A stretch of 64,000 nucleotides of DNA from Spartobacteria bacterium. Its GTDB lineage: Bacteria > Verrucomicrobiota > Verrucomicrobiia > Chthoniobacterales > UBA10450. Location: NCBI GenBank assembly GCA_003167555.1, contig PMSN01000011.1, positions 372,001 through 436,000 of the forward strand, given 5' to 3'. Positions 1-64,000 of the stretch are shown here, piece by piece. Position numbers and translations under genes: made by a program. Below the pieces are notes generated by a model. That model made no database searches, was not told where the DNA came from, and saw only the letters and a list, made by a program, of their open reading frames with translations. Each line of letters opens with the position of its first letter. Position 1 is the first letter of the stretch.

Positions 1-600
1 CACCAGCTTCGGTCGCTCGGTCGAAACATAAGCCGCGAGCGCATCGCAAGCCTTTCGTCCCACCGGCACCAGGCGCATTTTGTTTCCCTTGCCCGTCACG
101 CGCAGGATGCGCTCCTCGAAGTTCAGGTTCTCGAGCCGCGCATTCGCCAGCTCAGAGGTGCGCAGCCCGCTCGCGTAGAGCAATTCCACCATCGCGCGAT
201 CGCGCAGGCCGAGCGGATGTTTGGTTTCGATGCTCTCGATCAGGCGTTCCACCTGCAACTCGTTCAGCGTTTCCGGCAGGTAACGCTCGATCCGCGGCAG
301 CGTCAGTGTCTCAGTCGGATCGCGCGTAAGCGCGTCTTTGCCGCCGAGGAAACGAAAAAAAATCTTCAGCGCCACCACGATCAACTTAATCGACGACGCG
401 GCCAGCCCGCTTCGTTTGCGCGCCCCAAGATACTCGCTGATCAACGGCTGGGTCACATCGCGCACCGCGGTGATTTTCTTTGCCGACGAACACCACTCCG
501 CGAATTCCGTGAGCGAGCGGCGGGTCGAGAGCTGGTAATTCTCCGAGAGCCCGCGCTCCGTGGCGAGGAAACGGATGAACGAATCAATCTCCTGTTCGAT
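1..600 (-). CDS. Xer-type tyrosine recombinase, C-terminus cut by window edge
   Basis: About 200 residues can be read on the minus strand. The first ~100 form the N-terminal SAM-like core-binding domain (IEQEIDSFIRFLATERGLS). The next part opens the catalytic domain with LLYASGLRTSELANAR, which contains the first catalytic Arg; the later His, Arg and nucleophilic Tyr lie beyond position 1. XerC/XerD enzymes resolve chromosome dimers, but the dif-site role cannot be told from this fragment. The start is odd. An in-frame TGA lies four codons upstream of the first conserved residue, and no ATG, GTG or TTG precedes the conserved N-terminus. An ATG at 604-602 is one base out of frame with the ATC at 600-598. 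Either a non-standard start or a one-base error or frameshift is present. Confidence 0.85.
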   Translation of the reverse strand, partial: MEQEIDSFIRFLATERGLSENYQLSTRRSLTEFAEWCSSAKKITAVRDVTQPLISEYLGARKRSGLAASSIKLIVVALKIFFRFLGGKDALTRDPTETLTLPRIERYLPETLNELQVERLIESIETKHPLGLRDRAMVELLYASGLRTSELANARLENLNFEERILRVTGKGNKMRLVPVGRKACDALAAYVSTERPKLV

Positions 601-648
601 ACATTTAGCGAATCAGCGATTGAGCAATTTAGCGAATGGAAAAATCGC

Positions 649-716
649 CTGTAGAGGCAGCCGTGCCGGCTGCAAGAACCAAGACTTCGGATGCAGGCGA
701 CACGCCTGCCGCTACA
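649..716. repeat. TGTAG-type inverted-arm repeat, copy 1
   Basis: Two 24-bp arms, 650-673 and 693-716, are inverted copies of each other (20 of 24 positions match). Each arm contains its own GC-rich palindrome (GCCGTGCCGGC on the left, GGCGACACGCC on the right). The outer ends read TGTAG and CTACA. Further copies are at 21070-21132 and, inside a reading frame, at 19439-19499. The form resembles paired REP elements (BIMEs). It separates the divergent xer gene from the UVR gene. Confidence 0.8.
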
Positions 717-767
717 ACTTCCTTCCCATTGACAAAGAGAGCCAGTGTTCCGAACGTTGTTTACATA

Positions 768-1520
768 ATGAGTCTTGATCTTAATTCGTTGCTCAAGGAT
801 TGGCCGCACGAAACCGGCTCGATCAAGGTGCGCAAGGTTATCGGCCTCGACGGTCTCGAGAAGTTGCAGCTCCGGATCGATCTCGGCATTCTCCAGATGG
901 AATTGTCCGGGCGCCCCGATGGCCAGCGCCCGCACAACTGCGAGTCGCTCCTCGTTTATCATCAGCGCCGGGCCGAGCGCGCCGCTGCCCGGGGCGAGAC
1001 CTACGAGCTGAACTCCGAGCAATGCAACGAGCTGCAACAGGAAGGCATCCAGTATTATCACCGCTACCTCAGCCTCTTTCAGATCAACGACTTCATCGGC
1101 GTCATCCGCGACACCCAGCGCAACCTCGATCTCTTCGCCTTCGTCGCCGAGCACACCGACCGCGACGAAATGATCTGGAGCTTCCAGCAATTTCGCCCCT
1201 ACGTCCTCATGATGAACACACGCGCCAAGGCTTCGATCTTTCTCGGCGAGGGAAAATTCGGCGCCGCCATGCGCGAGATCGAGCAGGGGCGCGACGCCAT
1301 CCAGGAGTTCTTCCAGCAATCCACCTTCCCGGAAATGGCCGCGAAAAGCTCCGAGCTCGCGTTCCTGGAGGAATGGCTGGAAGAAGTCAGCTCGAAACGT
1401 CCGCTCTCAAAGCTCGAGATCATGCAGCGCGAAATGGAAGTGGCGATCGCGAGCGAACTCTACGAGCGCGCCGCCGAGCTGCGCGACGCCATCAAGCTCC
1501 TGCAAACGCAAAGCAATTAG
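768..1520 (+). CDS. UVR-domain (UvrB/UvrC motif) protein
   Basis: A 250-residue cytoplasmic protein with no signal peptide. The last ~35 residues (LSKLEIMQREMEVAIASEL... YERAAELRDAIK) match the UVR motif of UvrB and UvrC, a helical hairpin used for protein-protein contact. The preceding ~200 residues are helical and charged and contain no recognised enzyme domain; this N-terminal part is common in Verrucomicrobiota proteins of unknown role. The ATG at 768 is chosen because an upstream in-frame ATG at 636 would translate through the 649-716 repeat. A direct part in nucleotide excision repair is possible but not shown: McsA-like regulators use the same motif. Confidence 0.75.
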   Translation: MSLDLNSLLKDWPHETGSIKVRKVIGLDGLEKLQLRIDLGILQMELSGRPDGQRPHNCESLLVYHQRRAERAAARGETYELNSEQCNELQQEGIQYYHRYLSLFQINDFIGVIRDTQRNLDLFAFVAEHTDRDEMIWSFQQFRPYVLMMNTRAKASIFLGEGKFGAAMREIEQGRDAIQEFFQQSTFPEMAAKSSELAFLEEWLEEVSSKRPLSKLEIMQREMEVAIASELYERAAELRDAIKLLQTQSN

Positions 1521-1534
1521 CGACAGAGTTCAGA

Positions 1535-1759
1535 ATGACGGCGGACCAACTTAAGGATTTGCTCCACGCGACGCCTTTCGTTCCGTTCAAGATCTTCGTC
1601 GCGGAGCAAAAGGAGTATGATGTGCCGCATCCGGACTTCGCACTGCTCTCCTACGGCGGACGTGTCATGGCCGTGAACAGCACCGAGCGGGATGTGATTC
1701 ATCTCATCAGTGTTCCGCTGATCAGCCGGATCGAAACAAAAGAGACAAAGTCGGCCTAG
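1535..1759 (+). CDS. small conserved hypothetical protein (74 aa)
   Basis: Starts 14 bp after the UVR gene and encodes MTADQLKDLLHATPFVPFKI followed by a strand-rich body (VPHPDFALLSYGGRVMAV) and ISRIE near the end. Small proteins of this layout ('xPFxPFxI ... VxHPDxxxLSxxGR') recur in Verrucomicrobiota and Planctomycetota without an assigned function. No membrane segment or cofactor motif is visible. Close spacing suggests co-transcription with the UVR gene. Confidence 0.7.
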   Translation: MTADQLKDLLHATPFVPFKIFVAEQKEYDVPHPDFALLSYGGRVMAVNSTERDVIHLISVPLISRIETKETKSA

Positions 1760-1819
1760 CTCGGAAACCAGAGGTCGGAAGTCAGAAATCGTTAATTCGC
1801 TAAGTCAGTGAATGCTCCT

Positions 1820-2275
1820 ATGAAAAGAATCGCCTTTCCCATTCTCGCGTTAGCTTTCGCCCTTACTGCCACCGCCTCCTTCGCCGCCGAATGGCGCAGC
1901 GATTACGACAAGGCCCTGGCCGACGCGAAAGCTGCCAACAAATACGTCCTGCTCGATTTCAATGGCTCCGATTGGTGCGGGCCGTGCATCGAGATGAAGA
2001 AGGTGGTTTTCTCAAAACCCGCCTTCCTTACTTACGCGAGCAAGAACCTTATTCTCGTCGACGTCGATTACCCGCAACGAAAGAAACTTTCTGAAGCCGT
2101 CACGAAACAAAACGAGCGCCTGGCCAAGCAGTACGACATCGAACGAAGCGGGTACCCTACCGTGGTCCTCCTCGATCCAAGCGGAAAGGTCCTGGGCCGG
2201 CTCGAAGGCTACATGGGCGAAACCCCCGCCGACATGATCGCCTGGTTGGAGAAGGCGAAGAAGAAGGGCGGATAA
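1820..2275 (+). CDS. secreted thioredoxin-like protein
   Basis: A 151-residue protein with a signal peptide (MKRIAFPILALAFALTATA, cleavage likely after SFA) and a thioredoxin fold of the thioredoxin_7/DsbD-C type. The active site is WCGPC at about residues 53-57 (DWCGPCIEMKKVVF). It carries the YPTVVLLDPSGKVLGR strand with the cis-Pro expected near the active site. It is likely periplasmic and disulfide-reducing or isomerising. A GTG at 1808 would add four residues, but the ATG at 1820 gives the better signal peptide. The following gene encodes a molybdopterin oxidoreductase; any functional link is inference. Confidence 0.85.
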   Translation: MKRIAFPILALAFALTATASFAAEWRSDYDKALADAKAANKYVLLDFNGSDWCGPCIEMKKVVFSKPAFLTYASKNLILVDVDYPQRKKLSEAVTKQNERLAKQYDIERSGYPTVVLLDPSGKVLGRLEGYMGETPADMIAWLEKAKKKGG

Positions 2276-2278
2276 TAA

Positions 2279-2352
2279 GTTACTGGTTAATGGGTTATTT
2301 GTTATTGGTGGATGGTGGTATCTGAGAACTCATAACCGATAACCGATAACTT
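2279..2352. repeat. inverted pair of 7-bp tandem arrays, upstream of the 2355 gene
   Basis: Six successive heptamers fill 2279-2320 (units such as GTTACTG, GTTAATG, GGTTATT). After 11 bp, three heptamers of ATAACCG/ATAACTT type fill 2332-2352. The second group is the reverse complement type of the first, so the whole can fold back. It ends 2 bp before the ATG at 2355 and leaves no room for a Shine-Dalgarno sequence. Confidence 0.8.
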
Positions 2353-2354
2353 CT

Positions 2355-2978
2355 ATGTCAGTCAGCGCCAAGGAACGTTGGGCGCGCAAGATGAGCGGCA
2401 AAGCCAAGCCCTCTCTCCGCTCACACGACCGCTTGCCGCCCGGCCAGCATCTCACCGCCGGATTTCCCGTCCTCGATCTCGGCAGCCGCCCGGAGATTGC
2501 TCTCGATGAGTGGCGGCTCGAAGTCGGCGGCCTCGTCGAGTTTCCGCGCACCTTTACCTGGGAGCAGTTCAACGCGCTCCCGCAGTTCGAAGACGTGAGC
2601 GATTTCCACTGCGTCACCACCTGGAGCAAGTTCGATTGCCGGTGGGGCGGCGTCGCCTTCTTCACCCTCGCCGAATTCGTCAAACCGAAACCGGAAGTGA
2701 AACACGTCCTCTTCACCAGCTACGACGGCTACACCACCAATGTTCGCCTGGAAGATTGCAGGGACGACGACGTTCTCATCGCCACGCAGTTCGATGGCCG
2801 GCCGGTCCCGCGCGAGCACGGCGGCCCCGCCCGCGTCATCATCCCGAAACTCTACGCCTGGAAAGGCGCGAAGTTCGTGAAGTCGATCGAGTTCGCCGCC
2901 GGCGATCGCCCCGGCTATTGGGAAGTGCGCGGCTACAGCAACACCGCCGATCCGTGGAGGGAAGATCGGTTCGCCTAA
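2355..2978 (+). CDS. sulfite-oxidase-like molybdopterin oxidoreductase
   Basis: A 207-residue single-domain member of the oxidoreductase molybdopterin-binding family (SUOX fold, YedY/MsrP relatives). The Mo-ligand Cys is in DFHCVTTWSKFD at about residue 86. The family signatures GWRLEVGGLV-type (here DEWRLEVGGLVEFP), TSYDGYTTNVRLED and HGGPARVIIPKLYAWKGAK are all present. There is no Tat or Sec signal, so a cytoplasmic location is predicted, unlike MsrP. No heme domain and no adjacent heme-binding MsrQ partner is seen. The substrate is unknown. The start is placed at 2355 because the heptamer array runs up to it. Confidence 0.85.
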   Translation: MSVSAKERWARKMSGKAKPSLRSHDRLPPGQHLTAGFPVLDLGSRPEIALDEWRLEVGGLVEFPRTFTWEQFNALPQFEDVSDFHCVTTWSKFDCRWGGVAFFTLAEFVKPKPEVKHVLFTSYDGYTTNVRLEDCRDDDVLIATQFDGRPVPREHGGPARVIIPKLYAWKGAKFVKSIEFAAGDRPGYWEVRGYSNTADPWREDRFA

Positions 2979-2987
2979 AGGGCGAAC

Positions 2988-3053
2988 GGTTAATTGTTAT
3001 TAGTTAATGGTTAATCGTGAATCGGGACAACAAATAACTGCTAACCACTAACC
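2988..3053. repeat. inverted pair of 7-bp tandem arrays, upstream of the 3055 gene
   Basis: Five heptamers at 2988-3022 (GGTTAAT, AGTTAAT and variants) are followed after 10 bp by three inverted-type heptamers at 3033-3053 (GCTAACC, ACTAACC and one variant). The same unit family and architecture occur at 2279-2352. The last unit ends 1 bp before the ATG at 3055. Confidence 0.8.
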
Positions 3054-3054
3054 G

Positions 3055-3960
3055 ATGCTCCGCATTGCCCTCCTCCTTCTCCTCGCCCCGCTCATCGCGC
3101 GCGGCGACTACCGGGAGTTCCGCGCCGTTCCGGTCGACCCGGCGCTCGGCGCCGCGCTCACCCGCGCCGCCGAAGCCTCCTTGAAGGATTACCCGAAGCT
3201 CACCGCCGACAACCTGGCCCTCAGCGTCATCGATCTCACCAAGCCCGACGCCATCGTGCGCGCCGACTACCACGGCGACGCTTCTTTTTACCCGGCCTCA
3301 CTCGTGAAGCTCTTCTTCATGGTCGAGACCTATCACCAGGGTAAGCTTACTCCCGAGATCGAGCGCGCCCTGCGCGAGATGATTCACGTCTCGGATAACG
3401 ATGCCGCCGCCTTCCTCCTCGATATCCTCACCGATACCGCGAGCGGCTCCGAACTGGAAGGAAAAGCGCTCGAAGAATTCATCGAGCGCCGCCGGAAGTT
3501 GAACCGCTCCTTCGCCTCTCTCGGCTACGACATCGGCGCCATGATCAAGCCCTGGAGCTTCGGCCCGTTCGGCCGCGACATGCAGATCATGGGAGAGAAC
3601 AAGATCAACCGAAACCGCGCCAGCGCTAACTCCTTCGCCTCACTCTTACTCTGGATTGTCCGGCGCCACGCCATCTCGCCCCAAGCCTCCGATGCCATGA
3701 TGTCCTTGCTCGAGCGCCCGCTCGATCCGCCACGCCCCGATGAGAACCAGGTCAAAGAATTCTTCGGCGAATCGCTCCCGCCCGGCTCCAAGCTCTGGTC
3801 GAAAGAAGGCGACACCAGCGAAGTGCGCCACGACGCCGGCTACGTTGAGCTGCCGAACGGCCGGAAGCTGATCATAGTGATCCTCACCCGCGGTGCCGCC
3901 GATGATAAGACGTTGCTCCCGGGGATCGGCAAGCGGCTTTTAGCAGAGTTAGCGAAGTAA
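3055..3960 (+). CDS. class A beta-lactamase-like serine hydrolase
   Basis: A 301-residue protein with a short signal peptide (MLRIALLLLLAPLIARG). The active-site SxxK is SLVK at about residue 82 (YPASLVKLFFMVETY), the SDN motif is at about 113-115 (HVSDNDAAA), and a KEGDTSEVRHDAGYV segment stands where the KTG strand is expected. This is the 'beta-lactamase enzyme family' (PF13354-like) fold of secreted serine hydrolases. The canonical KTG triad is replaced by KEG, so true beta-lactamase activity is uncertain; a peptidoglycan-related or ester hydrolase is equally possible. It stands alone after its own heptamer array. Confidence 0.8.
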   Translation: MLRIALLLLLAPLIARGDYREFRAVPVDPALGAALTRAAEASLKDYPKLTADNLALSVIDLTKPDAIVRADYHGDASFYPASLVKLFFMVETYHQGKLTPEIERALREMIHVSDNDAAAFLLDILTDTASGSELEGKALEEFIERRRKLNRSFASLGYDIGAMIKPWSFGPFGRDMQIMGENKINRNRASANSFASLLLWIVRRHAISPQASDAMMSLLERPLDPPRPDENQVKEFFGESLPPGSKLWSKEGDTSEVRHDAGYVELPNGRKLIIVILTRGAADDKTLLPGIGKRLLAELAK

Positions 3961-3967
3961 TACATCA

Positions 3968-4051
3968 ACCGCGGATCACGCGGATGGCGCTGATGAATTG
4001 GGAGAAACAGCTTCTGTCGACTCAATCCGTGTATTCCGCGTAATCCGCGGT
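3968..4051. repeat. inverted pair of 9-bp triplets (ATCCGCG type)
   Basis: Three nonamers at 3968-3994 read on the minus strand, and three at 4025-4051 read on the plus strand. Each triplet ends in ATCCGCGGT. They are separated by 30 bp and can form a hairpin with ~27-bp imperfect arms. It follows the stop codon of the serine hydrolase closely, so a transcription-terminating role is possible. Confidence 0.8.
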
Positions 4052-4163
4052 TATCGTAAGCCGCTTACGATGCATTCAATCGAGGCGGAGCCTGTTTGAG
4101 AGACGATGTTACCCCCAGCTGGACGCGCGGAACGGTTTCTATCGTAAGCCGCTTACGATGCAT
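4052..4163. repeat. two identical 24-bp copies of a perfect palindrome
   Basis: Positions 4052-4075 and 4140-4163 are identical. Each contains ATCGTAAGC, one central C, then GCTTACGAT: a perfect 9-bp inverted repeat. The copies start 88 bp apart. Spacing and perfect symmetry suit either a protein-binding operator or another dispersed repeat family; the sequence alone does not decide. Confidence 0.8.
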
Positions 4164-4183
4164 GGGTAGAGAAACTCCGGATT

Positions 4184-4304
4184 TTCCGACCTCCGACTTC
4201 TGCCTGCCACGCCGTAGCCTCGGCGTAGGCGGGACCTCTTTCCTCTACCTTCCGACCTCTCTTCGCCACAGAATCCAATCCGTGTCATCCGCGTAATCCG
4301 CGGT
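4184..4304. repeat. mixed repeat tract: heptamers, short hairpin, nonamer triplet
   Basis: Three heptamers of TTCCGAC type lie at 4184-4204 (reverse complement of the GTCGGAA-type units at 9381-9436). A hairpin ACGCCG/CGGCGT lies at 4209-4226. A pyrimidine-rich stretch follows, and an ATCCGCG nonamer triplet lies at 4278-4304. Together with the two preceding entries this fills the 425-bp gap between 3960 and 4386. No convincing gene is seen there. Confidence 0.7.
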
Positions 4305-4385
4305 TGAAAATGCTGAGCCCGAAAGAACGCTTGTCGCGGATAGAGAATTCTGAGAGCCTCCTTGCACCTGTAGGCTTCCCCGGAC

Positions 4386-4733
4386 ATGCGCCTCCTCCTC
4401 GAAATCATCCTCGCCGCTGCGCTGATCGGGTTGGCTTGGGGGAAATCATTCAAGGACCGGCTGAGCGAAGTGCCCTGGATCAAAGACAAAATCACCGCTT
4501 CGGAAAAATCAACGAAGCCCGCTCAAAATACTCACCCGCCTCCGGTCCTCAGTCCGACCGTCGCGTGGATATGGGATCCTAACCGGCGTTCTGTCCTGGA
4601 TACGCCTAAGCCAAGATCGGTAACGACGCTCCCGTCGCCTTCTTCGACCGCCGGCTCATGGATGTTTGATCCAAATCATCGATCACCGCTCGATCCGCCT
4701 TCGAAGAGGAAACCGCAATCGACACCACACTAA
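4386..4733 (+). CDS. small hypothetical protein with two DPN-RS-LD repeats
   Basis: A 115-residue protein of unknown function. The N-terminus is a hydrophobic signal/anchor (MRLLLEIILAAALIGLAWG). The C-terminal half carries two copies of a Trp-led motif: WIWDPNRRSVLDTP at about residues 59-72 and WMFDPNHRSPLDPP at about 92-105, separated by a Pro/Ser-rich linker. The repeated Asp-Pro-Asn and Arg-Ser-x-Leu-Asp positions argue for real selection rather than a chance frame. It ends 5 bp before the stop of the convergent pseudopilin cassette. Confidence 0.6.
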   Translation: MRLLLEIILAAALIGLAWGKSFKDRLSEVPWIKDKITASEKSTKPAQNTHPPPVLSPTVAWIWDPNRRSVLDTPKPRSVTTLPSPSSTAGSWMFDPNHRSPLDPPSKRKPQSTPH

Positions 4734-4738
4734 TTTGG

Positions 4739-7051
4739 CTATTCCGAAACGGCTTCCAGTTGTTGATCGATCACCTGGCCGGTTATCCGATCAATCGCGA
4801 TGTGAAGCCAGTAACGCTTCTCTCCCTCGACGACAAAGTTAGCTAGGCTCGTCGCATTTGGCGGGTATCGACCAGTTTGGGCGATAAGGTCGATCATCAG
4901 TCCCCATGTCCTGGTCTGAGTTACCTCAGATAATGCGCGGGTCACGGTCTCTTTGGCCTCTTCCGTCGTGCCAATTGTAGTCCCGGCCGCGGCCGCGAGT
5001 CGCGTTATGTCCTGCCGACTGACGGCAGGCTTGACCATTGTTCCATTAGTTGGGTCCGTTACTACGCCAAGTGTCGGCGCCGGCGTTGGACTAGCGGCCG
5101 CGTTGTTTGCTGCTGCTAAACCAACCACAGCGGAGGTTGCATCATTTGAGATGGCCGACCTCAGGATCGCAGCTATTACCGCGATGTTTTGTGTGTTCAG
5201 GTTGACAATTCCGGCGCGAATACTTGCGCTGTTATAAGTGAACAAATCCAATATCGGAGCGTCCGGACTTGCCGCAGTAGCGAAGTCCAGTGTCTTAGGA
5301 GTCGCTGGAGTCGGAGTCGGCGTAGCCGACGTGCGAAACCCATAACCGAACTCTCCCACGTTTCGGAATGGTCGATTAAGCATTACATAATTCGATACGA
5401 AAGGTGGAGGAGTCGGTGACATGCCGGCGGGGCTCGGAAAGGGCGATGGCGCGGGCGACGGACTCGGTCTGGCGGGATCAGTGTTCTCAAGTCCAATTCC
5501 CCACCCCCCGTTGTATTCTATCATAGTGGTGGTGGTTCCCGTGAGTGGATCGGCGACGATCGAGTCATCATACTGATCGATTAGCGCCGCACCAATCGAC
5601 AGCGTAGTAGAAACATGGACGATATCATCGGCATTCGTGCCATTTATCGCGTAGTTTAATAGCTGGAAAAACTCCGGGGCGCTCGCGAAACCAGGGATAC
5701 GATCTAGAACAGTGCTTCCCGAAGAGCCAATGTATTGCCAGTGGCCAGGAATTGCAGGAGTGATCGGCGGACCTGCCGAACCCGGTGTGCCCGCTACCCA
5801 ACGCAGACCAAAATATTTCTTAATATCGGCCTGTTGGGCGACCGCCGGACTTGGCTTAACCAAGTTTAGATTGCCAATGTAAAATCGCTGGGTGAGAGCA
5901 GCAGTGCCGCCTTTCCAAGTGGGAACGTTTTGCTCGCGAGAGAACGTCCCCAAGAATTGAAGAATATTGAAGTTGCTTGAGACACCCATTGCCCGATCAA
6001 GCTCTATCAGTTCCTTGCGGGTAACAAAGGCTTGGTTCGTTCGGTTATTGTAGATCGTTGTAGAAACAATTAAGAACCCATCATTAATACCCGTTTGCGG
6101 ATTTCCTGCCGCATACGCTATAAATGCGGATTCCGTCTGATCTGCTGGTGCAAGGCTTGGGAAAGTGCCCGAAGCTTGAATAGTCGCATAATTTCTCCAT
6201 GCAATCATTTTGGTGAGAAAGGGCTGACTGGGAGTAGAACCAGAAGAGGTTAATTTCATGCCAGTAAGATCCGCAAAGGCCGCGCTACCTTTCCTTCCGA
6301 TGTTCGTTACAAGGCTTGGCGGACTAGTAACCGGTGATGGAGAAGGGTAAGGGTATCCGGCTACGTTGAAGTCAAGCAAACCCCCTTCATCGTAAACGGC
6401 ATATGCATAGCGGCCGACAACATAACTAAGGTTCGCGCTTGCCGAATTGTTCAGCGCGGTCGTCCCTGTTCCTAGATCGGGTTGGACTGATGGGCCACTT
6501 CTCGTGACCAAAACCCAGTCCGGTGCCCAAAACTCTGGAGCAGTAAAAACGGGCGATCCGGATATTGGATCCGAAAGGTCATCTCCCGTATTGGATTTGG
6601 CGACCAAATAGTGGCTGTTCCAGCGCGCCAAGCTGACGGACCGTCCGTTAATGGACGGGTCTGTGGTCGAATTCACAGCCGAGGCTCGACTCGCGATCGC
6701 GGGCGGCAAAATTCCGTCCGAGCGGACACTGCGACGAATGAGATTTGGAATCGCCGGGGTTGAGCCAGGTGCCGAGCTGGGGCTGCGTTGAGGTACAACA
6801 TTAGCGCTGGCAATCGGCGTCCCGTTCGCGATTTCCTGCTTGAAATCCGCGACAACGATCTCGAGGGCGCTGCGCGCAAGGAGGTCGGTCGACGTGTCCT
6901 CGAAATCCGCTTTGGCAAGTTGGCGATCCGTACCCGTGCGGGAGAAGTAGGCGATAACTAAACCCGTAAGAAGGACGACAAAGGCGAGGACAATCAGAAG
7001 GGCAGAGGCTTTGCTCGAAACTCGATAACGAGGAGGCGACACGGTCATCAT
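4739..7051 (-). CDS. Verru_Chthon cassette protein A-like (PilX/GspK-like large pseudopilin)
   Basis: A 770-residue protein with one N-terminal membrane helix (SKASALLIVLAFVVLLTGLV) followed by a long extracytoplasmic part. The N-terminus resembles GspK/PilX minor pseudopilins: a hydrophobic helix and a soluble region with a helical start (DRQLAKADFEDTSTDLLAR). Several Ser/Thr-Pro linkers occur (around PSPAPSPFPSPAG). Size, partners and N-terminus fit the family I recall as Verru_Chthon cassette protein A. It is the last gene of the cassette and overlaps the stop of the C-type gene by 4 bp. It probably caps or initiates a pseudopilus-like fibre; this is inference from the family. Confidence 0.7.
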   Translation of the reverse strand: MMTVSPPRYRVSSKASALLIVLAFVVLLTGLVIAYFSRTGTDRQLAKADFEDTSTDLLARSALEIVVADFKQEIANGTPIASANVVPQRSPSSAPGSTPAIPNLIRRSVRSDGILPPAIASRASAVNSTTDPSINGRSVSLARWNSHYLVAKSNTGDDLSDPISGSPVFTAPEFWAPDWVLVTRSGPSVQPDLGTGTTALNNSASANLSYVVGRYAYAVYDEGGLLDFNVAGYPYPSPSPVTSPPSLVTNIGRKGSAAFADLTGMKLTSSGSTPSQPFLTKMIAWRNYATIQASGTFPSLAPADQTESAFIAYAAGNPQTGINDGFLIVSTTIYNNRTNQAFVTRKELIELDRAMGVSSNFNILQFLGTFSREQNVPTWKGGTAALTQRFYIGNLNLVKPSPAVAQQADIKKYFGLRWVAGTPGSAGPPITPAIPGHWQYIGSSGSTVLDRIPGFASAPEFFQLLNYAINGTNADDIVHVSTTLSIGAALIDQYDDSIVADPLTGTTTTMIEYNGGWGIGLENTDPARPSPSPAPSPFPSPAGMSPTPPPFVSNYVMLNRPFRNVGEFGYGFRTSATPTPTPATPKTLDFATAASPDAPILDLFTYNSASIRAGIVNLNTQNIAVIAAILRSAISNDATSAVVGLAAANNAAASPTPAPTLGVVTDPTNGTMVKPAVSRQDITRLAAAAGTTIGTTEEAKETVTRALSEVTQTRTWGLMIDLIAQTGRYPPNATSLANFVVEGEKRYWLHIAIDRITGQVIDQQLEAVSE

Positions 7052-7923
7052 GGCGAGAGATAAAAATAGCGCTCGTAGAGGCGTATGCTGGAGATTGCCT
7101 GCCGGGGCATATCGGTAGTGTTATCCAGCGCGGATTGCCATTGTGCCAACAGTTGGCCCGGCCCCATCGACGAATCATAATCTACAAGGTTTGCTCCGAG
7201 GGTTGCGATTTGCGAATTAGAGAGCAATACTTGGCTCTTAGGGTCGATAACTGCCATAGCGACGACGATTGCGGCAACATCATTAATCTTGGCAGCGGAT
7301 AGCGACGTCCAAGTGCCGGGATATGCAGTTAGAGCTCCCGTTGCCTTTTCGACGTAATAGTATTCAAAGCGAAATACCTGAGAACCGATAACCTCATACG
7401 TTATCTTAGTGGGGTCAGTTGAGTCATACGTTGAAGTGCTTGCGACTGATGGCCACGTATTAACATCATAGATGGTCAGTGGCAGAAAAACAACCGGCGC
7501 GTCGGTGGTGGAAGCACCATTCCAATCCAACCCTTTCCCCATTCGCTCTAACCGATTGTAAGCACTCAAATTAGAGACATCGGAATTAATTCTGTAGGCA
7601 ACGACTGACACAGGGCTCGGAGTAATAGGAAAATAACCAGGAACAGCGCTGTAAAATCCGATCAAGTCGTTGCCGGTCATGGTTGTTGCTCCGGTCTTTA
7701 CATAGTAACTGACGTCGGCTCTTCTCAGCATTCGTGTGAAATCAATTGCCATGCGATCAAGCAACGGTCTTGCTTGGGCGTCTGCATCCATGTGTTTGGT
7801 AGCTAGGGTGGTGATAGTAGTTGCGCTGTTCATCAAACGCGTAAATAGAAGAATCAGGAGCGCCAATACGGCGATCGCAACGAGCATTTCTGCGAGCGTA
7901 AAAGCTTGATCGGCTTTTCTCAT
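7048..7923 (-). CDS. Verru_Chthon cassette protein C-like pseudopilin
   Basis: A 291-residue protein with a prepilin-type N-terminus, QAFTLAEMLVAIAVLALLIL, i.e. a short basic leader, processing site before a hydrophobic helix and Glu at +5-like position. The soluble part begins with a helix (ATKHMDADAQARPLLDRM) and continues strand-rich. GspJ-type minor pseudopilins have this layout. It lies 15 bp after the B-type gene and overlaps the A-type gene by 4 bp, so the set is surely co-transcribed. No prepilin peptidase or secretin is in the window. Confidence 0.75.
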   Translation of the reverse strand: MRKADQAFTLAEMLVAIAVLALLILLFTRLMNSATTITTLATKHMDADAQARPLLDRMAIDFTRMLRRADVSYYVKTGATTMTGNDLIGFYSAVPGYFPITPSPVSVVAYRINSDVSNLSAYNRLERMGKGLDWNGASTTDAPVVFLPLTIYDVNTWPSVASTSTYDSTDPTKITYEVIGSQVFRFEYYYVEKATGALTAYPGTWTSLSAAKINDVAAIVVAMAVIDPKSQVLLSNSQIATLGANLVDYDSSMGPGQLLAQWQSALDNTTDMPRQAISSIRLYERYFYLSP

Positions 7924-7938
7924 CCTAGCTGAATGCTG

Positions 7939-8388
7939 TTAATGTCGGTCAAACGCCGCGAATGATTCCGCCGCCCCTCCTGGATTAGCGACGTTCGCAG
8001 TGGCGGGCCAAGTGACTCTCAAATGGGCGAAAATCGGGGCAAATGACCCGGTGGGACTTGTGGGAAACGTGACGGTAAGTCGATAGCGCGAATTAGCGTC
8101 GACTACCGCAGAGGATCTTCCTTCTCCGTCGAAATACAAAGTCGTCGCTGTGCCAAATGTGATGCTGAATGCGGGGGATGTTGAATTTGTTTTGGGCGTG
8201 GCCCACAGATCCGCCGCCACGCTTGAAAGTATCGCCGCCGCCGCGTTTTGCGCGATCGCAGCACGGTTTGTTTGCACTCCAATTGGCAGCAACGCGAAAA
8301 CGGAAATCAGACAAAGAGATGCCACACCAAGGGCTACGGCAACTTCGACCAGCGAGAAACCAGTAAAGGAATGAGTTTGGCGACTCAT
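7939..8388 (-). CDS. Verru_Chthon cassette protein B-like pseudopilin
   Basis: A 149-residue prepilin-like protein: leader MSRQTHSFTG, then FSLVEVAVALGVASLCLISV with the conserved Glu five residues after the predicted cleavage, then LLPIGVQTNR, a pattern typical of the short GspI/PilV-like partner in this cassette. The soluble part ends in a strand-rich region (YRLTVTFPTSPTG). The start ATG overlaps the stop of the D-type gene by 4 bp. Confidence 0.75.
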   Translation of the reverse strand: MSRQTHSFTGFSLVEVAVALGVASLCLISVFALLPIGVQTNRAAIAQNAAAAILSSVAADLWATPKTNSTSPAFSITFGTATTLYFDGEGRSSAVVDANSRYRLTVTFPTSPTGSFAPIFAHLRVTWPATANVANPGGAAESFAAFDRH

Positions 8389-9206
8389 CGTCTGTAAATC
8401 TTTACATTGCTCCCGAAGCCAGTGATCTGGACCGCGACGATGTTGCCGGCAAAGGTGACTGCGGATGTCCCGGCGCCGCCGCTAGGAACGGGGGTAGCAT
8501 TGGCACGAGTTTGAAGTAAGCCAACTTCGACGATGCGCCGCACGTCAAAAGTGCTATTGATTCTACATTCGCCTCGCGGGCTAAACTGTAGCGCCTTCTT
8601 AAACGCATACTGTGTTGGAGGAGTGGGATTGCCAACCGGGTATTGAAATGGAAACTTCGAATTTGTTGTCGGCGCAGTTACCGTGGCGGCATTAATCTCT
8701 CCGAATCGTGAATCGTTAGTGCCGGTGAATGCATTTGAATCCGGAACAGGGCGTGTATCAAACGTATCTCCGGTTCCAGTGCCGCTCGCGAAAAGCGGGA
8801 GATGAACATTCTCAATTTTTACCAATTTGCCCACTTGCACGACCTTTGTGATATCGAAGAAATTTGTTCCGCTAACGGCAGAATCGGGCCTGAAACCTTG
8901 GGCTCCGTCTTTTGACGCTACGATCGACATAACAAGTCTACCGCTCCCTAGTGTGGCAGGACTTGTTGACGGGACCGAACCGTCCTCCTCGTAAAGTCCG
9001 ACCCAAGTATACGTGTTATTCGCTTTCGCGTAGGTTCGCGCCTGCTCAAGTACGCCTTTAACGGTATAGGCTGCGTTCGTGATATCACCGGCGCCCTTGA
9101 GACTATTAAAGGCCGGGACAACAATAACCATCAAGAGGACGATGATGCCGATCACGACGAGCATTTCGATCAGCGTAAAGGCGTGCTGCCCACGCTGCTC
9201 TGGCAA
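8385..9206 (-). CDS. Verru_Chthon cassette protein D-like pseudopilin, start uncertain
   Basis: A prepilin-like protein of about 273 residues with HAFTLIEMLVVIGIIVLLMV and a GspH/GspG-like helix (NAAYTVKGVLEQARTYAKAN). No ATG lies just before the leader; the TTG at 9206-9204 gives TTG-PEQRGQHAFTLIEM, a normal short leader, and is used here. The frame stays open to an ATG at 9518, but that 100-residue extension would be translated from purine-rich heptamer arrays (9269-9296 and 9381-9436) and is low-complexity. It also contains two more FTL-P pieces, as if leader-coding DNA had been duplicated. First gene of the cassette D-B-C-A. Confidence 0.65.
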   Translation of the reverse strand: MPEQRGQHAFTLIEMLVVIGIIVLLMVIVVPAFNSLKGAGDITNAAYTVKGVLEQARTYAKANNTYTWVGLYEEDGSVPSTSPATLGSGRLVMSIVASKDGAQGFRPDSAVSGTNFFDITKVVQVGKLVKIENVHLPLFASGTGTGDTFDTRPVPDSNAFTGTNDSRFGEINAATVTAPTTNSKFPFQYPVGNPTPPTQYAFKKALQFSPRGECRINSTFDVRRIVEVGLLQTRANATPVPSGGAGTSAVTFAGNIVAVQITGFGSNVKIYRR

Positions 9207-9268
9207 TGTAAACGCGAGGCGCGCACGTGGCTGAGGGAGGGTGAAGCTGGCGCGCGCGTTCGCGCGCG

Positions 9269-9296
9269 AAGGAGAAAGGAGAAAGGAGAATGGAGC
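9269..9296. repeat. 7-bp tandem array, AAGGAGA units
   Basis: Three perfect AAGGAGA units at 9269-9289 and a fourth degenerate unit to 9296. Located upstream of the D-type pseudopilin start on the minus strand, where it reads as a pyrimidine tract. Confidence 0.8.
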
Positions 9297-9380
9297 CGCG
9301 GGATACGAGCGACATGGACGGTTAAGCCGGCGAGGTAGCCGGTGAGCTTTTGGGAGAAAGCGAATCAAAGGAGAAAACCG

Positions 9381-9436
9381 AGAATCTAGAAACCGAAAGA
9401 CAGAGGTCTGAGGACTGAGGTCGGAGGTCAGAAAGG
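9381..9436. repeat. 7-bp tandem array, AGGTC-type units, eight copies
   Basis: Eight successive heptamers following the pattern N-G-A-N-N-N-C, with units such as AGAGGTC, TGAGGTC and GGAGGTC. Phase is kept across all 56 bp, although only four units are close to identical. The same unit type occurs at 14531-14565 and inverted at 4184-4204. Confidence 0.75.
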
Positions 9437-9548
9437 CGACGGGGGGCTGAGGGCAAGGCCAAACGGGAAGCAAAGCCGGAGAGCGACGTTGAGGATCGAT
9501 TGAAGGCCCGGAATTCACGAGAGCTGACAGCGGATGGCTGTCGCCAAA

Positions 9549-9590
9549 TTAGAAAGTAGAAATTAGAAATTAGAAAGTAGAAAGTAGAAA
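9549..9590. repeat. 7-bp tandem array, (T/G)TAGAAA x6
   Basis: Six perfect-phase units alternating only between TTAGAAA and GTAGAAA, followed by ACGGGGGAAG. A shorter relative with the same downstream motif (AAACGGGG) is at 14505-14530. Confidence 0.9.
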
Positions 9591-9610
9591 ACGGGGGAAG
9601 CGCGAAGCCG

Positions 9611-9691
9611 GATCCGGGGCATCCGCGCCATCCGCGGTTAATTCGGGGGATTCAGAGGGATTCGGCGGTCACAGACCGCCGCTACAGGGGG
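9611..9691. repeat. composite repeat: nonamer triplet plus GGCGGT hairpin, copy A
   Basis: An ATCCGCG nonamer triplet (9612-9638) leads into TTAAT, GGGATT and a hairpin GGCGGTC/GACCGCC (9664-9680) ending GCTACAGGGG. The same module order and spacing recur at 15094-15176. Both copies lie 75-90 bp upstream of a plus-strand gene. Together with the (T/G)TAGAAA array this fills most of the 9519-9764 gap; nothing gene-like is seen there. Confidence 0.75.
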
Positions 9692-9764
9692 AATTGGCTT
9701 GACCGGTGTCGCCGTTCGGAGCGAAGAAGCAACGTGTAAGTTGGCTCGCTCGCTGCCGGCTTAA

Positions 9765-12700
9765 ATGAAAGCGCCACTCTATCTTTCCACGGCTGCGGTC
9801 CTGGCAGTGCTTTTCGTTGGAGCCGCTCGGGCCGATCAAACGGTCAAGCTGACGGTTCGCGTGAAGGACGCTGATGGGAGAGATGTCCCCGCCGCCCACG
9901 TCATTGTCTATCAGGAACACATCAGGGCCTCCGACCTGGTGGTGCGCCCGGCGGATTATCAGGGCGACACCGATCAGCAGGGGATCGCGCGATTTGAGAT
10001 GAAGGTAGGGACGGGTGAAAAATTAAAGCTCTCGCTCGAAATCGCGAAAGAAAATTTCCAGACCGTGAAAGAGGACGTCGACTGGGGAACTGCGTTTCCG
10101 GCGCAGGTGCTGAAGCAAATCACGCTCGAGAGTAAAAAGCCGGCCGAAGAATTAACTGCCGGACAGACTACGACGTTCACCATAAAGGTGATCCGTAAGG
10201 ACAACCAGGAACCAATCGAAGGGGCAAAGGTCGAAGTGATATGGATCGGTGGGTTCACCCCAAAACACTTCCCTTCACAAACCGACGGAAACGGCAAGGT
10301 GGTCATCGTCACTCCAATCAACAATGACTTCGAGGTAACGGCGTCCAAGGAAAACTTTGGGCAGATAAGAAAGGTAATCAAAACCGGCGACAATTATCAA
10401 AAAGAATTCCCTTTGACCCTGGTTTTGGAAAAAACAGCCGGTGCGGCGATCACGATTACGGTGAAGGATCGGGATACTAACAACCCGGTCGGAGCCGCCA
10501 GTATTGTTCTGGATGGACCCGGCTATTACACAGCGACTACGGATGGCGCTGGTAACGCGACCCTCTACGTGCCGGAGACGGGCACCTTCACGGTCAGAAT
10601 CACGCAGGGATACTATGAACCGTTGCCGGGCGGAGAGCTGAGATTATTAGCTGGAGAAGAAAAGAAGGTAGTCTCTTTCGCTTTGGTAGCTAAGGCCAAG
10701 AAGGATGAAGGCAACGACGTGGTGGAGGTGACGGTCCTGGCGAAAGATTCCACGGACGAGAACAGCACGCCGTCGTCGCTGCCCGGCGCTTCCGTCAAGA
10801 TCGAGGGGACGACGGCAATCACTGACAGTGGCGGGCAAGCGTCGCTCAAGGGCAGTTATGATGTTAAAGAAGAAGTGAGTGTTTCGGCGACTGGCTACAA
10901 ATCGCAGACCAAGACAGTGGGGATCAGCAAACTGGCGCGTTATTCGAGCGGGACGGGCGCCGTTACTTTCACGCTGGTCCCGGATTTGTCGGAGAACAGC
11001 CCGATCCGATTGATCGTGGTGGTGACTGACCCGCTCGGGAGGCCTGTCGCCGGGATTAACGTAGATTTTCTTTCCAATGGTAATCTGCTGTGGACCTTCG
11101 GGACCAATGCCGCGGGCGAGAGCGACTTCACTAACAAGGACAGCCCCGATACGGGCATCTCCATTCTGCGTCAGGGTATCACGGTTAAAGTTAAACATTC
11201 GGGATTCAAGGAGTACGAAAGCGTTGTTCCGGCCGACTTGCTGAAACCCGCCAATGAAGCGCGTCGATACTCGGTGCAATTAGAGAAAGATTGGAGTGAC
11301 CTGACGCAGGCAATTGCCGCCTTCGAAGCCAAGGTGGCGGCCTGGAATAACGCTGTCCGCGCGGTGAGTGCAAAACTCGGGTCGGTGGACAAGGCCGCGG
11401 CTAAGATGCCGGTGGCTCAAGGCCGGGTGGAAGCGCTGCTGGAGGAGCTGAAAACAGCCCAAAAGGAGTTCAAGGCGAAGGCATCGGGGGCGAGCTGTGA
11501 GGATGCGACAAAACTGAAGGAGAGTATTCATTCGCTTCAAACGGAAGCGAGCCAGGAAGAAGAGAAGATCAATAAAGCGCTGGAAGAAGCCAATGCTTTA
11601 GCGGCGACGTGCACGACGAAAGCGGAGGGCGACACCATTGCAGCCAAGTACAGAAGCGCTCTTCAGTCGGTCGGCAAGATGGGCGCGGCGGGAGAAAAAG
11701 CGGCAGCGGCGAACCGTAACCTGGCGCGGCTGGCGGAAGCGATGAAGGATGGGAGCACGCTTCTGCGGCAACTGGACCAAACTGTCGAGAAAATCGAAAA
11801 TGAAGTGAGTACGGCGAAAAAAGATACCGCCGCGGCACAATCAAGCTTCAATGACGCCTTTCTTCTGAGCAAAGGAGTCACCGGGCGCCGCGCCGCGTTA
11901 GCCGTGGAGCTCGAGAAACTGCGCACGGATTACGAGGTGACTAAATATTCCGCGCTCATTCCGGCAGATCTGACAAAGCGACTTGATAACCTTAGCCAAT
12001 TATTAGGCAGTCATAACAATGATCCTGGTTTCGGCAAGGTCCCGGACTCGGGAAAGCTTGATAGCATCGTGGACACGCTCACTCGCATCGAAGACTACAA
12101 GGTGGAGGCAGACGGGATCGTGGCCGGCTTCAAGGCAGCAACGTGCAACGTTCAACCAATGGATGATGAGGTGGAGGAAATCCGCACCCGGGTTACCAAT
12201 GCAAGTTTCGACCTGGGTCTCGCGGCCGACCTGCCTGCTAAAGCGCAGACCTGCGACGATGTTCTTGTGCCGGACGTATCGCGTTTCAGCGATCCCGCAG
12301 CTATGAAAGCGGCGGCGGGGCCCAACATGGTGGGGGTGCTGGTCGCAATAAACCAAGCTCCTCCTGCTGGAACCACGAAACTGTTTTCGCATCAGGACCC
12401 GCGGGCAAACACCAAAACGAAGCGTGGCAGGCTGCTGAGGATTTATCTTTATCAGGCATTGGCAGAACCTACTCCCGTCTTACCGAGCCCCAGCGCGTCG
12501 CCGCCAGAGGAGTTGGTGGTGGTTCCAAGTGTGGCCGGAGCGGAGAGCATCGAATACATGCGCATCATTCTGGATCAGGCCGGATTCAAGAGCGCCTTCC
12601 GATCGGTGACTCCAAAGAAGAAGGAGGATGAACTCAAATTTGCGGGCCAGGATCCGCCGGCTGGCGAAAAACGAAAGAGCGGTTCTCTCGTGGTTGTTTA

Positions 12701-13574
12701 TATCAACCAGAAATTTGAGCCTCCCGCAGCGACTCCCACACCGGTGGAATCGCCCGCCGCTTCGCCGTCGCCCTCGGTTTCAGTTTCGCCCTCGCCCTCG
12801 CCGTCCCCTTCTTCCGCAGCGGCGACCGGCGCGATGCCGAACCTTATCGGCCTGACGTTAGAGCAGGCCATGACCAAACTGCGCAGTAACATGATAATCG
12901 GAGGAGACGAAATCGGAGACAAACCACCCACGCCGGAAAAGGCCCTGACGATTTTCTTCCAGACTCCGGCCGCGGGAACGAAGGTTGCCAGCGACAAGAA
13001 GGTGGTGGTGACGGTGAAACGGTATGGCTCGGCGAAGACGGAGAAGAATCCGCCGAAGTCAACCGGGCCAGCGGCGGCGAACCCGCTCGGGCTTACGTTG
13101 TCAGGAAAATATACCCGTTGGACAGGCAGGGTGACCCGGACTGCCGCGGGCGGTGGTGGAGCAGGTGGAGAATGGGATTTCGTCATCCGCCGCCGCTCGA
13201 ACGGGCGCTACGACTACTGGTTTAATCAGCAGGCCCTGTTCGATGTGAAAATTGAAAACGGGAAACTCTCGGGAGACCCGCTGCAGGAGACATCGGTGAT
13301 TAATCAGCCCGAGATAAAACGAGAGTACGATACGGTCGTTATCGAAAACCGCGGTGGTAAACTGATGGGATCTTTAATTCGCCATACCTTGCCTACCCAT
13401 GGCGGCGAAACCCAGGTAGCTACGGCCGAAGTCGCGTTCCAAGTAGACAAAAGCGAAAACGCCGCAAATGAAGCGAAGTTCCTCGACATGGTGCAGCCTG
13501 AAGACCAGTTCGACGAGATGATGAAGAAGGTAAGGGAAGAGTACACTCGAAAGAATATCCCGGGCGGGAAGTAG
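9765..13574 (+). CDS. giant secreted protein: five CarboxypepD/Ig-like domains, coiled coil, PASTA-like repeats
   Basis: A 1269-residue exported protein (signal peptide MKAPLYLSTAAVLAVLFVGA, cleavage near ARA). Residues ~25-510 hold five ~95-residue strand-rich modules with the 'D-x-G-x-P-V-x-G-A-x-V ... T-D-x-x-G' signature of carboxypeptidase-regulatory-like/Ig-like folds. Residues ~510-800 are Ala/Lys/Glu-rich coiled coil. Three PASTA-like modules follow at ~830-905, ~915-985 and ~1024-1086 (MPNLIGLTLEQAMTKL), the last two joined by a Ser-Pro linker. A C-terminal ~160-residue domain (KYTRWTGRVTRT) is unrecognised. PASTA modules bind peptidoglycan or muropeptides in other proteins, so a wall-anchored scaffold is a reasonable inference. 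It is followed after 11 bp by a TPR gene. Confidence 0.7.
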   Translation: MKAPLYLSTAAVLAVLFVGAARADQTVKLTVRVKDADGRDVPAAHVIVYQEHIRASDLVVRPADYQGDTDQQGIARFEMKVGTGEKLKLSLEIAKENFQTVKEDVDWGTAFPAQVLKQITLESKKPAEELTAGQTTTFTIKVIRKDNQEPIEGAKVEVIWIGGFTPKHFPSQTDGNGKVVIVTPINNDFEVTASKENFGQIRKVIKTGDNYQKEFPLTLVLEKTAGAAITITVKDRDTNNPVGAASIVLDGPGYYTATTDGAGNATLYVPETGTFTVRITQGYYEPLPGGELRLLAGEEKKVVSFALVAKAKKDEGNDVVEVTVLAKDSTDENSTPSSLPGASVKIEGTTAITDSGGQASLKGSYDVKEEVSVSATGYKSQTKTVGISKLARYSSGTGAVTFTLVPDLSENSPIRLIVVVTDPLGRPVAGINVDFLSNGNLLWTFGTNAAGESDFTNKDSPDTGISILRQGITVKVKHSGFKEYESVVPADLLKPANEARRYSVQLEKDWSDLTQAIAAFEAKVAAWNNAVRAVSAKLGSVDKAAAKMPVAQGRVEALLEELKTAQKEFKAKASGASCEDATKLKESIHSLQTEASQEEEKINKALEEANALAATCTTKAEGDTIAAKYRSALQSVGKMGAAGEKAAAANRNLARLAEAMKDGSTLLRQLDQTVEKIENEVSTAKKDTAAAQSSFNDAFLLSKGVTGRRAALAVELEKLRTDYEVTKYSALIPADLTKRLDNLSQLLGSHNNDPGFGKVPDSGKLDSIVDTLTRIEDYKVEADGIVAGFKAATCNVQPMDDEVEEIRTRVTNASFDLGLAADLPAKAQTCDDVLVPDVSRFSDPAAMKAAAGPNMVGVLVAINQAPPAGTTKLFSHQDPRANTKTKRGRLLRIYLYQALAEPTPVLPSPSASPPEELVVVPSVAGAESIEYMRIILDQAGFKSAFRSVTPKKKEDELKFAGQDPPAGEKRKSGSLVVVYINQKFEPPAATPTPVESPAASPSPSVSVSPSPSPSPSSAAATGAMPNLIGLTLEQAMTKLRSNMIIGGDEIGDKPPTPEKALTIFFQTPAAGTKVASDKKVVVTVKRYGSAKTEKNPPKSTGPAAANPLGLTLSGKYTRWTGRVTRTAAGGGGAGGEWDFVIRRRSNGRYDYWFNQQALFDVKIENGKLSGDPLQETSVINQPEIKREYDTVVIENRGGKLMGSLIRHTLPTHGGETQVATAEVAFQVDKSENAANEAKFLDMVQPEDQFDEMMKKVREEYTRKNIPGGK

Positions 13575-13585
13575 CGGATACACTT

Positions 13586-14431
13586 ATGAAGATTCTCACA
13601 GGAATTTACTGCCTTGCCTGCGCAATCGGTTTTTCGAGTAGCGTCTCGGCCCTCGATGTCACCGGAACGGTCCGCGAGGCGAGCGGCAAGACTGCTACAG
13701 TCGTTATCGACGGCCACGTTGTTCCGAGCGTCGGCGACAAGGTCGACATTTTTTTTAAGATCTCAGGTGTCGAGGTCTCGGTCGGGAATGGCAAAGTGAC
13801 CGGGGTAAGTGCGACGAACGTTCAAATAAAGATGGACCAAGTGACGGGCACGGTCGCGAAGGACCAAAAAGCGCGGTTTCATATGAGCGCGGTAAGCGCG
13901 AAATCGCCCACACCTTCCCCCACTGCGCCCAGACCCAGTGCATCGAAGCCGCCCGATCAAAAGAAGACGGCTCTGCCTGTCCCACTCACGACCGCCAAGG
14001 AAATCGAGACCGCGATCGTCGCAAACACCAAGGCCATCGCGGCCGATCCCAAAAATGCAAGCGCCTACCTCGGCCGCGCGCTCGCTTATTTCGCAAAACG
14101 CAACTACGACGCCGTAATTGCCGATTGCTCGATGGCGATTCCGCTGGTGCCCAAAAACATGGAAGAGTTTTTCTGTCTCCGCGGCACCGCCTATGCCGCC
14201 AAGAAGGATTTCGTCCGTGCGCTCGCCGACCATAGCAGGGCGATTCAACTCAAACCCGATTTTGCCGTGGCTTACAAACGCCGCGGCATCGACAAAGAAC
14301 ACCTTAATGATTCCGCTGGCGCCATCGCGGACTGGCAAAAGGCGATTGCGCTCTCACCCGCGTATCAAGGCGAGCTGGGACCAAATATCGAGCGTCTTAA
14401 ATCGACTCCAACCCCCAAGCCTTCTCCTTAG
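13586..14431 (+). CDS. exported TPR protein
   Basis: A 281-residue protein with a signal peptide (MKILTGIYCLACAIGFSSSV, cleavage near VSA). Residues ~24-110 form a strand-rich domain with repeated Val-Gly-Asp turns (VPSVGDKVDIFFKI). A Pro/Ser/Thr linker follows (~113-140), then three tetratricopeptide repeats (~150-265), e.g. NASAYLGRALAYFAKRNYDA and FAVAYKRRGIDKEHLND, each ending in the TPR Pro region. TPRs mediate protein contacts. Spacing of 11 bp from the giant protein suggests an operon and a partner role outside the cytoplasm. Confidence 0.75.
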   Translation: MKILTGIYCLACAIGFSSSVSALDVTGTVREASGKTATVVIDGHVVPSVGDKVDIFFKISGVEVSVGNGKVTGVSATNVQIKMDQVTGTVAKDQKARFHMSAVSAKSPTPSPTAPRPSASKPPDQKKTALPVPLTTAKEIETAIVANTKAIAADPKNASAYLGRALAYFAKRNYDAVIADCSMAIPLVPKNMEEFFCLRGTAYAAKKDFVRALADHSRAIQLKPDFAVAYKRRGIDKEHLNDSAGAIADWQKAIALSPAYQGELGPNIERLKSTPTPKPSP

Positions 14432-14504
14432 CGCGACCTCTGAACTTTTAACCGCGTCGCTCTGCGGCGTGTCCGACACGACTTCTCGAACCGATGAAAT
14501 TAAA

Positions 14505-14565
14505 AAGTAGGAAGTAGAAAACGGGGAAAGAGGAGGGAGGTCTGAGGGCAGAAGTCAGAGGACGA
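14505..14565. repeat. 7-bp tandem arrays, AAGTAGA and AGGTCTG types
   Basis: Two units at 14505-14518 (AAGTAGG, AAGTAGA), then AAACGGGG as at 9584-9597, then five units at 14531-14565 of AGGTCTG/AAGTCAG type. It lies between the TPR gene and the 3' end of the convergent toxin gene. Confidence 0.7.
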
Positions 14566-14571
14566 GATGGT

Positions 14572-14829
14572 TCAACTGCGATAGATATCGCGCCGGTGTC
14601 CAACGCCGAGAAGGTGAATCGTGTTCTGGTCAACATCGACGGTGTAAATGATGCGGTAATCGCCCACGCGGAGCCGGCATCGATCGGACCCTTTTAAGCG
14701 GTGATGAGGGAAAGTGTCCAGACGAGTGCCCATCTCGTCGATCCGGTCCTCAATTCGTGCGCGGAGATTAGGCGGAAGCTTGAAAAACGCAGCGTCGAAG
14801 CCGGTGTAGAAAATCTGGAGGGCGCTCAC
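14572..14829 (-). CDS. RelE/ParE-family toxin
   Basis: An 85-residue protein with the RelE superfamily core: helix pair (LPPNLRARIEDRIDEMGTRL), then HRLKGSDRCRLRVGDYRIIY and a last strand IHLLGVGHRRDIY. The 'R-V-G-D-Y-R-I-I-Y' signature and the terminal HR..IY match mRNA-interferase RelE toxins. The companion antitoxin gene ends 6 bp upstream, the usual antitoxin-first order. Activity is inferred from the family; ParE-type gyrase poisons share the fold but not this terminal motif. Confidence 0.85.
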   Translation of the reverse strand: MSALQIFYTGFDAAFFKLPPNLRARIEDRIDEMGTRLDTFPHHRLKGSDRCRLRVGDYRIIYTVDVDQNTIHLLGVGHRRDIYRS

Positions 14830-14835
14830 CAGCCG

Positions 14836-15024
14836 CTAAACCTGTCGTGTTCGAGGACGGATACCCTTCGATTTTTCTTGCTCGGACTGTTCGAGGGTGG
14901 ACTGGAATTCGGGGGTGAACTCGAGGTCGTCTTCCAGAAGGTCATCGAGTAAAATGCGGAGCCGGGCGAGTTCAGCCTGAGAAAGTTGGTGCAACTCGGC
15001 TTCGATTTGTTCGACCTTGCTCAC
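14836..15024 (-). CDS. antitoxin partner of RelE-type toxin
   Basis: A 62-residue, acidic, helical protein: MSKVEQIEAELHQLSQAELA, then LRILLDDLLEDDLEFTPEF and a basic tail. The N-terminal 'IEAELxxLSxxELARLRxxL' helix resembles small antitoxins paired with RelE proteins. Partial disorder in the C-terminal half would suit wrapping of the toxin. Autoregulation is expected for such pairs, but no operator was picked out. Confidence 0.75.
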   Translation of the reverse strand: MSKVEQIEAELHQLSQAELARLRILLDDLLEDDLEFTPEFQSTLEQSEQEKSKGIRPRTRQV

Positions 15025-15093
15025 GTCTCAAATTGTCGCCTCCCGGCGGTCAGTTTCAAGCCCGATTGCAAGCGGGGGGTGGAATGGGGCGAA

Positions 15094-15176
15094 GATCCGT
15101 GGCATCTGCGGTATCCACGGTTAATCGTCGGAATGCAGGGGATTCGGCGGTCGGAGACGGCCGCTCCAAAGGGGGG
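15094..15176. repeat. composite repeat: nonamer triplet plus GGCGGT hairpin, copy B
   Basis: Nonamer triplet at 15095-15121, then GGGATTCGGCGGT and an imperfect hairpin, ending GCTCCAAAGG. It aligns end to end with 9611-9691. The rest of the 15025-15266 gap shows no gene; the 90 bp before the GTG at 15267 could hold a promoter but none stands out. Confidence 0.7.
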
Positions 15177-15266
15177 AACGTCGGGAGTGAGAAATTTGCA
15201 AATTTGGGAAAATTAGCGGGCCGGCCTCTCGGCTAAGGGCATGCTTCTAGCTTTTACTGGGGCGTT

Positions 15267-16178
15267 GTGCTGGAACACACGTTATCCGAGGAGGAGCATA
15301 GTCAGATCGTTCAGACGATCGAGATGTTTGAAGTCATAGTTCAAACACAGCCTGACGATTATCAGTCGCTCGAAATCCTCAAGGAAGCTTACCAAAAGGT
15401 TGGCCGCGCAGATGATGCGCTCAGGACTTCGCGCCGTCTGGCCGAAGCGTATTTTAACGTCGGCTCCTACACGCTCGCGATGCAGGAGTGCGAGGTCATT
15501 TTGCAGAAGGAACCCAACGCGCCGGAGATCCTCGCGATGCTGGGCGATATCGAGACGCGCCTCCAGGCCGCCGGCCAGGCGATCGTGTCGGGTGGCGCGA
15601 AGCACGGTCTTACCGCTGCGGGAGGCGTGAATGGGTTGACCCATGTTCCCGGGCAGGAGGGCGCGCTGGTCGATCTGCAACAGGGCCGGCATGCGCGGCA
15701 ATTGCAGGATCGTGGCGACGAGCATCTCGCGAAATTTTTGGTGATGCAGCAGCTCTTCAGCGAAGACGAGGTGGCCAAGGCGGTCGAGACGGTCGGTCAT
15801 TTGAACAAGGACTTGAGCGGCCAGGCGTTGGGGTCGTCGCTCCTCGATAAAATTTGCCGGCAGGATACGGACAAGCTGGACGCGGCGCTCTCGGGTCTGA
15901 TCGATCGGACGAAATACGCTTACGTGCCACTGGAATATTACGACGTGGACCGCCAGATCGCGCGGATGTTGCCGGACAATCTGACGCTGGGCCGTTTGTT
16001 CGTGCCGTTTGATTTGATCAGCCGCACGATCATGATCGCGTGCTGCAATCCGTTCGATGCGGCCGGCCGCGACGCGGTGCAGCAATCTCTCGATTACACG
16101 GTGACGTGGTACCTGGCCCGGCCAGGCGCGATCGTAAAAGCTTTGCAGGACATTTACCGGCTCGAAAGCAGGGCATGA
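15267..16178 (+). CDS. TPR protein with GspE/MshE N-terminal domain
   Basis: A 303-residue cytoplasmic protein with GTG start. Residues ~10-105 are TPR-like helices (DYQSLEILKEAYQKVGRADD, FNVGSYTLAMQECEVILQKE). Residues ~150-300 match the MshEN/T2SSE_N domain: LAKFLVMQQLFSEDEVAKAV, then a second half 'ARMLPDNLTLGRLFVPFDLI ... DPFDAAGRDAVQ'-like. MshEN domains bind cyclic di-GMP in MshE and PilB, but the contact residues were not checked. The stop overlaps the start of the ATPase gene, so it may act as a regulatory subunit of that motor. Confidence 0.75.
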   Translation: MLEHTLSEEEHSQIVQTIEMFEVIVQTQPDDYQSLEILKEAYQKVGRADDALRTSRRLAEAYFNVGSYTLAMQECEVILQKEPNAPEILAMLGDIETRLQAAGQAIVSGGAKHGLTAAGGVNGLTHVPGQEGALVDLQQGRHARQLQDRGDEHLAKFLVMQQLFSEDEVAKAVETVGHLNKDLSGQALGSSLLDKICRQDTDKLDAALSGLIDRTKYAYVPLEYYDVDRQIARMLPDNLTLGRLFVPFDLISRTIMIACCNPFDAAGRDAVQQSLDYTVTWYLARPGAIVKALQDIYRLESRA

Positions 16179-17893
16179 GAAGCAAATCCTTCGCGGAACG
16201 CATCGCCGATGTCTTGATTGACGACGGTCTCCTTCTGCCGAACCAGCTCGAGGAAGCGGTCGGCATTCAACAAAAAGAAGGCGGCCGGCTGCTCAAGATC
16301 CTAACGGACCGGCAGTTCGTGACCGATCAGGACATGACGGTGAGCATGGGCCGTTGCCTGAACACGCCGCTGATCAATCTGGCGAAGTTGCGCGTGCCGG
16401 AGGACGTGATGGCGCTGGTGCCGCGCGAGATGGCCAAGACGAACCGGCTCCTGCCGATCGCGCGTCTCAACGGCAAGCTTTTCGTGGCGATGGCGGACCC
16501 GACCAACGTCCTCGCGCTCGACGACGTGAAGCGCCGGGTGCAGCTCGAAGTGGTGCCGATGATCGCGACGGAGAAATCGATCAACAACGCGCTAGCCGGG
16601 GTGCACGGCGGTTCGAACATGAGCCAGGTGCTCAAGCAGGTCGCCGAAGATGTGGCGAACGCGGGCGACGTGGAAGTGCAGAGGGCCAAGAGCGAGGAGA
16701 TCGATCTCGACCGGCTCGCCACCGACAGCGAAGACGCGCCGGTCATCAAGATCGTGAATTTGATCCTGGTCCAGGCGGTGAAGGAGAAGGCGTCGGACAT
16801 TCACATCGAGCCGTTTCAGAAAACGCTGAAGCTGCGTTACCGAATCGACGGCGAATTGGTCATGGCGGAGTCGCCGCCGAAAGCGCTCCAGCTCGCGATC
16901 ACGTCGCGCATCAAGATTCTCGCGGGATTGAACATCGCGGAGCGGCGCGTGCCGCAGGACGGACGTTTCCGGATCAAGGTTCTCGCGAAGGAAGTGGACT
17001 TGCGTGTCTCGATTCTGCCGACGGCTTACGGCGAGAAGATAGTGATTCGTATTCTCGATAAAGCGGCGCTCACCGGCAGCATCGACCAGATGGGGATGGA
17101 TGAGTCGACGCTCGCGAAATTCAAAAAAGCGATCGACGCGCCGCACGGACTGATCCTGGTGACGGGCCCGACCGGTTCGGGCAAGACGACGACGCTTTAC
17201 TCGGTGCTCCAGGAATTAAACAACCCGCAATATAACATCGTGACGGTCGAGGACCCGATCGAATACGAGCTTTCCGGCATCAACCAGGTGTCGGTCCGCA
17301 ACGACATCGGGCTCGATTTTGCGTCGGCGCTGCGCTCGATCCTGCGGCAGGACCCGGACATCGTGATGGTGGGCGAAATTCGCGACAACGAAACGGCCGA
17401 CATCGCGGTGAAAGCGGCGCTGACGGGGCACCAGGTCTTGAGCACGCTGCATACGAACGACGCCGCGGGTGCGATCACGCGTCTGGACGACATGGGGATC
17501 GAGCCGTTCCTCATTTCCAGCTCGGTGATCATGGCGTGCGCGCAACGACTCGTTAGGCGGATCTGCACCAATTGCCGGGAAGAGTTTGTGCCGGAGCCGG
17601 AGATTTTTCAGCAGCTCGGGATGACCCCGCCGGAGAACGCCGTCTTTTATCACGGAAGCGGCTGCGACCGATGCAAGAGCCGCGGTTATCTCGGCCGGGT
17701 GGCGTTGATCGAAGCGCTGCCGGTGAGCGAATCGATCCGGCGTTTGATCATCAAGCGTGCGTCCGCCGCGGTGGTGAAGAACCAGGCGATCACCGAAGGG
17801 ATGCGGACATTGCGGATGGTCGGAATCGACAAAGCGCTCGAAGGGATCACCACGCTCGAGGAAATCTGGCGCGTCACAGCGGAGGACCATTAA
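16175..17893 (+). CDS. GspE/PilB-type secretion or pilus assembly ATPase
   Basis: A 572-residue hexameric-type ATPase. An N-terminal MshEN domain (~1-150) is followed by the catalytic core: Walker A GPTGSGKTTT near residue 331, Asp box EDPIEY, Walker B-like ILRQDPDIVMVGEIRDNETA, and His box TGHQVLSTLHTNDA. The zinc-binding Cys pairs CTNC (~463) and CDRC (~498) typical of GspE and PilB are present. It energises pilin or pseudopilin assembly at the inner membrane. The ATG at 16175 overlaps the previous stop; an upstream in-frame ATG at 16040 would run inside the TPR/MshEN gene and is rejected. The pseudopilins at 4739-9206 and 45739 are candidate clients. Confidence 0.93.
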   Translation: MRSKSFAERIADVLIDDGLLLPNQLEEAVGIQQKEGGRLLKILTDRQFVTDQDMTVSMGRCLNTPLINLAKLRVPEDVMALVPREMAKTNRLLPIARLNGKLFVAMADPTNVLALDDVKRRVQLEVVPMIATEKSINNALAGVHGGSNMSQVLKQVAEDVANAGDVEVQRAKSEEIDLDRLATDSEDAPVIKIVNLILVQAVKEKASDIHIEPFQKTLKLRYRIDGELVMAESPPKALQLAITSRIKILAGLNIAERRVPQDGRFRIKVLAKEVDLRVSILPTAYGEKIVIRILDKAALTGSIDQMGMDESTLAKFKKAIDAPHGLILVTGPTGSGKTTTLYSVLQELNNPQYNIVTVEDPIEYELSGINQVSVRNDIGLDFASALRSILRQDPDIVMVGEIRDNETADIAVKAALTGHQVLSTLHTNDAAGAITRLDDMGIEPFLISSSVIMACAQRLVRRICTNCREEFVPEPEIFQQLGMTPPENAVFYHGSGCDRCKSRGYLGRVALIEALPVSESIRRLIIKRASAAVVKNQAITEGMRTLRMVGIDKALEGITTLEEIWRVTAEDH

Positions 17894-17896
17894 GGC

Positions 17897-19918
17897 ATGA
17901 CGATTCCGTTCCTGAGTTACTTTAAGAAGGCCAAAGGCGAGAGGGCGGCCGCGAAAGAACGCGCAGCCGCGCCGGTGAAGGCCGCGCCGCCGCCGCTCGA
18001 GAAACCAAGCAGCGAGCGCTTCAGCAAAACAGTGATGCCGAACGCGACGCGAACAATCGCGCCGCAGGATCCATTTCAAATGGCCGCGACGTCGACGGCT
18101 TTCGGCAGCTCGATGGCGCCGGCCACCGCGGTGGCCCCGGTGCCGCCCGCGCCGCGCACGATTTCGTTTGCGCCTTCGGCTGCGGCAAGAACGCGCGATT
18201 TGCCGCCCGCCGTGGCGCTGGCGCTCGAGCCGAAGGTCGAACGTGTCATCTCGCTCGCGTTGGCGGATGTGGTGGCCCAAGTGCCGGCCGATTTTGTAAA
18301 GCCGATTGAAAGCATCGACGGCACCCGCCGGGTCCTGCTCAAAGCATCCGAAGTGGAACGAGGGATGGCCAGCGGGAAGCCGGCCGTTTCGCTCGCCACG
18401 ATTTTTCAGCAGGTGCCCGAAATTTTCCTGCGCACCACTGCGCCTCCGGAAACGCTGCAGGTCCAGTTGCCGTTCAAGAAAGTGCTCGAGCAATTTGCGA
18501 GTTTGCAGGTGCGCGGCGATCAGGAGAAGCACCAGTCCGTGCCGCAAGTCGAGACGCCTTTCCTGAAGGTGACGCTCGAAGACAGCTCGCGCCTCGGCAC
18601 GAAAATCGAGCCGCTCGAAATGGAGACGGGCGATCTGCCGACGGTGCGGGTCGAGCCGCCCACCGCCCAGGCTTTCGCCGCCGCCGAACCGGAGCCCACC
18701 TCGCAGTCGCCGACGTTCTACACAAACGGAAACGGATTCGCGCCGCGACCTTCCTTCGAAAAACCAACGCAAACCCCTACCCGCATTCCTTTCAAGCTTT
18801 CACCGAATGGAACGGACGTGCCCGCACCTGAGAGTGTTCCAGCCTCAAGCGGGCCGTCCGTTCCAAATCTTTTGCCCTCCCCGGTCCGCATTCCGTTCAA
18901 GATGAGCCCGCCTGTCGAAGAGGTGCGCCCCAAGCCGGAGCCGTGGCTGACCGCGGAAAGCTTCGCCCCGAAACCGGAAGTGAAGGTGCCGGCGCCACGC
19001 ACGGAAATAAGAATCGCGCTCCCGCTCAAACCGATTTTGCAGGGACTGCCGCCATTTCAGTTGAATGGCGATCCCGCAAGCGTCCCGGCGGAAGCGCGCG
19101 TCGAACTCCCGTTTGCCCTGATCGAACCGCAACTGGCCGCCGGAAAAATCGCGGTGACGCCATTGGTTTTCGAAGCGGGCATGCCGCCGGATTATCGCAG
19201 CCTTTTCAAGGTCGGCGAAGCGGGCGATGTCCTGCTGCCGCTCCAGGAAGTGTTGAAGAATTTGCCCACGGCTTCATTGCGCATGCGGGAGGACCAGGAA
19301 GAACAGGAAGCGGGATCAAATTTCGCGACGCCGTTCTCCGCGAAGGCGGAAGAGGACGCGAAGCGTTGCAACGTCGCCGGAACGCCGGTCGCCAAACCAG
19401 CGGAAGTTGTGTCCGCGCCGGAAGTGGCGCCCGTTCCGGTAGAGGCAGGCGTGTCGCCTGCAACCGACGACAAGCCAACCGACACGGCTGCCACTACAGT
19501 CTTTTCCGACCGGCTCCTGCGCACGCCGTTGCAGGTCGCGCTCGAGACGGACGAGAAGCTCAATCCGAAATCGGTGGTCGCGCACGTGAACAAAATTCCG
19601 GGCGTGAAAGCCTGCTCGATCATGTTCGGCGACGGCCTCAGCCTGGCGGGAAGTTTGCCGGCCGAATACGAAGCGGATGGTCTTTGCGCGATGGCGCCCT
19701 CGCTCATGCAGCGGATCGAAAACCACATCGTGGAGACGAAGTTCGGCGCACTCCGCGGCATGACGCTGACCTGCCTCAAAGGCGCGGTCACATTTTTCAT
19801 GCACGAAAATCTTTGCCTCGCGGCGCTCCACAGCGGCGGCGATCTGACCACGGAGGCGCGGGAGAAGCTCTCGCGCGTCGTGCACGAGCTTTCGCGGAAA
19901 TATTCGCATCCGATCTAG
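17897..19918 (+). CDS. long roadblock/LC7 protein with a duplicated unknown domain
   Basis: A 673-residue protein lying 3 bp after the ATPase gene. The last ~130 residues (LNPKSVVAHVNKIPGVKACS ... LSRVVHELSRKYS) match roadblock/LC7, a GTPase-regulatory dimer fold. Upstream are two copies of a ~90-residue domain, at ~116-205 (ISLALADVVAQVP) and ~371-462 (IRIALPLKPILQGLP), each with an internal LPF motif and an 'AxGKxxVxxxxF' segment; they align along their length. Linkers are Pro/Ala-rich. Residues ~515-535 (VEAGVSPATDDK...) are encoded by a dispersed repeat (19439-19499). The neighbouring MglA-like GTPase is the obvious partner. Confidence 0.75.
   Translation: MTIPFLSYFKKAKGERAAAKERAAAPVKAAPPPLEKPSSERFSKTVMPNATRTIAPQDPFQMAATSTAFGSSMAPATAVAPVPPAPRTISFAPSAAARTRDLPPAVALALEPKVERVISLALADVVAQVPADFVKPIESIDGTRRVLLKASEVERGMASGKPAVSLATIFQQVPEIFLRTTAPPETLQVQLPFKKVLEQFASLQVRGDQEKHQSVPQVETPFLKVTLEDSSRLGTKIEPLEMETGDLPTVRVEPPTAQAFAAAEPEPTSQSPTFYTNGNGFAPRPSFEKPTQTPTRIPFKLSPNGTDVPAPESVPASSGPSVPNLLPSPVRIPFKMSPPVEEVRPKPEPWLTAESFAPKPEVKVPAPRTEIRIALPLKPILQGLPPFQLNGDPASVPAEARVELPFALIEPQLAAGKIAVTPLVFEAGMPPDYRSLFKVGEAGDVLLPLQEVLKNLPTASLRMREDQEEQEAGSNFATPFSAKAEEDAKRCNVAGTPVAKPAEVVSAPEVAPVPVEAGVSPATDDKPTDTAATTVFSDRLLRTPLQVALETDEKLNPKSVVAHVNKIPGVKACSIMFGDGLSLAGSLPAEYEADGLCAMAPSLMQRIENHIVETKFGALRGMTLTCLKGAVTFFMHENLCLAALHSGGDLTTEAREKLSRVVHELSRKYSHPI
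19439..19499. repeat. TGTAG-type inverted-arm repeat inside a reading frame, copy 3
   Basis: The left arm GTAGAGGCAGGCGTGTCGCC (19439-19458) and right arm GACACGGCTGCCACTACAG (19481-19499) match the intergenic copies at 649-716 and 21070-21132. Here the element is translated without a stop in the linker before the roadblock domain. Confidence 0.85.
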
Positions 19919-19928
19919 GGGATTTGCC

Positions 19929-20600
19929 ATGTCGATCATCAACTACGCGAGCCGCGAGATTCAGTTCAAGATCGTCTACTACGGACCGGCGCTTTGCGGG
20001 AAGACGACGAACCTGGATTACATTCACAAGCGGATTAATCCCGAGAACCGCGGCGATCTGGTTTCGCTCGCCACGGCGGCGGACCGCACTTTGTTCTTCG
20101 ATTTTCTGCCGCTGAACGCGGTCGTGATCAAAGGGTTCGTGACGAAGTTCCAGCTCTACACCGTGCCGGGCCAGGTGATTTACAACGCGACGCGGCAGCT
20201 CGTTCTACGGAGCGTCGACGGCATGATTTTCGTGGCGGATTCACAGTGGGAAAAAATGGAAGAGAACGTCGAGAGTTTCAAGAACCTCGAAGACAATCTC
20301 GCGAAGCAAAACATCTCGATCGACGAGATTCCTTACGTCGTGCAATACAACAAACGGGACCTGGAAAATATCGCGCCGGTCAATTACCTCGAATACGTCC
20401 TGAACAATAGGAAGAAGCGCGTGCAAAGCTTCGAGGTTGTCTCGAGCACGGGCCAGAATGTCTTCGCGTCGCTCAACGCGGTCTCGCAGATTTTGCTCCA
20501 CAAGTTCAGCAAGCAAAGCGACGCGCCGAAAGCGGCGCCGTCGCCGGTGGCGATTCCGGTGGAGCCGCCGGCCGCACAGAAAGCGAGCGCCACGGTATGA
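19929..20600 (+). CDS. mglA: MglA-like small Ras-family GTPase
   Basis: A 223-residue GTPase. P-loop GPALCGKTTN at residues ~19-28, switch II region TVPGQV where Ras proteins have DxxGQ, and NKRD as the base-recognition motif. The Thr-for-Asp change before PGQ is characteristic of MglA. MglA sets the leading cell pole for type IV pili and gliding in Myxococcus and is switched off by the roadblock protein MglB. The last ~30 residues are a Pro/Ala-rich tail not usual for MglA. It overlaps the next gene by 4 bp. The gene context (PilB-type ATPase, two roadblock proteins) fits polarity control. Confidence 0.9.
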   Translation: MSIINYASREIQFKIVYYGPALCGKTTNLDYIHKRINPENRGDLVSLATAADRTLFFDFLPLNAVVIKGFVTKFQLYTVPGQVIYNATRQLVLRSVDGMIFVADSQWEKMEENVESFKNLEDNLAKQNISIDEIPYVVQYNKRDLENIAPVNYLEYVLNNRKKRVQSFEVVSSTGQNVFASLNAVSQILLHKFSKQSDAPKAAPSPVAIPVEPPAAQKASATV

Positions 20601-21061
20601 GTGCGATCCCCTGCCTGACGATCGAAGATGTCGCGAATCTTGACGGCGTCCTGGGCGAGTTTTTGAAAAAGGCCGAAGCGGAGCTGACGGTCGTAATCGA
20701 TCGCGGCGGCAACGTGATCTCGCAATTCGGCGACATGACGGTGATGGATGTGACCATCATCGCCGCGCTCGCCGCCGGCTCATTCGCCGCGACGAAGGAA
20801 CTGGCCCGGCGCATCGGCGAAGTGGAATTCAACGCGCTTTATCATCAGGGCAACGGCAATCACATTTTCATGAACTCGGTGGATGACGACACGATCATGA
20901 TCACGGTTTTCGGACGGCGGACGACGGTGGGCCTGGTCCGCTTTTATTCTTCGAGCACCGCGCAAGCCGTGGCGAAGCTGCTCAAATCGCTCTCGACTGG
21001 CGGCCACGGTTTCTCGTTCGACGCCTCGGACGTTACCGCGACGCCGCTCTTCTCGGAGTAG
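20597..21061 (+). CDS. roadblock/LC7 protein, MglB-like
   Basis: A 154-residue single-domain roadblock protein (LTIEDVANLDGVLGEFLKKA; 'VVIDRGGNVISQFGD'; 'ALAAGSFAATKELARRIGE'). This gene order, a GTPase followed by a roadblock protein with ATGA overlap, is that of MglA/MglB-type pairs, although in Myxococcus mglB precedes mglA. It probably acts as the GTPase-activating partner of the upstream GTPase, as a homodimer or with the long roadblock protein. Confidence 0.85.
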   Translation: MSAIPCLTIEDVANLDGVLGEFLKKAEAELTVVIDRGGNVISQFGDMTVMDVTIIAALAAGSFAATKELARRIGEVEFNALYHQGNGNHIFMNSVDDDTIMITVFGRRTTVGLVRFYSSSTAQAVAKLLKSLSTGGHGFSFDASDVTATPLFSE

Positions 21062-21069
21062 CAACAACA

Positions 21070-21132
21070 CTGTAGAGGCAGGCGTGGCGCCTGCAGGTTC
21101 TAAACGGTGCAGCCGACACGGCTGCCACTACA
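21070..21132. repeat. TGTAG-type inverted-arm repeat, copy 2
   Basis: Arms at 21071-21094 and 21109-21132, each with its own palindrome (GGCGTGGCGCC on the left). It lies between the convergent roadblock and fabF genes, a position where a hairpin could terminate transcription from both sides. Confidence 0.85.
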
Positions 21133-21149
21133 GGAATTCGCGTGGCAAC

Positions 21150-22394
21150 CTACCCGGTAAATTCTGTCGCGACGAGCGTGGCGTTGTGTCCGCCGAAGCC
21201 GAACGAATTATTGATCGCCACGCGCACTTTCTTTTCCTTCGCCACATTCGGCGTGTAATCGAGATCGCACTCTTCGCCGGGGTTCTCGAGATTGATCGTG
21301 GGTGGAATCACGGAATCGCGGATCGCGAGCGCGCACACCGCCATCTCAATGGCGCCGGCTCCGCCTAACAAGTGGCCGGTCATCGATTTCGTCGAGCTGA
21401 TGGAAACTTTGTGCGCATTCTGGCCGAAGACGGTCTTGATCGCGCGCGTCTCGCAGATGTCGCCGAGCCCGGTCGAAGTGGCGTGCGCATTTACGTAATC
21501 GATCTGATCGGGCGTGATCTTCGCGTGCTCCAGCGCGATCCGCATCGCGCGCACGGCGCCTTCGCCATCGGGCGGTGGCGCCGTCATGTGGTACGCATCC
21601 GCGGAAAGTCCGTAGCCGATCAACTCGCAATAAATTTTCGCGCCGCGCGCTTTCGCGTGCTCCAATTCTTCCACCACCACGACGCCACCGCCTTCGCCCA
21701 TGACGAAGCCGTCGCGGTCCCGGTCCCATGGCCGCGAGGCGCGATGCGGCTCGTCATTCCGCGTGCTGAGCGCTCTCATCGAGGAAAAAGCCGCGACCCC
21801 GATCGGGATGATCGCGGCCTCGGAGCCGCCTGCGAGAAAAATATCGGCGTCGCCAAACTTGATCATGCGCCACGATTCACCGATGGCGTTGTTCGAGGTG
21901 GCGCAGGCCGTGACGATGCAAAGGTTCGGGCCGAGCAATCCGAATTCCATCGAGATCAGGCCGCTCGCCATGTTGCTGATCAGCATCGGGATCGTGAACG
22001 GCGAGACCCGCGAGGGACCCTTATTGAGCAACACGCTGTGCTGATCCTCGAGCGTCTTCAATCCGCCAATACCGCTGCTGACGATGACGCCGAAGCGCTC
22101 GCGATTGACCTTTTCCAAATCGAGGCCGCTGTCGGTCATCGCCATTTTTGCGGCCGCCATGGCGAACTGCGCGAAGCGATCGGCGCGGCGCGGGTCTTTC
22201 GGATTTTTGAAAAAATCCTTCGGCTCGAAATTGCGCACTTCGCCGGCGATCCGGCAATCGTAATCTTCGGTGTCGAATGCCTGAATGCGCTCGATGCCGC
22301 TGACGCCGTTGATGCAGTTGCGCCAGAAGGTATCGACGTCATTGCCGATCGGCGTAATGACGCCCAGGCCGGTGAGAACAACTCTGCGATTCAT
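21150..22394 (-). CDS. fabF: beta-ketoacyl-ACP synthase II
   Basis: A 414-residue thiolase-fold condensing enzyme of fatty acid elongation, using malonyl-ACP and acyl-ACP in the cytoplasm. Active-site Cys164 in VTACATSNNA; catalytic His residues in NAHATSTGLGD and SMTGHLLGGAGA; closing NNSFGFGGHNATL. Length and motifs are full. It is separated from the upstream guaB3-like gene by an inverted heptamer array, so it may have its own promoter. No acyl carrier protein gene is nearby. Confidence 0.95.
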   Translation of the reverse strand: MNRRVVLTGLGVITPIGNDVDTFWRNCINGVSGIERIQAFDTEDYDCRIAGEVRNFEPKDFFKNPKDPRRADRFAQFAMAAAKMAMTDSGLDLEKVNRERFGVIVSSGIGGLKTLEDQHSVLLNKGPSRVSPFTIPMLISNMASGLISMEFGLLGPNLCIVTACATSNNAIGESWRMIKFGDADIFLAGGSEAAIIPIGVAAFSSMRALSTRNDEPHRASRPWDRDRDGFVMGEGGGVVVVEELEHAKARGAKIYCELIGYGLSADAYHMTAPPPDGEGAVRAMRIALEHAKITPDQIDYVNAHATSTGLGDICETRAIKTVFGQNAHKVSISSTKSMTGHLLGGAGAIEMAVCALAIRDSVIPPTINLENPGEECDLDYTPNVAKEKKVRVAINNSFGFGGHNATLVATEFTG

Positions 22395-22402
22395 TGGGAA
22401 AT

Positions 22403-22496
22403 GACGAGTGACGAGTGACGAGTGACGAGTAAAGACAGAAGGAACATGATCGGTGTTTCCAAAAACTTGTCACACGTCACATGTCACTCGTCACTT
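22403..22496. repeat. inverted pair of 7-bp tandem arrays, TGACGAG and GTCACTC
   Basis: Four perfect TGACGAG units at 22403-22430 and four GTCAC(A/T)N units at 22469-22496. The second array is the reverse complement type of the first (GAGTGAC), so the arms can pair around a 38-bp loop. Practically the entire intergenic region between fabF and the guaB3-like gene is this element. Confidence 0.9.
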
Positions 22497-22500
22497 TCTT

Positions 22501-23679
22501 TCACCGCGTTCCCATCCCGACGCTTTGGACGGTCTGGAAAAGTTTGCCCTCGGTCTTAATCGAAGGCGCGATGATGATTTCGGTTTGTTGGAACTCGGCG
22601 ATCGTCCGGGCGCCGACATTGCCCATGCAGGTGGTGATCGCGCCGATCAGGTTTTGACTTCCGTCATCCACCTCGGCGGGACCGAAGAGGATTTGTTTCA
22701 GGGAACCTGTCGCGCCGACTTTGATGCGGGTGCCGCGGGGCAGATTCGCGTGCGGCGTCGCCATGCCCCAATGATAACCGCAGCCGGGCGCCTCGTGCGC
22801 TTTGGCGAAGGCGCTGCCGACCATGACGGAATCGGCGCCGCAAGCGAGCGCTTTGCAGACGTCGCCGCCCTTGCTCATGCCGCCGTCGGTGATGATCGGG
22901 ACGTAGCGCGACGTTTTTTTGAAATAGGCGTCGCGCGCCGCGGCGCAATCGACCGTGGCGGTGACTTGCGGCACGCCGAGACCCAGCACGCCGCGTGAAG
23001 TGCAGGCCGCGCCCGGTCCCACACCGATAAGGACCGCCGCCGGTCCGCATTCCATGATTTCGAACGTAACATCGTAGCCGACGGTGTTGCCGACGATGAC
23101 CGGGATCCGCATCTCGCGGCAAAATTTTTCCAGCTCGAGCGATTTATATTCCGAGGAAAGGTGGCGGACGGTGGAGACCGTGCTCTGCACGACGAAAACA
23201 TCCGCGCCGGCCTCCTGCGCGATTCTTCCGAATTCCGTGGCGCGTTGCGGGATCGAGCTGACGGCCGCAGTCGCGCCGTTATCTTTCATCTCGCGAATAC
23301 GGGCCGCGATCAGATCTTCCTGGATCGGTTCCTGATAAATTTTTTGGAGCAGACCGGTGATCTCGGTCTTGTCGGCTTCGACAATTTTCTGGAGAACCTC
23401 CTGCGGATTTTTGTAGCGCGTCTGCACGCCTTCCAGGTTCAGGACGGCGAGCCCGCCGAGCTTGCTCATGGCGATGGCGAAACGCACGTCGACGACGCCA
23501 TCCATGGCGCTGGCTAGAATGGGAATTTTAAATTCGAGCGGCTCGGCGTCGCGGCGCGGCAGGCGCCAGGCGATGTCGACTTCGTTTGGATTGATCGTGA
23601 CCCGGCCCGGGACGAGTGCGATTTCGTCGAACCCATAGGTGACGCGAGCTTTGCGATTTCGGCCGATCCACATTCCCAT
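22501..23679 (-). CDS. GuaB3-family IMP dehydrogenase/GMP reductase-related protein
   Basis: A 392-residue TIM-barrel protein without the CBS pair of classical GuaB. The N-terminus MGMWIGRNRKARVTYGFDEI and LGGLAVLNLEGVQTRYK match the GuaB3 group (actinobacterial and cyanobacterial). The active-site loop GVGPGAACTSRGVLG contains the catalytic Cys, and DGGMSKGGDVCKAL and IMP-binding MVGSAFA follow. GuaB3 proteins interconvert purine nucleotides; whether this one favours IMP dehydrogenation or GMP reduction cannot be told. The ATG at 23679 (2 bp after the upstream stop) is preferred over 23733, which would overlap the zinc-ribbon gene. Confidence 0.85.
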   Translation of the reverse strand: MGMWIGRNRKARVTYGFDEIALVPGRVTINPNEVDIAWRLPRRDAEPLEFKIPILASAMDGVVDVRFAIAMSKLGGLAVLNLEGVQTRYKNPQEVLQKIVEADKTEITGLLQKIYQEPIQEDLIAARIREMKDNGATAAVSSIPQRATEFGRIAQEAGADVFVVQSTVSTVRHLSSEYKSLELEKFCREMRIPVIVGNTVGYDVTFEIMECGPAAVLIGVGPGAACTSRGVLGLGVPQVTATVDCAAARDAYFKKTSRYVPIITDGGMSKGGDVCKALACGADSVMVGSAFAKAHEAPGCGYHWGMATPHANLPRGTRIKVGATGSLKQILFGPAEVDDGSQNLIGAITTCMGNVGARTIAEFQQTEIIIAPSIKTEGKLFQTVQSVGMGTR

Positions 23680-23681
23680 AA

Positions 23682-23921
23682 TTAAATTTGCTCCGGTATA
23701 AAACGTTCGTTCAAACTTCCGCAGCGTGGACACCGCGGAAGCAAAGCGGGCGTTCGATCTTCAAACTCAAACGCGCAAATCACGCAACGCAGCCGGTAGC
23801 GCAAAGCGCGGCGCTCGCGTCGGCGACGGTTCCACTCCCCAACTATCCAGAGGAGAAAAACCGCCGCAAGAAAAACCAGCAGATAGATCGTTACCAGGGC
23901 GGAGAGACTGACGCGAATCAC
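23682..23921 (-). CDS. small membrane protein with zinc ribbon
   Basis: A 79-residue protein starting at a GTG that overlaps the TGA of the TonB-like gene. One membrane helix (LVTIYLLVFLAAVFLLWIVG) is followed by a basic stretch (NRRRRERRALRYR) and a cytoplasmic zinc ribbon with CVIC and CPRC pairs. Its function is unknown. Tight packing between tonB-like and guaB3-like genes suggests co-transcription. Confidence 0.7.
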   Translation of the reverse strand: MIRVSLSALVTIYLLVFLAAVFLLWIVGEWNRRRRERRALRYRLRCVICAFEFEDRTPALLPRCPRCGSLNERFIPEQI

Positions 23922-24715
23922 GGCGCGATGCTTTCGGTGTGGGTCGAACGCGGCAGGACGATGTCGTTGCCCCATTCGACGGTGACGAGGCCCCAGGTGA
24001 GGTCATTGCGGATTGCGGATTGCGGATTGGGGAATGAGGAGAAGCGGCAGAGCACGAGATATTTTCGCGTTTGCTCATCGAGGGCGGCGTCGCCGGAGGA
24101 TTTTTCGAGAAAGCAGGAGCGCACTTCGCCGAGATCGTTTACCGCGACGCGGAATTGCGCGACTTCCGGCGATTCTTTCCCTGATGCCGTGAACTTCAGC
24201 TCGGGGCTCTGGACGGAGCCGAGCGCTTCGAGTTCCGGCGAAAAGCGAAGAGTGGTGGGAACAATGTTGGGCGCATTCGCAATTTGCGGACGTGGCCGCT
24301 CGACGGCGGCGGGAGGTTGAGCGTTGGGCGAACGCGGCTCGGAAGCCGCCGCGGGCATATCTTTCAGGGCGGGCTCTCTCGTCAGATAGGAAGGGGCGTG
24401 TTGAATCGTGGGCAGGGGAAGAGGCTTTCCGTCCGTGGGCCGCTGGGTCGTTGAAGCGAGGGCCGGATCTTCCGCTTCGAGCCAGCGGAGCAGAACGCGG
24501 CCTTCCTCAGAATTCGGCGCGATCAAGCTGACGCGGCCTGGCGGCGGCAAGAGAGCGACCGCGGGCGGATAAATGATTTGGAAAATGTAAAAGCAGAAGG
24601 CGTGAAGCAGAAGCGATCCGACAAGGAATCCCGCGATGGTCCACTTGCGGCGGCCCGGCTGGTCCCAGGCAAAAACGAGACGCGGATCGTTTTCGGAAAG
24701 CAAAGGAGCGCTCAC
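23918..24715 (-). CDS. TonB-like energy-transducing protein
   Basis: A 265-residue protein: one N-terminal membrane helix (WTIAGFLVGSLLLHAFCFYI), a Pro-rich periplasmic span (~55-165), and a C-terminal ~95-residue TonB/TolA-like domain (SPEVAQFRVAVNDLGEVRSC ... YLVLCRF ... TWGLVTVEWG). ExbB and ExbD genes directly upstream confirm a proton-motive energy transducer. A heptamer array (24008-24042) is translated as NPQSAIRN between two conserved strands of the C-terminal domain, which may weaken or reshape it. Which outer-membrane receptor it serves is unknown. Confidence 0.75.
   Translation of the reverse strand: MSAPLLSENDPRLVFAWDQPGRRKWTIAGFLVGSLLLHAFCFYIFQIIYPPAVALLPPPGRVSLIAPNSEEGRVLLRWLEAEDPALASTTQRPTDGKPLPLPTIQHAPSYLTREPALKDMPAAASEPRSPNAQPPAAVERPRPQIANAPNIVPTTLRFSPELEALGSVQSPELKFTASGKESPEVAQFRVAVNDLGEVRSCFLEKSSGDAALDEQTRKYLVLCRFSSFPNPQSAIRNDLTWGLVTVEWGNDIVLPRSTHTESIAP
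24008..24042. repeat. 7-bp tandem array inside the TonB-like gene, GCGGATT x3
   Basis: Three perfect GCGGATT units (24008-24028) followed by two degenerate ones (GGGGAAT, GAGGAGA). Three heptamers equal seven codons, so the reading frame is kept. In the protein this gives a short Asn/Pro/Gln/Ser-rich insert. Confidence 0.85.
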
Positions 24716-25116
24716 TTCGCGGGAGTGGTGGCGAGCGCCACGGAGGTGATTCCGTGTTCGAGAGACAAGTTTGTCACCTCGACGACGAGCGAGTAGGGCG
24801 TGAGGCGATCAGCCTTGATGATAATTGGCCGCCCCTCTTTTTTCGTCTCGTCGAGTAACGGTCCGAGTTGTTCGAGCGAAATCTTTTGGTCGCGGAAATA
24901 AATCGCGGGCACCGCGCCGCCCGTGACGCTGATGATCTGCGGATTGATTTGCGGACCGAGCGTGAAGCGCGACAGCGGGACCGAAACCGAAATGCCCGGC
25001 TGAAGGATGAAGTTCGAGCTGAGCAGGAGGAAAAAGATCAGGAGGAAAACGATGTCGAGCATCGGGATGACGGCGAGCCAGCCGAAATGATATTCTTTCG
25101 TTCGGGAAAGCTTCAT
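24712..25116 (-). CDS. exbD: ExbD/TolR-family protein
   Basis: A 134-residue protein with one membrane helix carrying the conserved Asp (VIPMLDIVFLLIFFLLLSSN) and a periplasmic domain (IIIKADRLTPYSLVVEVTNL). It forms the proton-channel stator with ExbB and powers the TonB-like protein encoded next, with a 4-bp overlap. Length and motifs are those of the family. Confidence 0.9.
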   Translation of the reverse strand: MKLSRTKEYHFGWLAVIPMLDIVFLLIFFLLLSSNFILQPGISVSVPLSRFTLGPQINPQIISVTGGAVPAIYFRDQKISLEQLGPLLDETKKEGRPIIIKADRLTPYSLVVEVTNLSLEHGITSVALATTPAK

Positions 25117-25146
25117 GGAGCGTGCGGCCCGCGGGCCGATGAAAAC

Positions 25147-25803
25147 TCAGCGCGCTTCTTCCACCGGCGCCTGGAAGCTGATGATGTCGCTCGTCGGTTC
25201 GCGATAAGTCAGCATGTGCACCACTTCGATTCCGGCCCGTTCCATTTCGTGCATCAAGGTGTTCACCCGGGAAGAAAGGTAGCTGTAGGCGACAAAGGTC
25301 GGGGTCGCGACGACGAGGCCGGCGGCGGTCGTGAGCAGGCTTTTGTAAACGCCATTGGAAAGTTCCGTCACCGTCGCGTAACCGCCGTTGGAGGAGAGCG
25401 TTCCGAACGCGTCGATCATTCCGGCGACGGTGCCGAGGAGCCCGAGGAGCGGCGCGAGATAAGCGAGAGTCGCGAGGACACCGAGAAAACGCTCGAGCTT
25501 CGGCACTTCGAGCTGGCCCGCCTCTTGCACGATCTCGCGCAGCTCGGCGCGCGGCGCTTCGTGATGGATGATCGCGGCGTGAATGACGCGCGCGACGGGT
25601 CCGGGCGTGCCGGCCGATTCATGCAGCGCCTCGGCGAAATTGCGACGCTGCACGAGGTTGGAAAGTCCCTGTAAAAACTCGCCCACGTGGATGGTGGCGC
25701 GATGCAAGTAGAGGAGACGCTCCGCGAAAACCGCGATCGCAATAACGCTACAGGCCAGGATGGGCCACATCAGAAGGCCGCCCTTTTGGATGTAGTCGAT
25801 CAT
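25147..25803 (-). CDS. exbB: ExbB/TolQ/MotA proton channel protein
   Basis: A 218-residue inner-membrane protein with three helices: MLIWPILACSVIAIAVF-like N-terminal helix (LLMWPILACSVIAIAVFAER), then LATLAYLAPLLGLLGTVAGM with the conserved 'APLLGLLGTVxGM' signature, and TTAAGLVVATPTFVAYSYLS. First gene of exbB-exbD-tonB-like-zinc ribbon-guaB3-like. A 30-bp gap precedes exbD. Confidence 0.92.
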   Translation of the reverse strand: MIDYIQKGGLLMWPILACSVIAIAVFAERLLYLHRATIHVGEFLQGLSNLVQRRNFAEALHESAGTPGPVARVIHAAIIHHEAPRAELREIVQEAGQLEVPKLERFLGVLATLAYLAPLLGLLGTVAGMIDAFGTLSSNGGYATVTELSNGVYKSLLTTAAGLVVATPTFVAYSYLSSRVNTLMHEMERAGIEVVHMLTYREPTSDIISFQAPVEEAR

Positions 25804-25840
25804 GGGAACTTGTCTTAACCGCCTTTGGCGGCGGAGGCAA

Positions 25841-25889
25841 GGTGGAAGGTAGGGCGAGGATGGAGGATTGAGGATGGAGGATCGACAGG
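25841..25889. repeat. 7-bp tandem array, GGAGGAT type, seven units
   Basis: Seven in-phase heptamers, the central ones GGAGGAT, TGAGGAT, GGAGGAT. The array begins 37 bp upstream of the exbB start and ends 2 bp before the stop of the upstream gene at 25892. Confidence 0.85.
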
Positions 25890-25891
25890 AA

Positions 25892-26383
25892 CTACCTGCG
25901 TTTGTTCGTGGGCGTCGCGGTGGGAGACGGACCTTTTTGGCTGACCAACTTTCCTGACGCGTCGTAAACTGCGTAGCCGGTTTGCCGGCCGTTCTTGTCG
26001 TAGGCGTAAATGAGTTTGTGCTGGACTGCGTCGTCTTTGCTCAGTTGCGTTTCCTGGCTCAGCCGGCCCGATTCGTCGTACCTATATAGAGTCTTGAAAC
26101 GGAATTGATCGTCCGGCCCGTAGACTTCACCCCTCATGAAGCGGCCGGCTTCATCCAGCGTGTAGCGAATCGTTCCCAGGGGTTTGCCATTCTTATCGGT
26201 GGTCGTCGCCTTCGCTTTATGATGGAGCGAATCGAATTCGTAAACGGTGCGGGAACCATCCGCGTTCATTGAAACAGTCACGCGCACGGTTTCCGGAGTC
26301 GGCTCCGTTTGTTGAGCGCCGGCTACGCTAGCGCTGGCGATAAATCCGGCGACAAAAACGGCGGGAATCGCGCGCGGAAACAT
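25892..26383 (-). CDS. exported YD/RHS-repeat-like small protein
   Basis: A 163-residue protein with a signal peptide (MFPRAIPAVFVAGFIASASV, cleavage near AGA). The body has four ~22-residue repeats of the type 'YxYDxxGRLxxExxxxxD' (YRYDESGRLSQETQLSKDDA, YAYDKNGRQTGYAVYDASGK), as in YD/RHS repeats but far too few to form a shell. Role unknown. The ATG at 26383 is preferred over 26416 because it starts a normal signal peptide. Divergent from mraZ, with 122 bp between the two starts. Confidence 0.65.
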   Translation of the reverse strand: MFPRAIPAVFVAGFIASASVAGAQQTEPTPETVRVTVSMNADGSRTVYEFDSLHHKAKATTTDKNGKPLGTIRYTLDEAGRFMRGEVYGPDDQFRFKTLYRYDESGRLSQETQLSKDDAVQHKLIYAYDKNGRQTGYAVYDASGKLVSQKGPSPTATPTNKRR

Positions 26384-26433
26384 GGGGCAGATTAGCGAGA
26401 GGCAAAAAGGGCGCAAACCGGCGTTAATTTTTA

Positions 26434-26463
26434 TTGACCAGTGGTACGGAAGGTGGTTAGAAG
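26434..26463 (+). promoter_or_regulatory. candidate promoter of the division/cell-wall cluster
   Basis: TTGACC at 26434-26439 resembles a -35 element. TAGAAG at 26458-26463 matches four of six -10 positions at an 18-bp spacing. It lies 43 bp upstream of mraZ and overlaps the TGG boxes, as expected for an MraZ-repressed promoter. Sequence match is moderate. Confidence 0.4.
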
Positions 26464-26487
26464 TGGGGGGAAGTGGATTAGAATGGA
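26441..26487 (+). promoter_or_regulatory. MraZ operator: five TGG boxes at about 10-bp spacing
   Basis: TGG triplets start at 26442, 26454, 26464, 26474 and 26484, i.e. steps of 12, 10, 10 and 10 bp, most within GTGG(T/G/A). MraZ of E. coli binds TGGGN direct repeats separated by 5 bp (10-bp period) upstream of its own gene, so this is a clear candidate for autoregulation of the whole cluster. Five boxes is more than the three of E. coli. Confidence 0.75.
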
Positions 26488-26505
26488 ACGATTATCCGCT
26501 CGCGT

Positions 26506-26961
26506 ATGGAAGACGATTCACAGCCCCAAAAATTCTTCGCCGGCGAGTTCCGTCATTCCATCGACGAGAAAAACCGGATCACCATTCCTTCTCGTTGGCG
26601 CAAGCCGGACGGCGAAGAGTTCATCATTCTTCCCGAGCCGCATCATCAATATCTCGTCATCATGTCGGCGGAGGAGTTCGCCCGGATGAGCGCGCAGGCC
26701 GAGTCTCACAGCGCGATCACCGCGCGGGATCGCCGGATTTTTTTGCGCCAGCTCCATTCGCGCGCCGAGCACGGCGCCTCCGATCGCCAGGGCCGCCTCG
26801 TCCTGCCCGAAGATCTTTGCAAACAACTTGGCTTGAAAGGCGAGGTCGCGCTCGTGGGCGGACGCGGCCGTTTTGAAATTTGGAACCTGCAAAAATGGAA
26901 GCGCGCGCACGAGGAAGAAACGCCGACGTATCAACACGTGGCGAATGTGATCGGACTGTAG
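26506..26961 (+). CDS. mraZ: transcriptional regulator MraZ
   Basis: A 151-residue protein with two SpoVT/AbrB-type MraZ domains: GEFRHSIDEKNRITIPSRWR (~14-33) and HGASDRQGRLVLPEDLCKQL (~85-104), each with the 'D-x-x-x-R-I/L-x-x-P' motif. MraZ forms a ring and represses the division and cell-wall cluster by binding TGG repeats, which are present just upstream. First gene of the cluster, 15 bp before rsmH. Confidence 0.95.
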   Translation: MEDDSQPQKFFAGEFRHSIDEKNRITIPSRWRKPDGEEFIILPEPHHQYLVIMSAEEFARMSAQAESHSAITARDRRIFLRQLHSRAEHGASDRQGRLVLPEDLCKQLGLKGEVALVGGRGRFEIWNLQKWKRAHEEETPTYQHVANVIGL

Positions 26962-26976
26962 ACACGCAGGAAGGAA

Positions 26977-27975
26977 ATGATGAACGCGTTGCTATTTGAG
27001 CGGCCCATCTGGTTCGCGACTGGTCCGCTCGAGATGGAGGAGGCGCAGGAAATGGAGGATTTCACTTATCATCGTCCGGTGCTCGTGACCGAAGCGGTCG
27101 AGCTGCTGGCGCCGCGCGCGGGCGCGCTCGTCGTGGATGGGACTTGCGGCGGCGGCGGCCACAGCGCGGAAATTCTCCGGACGGGCGCCGACGTTCTCGC
27201 GCTCGACCAGGATCCGGATGCGATCGAGCACGTCGGCGAAAGGCTGGCGCAATTCGGCGGGCGCGTCACGCTGCGCCAGGCCAACTTCCGCGACGCGGGA
27301 AAAGTTCTCGATGAGCTGGGGATCGTCGGGATCGGCGGCGCGCTCCTCGATCTCGGCGTGTCGTCGCGCCAGCTCGAAAACGCCGAACGCGGGTTCAGCG
27401 TGATGCGGAGCGGCCCGCTCGATATGCGGATGGATCCGCGTCGCGAATTGACGGCCGCCCTCGTGGTGAATTCCTATTCGGAAGAAGATCTCACCCGGCT
27501 CTTCCGCGATCTCGGCGAAGAGCCGGCCGCGCGGCGCATCGCGAGCCAATTGGTCAAGCTGCGCAAGACGACGCCTTTTTACGACACTTTGCAGCTGGCG
27601 AAAGCGATCGAAAAAATCGTCTGGCGCCACGGCCGGCGGCATCCGGCCACGCAGGTTTTCCAGGCATTGCGGATGGAAGTGAACGACGAACTCGGCGCGC
27701 TCGAAGAAGGCTTGCGCGTTCTGACGAAGCGGCTCGAACCCGGCGCGCGCATCGCCGTCATCACCTTCCATTCTCTCGAAGATCGGATCGTGAAAAATTT
27801 CTTCCGCGACCGAAGCCGCGAATGGCTCGATCGCCCGGAATGGCCCGAGCCTCAGCGCAATCCGGATTTCGCTTTCAAGCTCATCACCACGAAACCGATC
27901 GAGCCCGGTGAGAACGAACAGCGCATTAATCCGCGCTCACGCAGCGCGAAGTTGCGCGTTGCCGAAAAAATCTGA
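26977..27975 (+). CDS. rsmH: 16S rRNA (cytosine-1402-N4)-methyltransferase
   Basis: A 332-residue SAM-dependent methyltransferase (MraW). HRPVLVTEAVELL near the start, SAM loop DGTCGGGGHSAEIL, then DLGVSSRQLENAERGFS, and ITFHSLEDRIVKNFF near the C-terminus are all family signatures. It methylates N4 of C1402 in the ribosomal P site. The ATG at 26977 follows an AGGAAGGA Shine-Dalgarno sequence; it gives ~25 residues before the usual N-terminus, so an internal ATG (27034 or 27052) is an alternative. Confidence 0.95.
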   Translation: MMNALLFERPIWFATGPLEMEEAQEMEDFTYHRPVLVTEAVELLAPRAGALVVDGTCGGGGHSAEILRTGADVLALDQDPDAIEHVGERLAQFGGRVTLRQANFRDAGKVLDELGIVGIGGALLDLGVSSRQLENAERGFSVMRSGPLDMRMDPRRELTAALVVNSYSEEDLTRLFRDLGEEPAARRIASQLVKLRKTTPFYDTLQLAKAIEKIVWRHGRRHPATQVFQALRMEVNDELGALEEGLRVLTKRLEPGARIAVITFHSLEDRIVKNFFRDRSREWLDRPEWPEPQRNPDFAFKLITTKPIEPGENEQRINPRSRSAKLRVAEKI

Positions 27976-28343
27976 TGCACGCCCCGCGCCGCAAGACTTT
28001 CAATTCCGTGAACGCCGCCTCGCTCGCGCGCTGGATCGTGATCACGGCGTTCCTCGCTTTCACGGGGCTGATCTATGTTTATCTCTCGCTTCAGCTTTAT
28101 CATTTGGGCGACCGGAAGAAGGCGCTCGAAAACGAGCTGGCGAGTTTGCGTTCGCAAAACGACGTCGCGAGCGTGCAGATCGCGGCGCTGACTTCGCGCT
28201 CGGCGCTCCAGCGGCGGCTGAAGGAGGGTTATCTCAAGATGATCCCGATCACCGAGCAACACATCGTGCGCTTGAACGCGCCGGTGCGCCCGCCCGGGGA
28301 AGACGCCGTCCAACCCGTCGCCAATAAACGTGCCGGCAGATGA
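27975..28343 (+). CDS. ftsL: FtsL-like divisome protein
   Basis: A 122-residue bitopic membrane protein: short cytoplasmic N-terminus, one helix (WIVITAFLAFTGLIYVYLSL), then a periplasmic coiled coil (RKKALENELASLRSQNDVAS). Position between rsmH and ftsI and the topology identify it as the FtsL-type partner of FtsQ and FtsB; sequence similarity in this family is always weak. The start overlaps the rsmH stop by one base and the stop overlaps ftsI by 4 bp. Confidence 0.75.
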   Translation: MHAPRRKTFNSVNAASLARWIVITAFLAFTGLIYVYLSLQLYHLGDRKKALENELASLRSQNDVASVQIAALTSRSALQRRLKEGYLKMIPITEQHIVRLNAPVRPPGEDAVQPVANKRAGR

Positions 28344-30103
28344 AGTGGAACAGCCGTATTCGCTGCGCGCTGGTCTGCCTGGCGTTTACGGCTTTGTTCA
28401 GCGCTTTTTCTTTCCGGCTCGTTTATTTGCAGATGATCAAGCACGACGAATACGCCGGGCTTGCCGCTGAGAAGCACGTCTACAAACAAGCCATCTACGC
28501 CGAGCGCGGCGCCATTCTCGACGCGAACAACGAAGTCCTCGCGCACAACACGCCGGTCGAGACGGTTGTGGCCGACGCGACGCACCTGAACAATCGCGAA
28601 GCGCTCATCCCGCTGCTGCGGGATGCGCTCGAAATTCCGGCGGGCGAGCTGGCGGAAAAACTGGAAGGCGACCGGCGTTACATAGTGCTGAAACGCGAGG
28701 TGCCGGTAGCCGTGGCCACGGCGCTCCGGGAAAAACTGCGCGCGCAGAATTTGCGCGGCATTTATTTCGAGCGCGATTCCACCCGGATTTATCCGAACGG
28801 CACGATGCTTTGCCACGTCATCGGGTTCACCGATTTCGATCATCGCGGGATCCAGGGCGTGGAGTCGTCAATGGAAGAATATCTCCACGGCCAGGATGGT
28901 TACCGTTTCATCGAGCATAACCGCGCCGGGCAGGAGATGGTGCTCTATCGCGGGCAGGAACGGACGCCGCGCAACGGTTATCAGGTCCACCTCACCATCG
29001 ATCTCAACCTGCAAAACATCGTCGAGAACGAAATCGACGCGGCCATGCGCGAATACACGCCGCAAAAAGCGACCATCATTCTCATGCGCCCGCAGACCGG
29101 GGAAATTCTGGCGATGGCGAACCGGCCGGCCTTCGATCTGAACGAGCGCTCCGAAGCGAAACCGGAACAGATGAAGAACCGCGCCATCATCGACATGATG
29201 GAACCTGGTTCGACTTTCAAAATTGTGGCCGCGGCCGCGGCGCTGAACGAGCACAAGGTGCGGCCTGACACCACGATCTTTTGCGAGAACGGGATTTGGA
29301 ATTTCGGTGGCCGCCCGCTCCACGATCACAAGGCCTACGGCGAACTGAGCGTGCAGGACATTCTCGTCAAATCGAGCAACATCGGCGCGGCAAAATTGGC
29401 CATCTCGGTGGGTGAACAGAAGTTTTACGAATACATCCGGCGCTTCGGTTTCGGCGAGCGCACCGGGATCGAGCTGCCCGGGGAAATCAGCGGCGTCATT
29501 CGCCCGCCGCAATCGTGGAGCAAGATTTCCATCACGCGCATTCCGATGGGTCATGAGGTCGGCGTCACGCCGTTGCAGATGACGGTAGCGATGGCGACGA
29601 TCGCGAATGGCGGCAAGCTCGTCACGCCGCGGATCGTGAAATCGATCACGAGCGAGGACGGCAAAACGGTGAGCACATTTTCGCCGGTCGTATTGCGCCA
29701 GGTGATTTCGCCGGAGACCGCGCGGCAAATCGGAAACGCGTTGCGCGGCGTCGTGAGCGATCGAGGCACCGCGGCGGCGGCGGCGGTTCCGGGATTCACG
29801 ATCTCCGGCAAGACCGGCACCGCGCAAAAAGTGAATCCACGCGGCGGCTACGAGCAGGGGAAATACGTCGTCTCCTTCATCGGCTACCTGCCTTCCGATT
29901 ATCCGGAGTTCGTCGGCCTCGTCGTGCTCGATGACGCGCACACCACGAAACCGGAATTGAATTACGGCGGCCTGGTCGCGGGTCCCATCTTTTCGCACAT
30001 CGCGGAGAAGGCCGCGCGTTATCTCGATCTCCAGCCGCATGAGGAATTGGGGAAGACGCCTTCAGCGGGCCAGGTCGCCCTAACCAATGCCTCACACCGT
30101 TGA
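28340..30103 (+). CDS. ftsI: septal peptidoglycan transpeptidase FtsI (PBP3-type)
   Basis: A 587-residue class B penicillin-binding protein. One N-terminal helix (CALVCLAFTALFSAFSFRLV), dimerisation domain with YAERGAILDANNEVLA, and transpeptidase domain with SxxK as PGSTFKIVAAA (Ser ~290), SSN as VKSSNIGAAKLA, and KTG as ISGKTGTAQKV (~490). It cross-links septal peptidoglycan with FtsW as glycosyltransferase. No PASTA domains, so it is of the FtsI and not the SpoVD/PBP2x type. Confidence 0.95.
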   Translation: MKWNSRIRCALVCLAFTALFSAFSFRLVYLQMIKHDEYAGLAAEKHVYKQAIYAERGAILDANNEVLAHNTPVETVVADATHLNNREALIPLLRDALEIPAGELAEKLEGDRRYIVLKREVPVAVATALREKLRAQNLRGIYFERDSTRIYPNGTMLCHVIGFTDFDHRGIQGVESSMEEYLHGQDGYRFIEHNRAGQEMVLYRGQERTPRNGYQVHLTIDLNLQNIVENEIDAAMREYTPQKATIILMRPQTGEILAMANRPAFDLNERSEAKPEQMKNRAIIDMMEPGSTFKIVAAAAALNEHKVRPDTTIFCENGIWNFGGRPLHDHKAYGELSVQDILVKSSNIGAAKLAISVGEQKFYEYIRRFGFGERTGIELPGEISGVIRPPQSWSKISITRIPMGHEVGVTPLQMTVAMATIANGGKLVTPRIVKSITSEDGKTVSTFSPVVLRQVISPETARQIGNALRGVVSDRGTAAAAAVPGFTISGKTGTAQKVNPRGGYEQGKYVVSFIGYLPSDYPEFVGLVVLDDAHTTKPELNYGGLVAGPIFSHIAEKAARYLDLQPHEELGKTPSAGQVALTNASHR

Positions 30104-30131
30104 GCGCCTTCCAACCGTTTTCTGACATCTC

Positions 30132-31616
30132 ATGCAGCTCAAGATTCTCGCCGCCGCGATTTCCCCACGCCAAATCATCGGGCCGCTTGATCGCGTCGTG
30201 GAAGGCATCGCGTATGACTCGCGGCGAGTGCAAAGGAACTTTCTTTTCGTCGCACTGCGCGGGGAGAAAACCGACGGCCATCAATTCATCGATCAAGCCG
30301 TCGAAAAAGGCGCCTCAGTCATCGTGACGGAGCGGGAAGAGAACCAGGCGCGCGCCACCTGCGTCATGGTGGAGAACACGCGGCCCGCGCTAGCCGATCT
30401 GGCCGCGGCGTTTTATGAAAGGCCCGCGCGCCGGCTCAAGCTCGCCGCGGTCACCGGCACGAATGGCAAGACGACCACGACGTTCTTGATCAAACACATT
30501 TGCGAGAAAGCGGGCGTGCGTTGCGGATTGCTCGGGACCGTGCGCTATGAGATCGGGGACCGCGTTTTGCCCGCGATACGGACGACGCCCGAAGCGCTCG
30601 AAGTTCAGGAGTTGCTCGCGCAAATGGTCAACGCGGGATGCAAGGCTGCCGCGATGGAAGTCTCGTCGCACGCACTCGCGCAGGACCGGACCCGCGGCCT
30701 CGAATGGGACGTCGCGGTCTTCACCAATCTCACGCAGGACCATCTCGATTTTCATGGAACGATGGAAAACTATTTTGAGGCGAAGATGACGCTGTTTGCC
30801 GGGCTTGCGGAACAGAAGGGCAAGACGAAGCCGGTCGCCGTCATCAACATTGACGACCGCTACGGCGCGCAACTTGTCGACCGGCTCGACAAGAAAATTT
30901 CTGTGATCACTTACGGAGTGAGCGCACGCGCTGATTTTCGCGCTTCGAATTATCACGCGGAATTTGCGGGCACTTCCTACCAGCTCGACGCGCACGGGAA
31001 GAGTTATCTCGTGCGCGTCCCGTTAATCGGCCGATTCAATGTCGCGAATTCCATGGCGGCTCTCGCCGCGGCCTCCAGCATGGGCGTCGGCCTGCGGGAA
31101 GCGATCCTGAGTTTGTCCCGCTCTCCCCAAGTTCCGGGGAGACTCGAAGCCGTTCCCGCGAAGCGGCAGTTCCAGGTCTTCGTCGACTATGCTCACACGG
31201 ACGACGCGCTTCTCAACGTGATGAAAACTCTCCGCGAACTTTCGCCGCGAAAACTCGTTGTCGTTCTCGGCTGTGGCGGCGATCGCGACCGGCAGAAGCG
31301 CCCGCTCATGGGCCGGGTCGCCGATCAAAATGCCGATTACAGCATCATCACCTCGGACAATCCTCGGAAAGAAGATCCCGACGCGATCATTGCCGAGGTG
31401 GAAAAAGGTTTTCGTTCGGGTAACTACGAGAAGATCTCCGACCGCGCGAAAGCGATTGCGCGCGCCATCGAGCTGGCGCAGCCGCGCGACATTATCCTCA
31501 TCGCGGGCAAGGGCCACGAAGCCTACCAGGAATTCGCCGATCACACGGTGCCCTTCGACGACATCCAGGTCGCGCGGCAGGCCTTGGAAAACCATCCTTT
31601 GGAGTTCGGCACATGA
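30132..31616 (+). CDS. murE: UDP-MurNAc-tripeptide synthetase MurE, meso-Dap type
   Basis: A 494-residue Mur ligase: ATP loop TGTNGKTTTTFLIKH, central domain (AAMEVSSHALAQDR; FTNLTQDHLDFHGTMENYF) and C-terminal domain with VVLGCGGDRDRQKRP. The substrate motif is DNPR (TSDNPRKEDPD, ~409-412), which selects meso-diaminopimelate over lysine. It adds the third residue of the stem peptide in the cytoplasm. It is followed by a 193-bp gap filled by an inverted repeat element, the only large break in the first half of the cluster. Confidence 0.95.
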   Translation: MQLKILAAAISPRQIIGPLDRVVEGIAYDSRRVQRNFLFVALRGEKTDGHQFIDQAVEKGASVIVTEREENQARATCVMVENTRPALADLAAAFYERPARRLKLAAVTGTNGKTTTTFLIKHICEKAGVRCGLLGTVRYEIGDRVLPAIRTTPEALEVQELLAQMVNAGCKAAAMEVSSHALAQDRTRGLEWDVAVFTNLTQDHLDFHGTMENYFEAKMTLFAGLAEQKGKTKPVAVINIDDRYGAQLVDRLDKKISVITYGVSARADFRASNYHAEFAGTSYQLDAHGKSYLVRVPLIGRFNVANSMAALAAASSMGVGLREAILSLSRSPQVPGRLEAVPAKRQFQVFVDYAHTDDALLNVMKTLRELSPRKLVVVLGCGGDRDRQKRPLMGRVADQNADYSIITSDNPRKEDPDAIIAEVEKGFRSGNYEKISDRAKAIARAIELAQPRDIILIAGKGHEAYQEFADHTVPFDDIQVARQALENHPLEFGT

Positions 31617-31644
31617 TGCCAATGGCTGTGTTGCAAGGTTCTTT

Positions 31645-31789
31645 CTGGGGAGCGCGGGCTGCCAGCCTGCAGTGGCCGGCAGCTTGCCGGCCACCCGCTT
31701 CGCGAGGGATCTCGGTGCGCGTGGTTCCGCGCCAAAAAGCATCTCGGCAGGCTGCCGAGATGGGCAGGCTGGCAGCCTGCGCTCCCCAG
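31645..31789. repeat. 145-bp inverted-arm repeat between murE and murF
   Basis: Terminal arms 31645-31670 and 31764-31789 are inverted copies matching at 25 of 26 bases (outer ends CTGGGGAGCGC and GCGCTCCCCAG). Between them are two further perfect palindromes: TGGCCGGCA/TGCCGGCCA at 31673-31693 and CATCTCGGCAG/CTGCCGAGATG at 31740-31762. It is BIME-like and fills the intergenic region. No transposase or other coding content. Confidence 0.9.
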
Positions 31790-31809
31790 ATGATCAATAC
31801 CCGCGCGAA

Positions 31810-33204
31810 ATGGAGCCGTTAAATCTTTCCAAGATCGCCGCGTTTGCGAATGGCGTGCTCGCGTCGGGGAAAGGGGACGCGACGATCTCCCGCATCAGCA
31901 CCGACTCGCGCACGCTCCAGGCCGGCGATCTCTTCGTTCCGTTGCGCGGGGAGAATTTCGACGGACACCGTTTCGTCGATCAAGCAGCGGAACGCGGCGC
32001 AGCCGGCGCGATGGTGGAGGAGAGCTGGCAAGGCTCGACGCCGAAAAATTTCGCACTGATCCGCGTGCCCGACACGCTGGCCGCTTATCAAAATCTCGCC
32101 GCGAATTATCGCCGGTCGCTGTCGCTCAAAGTCATTGCCATTACCGGCAGCAACGGCAAAACCAGCACGAAAGATTTTGTCGCGGCGATCCTCGCGCGCG
32201 GATTTCGCGTTACGAAAACGGAAGGGAACTTCAACAATCACGTCGGCCTGCCGCAGACGATGCTGACGGCGACCTCGAGCGACCAGATCGCCGTCTGGGA
32301 AATCGGGATGAATCATCCCGGCGAAATTGCCGCGCTCGCGAAACTGGCCGCGCCGGATGTCGCGATCATCACGAACATCGGCGTCGCGCACATTGAATTC
32401 ATGGGCAACCGCGAAGCGATCGCCGCGGAGAAGGGGTCGCTCGCCGAGGCCGTCGATGCCGGTGGGACGGTCATCATGAACGGCGACGATGCCTTCAGCG
32501 AAAGCGTCGCGCAACGCACGCGCGCAAAAATCATTCTCGCGGGAATCGAGAACGGCTCCGTCCGCGCGACCGATGTGAGCCAAAGCGCGACCGGCTGCGA
32601 GTTCACAATTCTGGAAGGCGCGCATCGCTGCCGGGCGCAACTGCCGGTGCCCGGAATTCACATGGTGCAAAACGCGATGCTGGCGATCGCGGCGGGTCGC
32701 GCGTTTGGCCTCTCGCTTGAAGAATGCGCCGCGGGCCTCGCCTCGACGCCCCTCACGAAAGCGCGCCTCCAAATCAAGGAGATCAACGGCATTCAGTTCA
32801 TCGACGACAGCTACAACGCCAACCCCGATTCGATGAAGGCGGCCTTGCGCACGCTGATCGAACTCGATGCGGACGGCCGGCGCGTCGCGGTGCTCGGCGA
32901 GATGAGCGAACTCGGCGAAGAATCGGAACGTGGCCATCGCGAAGTGGGTGAAACTGCCGCGGCACTAGGCATCGATGAGCTGCTCGCAGTGGGCGCGGCC
33001 GGTGCGGAGATTGCGCACGCCGCGCAGAAAGCCGGCTTGGAAAAAAGCAGCGCGGTCGATTCACCGGAGGAAGCGGCTCAGCATCTCAGCGAGACCGCGG
33101 CGCCGGGCGATTTGATTCTCGTCAAAGGGAGCCGCTCGGCGCGGATGGAGCGCGTGCTCGAAGCATTCGCGAAAGGCCGTTCGACGGCGGAGGTGTCGCC
33201 ATGA
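31810..33204 (+). CDS. murF: UDP-MurNAc-tripeptide:D-Ala-D-Ala ligase MurF
   Basis: A 464-residue Mur ligase. N-terminal uridine-binding domain (ISRISTDSRTLQAGDLFVPL), ATP loop ITGSNGKTSTKDFVAAIL, GNFNNHVGLPQTML, and C-terminal DDSYNANPDSMKAALRTL, all diagnostic for MurF. It completes the UDP-MurNAc-pentapeptide. The ATG at 31810 is used; the frame is open further upstream through the repeat element and murE, but that is not a real extension. The stop overlaps mraY by 4 bp. Confidence 0.95.
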   Translation: MEPLNLSKIAAFANGVLASGKGDATISRISTDSRTLQAGDLFVPLRGENFDGHRFVDQAAERGAAGAMVEESWQGSTPKNFALIRVPDTLAAYQNLAANYRRSLSLKVIAITGSNGKTSTKDFVAAILARGFRVTKTEGNFNNHVGLPQTMLTATSSDQIAVWEIGMNHPGEIAALAKLAAPDVAIITNIGVAHIEFMGNREAIAAEKGSLAEAVDAGGTVIMNGDDAFSESVAQRTRAKIILAGIENGSVRATDVSQSATGCEFTILEGAHRCRAQLPVPGIHMVQNAMLAIAAGRAFGLSLEECAAGLASTPLTKARLQIKEINGIQFIDDSYNANPDSMKAALRTLIELDADGRRVAVLGEMSELGEESERGHREVGETAAALGIDELLAVGAAGAEIAHAAQKAGLEKSSAVDSPEEAAQHLSETAAPGDLILVKGSRSARMERVLEAFAKGRSTAEVSP

Positions 33205-34301
33205 TGTATTATCTCCATCTCCTGAGCGAGGAGGTGCGCGGCTTCAATGTCTTTAGTTACGTGACGTTCCGCGCGATCGCGGCGGCGGTCACGGCGTTCG
33301 TTCTTTCGCTCGCGTGCGGTCCGTACGTCATCCGGAAGTTGATTGCGCTGAAGATCGGCCAGCCAATCCGGACCGCGGAGGAAGTGCATCGGTTGGCGGA
33401 ATTGCACAGCGGCAAGAAGGGCGTGCCGACCATGGGCGGCGTCCTGGTCATCGGCGCGGTCGTTATTTCCAGCGTCGTCTGGGCGCGGCCGGACAATCGC
33501 TTCGTCTGGCTCGCGCTCTTCACGATGGTCTATCTCGGCGCGCTCGGTTTCGCTGATGACTATTTGAAGGTGACCAAAAAGAAATCGGCCGGCATTAGCG
33601 GCCGGCTCAAATTGGTTTTTCAAATCGCACTCGCGCTCATCGTCACCGCGGTCTTCCTCACGAATCCGCTCATCGAAGTCCAGGCGCGTTCGCTTTACCT
33701 GCCGTTCTTCAAGGTGCCCGTCATCACGAACATGAGTTGGTTCACGCTCCTCTTTTTCGCGTTCGTCATCGTCGGATCCTCGAACGCGGTGAACCTCACC
33801 GACGGCCTCGACGGCCTCGCGATCGGTTGCACGATCACCGTCGCCTTCGCTTACGCGCTCCTTTGTTACGCCGGCGGAAACTTCCGTATCGCGGAATATC
33901 TCCAAGTCCCGTTCTATCCTTACACCGGCGAGCTGACGGTCATCTGCGCCGCGCTCGTCGGGGCCGGCCTTGGGTTTCTGTGGTTCAATTGCCATCCGGC
34001 GAAACTCATCATGGGTGATACCGGCGCGCTCGCGATCGGCGGCGTCATCGGCGTCATCGCGATTTGTTGCAAACAGGAATTGCTCCTCGCCGTCGTCGGC
34101 GGCGTCTTCGTGATCGAAGCGGCTTCGGTGATTCTCCAGGTGCTCAGTTTTCGGCTGACCGGCAAACGCATCTTCGCCATGTCTCCGATCCATCATCACT
34201 TCGAGTTGAGCGGGTGGAAGGAGAACACCGTCATCGTGCGCTTCTGGATTCTCTCGGCAATCTTCGCGCTCCTCGGCCTGGCCACACTGAAACTGAGATG
34301 A
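33201..34301 (+). CDS. mraY: phospho-MurNAc-pentapeptide transferase MraY
   Basis: A 366-residue polytopic inner-membrane enzyme, ten predicted helices, making lipid I from undecaprenyl phosphate and UDP-MurNAc-pentapeptide. Signatures: GKKGVPTMGGVLVIGAV, GFADDYLKVTKKKSAGISGR (Mg-binding Asp pair), SSNAVNLTDGLDGLAIG, and HHHFELSGWKENTVIVRFWI. Overlaps both neighbours by 4 bp. Confidence 0.96.
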   Translation: MMYYLHLLSEEVRGFNVFSYVTFRAIAAAVTAFVLSLACGPYVIRKLIALKIGQPIRTAEEVHRLAELHSGKKGVPTMGGVLVIGAVVISSVVWARPDNRFVWLALFTMVYLGALGFADDYLKVTKKKSAGISGRLKLVFQIALALIVTAVFLTNPLIEVQARSLYLPFFKVPVITNMSWFTLLFFAFVIVGSSNAVNLTDGLDGLAIGCTITVAFAYALLCYAGGNFRIAEYLQVPFYPYTGELTVICAALVGAGLGFLWFNCHPAKLIMGDTGALAIGGVIGVIAICCKQELLLAVVGGVFVIEAASVILQVLSFRLTGKRIFAMSPIHHHFELSGWKENTVIVRFWILSAIFALLGLATLKLR

Positions 34302-35623
34302 AGTACCAAGGCAAAAGAGTGGCGGTGCTGGGTGCGGGTCTGAGCGGGACCGCCGCCGCGCTGCTCCTGCGGAGCGAAGCCGCCAAGGTGACCGTGCTCG
34401 ACAGCGCGGAGGAAAAGACACTGCTCAAGTCCACGATCGAAAATCTGCGCGCGCGGGGCGTCGCTGTTCGTTGCGGCCCCGAAGCGGAAACGGATTCATC
34501 GAATTACGATTTTGTCGTTCTGAGTCCGGGCATCGATCCGCTCTCGCCGTTGGCGACGAATTTCTCTTCCCGAAAAATTGAGACGATGGGCGAGCTCGAA
34601 CTGGGCTGGCGCTCCGTGGACCTTCCGGTCATCGCCATCACCGGCACGAACGGGAAGACGACCACGACCGAACTGCTCGCCCAGATGTTGAATGCGTGCG
34701 GCCAGCGCACGATCGCCTGCGGCAACATCGGCAAACCGCTTTGCGAAGTCGCGTTCGAAGATCGCGATCTCGATGTCCTCACCGTGGAAGTGAGTTCCTT
34801 CCAGCTCGAAACGATCCGCACGTTCCGGCCGTCGATCAGCGTCTGGCTCAATTTCGCGCCGGACCATCTCGATCGCTATCCTTCCGTCGCCGAATACCGC
34901 GCGGCCAAGCTGCGGATCTTTGAAAACCAAACGGCCGACGACGTCGCGGTGGTGAACGCCGGCGAGACGCTGCCGAAAATTGCGGCGCGCGCGGTGACGT
35001 TCAGCGCTTACACCGATCAGGCCGATTTCCGTCTCGAGGGCGGCTCGATTGTTTATCAAAACACGCCAGTCCTGCGAATGGCGGAGACGAAGCTGCGCGG
35101 CTCGCACAACATCGAGAATCTCATGGCCACGCTCGCCGTCGGTCTGGCGCGTGGCCTGTCGTTTGGCGAAATGCTTCCGCCACTTTGCGCCTACGAACCG
35201 CGCCCGCATCGGTGCGAGTTCGTGCGCGAGCTGGGCGCGGTCATCTACGTGAATGATTCGAAGGCGACCAATCTCGCCGCGGTTGAAAAAGCGTTGCTCG
35301 CGCAAAACAAGAGCGTGATTCTGATCGCGGGCGGCAAGGACAAGGGGTTCACCTTCGAGACGTTGCTCCCGCTCGTTTCCGGGAAAGTCCGGACCACGAT
35401 CCTCATCGGCGAGATGGCGGAACGAATCGCGCGCGATTGGAGCGCGGCCGTGCCGTGCGAGATCGCGAACTCACTCGCGGATGCGGTCGAGCGCGCGCAC
35501 GCGATCGCGAAGCCCGGCGAAGTGGTCCTCTTCTCTCCCGGCACTTCCTCGTTCGACATGTTCAAGAGCTACGCCGATCGCGGCGACCAATTTCGTGCCC
35601 TCGTGCACGCATTGCCCAAGTAA
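34298..35623 (+). CDS. murD: UDP-MurNAc-L-alanine:D-glutamate ligase MurD
   Basis: A 441-residue Mur ligase. N-terminal Rossmann-like domain (VAVLGAGLSGTAAALLLRSE), ATP loop ITGTNGKTTTTELLAQML, CGNIGKPLCEV, VSSFQLETI and NFAPDHLDRYPSVAEY, and C-terminal YVNDSKATNLAAVEKAL. It adds D-Glu. The ATG at 34298 overlaps the mraY stop; the longer frame from 34064 lies inside mraY and is rejected. Confidence 0.95.
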   Translation: MKYQGKRVAVLGAGLSGTAAALLLRSEAAKVTVLDSAEEKTLLKSTIENLRARGVAVRCGPEAETDSSNYDFVVLSPGIDPLSPLATNFSSRKIETMGELELGWRSVDLPVIAITGTNGKTTTTELLAQMLNACGQRTIACGNIGKPLCEVAFEDRDLDVLTVEVSSFQLETIRTFRPSISVWLNFAPDHLDRYPSVAEYRAAKLRIFENQTADDVAVVNAGETLPKIAARAVTFSAYTDQADFRLEGGSIVYQNTPVLRMAETKLRGSHNIENLMATLAVGLARGLSFGEMLPPLCAYEPRPHRCEFVRELGAVIYVNDSKATNLAAVEKALLAQNKSVILIAGGKDKGFTFETLLPLVSGKVRTTILIGEMAERIARDWSAAVPCEIANSLADAVERAHAIAKPGEVVLFSPGTSSFDMFKSYADRGDQFRALVHALPK

Positions 35624-35627
35624 AATC

Positions 35628-36209
35628 ATGAAACTACCCAAGCTTCTCACCCGCAAAACGCTTCGCGCGGCCACCGCCCGCCGCTCTCTCGGCGCGCCCG
35701 ACGAAATGGACTACGAAGAGATGTCCGAGCCAAACATGAAGCTGTCGCGCGCGTTGCTCATCGTGCTCGTTCTTCACGTCGTCGCCGTCGCGGGCATCAT
35801 CGCCTTCAATACGATCAAGGCGCGGCAGGGACCGCTTCCGCCTCCAGTCGTGACCACGAACGCTCCTTCGACTTCGGCGAAATCCGAAAATGCAACGGTG
35901 CGCGCGCCCGTATCCACCACGTCGCGGCGCGAGGATTCCGTTTCGTCGCACTCGCCCGCGAAGCCCATCGTGAAGGAAGAACGAAAACCCGATCGCCCGA
36001 AACCGACGGAGAACAGTTCCGCAAAATCCGATGCGCCCAAGACCTACATCGTGGCCAAGGGCGACAATCCCCTCACGATCTCGAAGAAATTCAAAGTTCC
36101 GTTCGACGATCTAATGGCGGCGAACCACATCGATGATCCGCACAAACTGCAAATCGGACAGAAGTTGATCATTCCGACGAAACCAACCAAATCGAAGAAG
36201 GCCGACTAA
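35628..36209 (+). CDS. membrane-anchored LysM protein within the dcw cluster
   Basis: A 193-residue bitopic protein: ~42 cytoplasmic residues with RKTLRAATARR and acidic MDYEEMSEP, one membrane helix (ALLIVLVLHVVAVAGIIAFN), a Pro/Ser/Lys-rich linker, and a single C-terminal LysM module (TYIVAKGDNPLTISKKF ... LQIGQKLIIPTKP, ~140-187). LysM binds GlcNAc-containing glycans, so it likely tethers the membrane to peptidoglycan at division sites. It is inserted between murD and ftsW, 4 bp after murD. The family's exact role is unknown. Confidence 0.85.
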   Translation: MKLPKLLTRKTLRAATARRSLGAPDEMDYEEMSEPNMKLSRALLIVLVLHVVAVAGIIAFNTIKARQGPLPPPVVTTNAPSTSAKSENATVRAPVSTTSRREDSVSSHSPAKPIVKEERKPDRPKPTENSSAKSDAPKTYIVAKGDNPLTISKKFKVPFDDLMAANHIDDPHKLQIGQKLIIPTKPTKSKKAD

Positions 36210-36283
36210 TGAATTCGCAAGAGAAGTTGCATTGCTTGCGGCAGCGGTTTGCGCCAGCGCCACCGCCTCCGCCACGCAACTAA
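36209..36283 (+). CDS. 24-codon mini-ORF with five consecutive prolines, upstream of ftsW
   Basis: Starts at an ATG sharing one base with the LysM stop (TAATG), begins MNSQEKLHCLRQ and ends PAPPPPPRN before TAA at 36281-36283; ftsW starts 1 bp later. Re-initiation at TAATG is common, so translation is plausible. Runs of proline stall ribosomes unless EF-P acts. A leader role for ftsW is inference; the alternative is an untranslated spacer. Confidence 0.35.
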   Translation: MNSQEKLHCLRQRFAPAPPPPPRN

Positions 36284-36284
36284 G

Positions 36285-37427
36285 ATGCATCGCAAGTGCG
36301 CTTACTTTTTGTTTCTGGCTGTTCTCGGCATGCTGGTCATCGGGATCGTGATGCTTTTCAGCACGAGCGCGTTCGCGCGGGACAGCCACGGCGACGTTTA
36401 TTTTTTCGTTAAACGCCAGGTCATCTGGCTGGGCGTGGGACTCGGGGTCTGTACCCTCGGCGCGCTCCTTGATTATCATTTCTGGCAGCGGACCTGGTGG
36501 CTCTGGTTCGCGCTCGCCCTCGCCGCGCTCGCGCTTTGTTTCGTTCCGCATCTGGGCATGCGGATCAACGGCTCTCGCCGCTGGGTTGGATTCGGTCCGG
36601 TCACCTTTCAACCTTCCGAAATCGCCAAGATCGCCGCCGTTTTTTTTCTGGCCGCCTGGTTTGCGGCTCGTGAAAAAGAGAGCGGCCGATTGCTCCAGGG
36701 CTTCGTCATTCCATTTGCGATCGTTTCCACGCTCCTGCTTTTGATCGTAATGGAAGTCGATCTCGGAACTACCGCGTTGATCGGCGCGACGATGTTCGTC
36801 ATCATGTTCGTCGCCGGAACGCATCCGGCGCTCCTGGGTATGCTCTCGTTAGGCGGACTCGGTGGAATTCTTTTCGTCGCCACCCACATGTCGGAACGGA
36901 TGGGACGGCTGGCCGCATTCATGGATCCCGAGCGCTTCAAGGACGACGCCGGTTTGCAGCAAATGCAGGCCTTGATCGCGTGGGGCAGCGGCGGCATGGA
37001 AGGGCTCGGCCTCGGCAACGGCCGGCAAAAAATGCTCTACCTTCCTTATGCCCACACCGATTTCATTTTTCCCATGATCGGCGAGGAGCTCGGGTTGCGC
37101 ATCAGTCTGCTCGTCGTCTTTCTTTTCGTCGTGATCATCGTGTGCGGAATGATGATCGCGCTCCACGCGAAAGACCGTTTCGGATTGCTGCTCGGCTGCG
37201 GCATCGTCTCGCTCCTCGGGTTGCAGGCCGCGGTGAACATCGGCGTCACGACCTCGCTCCTGCCGAACAAAGGATTGCCGCTGCCGTTCGTGAGTTACGG
37301 TGGATCGAATCTGGCCGCCTGTCTTTTCGGCATCGGATTGCTTCTCAACATCTATCGTCAAGCCGTGCTCGAACCCGCGAACAAAAAGGCCTCCGCCATC
37401 CGCGTCCGGACCACGCCGAGAATGTAG
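36285..37427 (+). CDS. ftsW: septal peptidoglycan glycosyltransferase FtsW
   Basis: A 380-residue SEDS protein with about ten membrane helices. Signatures GSRRWVGFGPVTFQPSEIAK, DLGTTALIGATMFVIMF (catalytic Asp region), GLGNGRQKMLYLPYAHTDFI and FPMIGEELG, and GLPLPFVSYGGSNLAACLFG. It polymerises lipid II into glycan strands together with FtsI. The ATG at 36285 is used; a TTG at 36249 in frame would run across the preceding mini-ORF. Confidence 0.94.
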   Translation: MHRKCAYFLFLAVLGMLVIGIVMLFSTSAFARDSHGDVYFFVKRQVIWLGVGLGVCTLGALLDYHFWQRTWWLWFALALAALALCFVPHLGMRINGSRRWVGFGPVTFQPSEIAKIAAVFFLAAWFAAREKESGRLLQGFVIPFAIVSTLLLLIVMEVDLGTTALIGATMFVIMFVAGTHPALLGMLSLGGLGGILFVATHMSERMGRLAAFMDPERFKDDAGLQQMQALIAWGSGGMEGLGLGNGRQKMLYLPYAHTDFIFPMIGEELGLRISLLVVFLFVVIIVCGMMIALHAKDRFGLLLGCGIVSLLGLQAAVNIGVTTSLLPNKGLPLPFVSYGGSNLAACLFGIGLLLNIYRQAVLEPANKKASAIRVRTTPRM

Positions 37428-37429
37428 GC

Positions 37430-38533
37430 ATGAACACTGTCATCGCATGTGGAGGAACGGGCGGGCATTTGTTTCCAGGGCTGGCGGTCGCGGAAGTTCT
37501 GCGGGCGCGCGGCCATGAAGTGATGCTCTTCGTTTCCGAAAAAGAGATCGACGCGCTCGCCCTCTCCGGCCGATCCGAATTTCGCTTCCAAAAATTGCCG
37601 ACCGTCGGTTTGCCTTCGCCTTTTTCGCCCGCGATCCTCGGATTTCTCCGGCGCTTCAACGAAAGCCTTTCCCTTTGCCGCGGCATCTATCGGAAATTCA
37701 AACCGCACGCCATTCTCGGAATGGGCGGCTTCACTTCGACCGCGCCGGTGCTCGCGGGAAAGTTGCGCGGCATTCCCACTTTCATTCACGAATCGAACGC
37801 AATTCCCGGAAAGGCGAATCGTCTCACCGCCCGCATGGTCCGCGCTGTTCTCCTGGGATTTAAGGAATGCGCGCCGTTTTTTCCGAGGGCGCGAACCGAA
37901 GTCACTGGCACTCCGATCCGGAAAGAGTTGCAGCGGATCGATCGGAAAGTTGCGCGCGCACGGCTCGGCCTGCGGGAAGATTTGCTCACACTTCTCGTCA
38001 TGGGCGGGAGCCAGGGCGCGAGTGGCATCAACCAGGCGGTCATCAAATCGCTCCCGGCGTTGCAAGGCGCCGCGCTCCAGGTGATTCATCTCGCCGGCGC
38101 GCGCGACGAGCGGCTCGTGGCCGACAATTATCAGCGGGAAAAAATTCCGGCGCACGTCGCCGCCTTTCATCACGCCATGGAGGAAGTTTACAGCGCCGCC
38201 GATTTCGCCATCGCCCGTTCCGGCGCCGCCAGTCTCGCGGAGCTGGCCGCGTTTGCCTTGCCGGCAATCCTGATTCCTTTCCCGTACGCAGCCGAAGATC
38301 ACCAGACGCGCAACGCTGAAATTTTCGCCCGGGCCGGCGCCGCGGTTATTCTGAAGGAATCAGATATCGCCGGCGATTTGCTCGGCCGGAAAATTCGCGA
38401 GCTGACCGGGGACGCGGACAAACTGCGGCACATGTCGGAGAATTCCGCGGGGCTCGCACCGAAAAACGCAGCCGCGCTCGTCGTGGAAACGATGGAAAGA
38501 TATACGCAACCGAATCATGACGCTCGCCTCTGA
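37430..38533 (+). CDS. murG: UDP-GlcNAc transferase MurG
   Basis: A 367-residue GT-B glycosyltransferase making lipid II at the inner face of the membrane. N-terminal CGGTGGHLFPGLAVAEVL, then MGGFTSTAPVLAGKLRGIP, HESNAIPGKANR, VMGGSQGASGINQAV, and SGAASLAELAAFALPAILIP with PFPYAAEDHQTRNAE. The start at 37430 is 2 bp after ftsW. Its 3' end overlaps the murC/B gene by 17 bp. Confidence 0.95.
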   Translation: MNTVIACGGTGGHLFPGLAVAEVLRARGHEVMLFVSEKEIDALALSGRSEFRFQKLPTVGLPSPFSPAILGFLRRFNESLSLCRGIYRKFKPHAILGMGGFTSTAPVLAGKLRGIPTFIHESNAIPGKANRLTARMVRAVLLGFKECAPFFPRARTEVTGTPIRKELQRIDRKVARARLGLREDLLTLLVMGGSQGASGINQAVIKSLPALQGAALQVIHLAGARDERLVADNYQREKIPAHVAAFHHAMEEVYSAADFAIARSGAASLAELAAFALPAILIPFPYAAEDHQTRNAEIFARAGAAVILKESDIAGDLLGRKIRELTGDADKLRHMSENSAGLAPKNAAALVVETMERYTQPNHDARL

Positions 38534-40814
38534 GATCGATCTGCAAACACTCCTCACGCGCGAGCGCCACCGGATCCATCTGGTCGGGGTCGCGGGAAGC
38601 GGGATGAGCGGGATCGCCGCGCTCCTCCTCGAGCTGGGGCACGACGTGAGCGGCTCCGACAAAGTGGGCTCGCTCGAAACGGACCGATTGCAGCGGCTCG
38701 GGTTGCGTTTCCATACGCCACACCGCGCGAGCGATGCGGACGATGCCGAGCTGGTGATTTTTTCTTCCGCGATCCGGGACGACAATCCGATCCTCGCCAA
38801 CGCGCGCGGAACCGGAAAGCCGCTCATCCGCCGCGCGAAAGCGCTGGCCGCGATCATGGCGGGCAAACGCGGAATCGTCGTCGCCGGCATGCACGGCAAG
38901 ACCACGACCTCCGCGATGACCGCGCACGTTTTGCGCGAGGGCGGCATGCATCCATCGCACTATGTCGGCGCGGAGATTCCGATCCTCGGTTCGAACGCAC
39001 ACTGGGACGCCCGCGGCGAATATTTCGTCGCGGAAGGCGATGAGAGCGACGGCACCCTGCGCTTTTTCAAACCGGAACATTCTCTCATTCTAAATATCGA
39101 GGAGGAACATCTGGATTTTTATCCGGACCTGGCCGCGATCGAAGCAGTCTTTGCCCAACTGCTCGATCAGACATCCGGCTCGGTTTTTTATTGCGCGGAT
39201 GATCCGCATGCCGCGCGGGTTTGCGGCGCACGGCCCCGCGCGGTCTCGTTCGGCTTTTCGCCAAACGCGGACTACCGCGGAACAGACATCGATCTGCAGG
39301 ATTTTGCCTCGGTCTTTTGTGTTTACCGTCGAGGCGAGAAACTGGGCGAAGCCGTGCTGAACGTTCCCGGCCGCCACAACGTCAGCAATGCACTCGGCGT
39401 CATTGCGCTCGCTACGGAGCTGGGAATTCCGTTCGCGAAAATTGTCGCGTCGCTTCGCCGCTTCCAGCACGCGCGCCGCCGATTCGAGATCAAATACCAG
39501 AGCGATCGTTTCCTGCTGGTGGACGATTACGCGCATCATCCCACCGAGATTGGCGCGACGCTCGCGACCGCGAAATCGGCCGGGCGCAACCGCGTTCTCA
39601 CGATGTTTCAGCCGCATCGCTATTCGCGCACGAAAGCATTGCGCCGCGAATTCGGACGCGCCTTCGACGATGCCGATCATGTTGTCGTCACCGACATTTA
39701 CGCGGCGAGCGAACTGCCGCTTCCGGGAATCAGCGGGCAGACGATCGCTGATGAAATCATCGCGCACGGCCACGGCGGCGTGAGTTATCAGGCGCGGTTG
39801 GACCGGGTCCATCACGAAGTCGGAAACATGATCGCGTCGGGCGATCTGATTTTGAGCTTGGGCGCGGGGAATATTCACGAGCAGCTTTCTCTTCTCGCGG
39901 CCGATCTCGTGATCGCTGAGCGATTGAAGGCGATTGTCGGCGAGGAAGGCGACGTGCGTCTTTACGAACCGCTCGCGAAACACACGACGCTGCGAGTCGG
40001 AGGGCCGGCGCAGTTTTGGGTCGAGCCGCGCAACGAAGCGGCCTTTGCCGATCTGATCTGCTATTGCCGGAGCGAGAATCTGCCGCTCTTTGTGATTGGG
40101 CGCGGCTCGAATTTGCTCGTGCGCGATGGCGGGATTCGCGGCGTGGTCGTTCATCCGTGCGGGGGCGAGTTCGACAAGGTGGAAGTTTCCGGAAACGAAA
40201 TCACCGCCGGCGTTGGAGCAAAATTCAAGCAGGTCGCTTATGCCGGAAAAGGCGCGGGCCTCGGCGGTCTCGAATGGATGGAGGGAATTCCCGGGGCGGT
40301 CGGCGGTGGCTTGCGGATGAACGCCGGCGCGATGGGCAGGCAGACTTTTGAGAACGTGGTGCGAGTTCGGTATCTGGATGCGGAGGGCAATGCGCACACG
40401 AAAACTCCCGCCCAGATGCAGATCAATTACCGGCATGTTCCGTCGCTCGATCAGAATTACGCCGTCTCCGCGGTCTTTCGCGGAACACCGTCGCCGCCGG
40501 AAGAGATTGCGCGCCGCCTCGACGAATCGCAGGAGAAACGCCGGACGACACAGCCGAGCGCGAAGAGTGCCGGCTGCATTTTCAAAAATCCAGCGAGTGG
40601 TCCGGCGGGGAAACTCGTCGATGAACTGGGGTTGAAAAATTCGCGAGTGGGACAGGCGCGCGTCTCGGAGATTCACGGAAACTTTATCGTCAATGAAGGC
40701 GGCGCGACCGCGGCCGAGGTCCTCGAGCTGATCGCGCGAATCCAGGACGTCGCGCGAAAAGAGCGCGGAGTGGAATTGGAAACCGAAGTGCAAATCGTGG
40801 GGGAGGAAGCGTGA
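38517..40814 (+). CDS. murC/murB: MurC-MurB fusion protein
   Basis: A 765-residue bifunctional enzyme. Residues ~1-465 are UDP-MurNAc:L-alanine ligase MurC (HLVGVAGSGMSGIAALLLEL; ATP loop AGMHGKTTTSAMTAHVL; FQPHRYSRTKALRREFGRAF). Residues ~470-765 are UDP-GlcNAc-enolpyruvate reductase MurB: FAD-binding LRVGGPAQFWVEP and IGRGSNLLVRDGGIRG, MEGIPGAVGGGLRMNAGAMG, then SAGCIFKNPASGPAGKLVD with the catalytic Ser/Cys region and HGNFIVNEGGATAAEVLELI. The two catalyse consecutive steps (MurB product is the MurC substrate), so fusion may channel UDP-MurNAc. No separate murB is in the cluster. Confidence 0.95.
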   Translation: MTLASEIDLQTLLTRERHRIHLVGVAGSGMSGIAALLLELGHDVSGSDKVGSLETDRLQRLGLRFHTPHRASDADDAELVIFSSAIRDDNPILANARGTGKPLIRRAKALAAIMAGKRGIVVAGMHGKTTTSAMTAHVLREGGMHPSHYVGAEIPILGSNAHWDARGEYFVAEGDESDGTLRFFKPEHSLILNIEEEHLDFYPDLAAIEAVFAQLLDQTSGSVFYCADDPHAARVCGARPRAVSFGFSPNADYRGTDIDLQDFASVFCVYRRGEKLGEAVLNVPGRHNVSNALGVIALATELGIPFAKIVASLRRFQHARRRFEIKYQSDRFLLVDDYAHHPTEIGATLATAKSAGRNRVLTMFQPHRYSRTKALRREFGRAFDDADHVVVTDIYAASELPLPGISGQTIADEIIAHGHGGVSYQARLDRVHHEVGNMIASGDLILSLGAGNIHEQLSLLAADLVIAERLKAIVGEEGDVRLYEPLAKHTTLRVGGPAQFWVEPRNEAAFADLICYCRSENLPLFVIGRGSNLLVRDGGIRGVVVHPCGGEFDKVEVSGNEITAGVGAKFKQVAYAGKGAGLGGLEWMEGIPGAVGGGLRMNAGAMGRQTFENVVRVRYLDAEGNAHTKTPAQMQINYRHVPSLDQNYAVSAVFRGTPSPPEEIARRLDESQEKRRTTQPSAKSAGCIFKNPASGPAGKLVDELGLKNSRVGQARVSEIHGNFIVNEGGATAAEVLELIARIQDVARKERGVELETEVQIVGEEA

Positions 40815-40818
40815 AGAG

Positions 40819-41739
40819 ATGAACGCGCTGCCAAAACAAATTGCAGTGTTGATGGGTGGGCCGGGCTCGGAGCGCGCTGTCTCGATCGCCACGGGCACCG
40901 GCGCCGCGAAAGCTTTGCGCTCGTTAGGCGTCGACGTCGTCGAGGTCGACGTGAAAGGACCAGAGTTCGAATTGCCCGCGGGCATCGAGCTCGCCTTCCT
41001 CTGCATTCACGGGACTTTTGGCGAAGACGGCCAGTTGCAACAAATCCTCGAAGACCGTGGCGTCGCGTACACCGGGGAAGGCGTCGCGGAAAGCGAACTG
41101 GCCTTCGATAAAATTCGCTCGAAAGACGCGTTTCGCCGCGAAGGGGTGACGACACCCTACTGGCAAATCGTCACGCTCGGTCAACGCCCGACGATTCCGA
41201 TTCCATTCGTGATCAAGGCGCCGCGCCAGGGTTCGACCGTCGGCGTCCACATCATCAAGAGCGACCGCGAAGTGGATGCGGCGATGGCGGACGTCTCGAA
41301 GTACGACCGCGAAGTGCTCATCGAGAAATTCATTCCCGGCCGCGAGCTGACCATCGGCATCCTCGGCGACCAGGCTCTGCCGATTTTGGAAATCATTCCG
41401 AAAGGCGGCGTCTACGATTTTACGAACAAGTATCCGTTTTTGAATCCGGGCGCGGGCGGCGGAGCGGAGCATGTTTGTCCGGCGAAAATTCCGGAAGAAC
41501 AAACCCGCGCGATTCAGGATCTGGCGTTGCGTGCGCATCGCGCTCTGGGCCTTCAGGTTTATTCGCGCGTCGATGTCCTGTTGCCGGAGGAAGGCGAGCC
41601 GACCGTGCTGGAAGTGAACACGATTCCCGGCATGACCGAGGCGAGCTTGTTGCCTGAGGCGGCGGCGGCGGCCGGAATCGGCTACGCGCAGTTGTGCGCG
41701 CGCATCATCGAACTGTCGAGGGCGCGATCGAAAAAATGA
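40819..41739 (+). CDS. ddl: D-alanine-D-alanine ligase
   Basis: A 306-residue ATP-grasp enzyme supplying the dipeptide for MurF. VLMGGPGSERAVSIATG near the start, LCIHGTFGEDGQLQQILE, KAPRQGSTVGVHIIK, and C-terminal VLEVNTIPGMTEASLLPEAA. All family motifs are present. It lies 4 bp after the MurC/B fusion and overlaps ftsQ by 4 bp. Confidence 0.95.
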   Translation: MNALPKQIAVLMGGPGSERAVSIATGTGAAKALRSLGVDVVEVDVKGPEFELPAGIELAFLCIHGTFGEDGQLQQILEDRGVAYTGEGVAESELAFDKIRSKDAFRREGVTTPYWQIVTLGQRPTIPIPFVIKAPRQGSTVGVHIIKSDREVDAAMADVSKYDREVLIEKFIPGRELTIGILGDQALPILEIIPKGGVYDFTNKYPFLNPGAGGGAEHVCPAKIPEEQTRAIQDLALRAHRALGLQVYSRVDVLLPEEGEPTVLEVNTIPGMTEASLLPEAAAAAGIGYAQLCARIIELSRARSKK

Positions 41740-42812
41740 GAGCGACTACGCCACGTCCGCGGGGACGAAACGAACGCGTTTCCAATTCGCGCCAGCGCCG
41801 CCAGCAACATCTTCTCGATGTCCGGGTGCGTTCGCACAAAGCCACCGAGCATCGGAACCGCCGCGTCTTGGTGGTGATTTCGAAAATCGCGCTCGCGGCT
41901 GCCGTTTGCACCGGCCTCTACCTCGGCGTGCGTTTCGGCGCAAAGCGGCTCTTCTTCGAGAATCCCGACTATCGCCTGAGCCAGATCGAGGTGCAGACCG
42001 ATGGAACATTGCAGCGCGAGCAAATCCTCAAGGCCGCCGATTTGCACGAAGGCGAAAACATTTTCAGCGTAAACCTGGCGCGCGTGCAGGAGCATTTGCA
42101 GCAATTGCCGCAGGTCGATGAAGTGCAGGTGGTCCGGAAAGTTCCGGGCGAAATCGACATTCGGATCACCGAGCGCAAACCGGTCGCGTGGATCACGTCG
42201 GACAAACAAATCTCCGATCCGTTCGCGTCCGAGGTCGCTTTTCTGGTGGACGCGCGCGGTGTTCTCATGAAAGAAAAGAAGTTGTTGCCTGAATATCTCG
42301 GCCTGCCGCTGATCACGGGATGCACGAGCGAGTCGCTCGAGGCGGGAAAGATCGTCGCGTCGTATGAAGCGAAGGCCGCGCTCGAATTGCTCCGCTTGAG
42401 CACGCGCAGCTTCATGCAGACGCGTTTCCAAATCCGCGAGATCGATGTCTCGAAAGGTTATTGTCTGCTCGTCTCCGACAAGAACCACACGCGTGTCACG
42501 TTCGGGTTCGATAATCTCGACACGCAATTGCAGCGCCTCGAGCAATTCCTCATTTACGCCGACGATTCCAAGCGCGACCTCGAGAGCGTGAACCTGCTCG
42601 TCCAGCGAAATATTCCGGTGACCTTCGCGAAGAATTCCGTGGAGGTAATCAACGACACGATCGATCCGGAAGGGGCCGAGCCGAGAATCCTGAAGGCGAT
42701 TCCAGTTCATCCGCAGGCGAAAACCGAAGCGCCGCCTTCGACATCGAAATCACGCCCGTCACCCACGCCGGTGCGGAAAGCGGTCCCCGTCCGGCACAGC
42801 AGAAAGGACTAA
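41736..42812 (+). CDS. ftsQ: cell division protein FtsQ
   Basis: A 358-residue bitopic protein: basic cytoplasmic tail, one helix (VVISKIALAAAVCTGLYLGV), POTRA domain (YRLSQIEVQTDGTLQREQIL ... VRKVPGEIDIRITERKPVAW), then the FtsQ beta domain. The C-terminal ~40 residues are Pro/Ser/Lys-rich and longer than usual. It links early and late divisome proteins through FtsL/FtsB. The start at 41736 overlaps the ddl stop; 41694 would lie inside ddl. Confidence 0.9.
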   Translation: MRATTPRPRGRNERVSNSRQRRQQHLLDVRVRSHKATEHRNRRVLVVISKIALAAAVCTGLYLGVRFGAKRLFFENPDYRLSQIEVQTDGTLQREQILKAADLHEGENIFSVNLARVQEHLQQLPQVDEVQVVRKVPGEIDIRITERKPVAWITSDKQISDPFASEVAFLVDARGVLMKEKKLLPEYLGLPLITGCTSESLEAGKIVASYEAKAALELLRLSTRSFMQTRFQIREIDVSKGYCLLVSDKNHTRVTFGFDNLDTQLQRLEQFLIYADDSKRDLESVNLLVQRNIPVTFAKNSVEVINDTIDPEGAEPRILKAIPVHPQAKTEAPPSTSKSRPSPTPVRKAVPVRHSRKD

Positions 42813-42817
42813 GCGAA

Positions 42818-44032
42818 ATGGCAAGCAGCGATCTCATGGTTGGTCTCGAAATTGGCACCTCGAAAATCTGCGTGGTCGTGGGCGAGGGACGGCCCGACGG
42901 CACGATCAAGATTCTCGGCGTCGGCCAGGCGCCGTCGCGCGGCGTGCGCAAAGGCGAGATCGTCGATTTCGAAACCGCGATGAAATGCGTGCACGAAGCG
43001 GTGGTCGACGCGGAGACGAAGAGCGACGTGATGATCCGGAGCGTTTACGTCGGCGTGGCCGGCTCGCATATCCAGAGCTTCAACAATCGCGGCTCGGTTT
43101 CGCTCCCCGAAGAGCGCGATGAGATCGACGAACAGGACATCGAGGACGTGAAGATCAACGCGCGCGAGGTGAGCATCCCCGCGCAGAACGCGTTCCTGCA
43201 TTCCATCATCCAGCATTATCACGTCGACGGACAGGACGGCGTGCTCAATCCTGTCGGCATGCTCGGGCAAAAGCTCGAAGCGGATTTCCACATCATCCAC
43301 GGCGTGCGCACCCGGATTCAAAACACGATCCGTTGCGTGAAGGAGTTGCCGCTCGAAGTCGAGGACGTGGTCTTCACCGCGCTCGCGTCCGCGCAGGTCG
43401 TGCTCACCCAGCATCAAAAAAATCTCGGCGCGCTCGTGATCGATATCGGCGGTGGGACGACGGACTATATTTTGTACGTGGACGGCGCGGTGAAACAGAG
43501 CGGCGTCCTCGGCGTCGGCGGCGATCACATCACGAACGACATCTCGATGGGATTGCGAATTCCAATGACGCGCGCGGAGAAATTAAAAATCGAGGAGGGG
43601 AGCGTTACGCTGGGGAATTGTCTGCCGGGCGAGACGGTGCTGTTGAAGGACGATTCCGGTTTTGCCGGGAAGGAAGTCGAGCGCGAAACGCTCAACACGA
43701 TCATTCATTTGCGCCTGCGCGAGACATTCGAGCTGTTGAAACGCAAACTCGAAGAAGAGCCGTTCATCAACTACATCGGTGAAGGTGTCTTCATCACGGG
43801 CGGATGCAGCCATCTCAACGGCATCGATCATCTGGCCGAGGAGGTTTTCGAACTGCCGGCGCGCGTCGCTCATGCCCAGACGATGTCTGGCCTAACGAGT
43901 GCTTTTGAAAACCCGCAGTTCTCCGCCGCGATCGGGTTGATCAAGTACGCGCAGGCCATGCAGGTCGACCGGCGGCCGTCGCGCGGACTCGGTCGTTTGT
44001 TCGGCAAAATTTTCAACGGGATGCGCTCATGA
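42818..44032 (+). CDS. ftsA: cell division protein FtsA
   Basis: A 404-residue actin-fold ATPase that tethers FtsZ to the membrane. LMVGLEIGTSKICVVVGEGR at the start, the inserted 1C domain (~85-165), LGALVIDIGGGTTDYILYVD (phosphate loop) and EGVFITGGCSHLNGIDHLAE. The C-terminal amphipathic helix is GLGRLFGKIFNGMRS, suitable for membrane targeting. It is separated from ftsZ by a 130-bp repeat-filled gap, unlike most of the cluster. Confidence 0.95.
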   Translation: MASSDLMVGLEIGTSKICVVVGEGRPDGTIKILGVGQAPSRGVRKGEIVDFETAMKCVHEAVVDAETKSDVMIRSVYVGVAGSHIQSFNNRGSVSLPEERDEIDEQDIEDVKINAREVSIPAQNAFLHSIIQHYHVDGQDGVLNPVGMLGQKLEADFHIIHGVRTRIQNTIRCVKELPLEVEDVVFTALASAQVVLTQHQKNLGALVIDIGGGTTDYILYVDGAVKQSGVLGVGGDHITNDISMGLRIPMTRAEKLKIEEGSVTLGNCLPGETVLLKDDSGFAGKEVERETLNTIIHLRLRETFELLKRKLEEEPFINYIGEGVFITGGCSHLNGIDHLAEEVFELPARVAHAQTMSGLTSAFENPQFSAAIGLIKYAQAMQVDRRPSRGLGRLFGKIFNGMRS

Positions 44033-44050
44033 AAATTGCGCGTCTAATCT

Positions 44051-44142
44051 GTCATCCCGAGCGAAGCGAAGCGCAGTCGAGGGACCCCGCAGCTTTACCT
44101 TTACGGTTCGCCACGGGGTTCCTCGACTTCGCTCGGAATGAC
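44051..44142. repeat. GTCAT-CCGAGCGAAG inverted-arm repeat between ftsA and ftsZ
   Basis: The left arm at 44051-44089 and right arm at 44114-44142 are inverted copies: the right arm read in reverse matches the left at 27 of 29 positions once a 10-bp insertion in the left arm is removed. The outer ends are GTCAT and ATGAC; the inner ends CCCCG and CGGGG. A single arm of the same family lies at 47586-47617. It could form a strong hairpin in the ftsA-ftsZ transcript. Confidence 0.85.
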
Positions 44143-44162
44143 TCTGTTACCTGCTCACGCTT

Positions 44163-45593
44163 ATGATCCAACTCAGCCGCAATTACAGCTTGCCGGAAAA
44201 GGCAGAGGAAGAAATTCCCATCAAGGTGGTCGGGGTCGGCGGAGCCGGCTCGAATGTGCTCGATCGGATCGTGCTCGACGGCCTCGACAAAGCCGATCTC
44301 ATCGCGATCAACACCGACGTGCAATCGCTCGCCAGCTCAGTCGCCGCCCACAAGGTCCAACTGGGACGCACCGTGACGCGCGGGCTCGGCGCCGGCGGCG
44401 ATCCGGAGATCGGCTACAACGCTGCTTACGAATCCGCCGATGAAATTCGGCAGGCCTTGGCGGATGCGCGGATGATTTTTGTTTGCACCGGCCTCGGTGG
44501 CGGGACCGGCTCGGGCGCCGCGCCCGCGGTGGCGCAGGTCGCGCGCGAAGGCGGCTCGCTCGTTGTAGCGTTTGCCACGCTGCCGTTCGCGTTCGAAGGA
44601 AAACGCCGGCTGGCGCAGGCGCAGGAAGCGCTGGCGAAATTGCGCGAAAATTCCGACGCCGTCATCTGTTTCGAGAACGATCGGATGGGCGATATGGTCG
44701 CGCCGAAAGCCGGGATTCATCAGGCATTCGCGATCGCCGATGTCACGATCAGCCAGAGCGTGCGCTCGATCGTGAACCTGATCCAGCGTCCGGGTCTGAT
44801 CCGGATCGGGTTCGACGATTTGCTCTCGGCGTTGCGCAGCCCGAGCGGCCGCTGCCTCTTCGGTTTCGGCGAATCGGATTCCGACAATCGCGCGCACGAC
44901 GCGCTCACGCAGGCGCTGAAAAATCCGCTCATGGATCGCGGACGCATGCTCGCGGATGCGTCGCACGTGCTGGTGCACGTGGCGGGCGGACCGGCCATGA
45001 CGCTTTCCGAGGTTGAGATTCTCATGAACGAACTCGGCCGGCACATTCACGATCACACGCACATTATCTTCGGCACGTCGGTTGATGGCCGGATGGGAAA
45101 TCGATTGAGCGTGACATTGATCAGCTCGCTGGCGACCGAGGAAGAAATAGCGCCCGCGTTCGTGAAACCGGCGAAGATCGCGAAGCCGGAGCCGGTCGTG
45201 GAGCCACAACCGGAAGCCGTAGTCCCACCTGCGCCGCCCGTTTGGGAAGAGCGCGAACCCGCGCCCGCCATCGCTGCCGAACCGCCTCCGTCGATCGAGG
45301 AGTCGCCCGTTTTCTCGCCTGAGTTGATTCAAATCGATGAAGCTGAACCGGAGCCGGCTGCTTTCGTTGCCGAAGAACCGCCGCCGCAGCCGCGCGTGAT
45401 TCTTCCGAAAAAGAAACCGCTTCCGTTCAAAGCGCCACGTCCAGTCGAGGAAAAGAAGCTGCACGCGAAGCAGGAAGTGCTGCAGTTCGAGCCGGTGACG
45501 CGCGGCCGCTTCGAGAAGAGCGAGCCGACGATCGTGGAAGGTCAGGATCTCGATGTCCCGACGTTTCTCCGCAAGAACGTGCGGGTGAAGTAG
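44163..45593 (+). CDS. ftsZ: cell division GTPase FtsZ
   Basis: A 476-residue tubulin homologue. VVGVGGAGSNVLDRIV, T4 loop GLGGGTGSGAAPAVAQ (~112-119), synergy region FGFGESDSDNRAHDA and T7 loop with ISQSVRSIVNLIQRPGLI. Residues ~330-460 are a long Pro/Glu-rich linker, and the C-terminal conserved peptide DLDVPTFLRKNVRVK, the FtsA-binding tail, is intact. It forms the Z-ring. Presence of ftsZ separates this organism from Planctomycetota and Chlamydiota. Start at 44163 without a visible Shine-Dalgarno sequence. Confidence 0.96.
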   Translation: MIQLSRNYSLPEKAEEEIPIKVVGVGGAGSNVLDRIVLDGLDKADLIAINTDVQSLASSVAAHKVQLGRTVTRGLGAGGDPEIGYNAAYESADEIRQALADARMIFVCTGLGGGTGSGAAPAVAQVAREGGSLVVAFATLPFAFEGKRRLAQAQEALAKLRENSDAVICFENDRMGDMVAPKAGIHQAFAIADVTISQSVRSIVNLIQRPGLIRIGFDDLLSALRSPSGRCLFGFGESDSDNRAHDALTQALKNPLMDRGRMLADASHVLVHVAGGPAMTLSEVEILMNELGRHIHDHTHIIFGTSVDGRMGNRLSVTLISSLATEEEIAPAFVKPAKIAKPEPVVEPQPEAVVPPAPPVWEEREPAPAIAAEPPPSIEESPVFSPELIQIDEAEPEPAAFVAEEPPPQPRVILPKKKPLPFKAPRPVEEKKLHAKQEVLQFEPVTRGRFEKSEPTIVEGQDLDVPTFLRKNVRVK

Positions 45594-45613
45594 GCGGTTT
45601 CGCCTTCTCCTCT

Positions 45614-45703
45614 CAAGGAGCGGCGATTTCCAAATCGCCGAGCGTTTTCGTTGAAGACGCCAACCGTACTTTCGTTTCGGCGGTTTCAAACCGCCGCTCC
45701 TTG
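45614..45703. repeat. CAAGGAGCGGCG inverted-arm repeat downstream of ftsZ
   Basis: Outer arms 45614-45625 and 45692-45703 are perfect 12-bp inverted repeats (CAAGGAGCGGCG and CGCCGCTCCTTG). Each side has an inner palindrome: GGCGATTT/AAATCGCC at 45622-45639 and GGCGGTTT/AAACCGCC at 45679-45695. It lies 20 bp after the ftsZ stop and could end the cluster transcript. Confidence 0.85.
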
Positions 45704-45738
45704 GTTTTTGGCACGGATAATGATGGCTCTTTAGGCCC

Positions 45739-46197
45739 ATGCGTGGTCGCCGGGATGCGTTTACTTTGGTCGAGCTGATGATTGTGGTCGGGATCATCTG
45801 CCTCCTGGCCGTCCTCGCCTTGCCCGGTTTTCTGCGGGCGCGCGAAAGGGCGCAAAACGCCAAGTTCGTTAATGCGCTGCGGGTCGCGTCGTCCGCTTTC
45901 GACACGTATGCGATGGAGCATAATAATTATCCGGCGGATGTGAATCGCGCCATCGTCCCGCCGGGCATGAGCAGCTACTTCGGTCCCACCTTGGATTGGA
46001 CAAAGCCGACGCCGATCGGCGGGCAATGGGATTGGGACAAGGATGTGTTCGGCTTTAAAGCCGGCGTTTCCGTCGTGAGCCCAACGGCAACATTGCAGCA
46101 GCTCAAGGACATCGACGCCGCAATCGACGACGGCGATCTCTCCTCAGGCCATTTTCAGGACGAAGGGAACAGCCGCTACACTTGCATCCTGGAATAA
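45739..46197 (+). CDS. type II secretion/type IV pilus-like pseudopilin
   Basis: A 152-residue prepilin: short basic leader MRGRRDA, then FTLVELMIVVGIICLLAVLA with Glu at the fifth mature position, then the GspG-like helix (PGFLRARERAQNAKFVNALR) and a DTYAMEHNNYPAD loop as in major pseudopilins. No other secretion gene is adjacent, so it is a stand-alone pilin gene. It may be assembled by the ATPase at 16175-17893; that is inference. Confidence 0.85.
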   Translation: MRGRRDAFTLVELMIVVGIICLLAVLALPGFLRARERAQNAKFVNALRVASSAFDTYAMEHNNYPADVNRAIVPPGMSSYFGPTLDWTKPTPIGGQWDWDKDVFGFKAGVSVVSPTATLQQLKDIDAAIDDGDLSSGHFQDEGNSRYTCILE

Positions 46198-46229
46198 CCG
46201 CGCTCGCTCCGCGGCCGCGAATCGCGCAG

Positions 46230-47570
46230 CTACTTCTTCATTAGATCGAGCACGGCGCTCGTCATGCCGATCACGCCGGTGCGGATCGTCGGCTCTGGCA
46301 CCGGGGCGAACTTGCTCGAGTGCAAGCTCGGCAACGGCGCGGCGCCGGGCTTCTTGCTCTCGGCGGCTTTTGCGGGATCGACCGCGCCGACGTTGAACAT
46401 GAACGCGGGAATCGAATGATCCGGCAGGCTGTATTCGCTAAAGTCTTCGCCGCCCATCGTGGGATCTTTCGCGATCACATTCTCCGCGCCGATCGCAGCC
46501 TTCAGCGCCGCCGAAACACGTTTCGTTAGGTCGGGGTTATTGTAAGTCGCGGGCGTGAACTCATCGGTCCGCACTTTCACATCCGGCATTTTGTCGGGGG
46601 GCAGTCCAGCGGCGGCGGCGCAGCCTTTCGCGATCCGATCGATCGCCGCCAGGACGACATCGCGCACGTCCTTTTTATAGGTGCGCACGGTCAACTGCAT
46701 CTTCACTTCGTCCGAAATGATATTGTGCTTCGTCCCGCCGTGGATGGAGCCGACCGTGACAACCACGTCGTCGTGCGGATTGGTTTCGCGGCTCACGATC
46801 GTCTGCCAGGCGTTGATGATTTCCGCCGAGAGGACGACCGGGTCCTTGGTCTTGTGCGGATACGCGCCGTGGCCGCCCATTCCCTTCACGCTCACGTCGA
46901 CCGAATCCACGTTCGCGTAGCAATAGCCTTCCGTGACGCCGATCTGACCGGTGGCAATTTCCGCGTCGTCGTGGAGGCCGAGCACGTAGTTCGGCTTTGG
47001 CCAGCGCGTGTAGAGCCCGTCCTTCAATAAAGCGCGCGCGCCGCCGACGGTTTCCTCCGCGGGCTGACCGATGAAAATAATCGTGCCGTGCCATTTATCC
47101 TTCAGCTTCCCGAGCGCGCGCGCCGTTCCGATGAAGGTCGACATATGGATGTCGTGTCCGCACGCGTGCATGACGGACACTTCCTGGCCCGCGTCATTTT
47201 TTGTCGTGACGGTGCTGGCGTAGGGAAGCCCGGTGTCTTCGTGAACCGGCAGCGCGTCCAGGTCGGTGCGGATGGCAACGGTGGGGCCGTCGCCATTTTT
47301 CATGACGCCGATGACGCCGAAGCAGGTCAGTCCCGCCTTGTCGTACTTGCCTACGTGCTCGGTGACTTCGCAGCCGGCGGCTTTGAGCTCCTTCGCGACA
47401 ATGGCGGAGGAACGCTCCTCATGTGTCGAGAGTTCGGGATGGGTATGAAGGTCTTTGTAGATCGTGAGGAGCGAAGGCAACTCAGCGTCCGCCAGCGATT
47501 GCGGAGTTTGCTGGGCGATTAGTGAGGTCGAAACGAGAGTGAGCCCGAAACAGAGAAAACGAATCTTCAT
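46230..47570 (-). CDS. secreted M20-family amidohydrolase
   Basis: A 446-residue metal-dependent hydrolase of the M20D group (relatives of IAA-amino acid and N-acyl amino acid hydrolases). Signal peptide MKIRFLCFGLTLVSTSLIA. Metal-binding MHACGHDIHMSTFIG, QPAEETVGGARALLKDGLY with the catalytic Glu, dimerisation region GGHGAYPHKTKDPVVLSAEI, and C-terminal TMGGEDFSEYSL. It probably cleaves N-acylated amino acids or peptides in the periplasm. The ATG at 47570 starts a standard signal peptide; 47591 is in frame but adds an unlikely tail. Confidence 0.9.
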   Translation of the reverse strand: MKIRFLCFGLTLVSTSLIAQQTPQSLADAELPSLLTIYKDLHTHPELSTHEERSSAIVAKELKAAGCEVTEHVGKYDKAGLTCFGVIGVMKNGDGPTVAIRTDLDALPVHEDTGLPYASTVTTKNDAGQEVSVMHACGHDIHMSTFIGTARALGKLKDKWHGTIIFIGQPAEETVGGARALLKDGLYTRWPKPNYVLGLHDDAEIATGQIGVTEGYCYANVDSVDVSVKGMGGHGAYPHKTKDPVVLSAEIINAWQTIVSRETNPHDDVVVTVGSIHGGTKHNIISDEVKMQLTVRTYKKDVRDVVLAAIDRIAKGCAAAAGLPPDKMPDVKVRTDEFTPATYNNPDLTKRVSAALKAAIGAENVIAKDPTMGGEDFSEYSLPDHSIPAFMFNVGAVDPAKAAESKKPGAAPLPSLHSSKFAPVPEPTIRTGVIGMTSAVLDLMKK

Positions 47571-47585
47571 AGGCGACCTATACTC

Positions 47586-47617
47586 TGTCATCCCGAGCCC
47601 AGTCGAGGGATCTCTCG
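47586..47617. repeat. single arm of the GTCAT-CCGAG repeat family
   Basis: TGTCATCCCGAGCC...AGTCGAGGGATC matches the left arm of the element at 44051-44089, minus its insertion. No inverted partner is nearby. It sits between the M20 gene start and the 3' end of the second RND gene. Confidence 0.65.
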
Positions 47618-47621
47618 CTGT

Positions 47622-50600
47622 TTACGCGGGAAGCGGCCGCGTCCACTCGGTCGGTGTCGGCACAATCGCTCCGCGTTTTTTGCGCTGCCGCAATTGATCG
47701 AGCGCCAGATAAATCACCGGCGTCGTGTAAAGCGTCAGCAATTGCGACACAATGAGACCACCGACAATGGCGATGCCGAGCGGCCGGCGCAGCTCGCTCC
47801 CGACGCCCATCCCGATCGCAAGCGGAAACGCGCCGAACATCGCGGCCATTGTCGTCATCATGATGGGACGAAACCTGACGAGACAGGCTTGATAGATCGA
47901 TTCTTCCGGGCTGAGCCCTTCGTGACGCTCCGCTTCGAGCGCGAAATCGACCATCATGATCGCGTTCTTTTTCACAATGCCGATCAGGAGAATGATCCCG
48001 ATGGTCGAGACGATGGAAAGTTCGTCACCGGTGACGAGCATGGCGAGAAGAGCGCCCAGACCGGCCGAAGGCAGCGTCGACAAAATGGTCAGCGGATGAA
48101 TCAAGCTTTCGTAAAGCATGCCGAGCACGATGTAGACGGCGATGAGCGCCGTGAGAATGAGGAGCGGCTGGGAAGCGAGAGAAGCTTGGAAAACCTGGGC
48201 CGTGCCGGCGAAACTGCCGTGAACGCCGGATGGCATGCCGAGCTCGCGCGCGGCCCGCTCGATGAGCTGCGTCGCTTCGCCTAACGACACGCCCGGCCCG
48301 GTATTAAATGAAACTGTGACGCAGGGGAATTGTCCCTGATGATTGACCGAGAGCGGCGTGTTGCTCGTCTCGAAATGCGCGATTGTGCTGAGCGGCACCT
48401 GGCTTCCCGTGGACGACTTCACGTAAATTTTATCGAGCGATCCGGGATCGAGCTGAAACTTCGGATCGACTTCCAGGACGACGTGATACTGGTTTTGCTG
48501 GGTGTAGATGATTGAGACCTGGCGCTGGCCAAACGCGCTGTAAAGCGTGCTGTCCACGGCCTGCGGCTGAATGCCCAGCCGCGCCGCCGCATCGCGATCG
48601 ATGACGACATTCTCCTGGAGCCCGCGAAACTGCTGGTCGCTCGTCGGATCCTTGATCTGCGGGTAATCGCGCAACTTATTCACGAGCTTCGGCGCCCAGG
48701 TATTCAGCTCGTCGATGTTTGGATCCGTCAGCGCGTATTGATAGAGCGCCTTGGAAGATCGGCCGCCGACGCGAATGTCCTGGCCCGGGGTGAGAAAAAG
48801 ATAGGCGCCCGCGATCTTCGAAAACTTCCCACGCAAGCGCGCGATCACCGCGGTCACGTCCTCTTTGCGTTCGCCTTTCCCGCTGCCTTTCGGCTTCAGC
48901 GAAACGAACATGCGCCCGTTGTTCAAGGCCGAGCCGCTCCCGCCGCCAAAGAACGAGCCGACCGCCGCCACCGCCGGATCGGCCATGACAATCTTCACGA
49001 CTTCATCTTGTTTTCCCTTCATCGCTTCGAAGGAAATGTCCTGCGCTGCTTCCGTCGTCCCCATCAATTGCCCGGTGTCTTGTTGCGGGAAAAATCCTTT
49101 CGGAACAACGAAGTAGAGCCAGACCGTGGCCACGATCACCGCGGCCGTCACGATCAGCATCAGGTATTCGTGCTGCAAGACCCATTTCAAAGTGCGCGCG
49201 TAAAACTCGTGCATGCGATTGAAACCAACGTCCGTCCATCGATAGACACGGCCGTGCTTTTCATCGGGATTTTCCTTTTTCAAAAAACGGCCGCACAGCA
49301 TCGGCGTGAGCGTGAGCGAGACGATGCCGGAAACAAGAATGGCCGCGCTCAGCGTCACCGCGAACTCATGAAAGAGGCGCCCGATCAATCCACTCATGAA
49401 AAGCAGCGGAATAAAAACCGCGACGAGCGAGAGGCTGATCGAGATCACGGTGAAGCCGATCTGCCGCGCGCCCTTGAGCGCCGCTTGGAAAGGCGATTCT
49501 CCTTTCTCGATGAAACGCACGATGTTCTCGATCACGACGATGGCGTCATCGACGACGAAACCGGTCGAGACCGTCAGCGCCATGAGGGAAAGATTGTCGA
49601 GGCTATAACCGAAGAGCCACATCACGCCGAAGGTGCCGGCGAGCGCGAGCGGCATCGTGATTCCGGCGATGAACGTCGGCCAAAAACGGCGCAGAAAAAG
49701 AAACATCACCATCACCACGAGCGCCATGGTGATGACCAGCGTGAGCTGCACGTCGTTCACCGACGAGCGGATCGTAGTCGTGCGATCGTTCATCACTTCG
49801 AGATTTACGCTCGGCGGCAGCCAGGTGCGGAGCTGCGGAAGAATCGCGCGAATCTGATCCGTCGTGTGGACGACGTTGGCGTCGGGTTGCTTGAAGATCA
49901 CGAGCAGGACGGCGCGTTTGTTGTTAAACAGACCCGCCTGGTCTCGATTCTCGACGCTATCGATCGCCGTGCCCACATCGCGCAACGGCACCGCCGCGCC
50001 GTTATGCTGCGCCACGATGATCGGCTGATATTGATCGGCGTGAAAAAGTTGATCGTTGCTCGCGATCACGAAACGCTGGGTGGCGCCGTCGAGCGCTCCT
50101 TTCGGTTCGTTCACATTCACCTGCGAAAGTTTCGTCCGAATGTCTTCGAGGCTCAGCCCCATCGAAGCGAGCGCGACCGGATTGACTTGCACGCGCACGG
50201 CGGATTTCGCGCCGCCGCCAATGGTCACCTGGCTGACTCCTTCCACCTGGCTGATGCGCTGCCCGATGATTTGATCCGCCAGATTGTAAACTTCCGATAA
50301 CTGATAAGTGTCCGATGTCATCGCAAGGATCATGATGGGCGCGTCGGACGGATTCACTTTGCGGTAGGACGGCGGATTCGGCAGGCCGCTGGGCAGTTCG
50401 CCGGCGGCGGCGTTGATCGCCGCCTGGACGTCGCGCGCCGCGCCGTTGATGTCCCGGCTGAGATCGAATTGGATCGTCATCGACGATCCACCTAACGAGC
50501 TGACGGAAGTGATTTCAGAAACGCCCGCGATTTCCGCGAAACGCCGCTCGAGGGGCGCGGCCAGCGAAGATGCCGCGGTCGCGGGATCGACTCCAGGTTC

Positions 50601-50750
50601 TTGCGCGCTGACGTTGATCGTGGGGAAATCCACTTTCGGCAGCGGCGCGACAGGCAGAAAATGATAAGCGACAGCGCCGAGGAGCAAGATGCCGGCGGCG
50701 AGGAGCGAGGTGCCGACAGGCCGGCGGATGAATGGCTCGGAAACGTTCAT
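47622..50750 (-). CDS. RND efflux transporter, MdtC-like
   Basis: A 1042-residue inner-membrane proton antiporter of the hydrophobe/amphiphile efflux family with twelve helices and two large periplasmic loops. N-terminal MNVSEPFIRRPVGTSLLAAG, TM4 VDDAIVVIENIVRFIEKG with the proton-relay Asp pair, and C-terminal GIVKKNAIMMVDFALEAERH and FRPIMMTTMAAMFGAFPLAI. Third gene of a membrane-fusion protein/RND/RND operon, starting directly after the first RND gene. Two different RND subunits in tandem resemble MdtB/MdtC, which form heterotrimers. Confidence 0.9.
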   Translation of the reverse strand: MNVSEPFIRRPVGTSLLAAGILLLGAVAYHFLPVAPLPKVDFPTINVSAQEPGVDPATAASSLAAPLERRFAEIAGVSEITSVSSLGGSSMTIQFDLSRDINGAARDVQAAINAAAGELPSGLPNPPSYRKVNPSDAPIMILAMTSDTYQLSEVYNLADQIIGQRISQVEGVSQVTIGGGAKSAVRVQVNPVALASMGLSLEDIRTKLSQVNVNEPKGALDGATQRFVIASNDQLFHADQYQPIIVAQHNGAAVPLRDVGTAIDSVENRDQAGLFNNKRAVLLVIFKQPDANVVHTTDQIRAILPQLRTWLPPSVNLEVMNDRTTTIRSSVNDVQLTLVITMALVVMVMFLFLRRFWPTFIAGITMPLALAGTFGVMWLFGYSLDNLSLMALTVSTGFVVDDAIVVIENIVRFIEKGESPFQAALKGARQIGFTVISISLSLVAVFIPLLFMSGLIGRLFHEFAVTLSAAILVSGIVSLTLTPMLCGRFLKKENPDEKHGRVYRWTDVGFNRMHEFYARTLKWVLQHEYLMLIVTAAVIVATVWLYFVVPKGFFPQQDTGQLMGTTEAAQDISFEAMKGKQDEVVKIVMADPAVAAVGSFFGGGSGSALNNGRMFVSLKPKGSGKGERKEDVTAVIARLRGKFSKIAGAYLFLTPGQDIRVGGRSSKALYQYALTDPNIDELNTWAPKLVNKLRDYPQIKDPTSDQQFRGLQENVVIDRDAAARLGIQPQAVDSTLYSAFGQRQVSIIYTQQNQYHVVLEVDPKFQLDPGSLDKIYVKSSTGSQVPLSTIAHFETSNTPLSVNHQGQFPCVTVSFNTGPGVSLGEATQLIERAARELGMPSGVHGSFAGTAQVFQASLASQPLLILTALIAVYIVLGMLYESLIHPLTILSTLPSAGLGALLAMLVTGDELSIVSTIGIILLIGIVKKNAIMMVDFALEAERHEGLSPEESIYQACLVRFRPIMMTTMAAMFGAFPLAIGMGVGSELRRPLGIAIVGGLIVSQLLTLYTTPVIYLALDQLRQRKKRGAIVPTPTEWTRPLPA

Positions 50751-53700
50751 TTAGAATCCCAGTCGGTCGTCGGCCACACCGGCCAATTCCGGCTCCGGTT
50801 CGGGCTCGTGCGTGGTGTGCAGCGGCAGCTCGGCCTGCGCTATCCGACCGCGGTTGCGCTTCTGCTCGACCCAGGTGCCGAAGCGATCGAGGTAGAGATA
50901 AATTACCGGGGTGGTGTAGAGCGTGAGAAATTGCGAGAGCAGCAGACCGCCCACGATGGCAATGCCGAGCGGCCGCCGCAGTTCACTGCCCGTGCCGTGT
51001 TCGAGTGCTAGCGGCAGCGCGCCGAGCAAGGCCGCCGCCGTCGTCATCATGATCGGACGAAACCGGAGCAGGCAGGCCTGATAGATCGATTCCTCCGCCG
51101 ACATTCCTTCGTTCCGCTCGGCGTCGAGCGCGAAGTCGATCATCATGATCGCGTTCTTTTTCACAATGCCGATGAGCAGGATGATGCCGATCAGCGCGAC
51201 GAGTGAAAAATCGATCCCGCAGATCATGAGTGCGAGGAGCGCGCCGACGCCGGCCGAGGGCAGCGTGGAAAGAATCGTGATCGGATGAATGTAACTTTCG
51301 TAGAGAACGCCGAGCACGATGTAGATGACGACGATCGCCGCCAGAATCAGAAACGGCTCACTTGTGAGCGAAGAGCGGAATTCCGCCGCCGCGCCCGTGA
51401 AGGTGGTCGCGACCGTGTCCGGCAATCCGATTTCCTGTTCCGCTTTTTGAATGGCGGGAATCGCGTGGCTGAGGGAGCTGCCCGACTGCAGGTTGAACGA
51501 GATCGTGGCCGCGGGAAACTGCCCCTGATGCGGAATCGAGAGCGGTGTGTTACTGACGCGCATCGTGGCGAAAGCGCTTAGAGGCACCGGATCGCCGGTG
51601 CTCGATTTCACGTAGATCTTGTCGAGCACCTCGGGTGACGAACGGAAGTTCGGCTCCACCTCGAGAATGACACGGAACTGATTCAGCTGAGTGAAAATGA
51701 TCGAGACCTGGCGCTGGCCGAAGGCGTCGTAAAGCGTGTCGTCGATTGCCTGCGTCAGCACATTTAAGCGCGACGCTTTCTCGCGATCGACATCGACGTT
51801 GAGCTGGAGGCCGTTGACCTGCTGATCGCTCGCCACGTCGCTGAGCTGTGGCAATTGTCCGAGCTTTTGCACGAGCTTGGGGGTCCACTCGGCCAGCTCG
51901 GCCGCATCGGCGTCCTGCAAAATATATTGGTATTGGGTGCGGCTGACACGGGCGTCGATTTGCAAATCCTGCACTGCTTGCATGAAGAGCGAGACGCCTT
52001 CCACACCTCGCGTGGCATTGCGCAACCGAAGGATGATTTCCTCCGCGCCCGCGCCGCGCTGATTGTGCGATTTGAGCACGATGTAAATTCGCGCGGTGTT
52101 CACCGTCGCGTTCACGGTCCCCGCTCCGACTGACGCCGAAACGCTGACCACCTCCGGATCGCGACGAACGATGTCGGAAATCGCATGCACGCGCTCGACC
52201 ATCGCTTTGAACGAGATGTTTTCGGCCGCGTCCGTCACGCCGATGATCACGCCGGTGTCCTGTTGGGGCAGCAGACCCTTCGGCACGATGATGTAGAGCA
52301 GAATTGTCGCAACGAGCGTGGCGAACGCGATGATCAGCGTTCCCTTTTGATGCGCCAGCACCCAGCGCAGTCCGCGCTCGTAGAGATCGCGGAAGCGGTC
52401 GAAGAAATTTTCGGTCCAAAGCAGGAAACGGTTCTGCTTCGTATGCTCTTCTTCCTTTTCCGAGCGCAACAATTTCGCGCACATCATTGGCGTGAGCGTG
52501 AGCGAGACGAACGCGGAGACCGCGACCGCTACGCTCATCGTGATGGCAAATTCCCGGAACAAGCGGCCGACGATTCCAGTCATGAACAAAAGCGGAATGA
52601 AAACCGCGATGAGCGAAACGCTGAGCGAGACGACCGTGAATCCGATCTGGCGCGCGCCTTTGAGCGCCGCTTCAAAAGGCGGATCGCCCATTTCGATGAA
52701 GCGCACGATGTTTTCGATCATGACGATCGCATCGTCCACGACGAACCCGGTCGAGATCGTCAGCGCCATCAAAGACAGATTGTCGAGGCTGAAGCCGGCC
52801 AGATACATGATGCCGAACGTGCCAATGAGCGAAAGCGGCAGGGCCACGCTCGGGATGATCGTCGCCCAAAGTTTGCGGAGGAAAACGAACATCACCATCA
52901 CGACCAGGACGACGGTGAGGAGCAACGTGAACTGCACATCGGTGACCGAAGCGCGGATGGTTTCTGTGCGGTCTGCCAGAATGGAGACGTGCACCGAAGG
53001 CGGCAGCGTCCCGGTCAGGCGCGGCAGTAATTCCTTCACGCGATCGACCGTCTGAATGATGTTCGCGCCCGGCTGCCGTTGAATGTCGAGTAGCACGGCG
53101 GCGTGCTCTCCATTTTTCGAGCCGACCCACGCCGCGAGCTGATCGTTCTCGACGCCGTCGATGATGTTGGCGATGTCGCCGAGGCGAATCGGCGCGCCAT
53201 TTTTGTAGGCGACAATGATCGGCTTGTAAGCGTCCGCGGAAAAAATCTGATCGTTCGAGCCGATCGTGAACGATTGCTGCGGACCATCGAAGCTGCCCTT
53301 CGGCGCGTTCACATTCGCCTGGCCGAGAATCGTCCGGACGTCTTCGAGGCTGAGCTTGAGCGACGAGATCGCCGCGGGATTGACCTGCACGCGCACGGCC
53401 GGCTTTTGATTTCCCTGAATCGTGACGAGGCCGACGCCGGTGACTTCGCTCAATTTTTGCGCGAGGAGCGTGTCGGCAAAATCGTTCACGCGATCGAGCG
53501 GCAAGCTGTCCGAGGTGATCGAAAGGGTGAGGATGGGCGTGTCGGCCGGATTGACCTTGTTGTATTTGGGCGGGTTCGGCAGATCGCGCGGGAGGAACCC
53601 GCCGGCGACATTGATCGCGGCCTGCACATCCTGCGCGGCGACATCGATCGGGCGATCGAGGACGAATTGTAGAGTGATCGTCGAAGTTCCAAACGAGCTG

Positions 53701-53948
53701 GTGGAATTCATGGAGGCCAGGCCGCTGATCTGCCCGAACTGCCGCTCGAGCGGCGTGGTGATTGACGAAACCATCACGTCCGCGCTCGCGCCTGGGTAAA
53801 GTGTCGTCACTTGAATGGTCGGGAAATCGACCGTGGGCAGCGCCGAGATCGGCAATAATTTGTAGCCGAGCAGCCCCAGCAAAATCACGCCAATCATCAA
53901 AAGCGAAGTGGCGACCGGCCGGCGAATGAATGGCTCGGAGATGTTCAC
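50751..53948 (-). CDS. RND efflux transporter, MdtB-like
   Basis: A 1065-residue RND pump subunit, clearly a paralogue of its downstream neighbour: MNISEPFIRRPVATSLLMIG, TM4 GFVVDDAIVMIENIVRFIEM, GIVKKNAIMMIDFALDAERN. It overlaps the membrane-fusion gene by 4 bp and abuts the second RND gene with no gap. Substrates cannot be told; MdtABC handles bile salts and some antibiotics in enterobacteria. No TolC-type outer-membrane channel gene is in the window. Confidence 0.9.
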   Translation of the reverse strand: MNISEPFIRRPVATSLLMIGVILLGLLGYKLLPISALPTVDFPTIQVTTLYPGASADVMVSSITTPLERQFGQISGLASMNSTSSFGTSTITLQFVLDRPIDVAAQDVQAAINVAGGFLPRDLPNPPKYNKVNPADTPILTLSITSDSLPLDRVNDFADTLLAQKLSEVTGVGLVTIQGNQKPAVRVQVNPAAISSLKLSLEDVRTILGQANVNAPKGSFDGPQQSFTIGSNDQIFSADAYKPIIVAYKNGAPIRLGDIANIIDGVENDQLAAWVGSKNGEHAAVLLDIQRQPGANIIQTVDRVKELLPRLTGTLPPSVHVSILADRTETIRASVTDVQFTLLLTVVLVVMVMFVFLRKLWATIIPSVALPLSLIGTFGIMYLAGFSLDNLSLMALTISTGFVVDDAIVMIENIVRFIEMGDPPFEAALKGARQIGFTVVSLSVSLIAVFIPLLFMTGIVGRLFREFAITMSVAVAVSAFVSLTLTPMMCAKLLRSEKEEEHTKQNRFLLWTENFFDRFRDLYERGLRWVLAHQKGTLIIAFATLVATILLYIIVPKGLLPQQDTGVIIGVTDAAENISFKAMVERVHAISDIVRRDPEVVSVSASVGAGTVNATVNTARIYIVLKSHNQRGAGAEEIILRLRNATRGVEGVSLFMQAVQDLQIDARVSRTQYQYILQDADAAELAEWTPKLVQKLGQLPQLSDVASDQQVNGLQLNVDVDREKASRLNVLTQAIDDTLYDAFGQRQVSIIFTQLNQFRVILEVEPNFRSSPEVLDKIYVKSSTGDPVPLSAFATMRVSNTPLSIPHQGQFPAATISFNLQSGSSLSHAIPAIQKAEQEIGLPDTVATTFTGAAAEFRSSLTSEPFLILAAIVVIYIVLGVLYESYIHPITILSTLPSAGVGALLALMICGIDFSLVALIGIILLIGIVKKNAIMMIDFALDAERNEGMSAEESIYQACLLRFRPIMMTTAAALLGALPLALEHGTGSELRRPLGIAIVGGLLLSQFLTLYTTPVIYLYLDRFGTWVEQKRNRGRIAQAELPLHTTHEPEPEPELAGVADDRLGF

Positions 53949-55129
53949 GATTTCGCGGGCTTCGGTGATTTGCCGCGCGGAGATTTCGCCGGCGCGGTTT
54001 GGGCCGGCGACTGTCCCGGCGGGCTGGTCAATTCCACGTGCGCGCCGGGCTGTAATTTGTATTGGCCGTCCACGACAACGTCCTCGCCCGGCTTCAGTCC
54101 ATCTTCGACCACGGTCTCGTTATTTTCCGTCTGCGCGATCTTGATCGAGCGCATCTCGGCCGTCTTGTCCGGCTTGATCACGTAAGCATAGGTGCCCTGA
54201 GGACCGCGTTGCACGACGCTGGCCGGGATCACCGTCGCGCCTTTCTTTATCGTGAGAACGAGGCGCGCGTTCACAAATTTTCCCGGCCACAATTTGAGGT
54301 CCTCGTTCGGGAATGTCGCCTTTAATTTGATCGTGCCGGTCGCCTGATCGATTTGGTTGTCGACCACGGTGAGGGTGCCTTCGCCGAGCGCCGTCGTGTT
54401 CCCGCGATCGAACGCGAAGACACGCAGCCCGCCCTGCGCGCCGCTCTGGCTCGTCACGTCCTGAAGAGTTTGCTCCGGCAAAGTGAAGATGACGGAGATC
54501 GGCCGCACCTGGGTGATGACCACGATGCCGGTCTGGTCCGCCGCGTGAACGAGGTTGCCGACATCGACCTGGCGGATGCCGATACGCCCGTCGATCGGCG
54601 ATTTGATATAGCAGTAATCGAGGTTCACCTGCGCAGCGTCAGCGGCGGCTTGCGATTTTTGCGCGTTCGCGACGGCAGTGTCGTAATCCTGCGCCGCTAC
54701 GACATTTCTCGCGCGCAGGTCCGTTTGCCTCTTCAACGTGACCTGATCCAAGGCCGCTTGCGCTTTCGCCTGATCGAGCACGGCTTGGTACGGATGAGGA
54801 TCGAGCTCAGCGAGCACGTCGCCAGTTTTTACGTCCTGCCCTTCGGTAAAGAGGACCTTCACCAGCTCGCCGTCGACGCGCGCATGTACCGTCACCGTAT
54901 TGAAGGCCTGCACGGTCCCGAGACCGTCGAGATAAATCGGCACATCCTTTTGTTCCACTTTCGCCGCCACTACCGGGACCGCGCCGCTTCCCGGCCCGGT
55001 CGCGTTTCGCCTGTTCCCGCCGCTGGTTTGCGCGTCCGCGGAGGACGCGCTGCGATGGCACGTCCACCAGGCGAGCAACAAGAGCAAGACGCCTGCTAGG
55101 ACGATGATCGTTCGTTTCGACATAAGCAT
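53945..55129 (-). CDS. efflux membrane-fusion (periplasmic adaptor) protein, MdtA-like
   Basis: A 394-residue HlyD/AcrA-type adaptor: N-terminal anchor (TIIVLAGVLLLLLAWWTCH), barrel and lipoyl halves (VHARVDGELVKVLFTEGQDV; DYCYIKSPIDGRIGIRQVDV) around an alpha-hairpin (~125-180), and beta-barrel/membrane-proximal domain (VQRGPQGTYAYVIKPDKTAE). The C-terminus is Pro/Lys-rich. The Cys in TCHRS does not sit in a clean lipobox. It bridges the RND pump to an outer-membrane channel. First gene of the operon; the 152-bp gap to the divergent polymerase gene shows no recognisable regulator site. Confidence 0.9.
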   Translation of the reverse strand: MLMSKRTIIVLAGVLLLLLAWWTCHRSASSADAQTSGGNRRNATGPGSGAVPVVAAKVEQKDVPIYLDGLGTVQAFNTVTVHARVDGELVKVLFTEGQDVKTGDVLAELDPHPYQAVLDQAKAQAALDQVTLKRQTDLRARNVVAAQDYDTAVANAQKSQAAADAAQVNLDYCYIKSPIDGRIGIRQVDVGNLVHAADQTGIVVITQVRPISVIFTLPEQTLQDVTSQSGAQGGLRVFAFDRGNTTALGEGTLTVVDNQIDQATGTIKLKATFPNEDLKLWPGKFVNARLVLTIKKGATVIPASVVQRGPQGTYAYVIKPDKTAEMRSIKIAQTENNETVVEDGLKPGEDVVVDGQYKLQPGAHVELTSPPGQSPAQTAPAKSPRGKSPKPAKS

Positions 55130-55281
55130 TAAACCATCTCAGCCCGCGGATGACTCAGGGCAATCTCATCCGAGGCGCGATCTTTTGTCTTTATTTCGTG
55201 TCTGGAGCTGCATCTGCTCGTTAGGATGAGGGCGGACCCGCCGTTTGTCATTCGAGATGAAATCGCGCAATCTCTAGCTCC

Positions 55282-57495
55282 ATGGCTTTCGAGGAAAACA
55301 CGCTCCTCTTCGGATCCGATCCCACACCGCGGATCGTCGCGATCGAGCTGGGCGAAACGGGCACGGTCAAAGTTTACCGTCGCGAAAAGGACGGATCGAC
55401 CACTGCCGACATCGAGCCGTTCCACCCTTTCGTCTGGTGCGATTCCGACGTGACCGATCTCAATCTCGACGCCGAGAAGCTCGCGGGCGATTTGCGCTAC
55501 GGCTGGCGGATCACCCCGAACAGCTGGAAGGAATTGATCGCCCTTCGCAACGGGCTCAAAAGCGCGGGCCGCAGCTTTTTCGCGCTGAGCGATCCGGTGC
55601 AGCATTATCTCACCCACACCGGGCGCACGCTTTTCAAGGGCCTTGCCTTCGAGGAACTGCGCCGGCTCCAACTGGAAGTCCTCTCGTTGGTTGGCGGCGA
55701 AACGGAAGTGCCCGCCGCCTCGCAGCCGGCCGATCATATCATGAGCATTGCGCTTTCCGACAACAGCGGCTGGGAAGAACTGATCGTCGTCGATCCGGCG
55801 AAGGTCGAGGAATCCGAACGCGCGGCGCTCAAGCGCCTCACCGCCATCATCCAGGAACGCGATCCCGATGTCATCGAAGGGCACAATCTCTTTCGCTTCG
55901 ATTTGCCCTATCTGGTCGCGCGCGCGCGCAAAGCGAAAGTGAAACTCGATTGGGGACGCAGCGGCGGCTTTTTGCGCTCGCGGCCATCGCGTCTCCAGAT
56001 CGCGGAGAAGACGATCGATTACCCGAAGTTCGCCGTCGAAGGCCGGCATTTCGTCGACACATTCTTGCTCGCGCAATTTTACGATGTCGGCATGCGCAGT
56101 CTATCGGGCTTCGAGCGCATCGATGTCGCCCAACATTTCGGGTTGACCGACGAGACGCAAATCTCCTCGCTCAGCGGCAAGGAACTGCAACGCGCTTATC
56201 TCGAAGACTCCGACCGCTTCCGGCAACGCGCCCTCTGCGCCGTGCGCGAAACGCGGGCCGTCGCCGATCTCCTCAGCCCGAGCTACTTCATCCAGGCGCA
56301 GATTTTTCCCTACAACTACCAGGACGTGATCGTGCGCGGGAACGCCACTCGCATCAACGCGCTCTTCCTGCGCGAGTATTTCCGGCAACGCCATTCCATT
56401 CCCGAGATGCCGATGGTGCGCGGCTTCGAAGGCGGCTACACCGCGATTTTCTTTACCGGGGTCGCGCGCAACGTCTGGCATTGCGATATCGCGTCGCTGT
56501 ATCCCTCGGTCATGTTGCAGTTCGACTGCTTCCCGGTGACCGATCAGCTGCAAATCTTCCGGCATTTGCTGACCGATCTCCGCACCTTCCGGCTCGAAGC
56601 GAAGGCCCAAATGCAGTCGACGAATAAAGAAAGCAATCGTCAGAGGTGGCATCACCTCCACGCGCTCCAGAACACTTTCAAGATTCTGATCAACAGCTTT
56701 TACGGCTACCTTGGTTTCGCGCAGGGACACTTCGCCGATTTCGACGCGGCCGCGCGCGTCACTCAGATCGGCCGCGAGTTGTTGCAGAAGATGATCGACT
56801 GGCTGAACGCGCGCGGCGCGCAAGTCATCGAGGTCGATACCGACGGCATCTATTTCGTCCCGCCCGCGAACGCCAACGCCGATGAATTACGAAACGCTCT
56901 CGCGAAAGAGTTGCCGCCCGGCATCGAAGTCGAGTTCGACGAGCAATTCGACGCGATGTTTAGCTACAAGGCAAAGAATTACGCGCTCCTCACGCGCGAG
57001 GGCGAAGTCGTCATCAAAGGCGGCGCGCTCAAGTCGCGTGGGCTGGAAAAGTTCCAGCGCGTTTTCCTCGAGGAAATGATCAAGCTGCTCATGGAAGGAA
57101 AACCGGAAGCGGTCCCCCAACTGCGAGAAAACTTCGAGAAAAAAATCCGCGAGCGCGAATGGACGATCGAGATGCTGATGAAAACCGACACGCTCCAGGA
57201 TTCGCTGGAGAAATATCGCGCCAAGATCGCCGGCTCCGCCCGCAATCGCGCCGCCGCCTACGAGCTCGCCCTCGCCAGCGGCCGAGCTTACAAGCCGGGC
57301 GAGCAAATCAGCTACTACGTCAAGGCCACGCCGAAGAAAGTCGCCGCCTACGAAGCCGCGAAACTAGCCAGCGACTTCGACCCGCAAAACCGCGATGAGA
57401 ACGTCGACTACTATGTCGCGAAGCTGGATGAGCTGGTGAAGAAGTTCGCAAACGTTGCGCCAGCCGAGGCGAAGCAAGAGACGTTGCTTCTGTAA
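55282..57495 (+). CDS. family B DNA polymerase
   Basis: A 737-residue family B polymerase. Polymerase motifs are intact: motif A CDIASLYPSVM (~400-410), motif B KILINSFYGYLGF (~467-479) and motif C EVDTDGIYF (~518-526). The exonuclease domain keeps Exo II (EGHNLFRFDLPYLVARA) and an Exo III-like FERIDVAQHFG, but the Exo I position reads LQLEVLSL where relatives have a D-I-E, so proofreading may be lost. E. coli Pol II is the best-known bacterial relative and acts in lesion bypass. No phage or mobile genes surround it. It is divergent from the efflux operon and its stop lies 4 bp from the convergent TPR gene. Confidence 0.9.
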   Translation: MAFEENTLLFGSDPTPRIVAIELGETGTVKVYRREKDGSTTADIEPFHPFVWCDSDVTDLNLDAEKLAGDLRYGWRITPNSWKELIALRNGLKSAGRSFFALSDPVQHYLTHTGRTLFKGLAFEELRRLQLEVLSLVGGETEVPAASQPADHIMSIALSDNSGWEELIVVDPAKVEESERAALKRLTAIIQERDPDVIEGHNLFRFDLPYLVARARKAKVKLDWGRSGGFLRSRPSRLQIAEKTIDYPKFAVEGRHFVDTFLLAQFYDVGMRSLSGFERIDVAQHFGLTDETQISSLSGKELQRAYLEDSDRFRQRALCAVRETRAVADLLSPSYFIQAQIFPYNYQDVIVRGNATRINALFLREYFRQRHSIPEMPMVRGFEGGYTAIFFTGVARNVWHCDIASLYPSVMLQFDCFPVTDQLQIFRHLLTDLRTFRLEAKAQMQSTNKESNRQRWHHLHALQNTFKILINSFYGYLGFAQGHFADFDAAARVTQIGRELLQKMIDWLNARGAQVIEVDTDGIYFVPPANANADELRNALAKELPPGIEVEFDEQFDAMFSYKAKNYALLTREGEVVIKGGALKSRGLEKFQRVFLEEMIKLLMEGKPEAVPQLRENFEKKIREREWTIEMLMKTDTLQDSLEKYRAKIAGSARNRAAAYELALASGRAYKPGEQISYYVKATPKKVAAYEAAKLASDFDPQNRDENVDYYVAKLDELVKKFANVAPAEAKQETLLL

Positions 57496-57499
57496 ACGA

Positions 57500-59155
57500 T
57501 CACTTCCGCGCCTGGCAAAGGCAGGAAGCGGTGATCTTCGTATCGGCCTTGGCCCAGATTTTCTGGAACTTGGCGTTCGTCGCGACGGCTTCGTCGTCGT
57601 TCTTTTTTTGTTCGCGCAAACTGTCAGCAAGACCGAAGAGCGACCAGCCGTTGTCGGGCAGTCGCGCGAGATCATCGCGGTAAACCTGCTCGGCCTCGGC
57701 GAACTTTCCGGCTTTCATCAGGACCGCGCCTAACGAGTGGCGCACGGGGATCATCCAGGCGGGCGGCTCGTCGTACTTCAACAAGTCTTCCTCCTTCACC
57801 GCGGTCTGCAGTTCCGCCACGCCCGCGTCCACTTTCTGCTCCGCGATCAGGATCTCGCCTTCGAGCATGTGCGTGGCGACTGAGAGAACAGCGTCGGCTT
57901 TATTGTTGCCCAGTTGCGTCTCCTTCGGCACTAGCTTCGCGCCTTCCAAAAACAAGGCCTGCTCTTTCCGCGCACTCACGGTATCTCCCTTCGCCGCGAA
58001 CGCCGTCGCGCGTGCCGCATGATGGAAGGCGCGGGCGAACGGCATGTTCTCCGGGTACTTCGCGGGCTCGGCGAGAATTTCATCCCAACGGCCGAAGCGC
58101 ACCAGCACTTCGAGCGGCACGGCAAAAAAACCGTCCGCGACCGTCGGGTTTGCTTTCACGAAATCAGCTGGGAATTCCGCGACCATCGCGCGGACGTGTT
58201 TCATGGCGACGTCGCGCTGACCGGTCATCATCGCGGCATGGGCCAGCATGTGCCGGTTGTGCGCCGCATAAACCGGGAGCAAACCAGTCGGCGGTCCCAC
58301 GATTTTGCGATAGCGTTTATCGGCATCGACCGCTTTCACGTTGGTGTCGATCGCCTGCTGCCAGCGGCCGCGGCGAATATCGATGTGCGACGGCATGTGC
58401 ACGTTGTGGGCCAGGCCCGGTTGCAGATTGCGCAAACGATCCGCCGCGGCGTCCGCGCGCTCGGGATTCCGCGAAGCTTCGACCGCGTGAATGTAAAGAT
58501 GGTTCGCGAACGGATGTTGCGGATTCAGTTTCAAAACCGCGTCGAGCGTCGCCAGGATTTCCTCCGTGCCCGGGTTCGGCTGGCCGTCCAGCGTCCATTG
58601 GTCCCACGGACGAAGGTCCATCATCGCTTCCGCGAAAAACGCGCCGACATCCGGATCGTTCGGATACGTCTTCCAAACTTCGCGCATCGCATCCGCATAA
58701 GCGCGATCGAGCGGCCCGCGATCTTCCGGCTGCGGATTCGCGTAACGATGTCCCAGCGCCTCGATCAACGCCCGCTCGACGGGCGACGCTTTCGCGGCAT
58801 TTTCTTGCGCGAGGGTTAGCTCCTTCCAGGCCCGCTCCGCCGCGGGCGGCGGCACCAGCGGAAAATTAATGTGCGGCCCGCTCGCCAGCGCGATCCCCCA
58901 ATGCGCCATCGCGCACTTTGGATCGAGCCGCGCCGCTTCCGCAAACGACCGGATCGCCGCGCCGTGACTGAAGCCATGATAGAACGCGAGCCCCTGGATG
59001 AAATAGCGCCGGGCTCTGGGCGACTCAGTTGTAACCGTGCGTGAATAAGTCCCCAGTCCGTCGAACACCGGTTCCCGCGCCGAGAGAACGCCGACGCTGC
59101 TGAGTCCGATCGTTAAGGCGACGAAAAATCTGCCACGAAAGCGAAACAATTTCAT
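57500..59155 (-). CDS. exported TPR protein (large, ~550 aa)
   Basis: A 551-residue exported protein with a signal peptide (FRGRFFVALTIGLSSVGVLS). The body is TPR-like throughout: YFIQGLAFYHGFSHGAAIRS followed by LDPKCAMAHWGIALASG, HPFANHLYIHAVEASRNPER, and C-terminal MIPVRHSLGAVLMKAGKFAE with EAEQVYRDDLARLPDN. The 'HxxIHAxEAS' and 'HMPSHI' segments are typical of a family of large secreted TPR proteins found across soil bacteria, without known function. No catalytic motif is evident. Confidence 0.8.
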   Translation of the reverse strand: MKLFRFRGRFFVALTIGLSSVGVLSAREPVFDGLGTYSRTVTTESPRARRYFIQGLAFYHGFSHGAAIRSFAEAARLDPKCAMAHWGIALASGPHINFPLVPPPAAERAWKELTLAQENAAKASPVERALIEALGHRYANPQPEDRGPLDRAYADAMREVWKTYPNDPDVGAFFAEAMMDLRPWDQWTLDGQPNPGTEEILATLDAVLKLNPQHPFANHLYIHAVEASRNPERADAAADRLRNLQPGLAHNVHMPSHIDIRRGRWQQAIDTNVKAVDADKRYRKIVGPPTGLLPVYAAHNRHMLAHAAMMTGQRDVAMKHVRAMVAEFPADFVKANPTVADGFFAVPLEVLVRFGRWDEILAEPAKYPENMPFARAFHHAARATAFAAKGDTVSARKEQALFLEGAKLVPKETQLGNNKADAVLSVATHMLEGEILIAEQKVDAGVAELQTAVKEEDLLKYDEPPAWMIPVRHSLGAVLMKAGKFAEAEQVYRDDLARLPDNGWSLFGLADSLREQKKNDDEAVATNAKFQKIWAKADTKITASCLCQARK

Positions 59156-59221
59156 AGGCCTAAGAATCTATCCCGGTTGCTTTATTGTGGGCAAGCAGTA
59201 GTCGCTTCCCTCAGCAAGGGT

Positions 59222-59437
59222 TCACTTCAGCCGCTCCCATTCGTTAGCATCAATCTCCGCCTGCCTGAGAACGCATTTCACGATCGACCAATCGAGGTCG
59301 CCGCGATGCGGATTAGGAATTGGCACGGTGTGGGTGCCTTTGCGCATGGCGCCGTGACGCTTTCCTGGTTCCGGGCCTTCCCACCCAAGAAGGCGCATTC
59401 GTCGAATCAATTCCCGCCGGCTAATCGGCTTGGGCAT
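59222..59437 (-). CDS. hicA: HicA-family mRNA interferase toxin
   Basis: A 71-residue dsRBD-like toxin: ISRRELIRRMRLLGWEGPEP, then GKRHGAMRKGTHTVPIPNP with the conserved catalytic His, HRGDLDWSIVKCVLRQAEID, ending NEWERL. HicA cleaves mRNA; HicB neutralises it. It is downstream of hicB and overlaps it by 17 bp. Confidence 0.85.
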   Translation of the reverse strand: MPKPISRRELIRRMRLLGWEGPEPGKRHGAMRKGTHTVPIPNPHRGDLDWSIVKCVLRQAEIDANEWERLK

Positions 59438-59675
59438 ACTCCGGCTTCGGATTGAGATCGATCCCGTTCAGCACCGGGAAATCCTTATCGCCGAAGCGCA
59501 CTTTGATCATGATCCAATCTTCCAGCGTGCTCTGCAGTTCTTCCCGGCAGGCTTCGAGGGTCGCGTCTTCTGCCCACAATCCTTTTAGGCCCGGAATCGT
59601 CGCGAAGAAGCGGCCGTTCTCCATCAGCTCGTAATGCGCGAGCCGCATCGCCTCGCGAATGTAATCCGTCAGCAT
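59421..59675 (-). CDS. hicB: HicB-family antitoxin
   Basis: An 84-residue protein: MLTDYIREAMRLAHYELMEN, then GRFFATIPGLKGLWAEDATL and EACREELQSTLEDWIMIKVR, the partial RNase H-like fold of HicB antitoxins. It lacks a long C-terminal DNA-binding domain, so autoregulation may rely on another element. The ATG at 59675 gives the family N-terminus; an ATG four codons earlier (59687) is the alternative. Gene order is antitoxin first. The 126 bp between this gene and the permease gene at 59814 show no further gene. Confidence 0.85.
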   Translation of the reverse strand: MLTDYIREAMRLAHYELMENGRFFATIPGLKGLWAEDATLEACREELQSTLEDWIMIKVRFGDKDFPVLNGIDLNPKPEYAQAD

Positions 59676-59813
59676 CGCAACGATCATACCTCACTGAGCT
59701 ATTCATTTCACCCACATTGTATTCCTCCGCGCCGCAGCGGCCCTATACTCGATTGCCAAGCTCCGACCACGAGGCGCGAGCATGCGAAAGCGTTCGATAT
59801 CGTTTGTTAGCCG

Positions 59814-62444
59814 TTACTCGTAGCGCAACGACGTGACGGGATCGACTCGCGTAGCGCGTCTCGCGGGCAGATAGCCGGCGAGCAGGGCGATCGCGATGAG
59901 ACATGCGGGGACGGCGATGAAGGTGATCGGATCGTGGACCGTGATGCCAAACAGGATCGTGTTCAGGAATTTTGAGAGGAAAAACGCGGCGATCAAACCG
60001 GCCACGATGCCGGCAGCGGTGAGCTTGAGGGTTCGGGCGAGGATGAGTTGAAGAATGTTCCGGCGCGTGGCGCCGAGCGCGATGCGGATGCCGATCTCTT
60101 TGTAGCGTTGCGTGACGAGATACGCGATGACGCCGTAAATGCCGAGGCACGCGAGCGTGAGCGCGAAGATCGAGAAGACGCCGATGAGCCAGGTGCGGAA
60201 ACGCGGCTGCGCGATCGTTTCGTTGATGAGCGATTGCATCGTCGCGATCTTCACGACGATTTGCGGGTCGAGCGCGCGAATCGTTCCGCGCAAGTCGGAC
60301 GCTGTGCTTGCCGGATTCGCCGAACGCACCACGAAGGTCAGGTCGCGGCCGAGAAACGTCACCACGTCCGCGGGCAGTTGGGCGTACGGCACGTAAATCT
60401 CCGCATCGGACGTCGCGTCGAGCCGGCTGTGTTTGATGTTTCCGGAGACGGCCACGATCGAAAGCCAGTCCTTGTGGAACCGGATCTTTTTCCCGAGCGG
60501 GCTCTCGTTAGGCCAGAATTGTTTAGCGAGCGCTTCGTTCACGATCGCCACACCGGGTGCGGTCTCGTTGTCGCTCTCGCTGAAGTCGTGTCCTTGCTTG
60601 AGCGGAATCCCGAGCGCGGAGAAATAACCGGGACTGGCCGGACGCATTTGCGCGCTGTAATCGGTGCCGGTGGGCGCGGGCCGGCCTTCGATTTCAAAAG
60701 TATTGCCCCAATTATTTCCGCCGAACGGAAGATGCGTAACCACGCCGACGGCCTGCGCGCCGGGAAGGGTGCGGATTTTGTCGAGCGCGTTTTGGTAGAA
60801 GCGCATGATCGCCCCGGCGTCCGGGTAACGATCCTTCATTAATCCGGCATCGGCGGTGACGACATTTTCCGGGCGAAAGCCTGGATCGACGCAGGTCAAG
60901 GCGATGAAGCTTCGCATCATTAAGGCGCAGCCAATGAGGAGCACGGAAGCCAGTGCCACCTCCGCGAAGACCAACACATGTCGGGTTCGATCTGCGGCGG
61001 TGCCAATCGTCGATCGGGTCGTCCCTTTCAACGCCGCTTGAAAGCTCGTGCGCGACGCAGTGAAGGCCGGTCCCAGGCCAAACAAAACGCCGGAGGCGGC
61101 CGAGGTCAGGAAGACGAAACAGAGAGCCGTTCGATTGATATGCGCATGCGCAAGCTCCGGAATATTTTCGGCGCCGAACAGCTTCAGCAAATCCAGTCCC
61201 CAAACTGCGATCGCCAGACCCAGAGTTCCACCGATGCATGCGAGCACCGCCGCTTCCATTAGCAGTTGAGCGATCAGCCTTTGCCGGCTCGCGCCCATGG
61301 CGGCTCGAATGGCCATTTCACTCTGGCGCGCATTGGCGCGCGCCAGCATCAGGTTGGCGACGTTGGCGCACGCGATCATGAGCAGGAACGCGACGGCGCA
61401 GAGCAGAACAAGGAGGGGATTGCGCAACTGACCGGTGGTAAACTCCTTCAAGCTGACCGCATAGTATCGGCGAATCGTATTGTCATCCGGCGGGTCGACC
61501 CGCTTTCCAAGCAGATCGACCTCCGTCTGCAAGCGCTGCGGCGTGACTCCGGGTTTGAGCCGGCCGATCACGCGGAGAAAATGCGCATTAGGATGTTGTT
61601 GGAAAAGCGGGCCATCCAACGCGGCTGGAACCCACAGCTTCGCGTCGGTCTGGGGAAAATCGAATGTCTCGGGCATGACGCCCACGATGATGTACGGCTC
61701 GCCATTCAACACCACCGGCTTGCCCAGCACATCCGACCGCAGACCGAATTTATCCCGCCAGAGGGCGTGGCTCAGGATCACGACCCGGTCCTTCCCGACC
61801 TCTCCTTCCGAGTCGAGAAAGACGCGGCCGAGAGCGGCGTTGGTGCCGAGAGTTTGGAAGAGGGACGGCGTCACCTGCTGGCCAAAGCAAAAAGCGGGCT
61901 CGCCGATTCCAGTGAGCGTGAACCCATTTCCCATGTAGCCGGAAAACGTTTCGAAAAGTTCAGTCTGTTTTTTCCAGGCGCTAAACTCATGCGCTGAAAA
62001 TGTGACGTGATCCTCCTGCGGAAAGCGCTGCCAAAGCATGAAGAGCCGATCGGCCTCCGGGTAAGGCGGACCTTCCAGCAGGACTGAGTTAACAATCGTG
62101 AACATGAGCGCCGTGCTTCCGATTCCCAGCGCCAGAACGAGCGCGACGGTAAGCGAGAAAACCGGAGACTTGCGCAAGGTGCGAAACGCGAAGCGCAGAT
62201 CCTGCCAGCGCGTCTCGAGAAAACGACCGAGGCGAACTTCCCGCACCTGTTCTTTCACCTGCTCGATGCCGCCGAATGCGACGAGCGCGGCGCGGCGGGC
62301 CTCCGGCTCAGCGAGGCCCTCCTTCATTTTTCTCTGTGTCGACAAATCGACATAGGAACTGACTTCATCGGCCAGGTCCTGTTCGACTTTGCGCCGGCGC
62401 GTGAGGTTGCGGAGAAAACTGGGGATGCGGGGAAGGAATGGCAT
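59814..62444 (-). CDS. MacB/FtsX-like permease of the ADOP type
   Basis: An 876-residue membrane protein with two MacB-periplasmic/FtsX units in one chain and no ATPase, as in the acidobacterial duplicated orphan permeases (ADOP). An N-terminal cytoplasmic prefix (FLRNLTRRRKVEQDLADEVS, ~10-80) precedes TM1 (FSLTVALVLALGIGSTALMF). The conserved RQSEMAIRAAMGASRQRLIA marks the middle FtsX domain, and QRYKEIGIRIALGATRRNIL with PARRATRVDPVTSLRYE closes the second. Predicted topology is eight helices with two large periplasmic domains. Function unknown; it needs a LolD/MacB-type ATPase that is not nearby. Confidence 0.85.
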   Translation of the reverse strand: MPFLPRIPSFLRNLTRRRKVEQDLADEVSSYVDLSTQRKMKEGLAEPEARRAALVAFGGIEQVKEQVREVRLGRFLETRWQDLRFAFRTLRKSPVFSLTVALVLALGIGSTALMFTIVNSVLLEGPPYPEADRLFMLWQRFPQEDHVTFSAHEFSAWKKQTELFETFSGYMGNGFTLTGIGEPAFCFGQQVTPSLFQTLGTNAALGRVFLDSEGEVGKDRVVILSHALWRDKFGLRSDVLGKPVVLNGEPYIIVGVMPETFDFPQTDAKLWVPAALDGPLFQQHPNAHFLRVIGRLKPGVTPQRLQTEVDLLGKRVDPPDDNTIRRYYAVSLKEFTTGQLRNPLLVLLCAVAFLLMIACANVANLMLARANARQSEMAIRAAMGASRQRLIAQLLMEAAVLACIGGTLGLAIAVWGLDLLKLFGAENIPELAHAHINRTALCFVFLTSAASGVLFGLGPAFTASRTSFQAALKGTTRSTIGTAADRTRHVLVFAEVALASVLLIGCALMMRSFIALTCVDPGFRPENVVTADAGLMKDRYPDAGAIMRFYQNALDKIRTLPGAQAVGVVTHLPFGGNNWGNTFEIEGRPAPTGTDYSAQMRPASPGYFSALGIPLKQGHDFSESDNETAPGVAIVNEALAKQFWPNESPLGKKIRFHKDWLSIVAVSGNIKHSRLDATSDAEIYVPYAQLPADVVTFLGRDLTFVVRSANPASTASDLRGTIRALDPQIVVKIATMQSLINETIAQPRFRTWLIGVFSIFALTLACLGIYGVIAYLVTQRYKEIGIRIALGATRRNILQLILARTLKLTAAGIVAGLIAAFFLSKFLNTILFGITVHDPITFIAVPACLIAIALLAGYLPARRATRVDPVTSLRYE

Positions 62445-62462
62445 AATGTTATCCGGCTGTTT

Positions 62463-64000
62463 TCACTCGTAACGGAGTGCCACCATCGGAGTGACTTTCG
62501 CGGCGCGTCGCGCGGGAATATAGGAAGCGAGCAACGCGACCGTTGTGAGAAAGAGCGTGACGACGCCGAAGGTCGCGGGGTCACTCGTGCTGACGCTGAA
62601 GAGCAAACTCGACATGAGACGCGTAACCGCGAACGCGCCCAATAAACCGAGCGCGGCGCCGATTAACGTGAGCTTCAATCCCTGGCCGACAATGAGCTTG
62701 AGGACGTCGGCGGATTGCGCGCCGAGCGCCATCCGGACACCGATCTCGTGGGTGCGTTGCGCGACCGAATACGAGATGACGCCGTAGATTCCGATAATTC
62801 CCAAGGCAAGACCGATGCCGGCGAACGCGGTGAGCATCAGCATCGTGGAGCGTGGTTGCGAAATGGATTTTGCGACGACCTCGGTCATCGGTTGGAGATC
62901 GGTGATCGGCACGTTCTTATCGATCGACCAAACGGCGGCGCGAATCGACGGAGCCAGGGCGGAGAGCGGCGTGGCACTCCGCACCATGATGGTTAGCGGC
63001 GGCAATTCGCTGTGCTGAAAGAACGGCCGGTACACCTCCGGCACGGTCGGAACGCGCAAGCTCTGTTGCTTAATGTCTCCGACCACGCCGACCACCGTGA
63101 CCCAAACACCTTTGCCTTCGAAGCCGGTGTTGATGCGTTTGCCGATCGGGTTTTCGCCGAGCCAATATTTTCGCGCCAGCGTGTCGTTGATCAGCGCGAC
63201 TTTCTCGCCGGTCTCGTTATCGGCGTCCGTGAAGGCGCGGCCCTTCAGCAGCGGAATGTTCATCGTGCGGAAATAATCCGAGGTCACGAGCCGCCAGTTC
63301 ACGCTTTCCGCCGAAGTCCCCGGCGGCAGCGGACGGTCTTCGATTTTCAACGATGGATCCCAGTTGCTGTCGCCCATCGGCAGCAAGTGAATGCCGCCGA
63401 TCGATTGCACCCCCGGCAGATTCGCCAGACGCTCGAAAACCTGACGGTAATAAACGCGGGCGCGCGCGGGTCCTTCCTCTTTCGAACTGCCCTCTGCAAA
63501 TTCCGGCGGCGAGAGCTGGAAGGAAAGGACCTGATCGGCTTCGAAGCCCGGATTGACGTGCTGGAGCCGCCAGAAACTTTTGATCAGAAGCCCGGCGCTG
63601 ATCACGAGCGTCAAGGCGAGCGCCATTTCCGAGATCACGAGCAGCGAGCGCAAACGACCGCCGCCGCTACTGGGATTGCGGCCTCCTTCTTTCAGCGGTG
63701 TTTGGAGATCAGGATTGGAAGTTTGCAGAGCCGGCGCGAGTCCGAAGAGGACGCCCGCCAGGACGGAAATGCCTAACGAGAAGCCGAGGACGCTCCCGCT
63801 GATCCCGATCTGGCCGATGCGCGGCGTCTCCGCGGGGAGCAGGGTCAGCAGAAAATCGAGGCCGACGTAAGCGAGCGCGACGCCCGCCACGCCGCCGAGC
63901 ACCGAGAGCAACATGCTTTCGGTGAGGAGTTGGCGAATCAATCGGGCGCTGCTGGCGCCGAGCGCCGCACGGACGGCGAGCTCCCGTTGCCGGCTGCTCG
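62463..64000 (-). CDS. second ADOP-type permease, N-terminus beyond window
   Basis: At least 510 residues of a paralogue of the downstream gene, 18 bp upstream of it, so the two are probably co-transcribed. The frame stays open to position 64000 (SRQRELAVRAALGASSARLI corresponds to the middle FtsX domain), so the ATG at 63941 is internal and not the start. The C-terminus keeps QRTHEIGVRMALGAQSADVL and ARRAAKVTPMVALRYE. Tandem ADOP copies are usual for the family. Confidence 0.85.
   Translation of the reverse strand, partial: SSRQRELAVRAALGASSARLIRQLLTESMLLSVLGGVAGVALAYVGLDFLLTLLPAETPRIGQIGISGSVLGFSLGISVLAGVLFGLAPALQTSNPDLQTPLKEGGRNPSSGGGRLRSLLVISEMALALTLVISAGLLIKSFWRLQHVNPGFEADQVLSFQLSPPEFAEGSSKEEGPARARVYYRQVFERLANLPGVQSIGGIHLLPMGDSNWDPSLKIEDRPLPPGTSAESVNWRLVTSDYFRTMNIPLLKGRAFTDADNETGEKVALINDTLARKYWLGENPIGKRINTGFEGKGVWVTVVGVVGDIKQQSLRVPTVPEVYRPFFQHSELPPLTIMVRSATPLSALAPSIRAAVWSIDKNVPITDLQPMTEVVAKSISQPRSTMLMLTAFAGIGLALGIIGIYGVISYSVAQRTHEIGVRMALGAQSADVLKLIVGQGLKLTLIGAALGLLGAFAVTRLMSSLLFSVSTSDPATFGVVTLFLTTVALLASYIPARRAAKVTPMVALRYE

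Follow-up and report, generated by a model that had tools for sequence, protein, structure and literature searches.

Tandem heptamers end within a few bases of two successive start codons in the 4.2-Mb genome of a soil Chthoniobacterales bacterium (Spartobacteria, Verrucomicrobiota), raising the question of whether such arrays control the genes that follow or have another reason to lie there. In the 64,000-nucleotide stretch of DNA analyzed here (the window), both elements consist of a GTTAnnn arm, a short spacer, and an inverted TAACnnn arm, with a period of 7 (Table 1). Direct reading confirmed the inverted GTTA/TAAC heptamer pairs of an earlier, sequence-only reading, at 2279-2350 and 2989-3052, and also that they abut ATGs, although the array ends it had given (2352 and 3053) had to be corrected to 2350 and 3052, which leaves 4 and 2 nt to the ATGs. 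Both ATGs are backed by orthologues. The gaps between the thioredoxin-like and sulfite-oxidase-like genes and between the sulfite-oxidase-like and beta-lactamase-like genes measure 79 and 76 bp and are nearly all period-7 arms and spacer. The arrays begin 3 nt (array 1) and ~10 nt (array 2) past the upstream stops, which end at 2275 and 2978, and span the whole stop-to-start gap, with the upstream stop as near as the start. TAAC-arm units in the window are TAACCGA, TAACTGC, and TAACCAC, with their inverses. On the 3' side of the beta-lactamase-like gene, the palindrome ATCGTAAGCCGCTTACGATGCAT occurs twice within ~90 bp (window 4055-4160).

Table 1. Positions of the two heptamer arrays, the adjoining mini-hairpin, and the neighboring genes in the window.
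Feature	Position	Strand	Sequence or domain
Thioredoxin-like protein gene, upstream of array 1	1820..2275	+	PF13899
Array 1, 5' arm	2279..2308	+	Four GTTAnnn units, period 7, one extra G; reads GTTACTG GTTAATG G GTTATTT GTTATTG G
Array 1, 3' inverted arm	2325..2350	+	(AGAACTC)ATAACCGATAACCGATAAC; reads (AGAACTC) ATAACCG ATAACCG ATAAC, then TTCT and the ATG at 2355
Sulfite-oxidase-like molybdopterin oxidoreductase gene, after array 1	2355..2978	+	PF00174
GC-rich mini-hairpin, directly outside array 2 5' arm, spanning the upstream gene's stop	2969..2987	+	GTTCGCC-TAAA-GGGCGAAC
Array 2, 5' arm	2989..3017	+	GTTAATTGTTATTAGTTAATGGTTAATCG; reads GTTAATT GTTATTA GTTAATG GTTAATC
Array 2, 3' inverted arm	3033..3052	+	AATAACTGCTAACCACTAAC, then CG and the ATG at 3055
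Beta-lactamase-family serine hydrolase gene, after array 2	3055..3960	+	PF13354

Both arrays are non-random. The pattern GTTAnnnGTTA-N(8-38)-TAACnnnTAAC was matched neither in sixty 64-kb third-order Markov simulations of the window nor in 20,000 shuffles of either gap, and TAACnnnTAACnnnTAAC is found at this site and one other place only in the whole 4.2-Mb genome. Stops occur in all six frames of both arrays and gaps, enough by itself to keep them out of reading frames.

The position of the arrays had led to the proposal that they take the place of the ribosome-binding site and could fold to hide or expose the start. The first part of this proposal fails, as neither leader holds a Shine-Dalgarno (SD) site and SD use is near background genome-wide: with start calls from a simple model of our own, an SD-like motif was found at -20 to -4 in 42 of 274 genes versus 31 of 274 in an upstream control. 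Array-free orthologues of the sulfite-oxidase-like gene, read by eye, were also without SD. Concerning folding, the arms are indeed capable of forming hairpins, with folding z-scores of -2.8 for the array 1 gap and of -1.45 for array 2 alone or -3.3 with its outer mini-hairpin. Sequestration of the AUG was not borne out, however, with pairing percentiles of 0.44 and 0.19 for the two genes and of 0.02 to 0.97 over all array leaders, in a comparison that leaves out the G004 control leader; only the -10 to -1 stretch was somewhat more paired than average. A cis-acting translational switch, in which the inverted arms fold across the leader and mask or expose the downstream AUG, would fit the approach of the arms to within 2-4 nt of the AUG and a -10 to +3 region that in most array leaders is more paired than in most genes. 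Against it, AUG pairing is unremarkable in a genome without SD usage, stops are equally near, and GTTA/TAAC pairs are also found between convergent genes with no start nearby. Arm-specific compensatory pairing was considered and rejected, since arms swapped between loci paired as well as their own partners (p 0.35, 16 loci), a test that is blind to a generic hairpin because the arms of one family are all complementary. A search for known RNA leaders or riboswitches (Rfam) gave a best match of 19.2 bits, below threshold against a gathering score of 38. Taken with the comparisons among relatives that follow, these results make the switch quite unlikely, and a regulatory reading of the arrays is weakly supported.

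At the same locus in other species of the genus, the pair and its genes do not always travel together. G001 lacks the thioredoxin gene and array 1 but has the pair before the beta-lactamase-like gene, ending 1 nt from its ATG. In G005 and G007, a different gene lies upstream of the beta-lactamase-like gene, which is still preceded by GTTA and TAAC arms, the last TAAC lying ~8-11 nt before the ATG. Pairs flank the thioredoxin gene on both sides in G003, where there is no beta-lactamase-like gene. The sequence-only reading had raised the possibility that only some strains carry the array; at the level of species, this is what the alignment of orthologues showed, with an array in these four relatives and none in G004 and G006, whose beta-lactamase-like orthologues are without it. 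Four species of the genus, this one among them, have kept an array pair at a distance of 1-11 nt from the start of the beta-lactamase-like gene, which would fit a switch, whereas the array-free orthologues speak against one. This pair is probably inherited, with fast turnover of its units, and it is not obligatory.

Gaps elsewhere in the genome provide a broader comparison. The gap before a gene that we take to be murG, from its N-terminal sequence, is 2 bp long in this genome and 37 bp in G005 and G007, and holds a 94-bp AGATTGC pair in G006. Such gains of whole units before genes whose sister copy has a gap of 2 bp further argue against the switch. A second gap measures 3, 4, and 3 bp in three species, and in G007 it holds a 149-bp TGACGAA pair. 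A third spans 6 and 18 bp versus 106 and 95 bp, and a fourth 13 bp versus a 136-bp pair; in this last gap, the two remaining species have unrelated palindromes. Between mbl and xth lie a GTTA pair in G005, a different heptad pair that reaches the ATG in G004, three bases in G001, and unrelated palindromes or half of one in five others. The gap within a 2-oxoacid:ferredoxin-oxidoreductase-like gene pair holds four heptad families in four species and ~10 bp in two. Heptad pairs are present, absent, replaced, or shrunk to a few bases between otherwise conserved and often nearly abutting genes, as differences between species that could reflect gain or loss. Contact with the start codon therefore follows when a unit arrives in, or expands out of, a gap only a few bases long. 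A tie of the arrays to accessory genes (thioredoxin-like and beta-lactamase-like) was also considered and is not general, as arrays occur between korA/korB-like genes and before xth. At window 22392-22498, an inverted TGACGAG/CTCGTCA pair fills a 106-bp gap before a gene whose gap in two sister species measures 6 and 18 bp.

The GTTA/TAAC arrays are not alone in the genus. In 436 kb of this genome, period-7 arrays come in many sequences, and across 569 gaps in four genomes of the genus, 15 inverted heptad pairs were found at period 7 versus 2-5 at periods 5, 6, 8, 9, and 10. Unit families in the genus include GTTATTR, TGACGAR, GTGACGA, GTGAATC, CAAGCWC, GAGGATG, and AGATTGC, and several heptad unit families recur in more than one species. 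Within the family, pairs of the GTTA..TAAC order were found at ~17 places in 13 of 83 genomes, and the reverse order at one place, in another unit family. Some arrays flagged as genic, possibly through gene-caller errors, were set aside. The contexts of the GTTA..TAAC pairs are 13 co-directional, 3 convergent, and 1 divergent, a co-directional excess that is borderline (p 0.06-0.08), and the co-directional pairs lie a median of 13 nt from the stop and 11 nt from the start (distances read by hand). Separately, two species (L191 and L200) have GTTA heptads, with TTCTACT heptads in one of them, at a shared site that appears to fall within a conserved reading frame of TPR-like type. In the window, GGAGAAA, GAGGTCN, and AAAGTAG arrays follow each other in one intergenic region (9262-9598). 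On contig C23 of this genome, near-perfect long palindromes TGTCATCCCGAGC...GCTCGGGATGACA recur in the intergenic gaps at ~211695, 224798, and 228647 (contig coordinates); they lie mostly in convergent or co-directional gaps, and strong folding is rare in divergent ones.

We consider it fairly probable that the two arrays are copies of a dispersed, fast-evolving, non-coding intercistronic repeat of this Chthoniobacterales lineage, similar in kind to REP elements and mostly neutral. The element would consist of a short spacer between two tandem 7-bp arrays, one of GTTAnnn and one of the inverse TAACnnn, and in many cases a mini-hairpin 1 nt outside an arm. Its units may expand and homogenize through 7-nt slippage, template switching or transposition could give rise to inverted copies, and selection would retain only those copies that land between genes. 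With a TAACnnn unit, TAA appears in each of the three frames, and with an inverted pair it does so on both strands, because of which such a pair cannot persist inside a reading frame. The array contacts both stop and start because the recipient gap has only a few bases, and an array leader is tolerated because the lineage hardly uses SD sites. By analogy with REP/BIME, the element may be transcribed as an intercistronic hairpin whose influence on mRNA stability, termination, or translation would be no more than mild. The sequences show the presence, polarity, and context of the elements, the filled and empty sites, and the lack of SD; near-neutrality, slippage or template switching, and any such effect on mRNA we infer. 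The dispersed repeat is supported by the excess of inverted pairs at period 7, the empty sites, the different elements that one gap may hold, the single prevailing polarity, the near-equal distances to stop and start, the lack of SD usage and of arm co-adaptation, the stops in all six frames, and hairpin-prone gaps that are commoner at convergent and co-directional than at divergent junctions. Retention in four species despite a changed upstream gene speaks against it, as this also fits a function for the beta-lactamase-like gene, and so do the borderline co-directional excess, the lack of a transposase or slippage mechanism linked to the repeats, and the position-locked mini-hairpin described below.

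If the hairpin were itself functional, it could serve as a terminator or attenuator, or block RNases, and thereby fix the proportion of upstream to downstream gene in the transcript. Folding across gap types is consistent with this, the mean gap z being -3.2 in convergent, -1.95 in co-directional, and -0.8 in divergent gaps, as is the GC-rich mini-hairpin that spans the stop codon ahead of array 2. However, terminator-like sites (a stem with a T-rich tail) in the region were at chance (4 found, 2.9 expected), as were promoter or terminator signals at the arrays, and the element comes and goes in conserved operons, where different, unrelated elements may occupy the same gap. We thus regard a functional intercistronic hairpin as unlikely, and retain the mostly neutral dispersed repeat as the preferred explanation.

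The mini-hairpin outside array 2 points to a feature of the arrays beyond the heptamers. In 23% of arms, and in 47% in a second genus, a perfect stem of 5 bp or more begins exactly 1 nt past the last TAAC, compared with 1.6% of random positions. The 28 nt outside TAAC arms fold at -7.3 kcal/mol versus -3.6 on the inner side and -5.0 for random intergenic sequence (p 7e-5 versus intergenic). As this test followed prior noticing of the hairpin, it was rerun on new arms from another genus, where the outer side gave -6.8 versus -4.0 for random sequence (p 4e-5), with a difference from the inner side of p 0.04 only. In G001, a different stem occupies the place of the array 2 mini-hairpin. Slippage alone fails to explain a mini-hairpin that is locked in position, and its fixed place 1 nt beyond TAAC arms offers a concrete new lead. 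It is possible, though we hold this tentatively, that GTTA/TAAC arrays and a locked, sequence-variable mini-hairpin form an undescribed composite element, which unknown machinery would copy whole into stop-start gaps, alongside other heptad families of the same inverted architecture. Two broader notions were rejected: the mini-hairpin was not seen as a trait of heptad families when all were pooled, and genome-wide, TAAC does not mark hairpins in general (ratio ~1), whereas GTAG is enriched 17-19 fold. At L346 and L350, in another genus, tandem modules consist of a TAAC array, 1 nt, a variable hairpin, and the next TAAC array.

Heptamer arrays before starts have been read as regulators. Across the sister species, whole inverted heptad units come and go between nearly abutting genes, murG among them, so that closeness to a start codon alone is no evidence of regulation. 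TAACTGA direct repeats are known from Beggiatoaceae, Cyanobacteria, and Bacteroidetes (169 sets, one indirect, in BOGUAY); they are intergenic, often a few nucleotides before the start of SD-less genes, and carry stops in all forward frames (PMC4679880). The arrays here resemble them as intergenic members of a TAACnnn family, 4 and 2 nt before starts, and differ in being inverted pairs with degenerate last three bases and in their presence or absence in orthologous gaps. Sites for an RNA- or DNA-binding regulator of TAAC heptads, as proposed for the Beggiatoaceae repeats, would account for the shared heptamer family and position just before starts (PMC4679880), and perfect TAACTGA repeats do occur in the relative G004. 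Yet the inverted rather than direct arrangement, the many other heptad families at the same positions, and the scarcity of TAAC arrays in this genome (three places, versus tens of matches in G005 and G007) leave such a regulator very unlikely. The dispersed repeat that we prefer also shares with REP/BIME (PMC3733652) short intergenic hairpins that avoid divergent gaps, unlike which GTTA/TAAC elements have no GTAG or CGTC tag and have tandem-heptad arms instead of a fixed palindrome. GTAG-preceded hairpins, intergenic and enriched 17-19 fold, do occur in four genomes of the genus, and Y1 transposase domains (REP-associated type) in all eight, beside the heptad elements in co-occurrence only.

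Also among the closest counterparts are the inverted heptameric repeats GGGAATC of Xanthomonas and GGGGA(T/C)T of Nostoc, which have a period of 7 and are ~90% intergenic, with 70-75 convergent inverted pairs per genome, mostly in co-directional and rarely in divergent gaps; near stops the unit lies on the coding strand, near starts on the non-coding one, and close species differ widely (PMC4692102). In common with these repeats, the present elements have exact 7-bp tandem intergenic units in inverted pairs of one polarity, and their architecture, positions, and orientation rule are those of the Xanthomonas GGGAATC repeats (PMC4692102). They differ in their unit, GTTAnnn/TAACnnn, which has no GGG tract, is not G-rich, and is without G-quadruplex potential, as well as in the several unit families of one genus, the mini-hairpin 1 nt outside the arm, and the Verrucomicrobiota host; the literature searched yielded nothing on heptamer repeats in Verrucomicrobia. 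The old question of why the unit is 7 bp and how inverted copies arise becomes directly testable through clean filled and empty sites in a genus that has several unit families. With the defining unit of neither, the GTTA/TAAC elements are a variant that behaves like the Xanthomonas and TAACTGA repeats.
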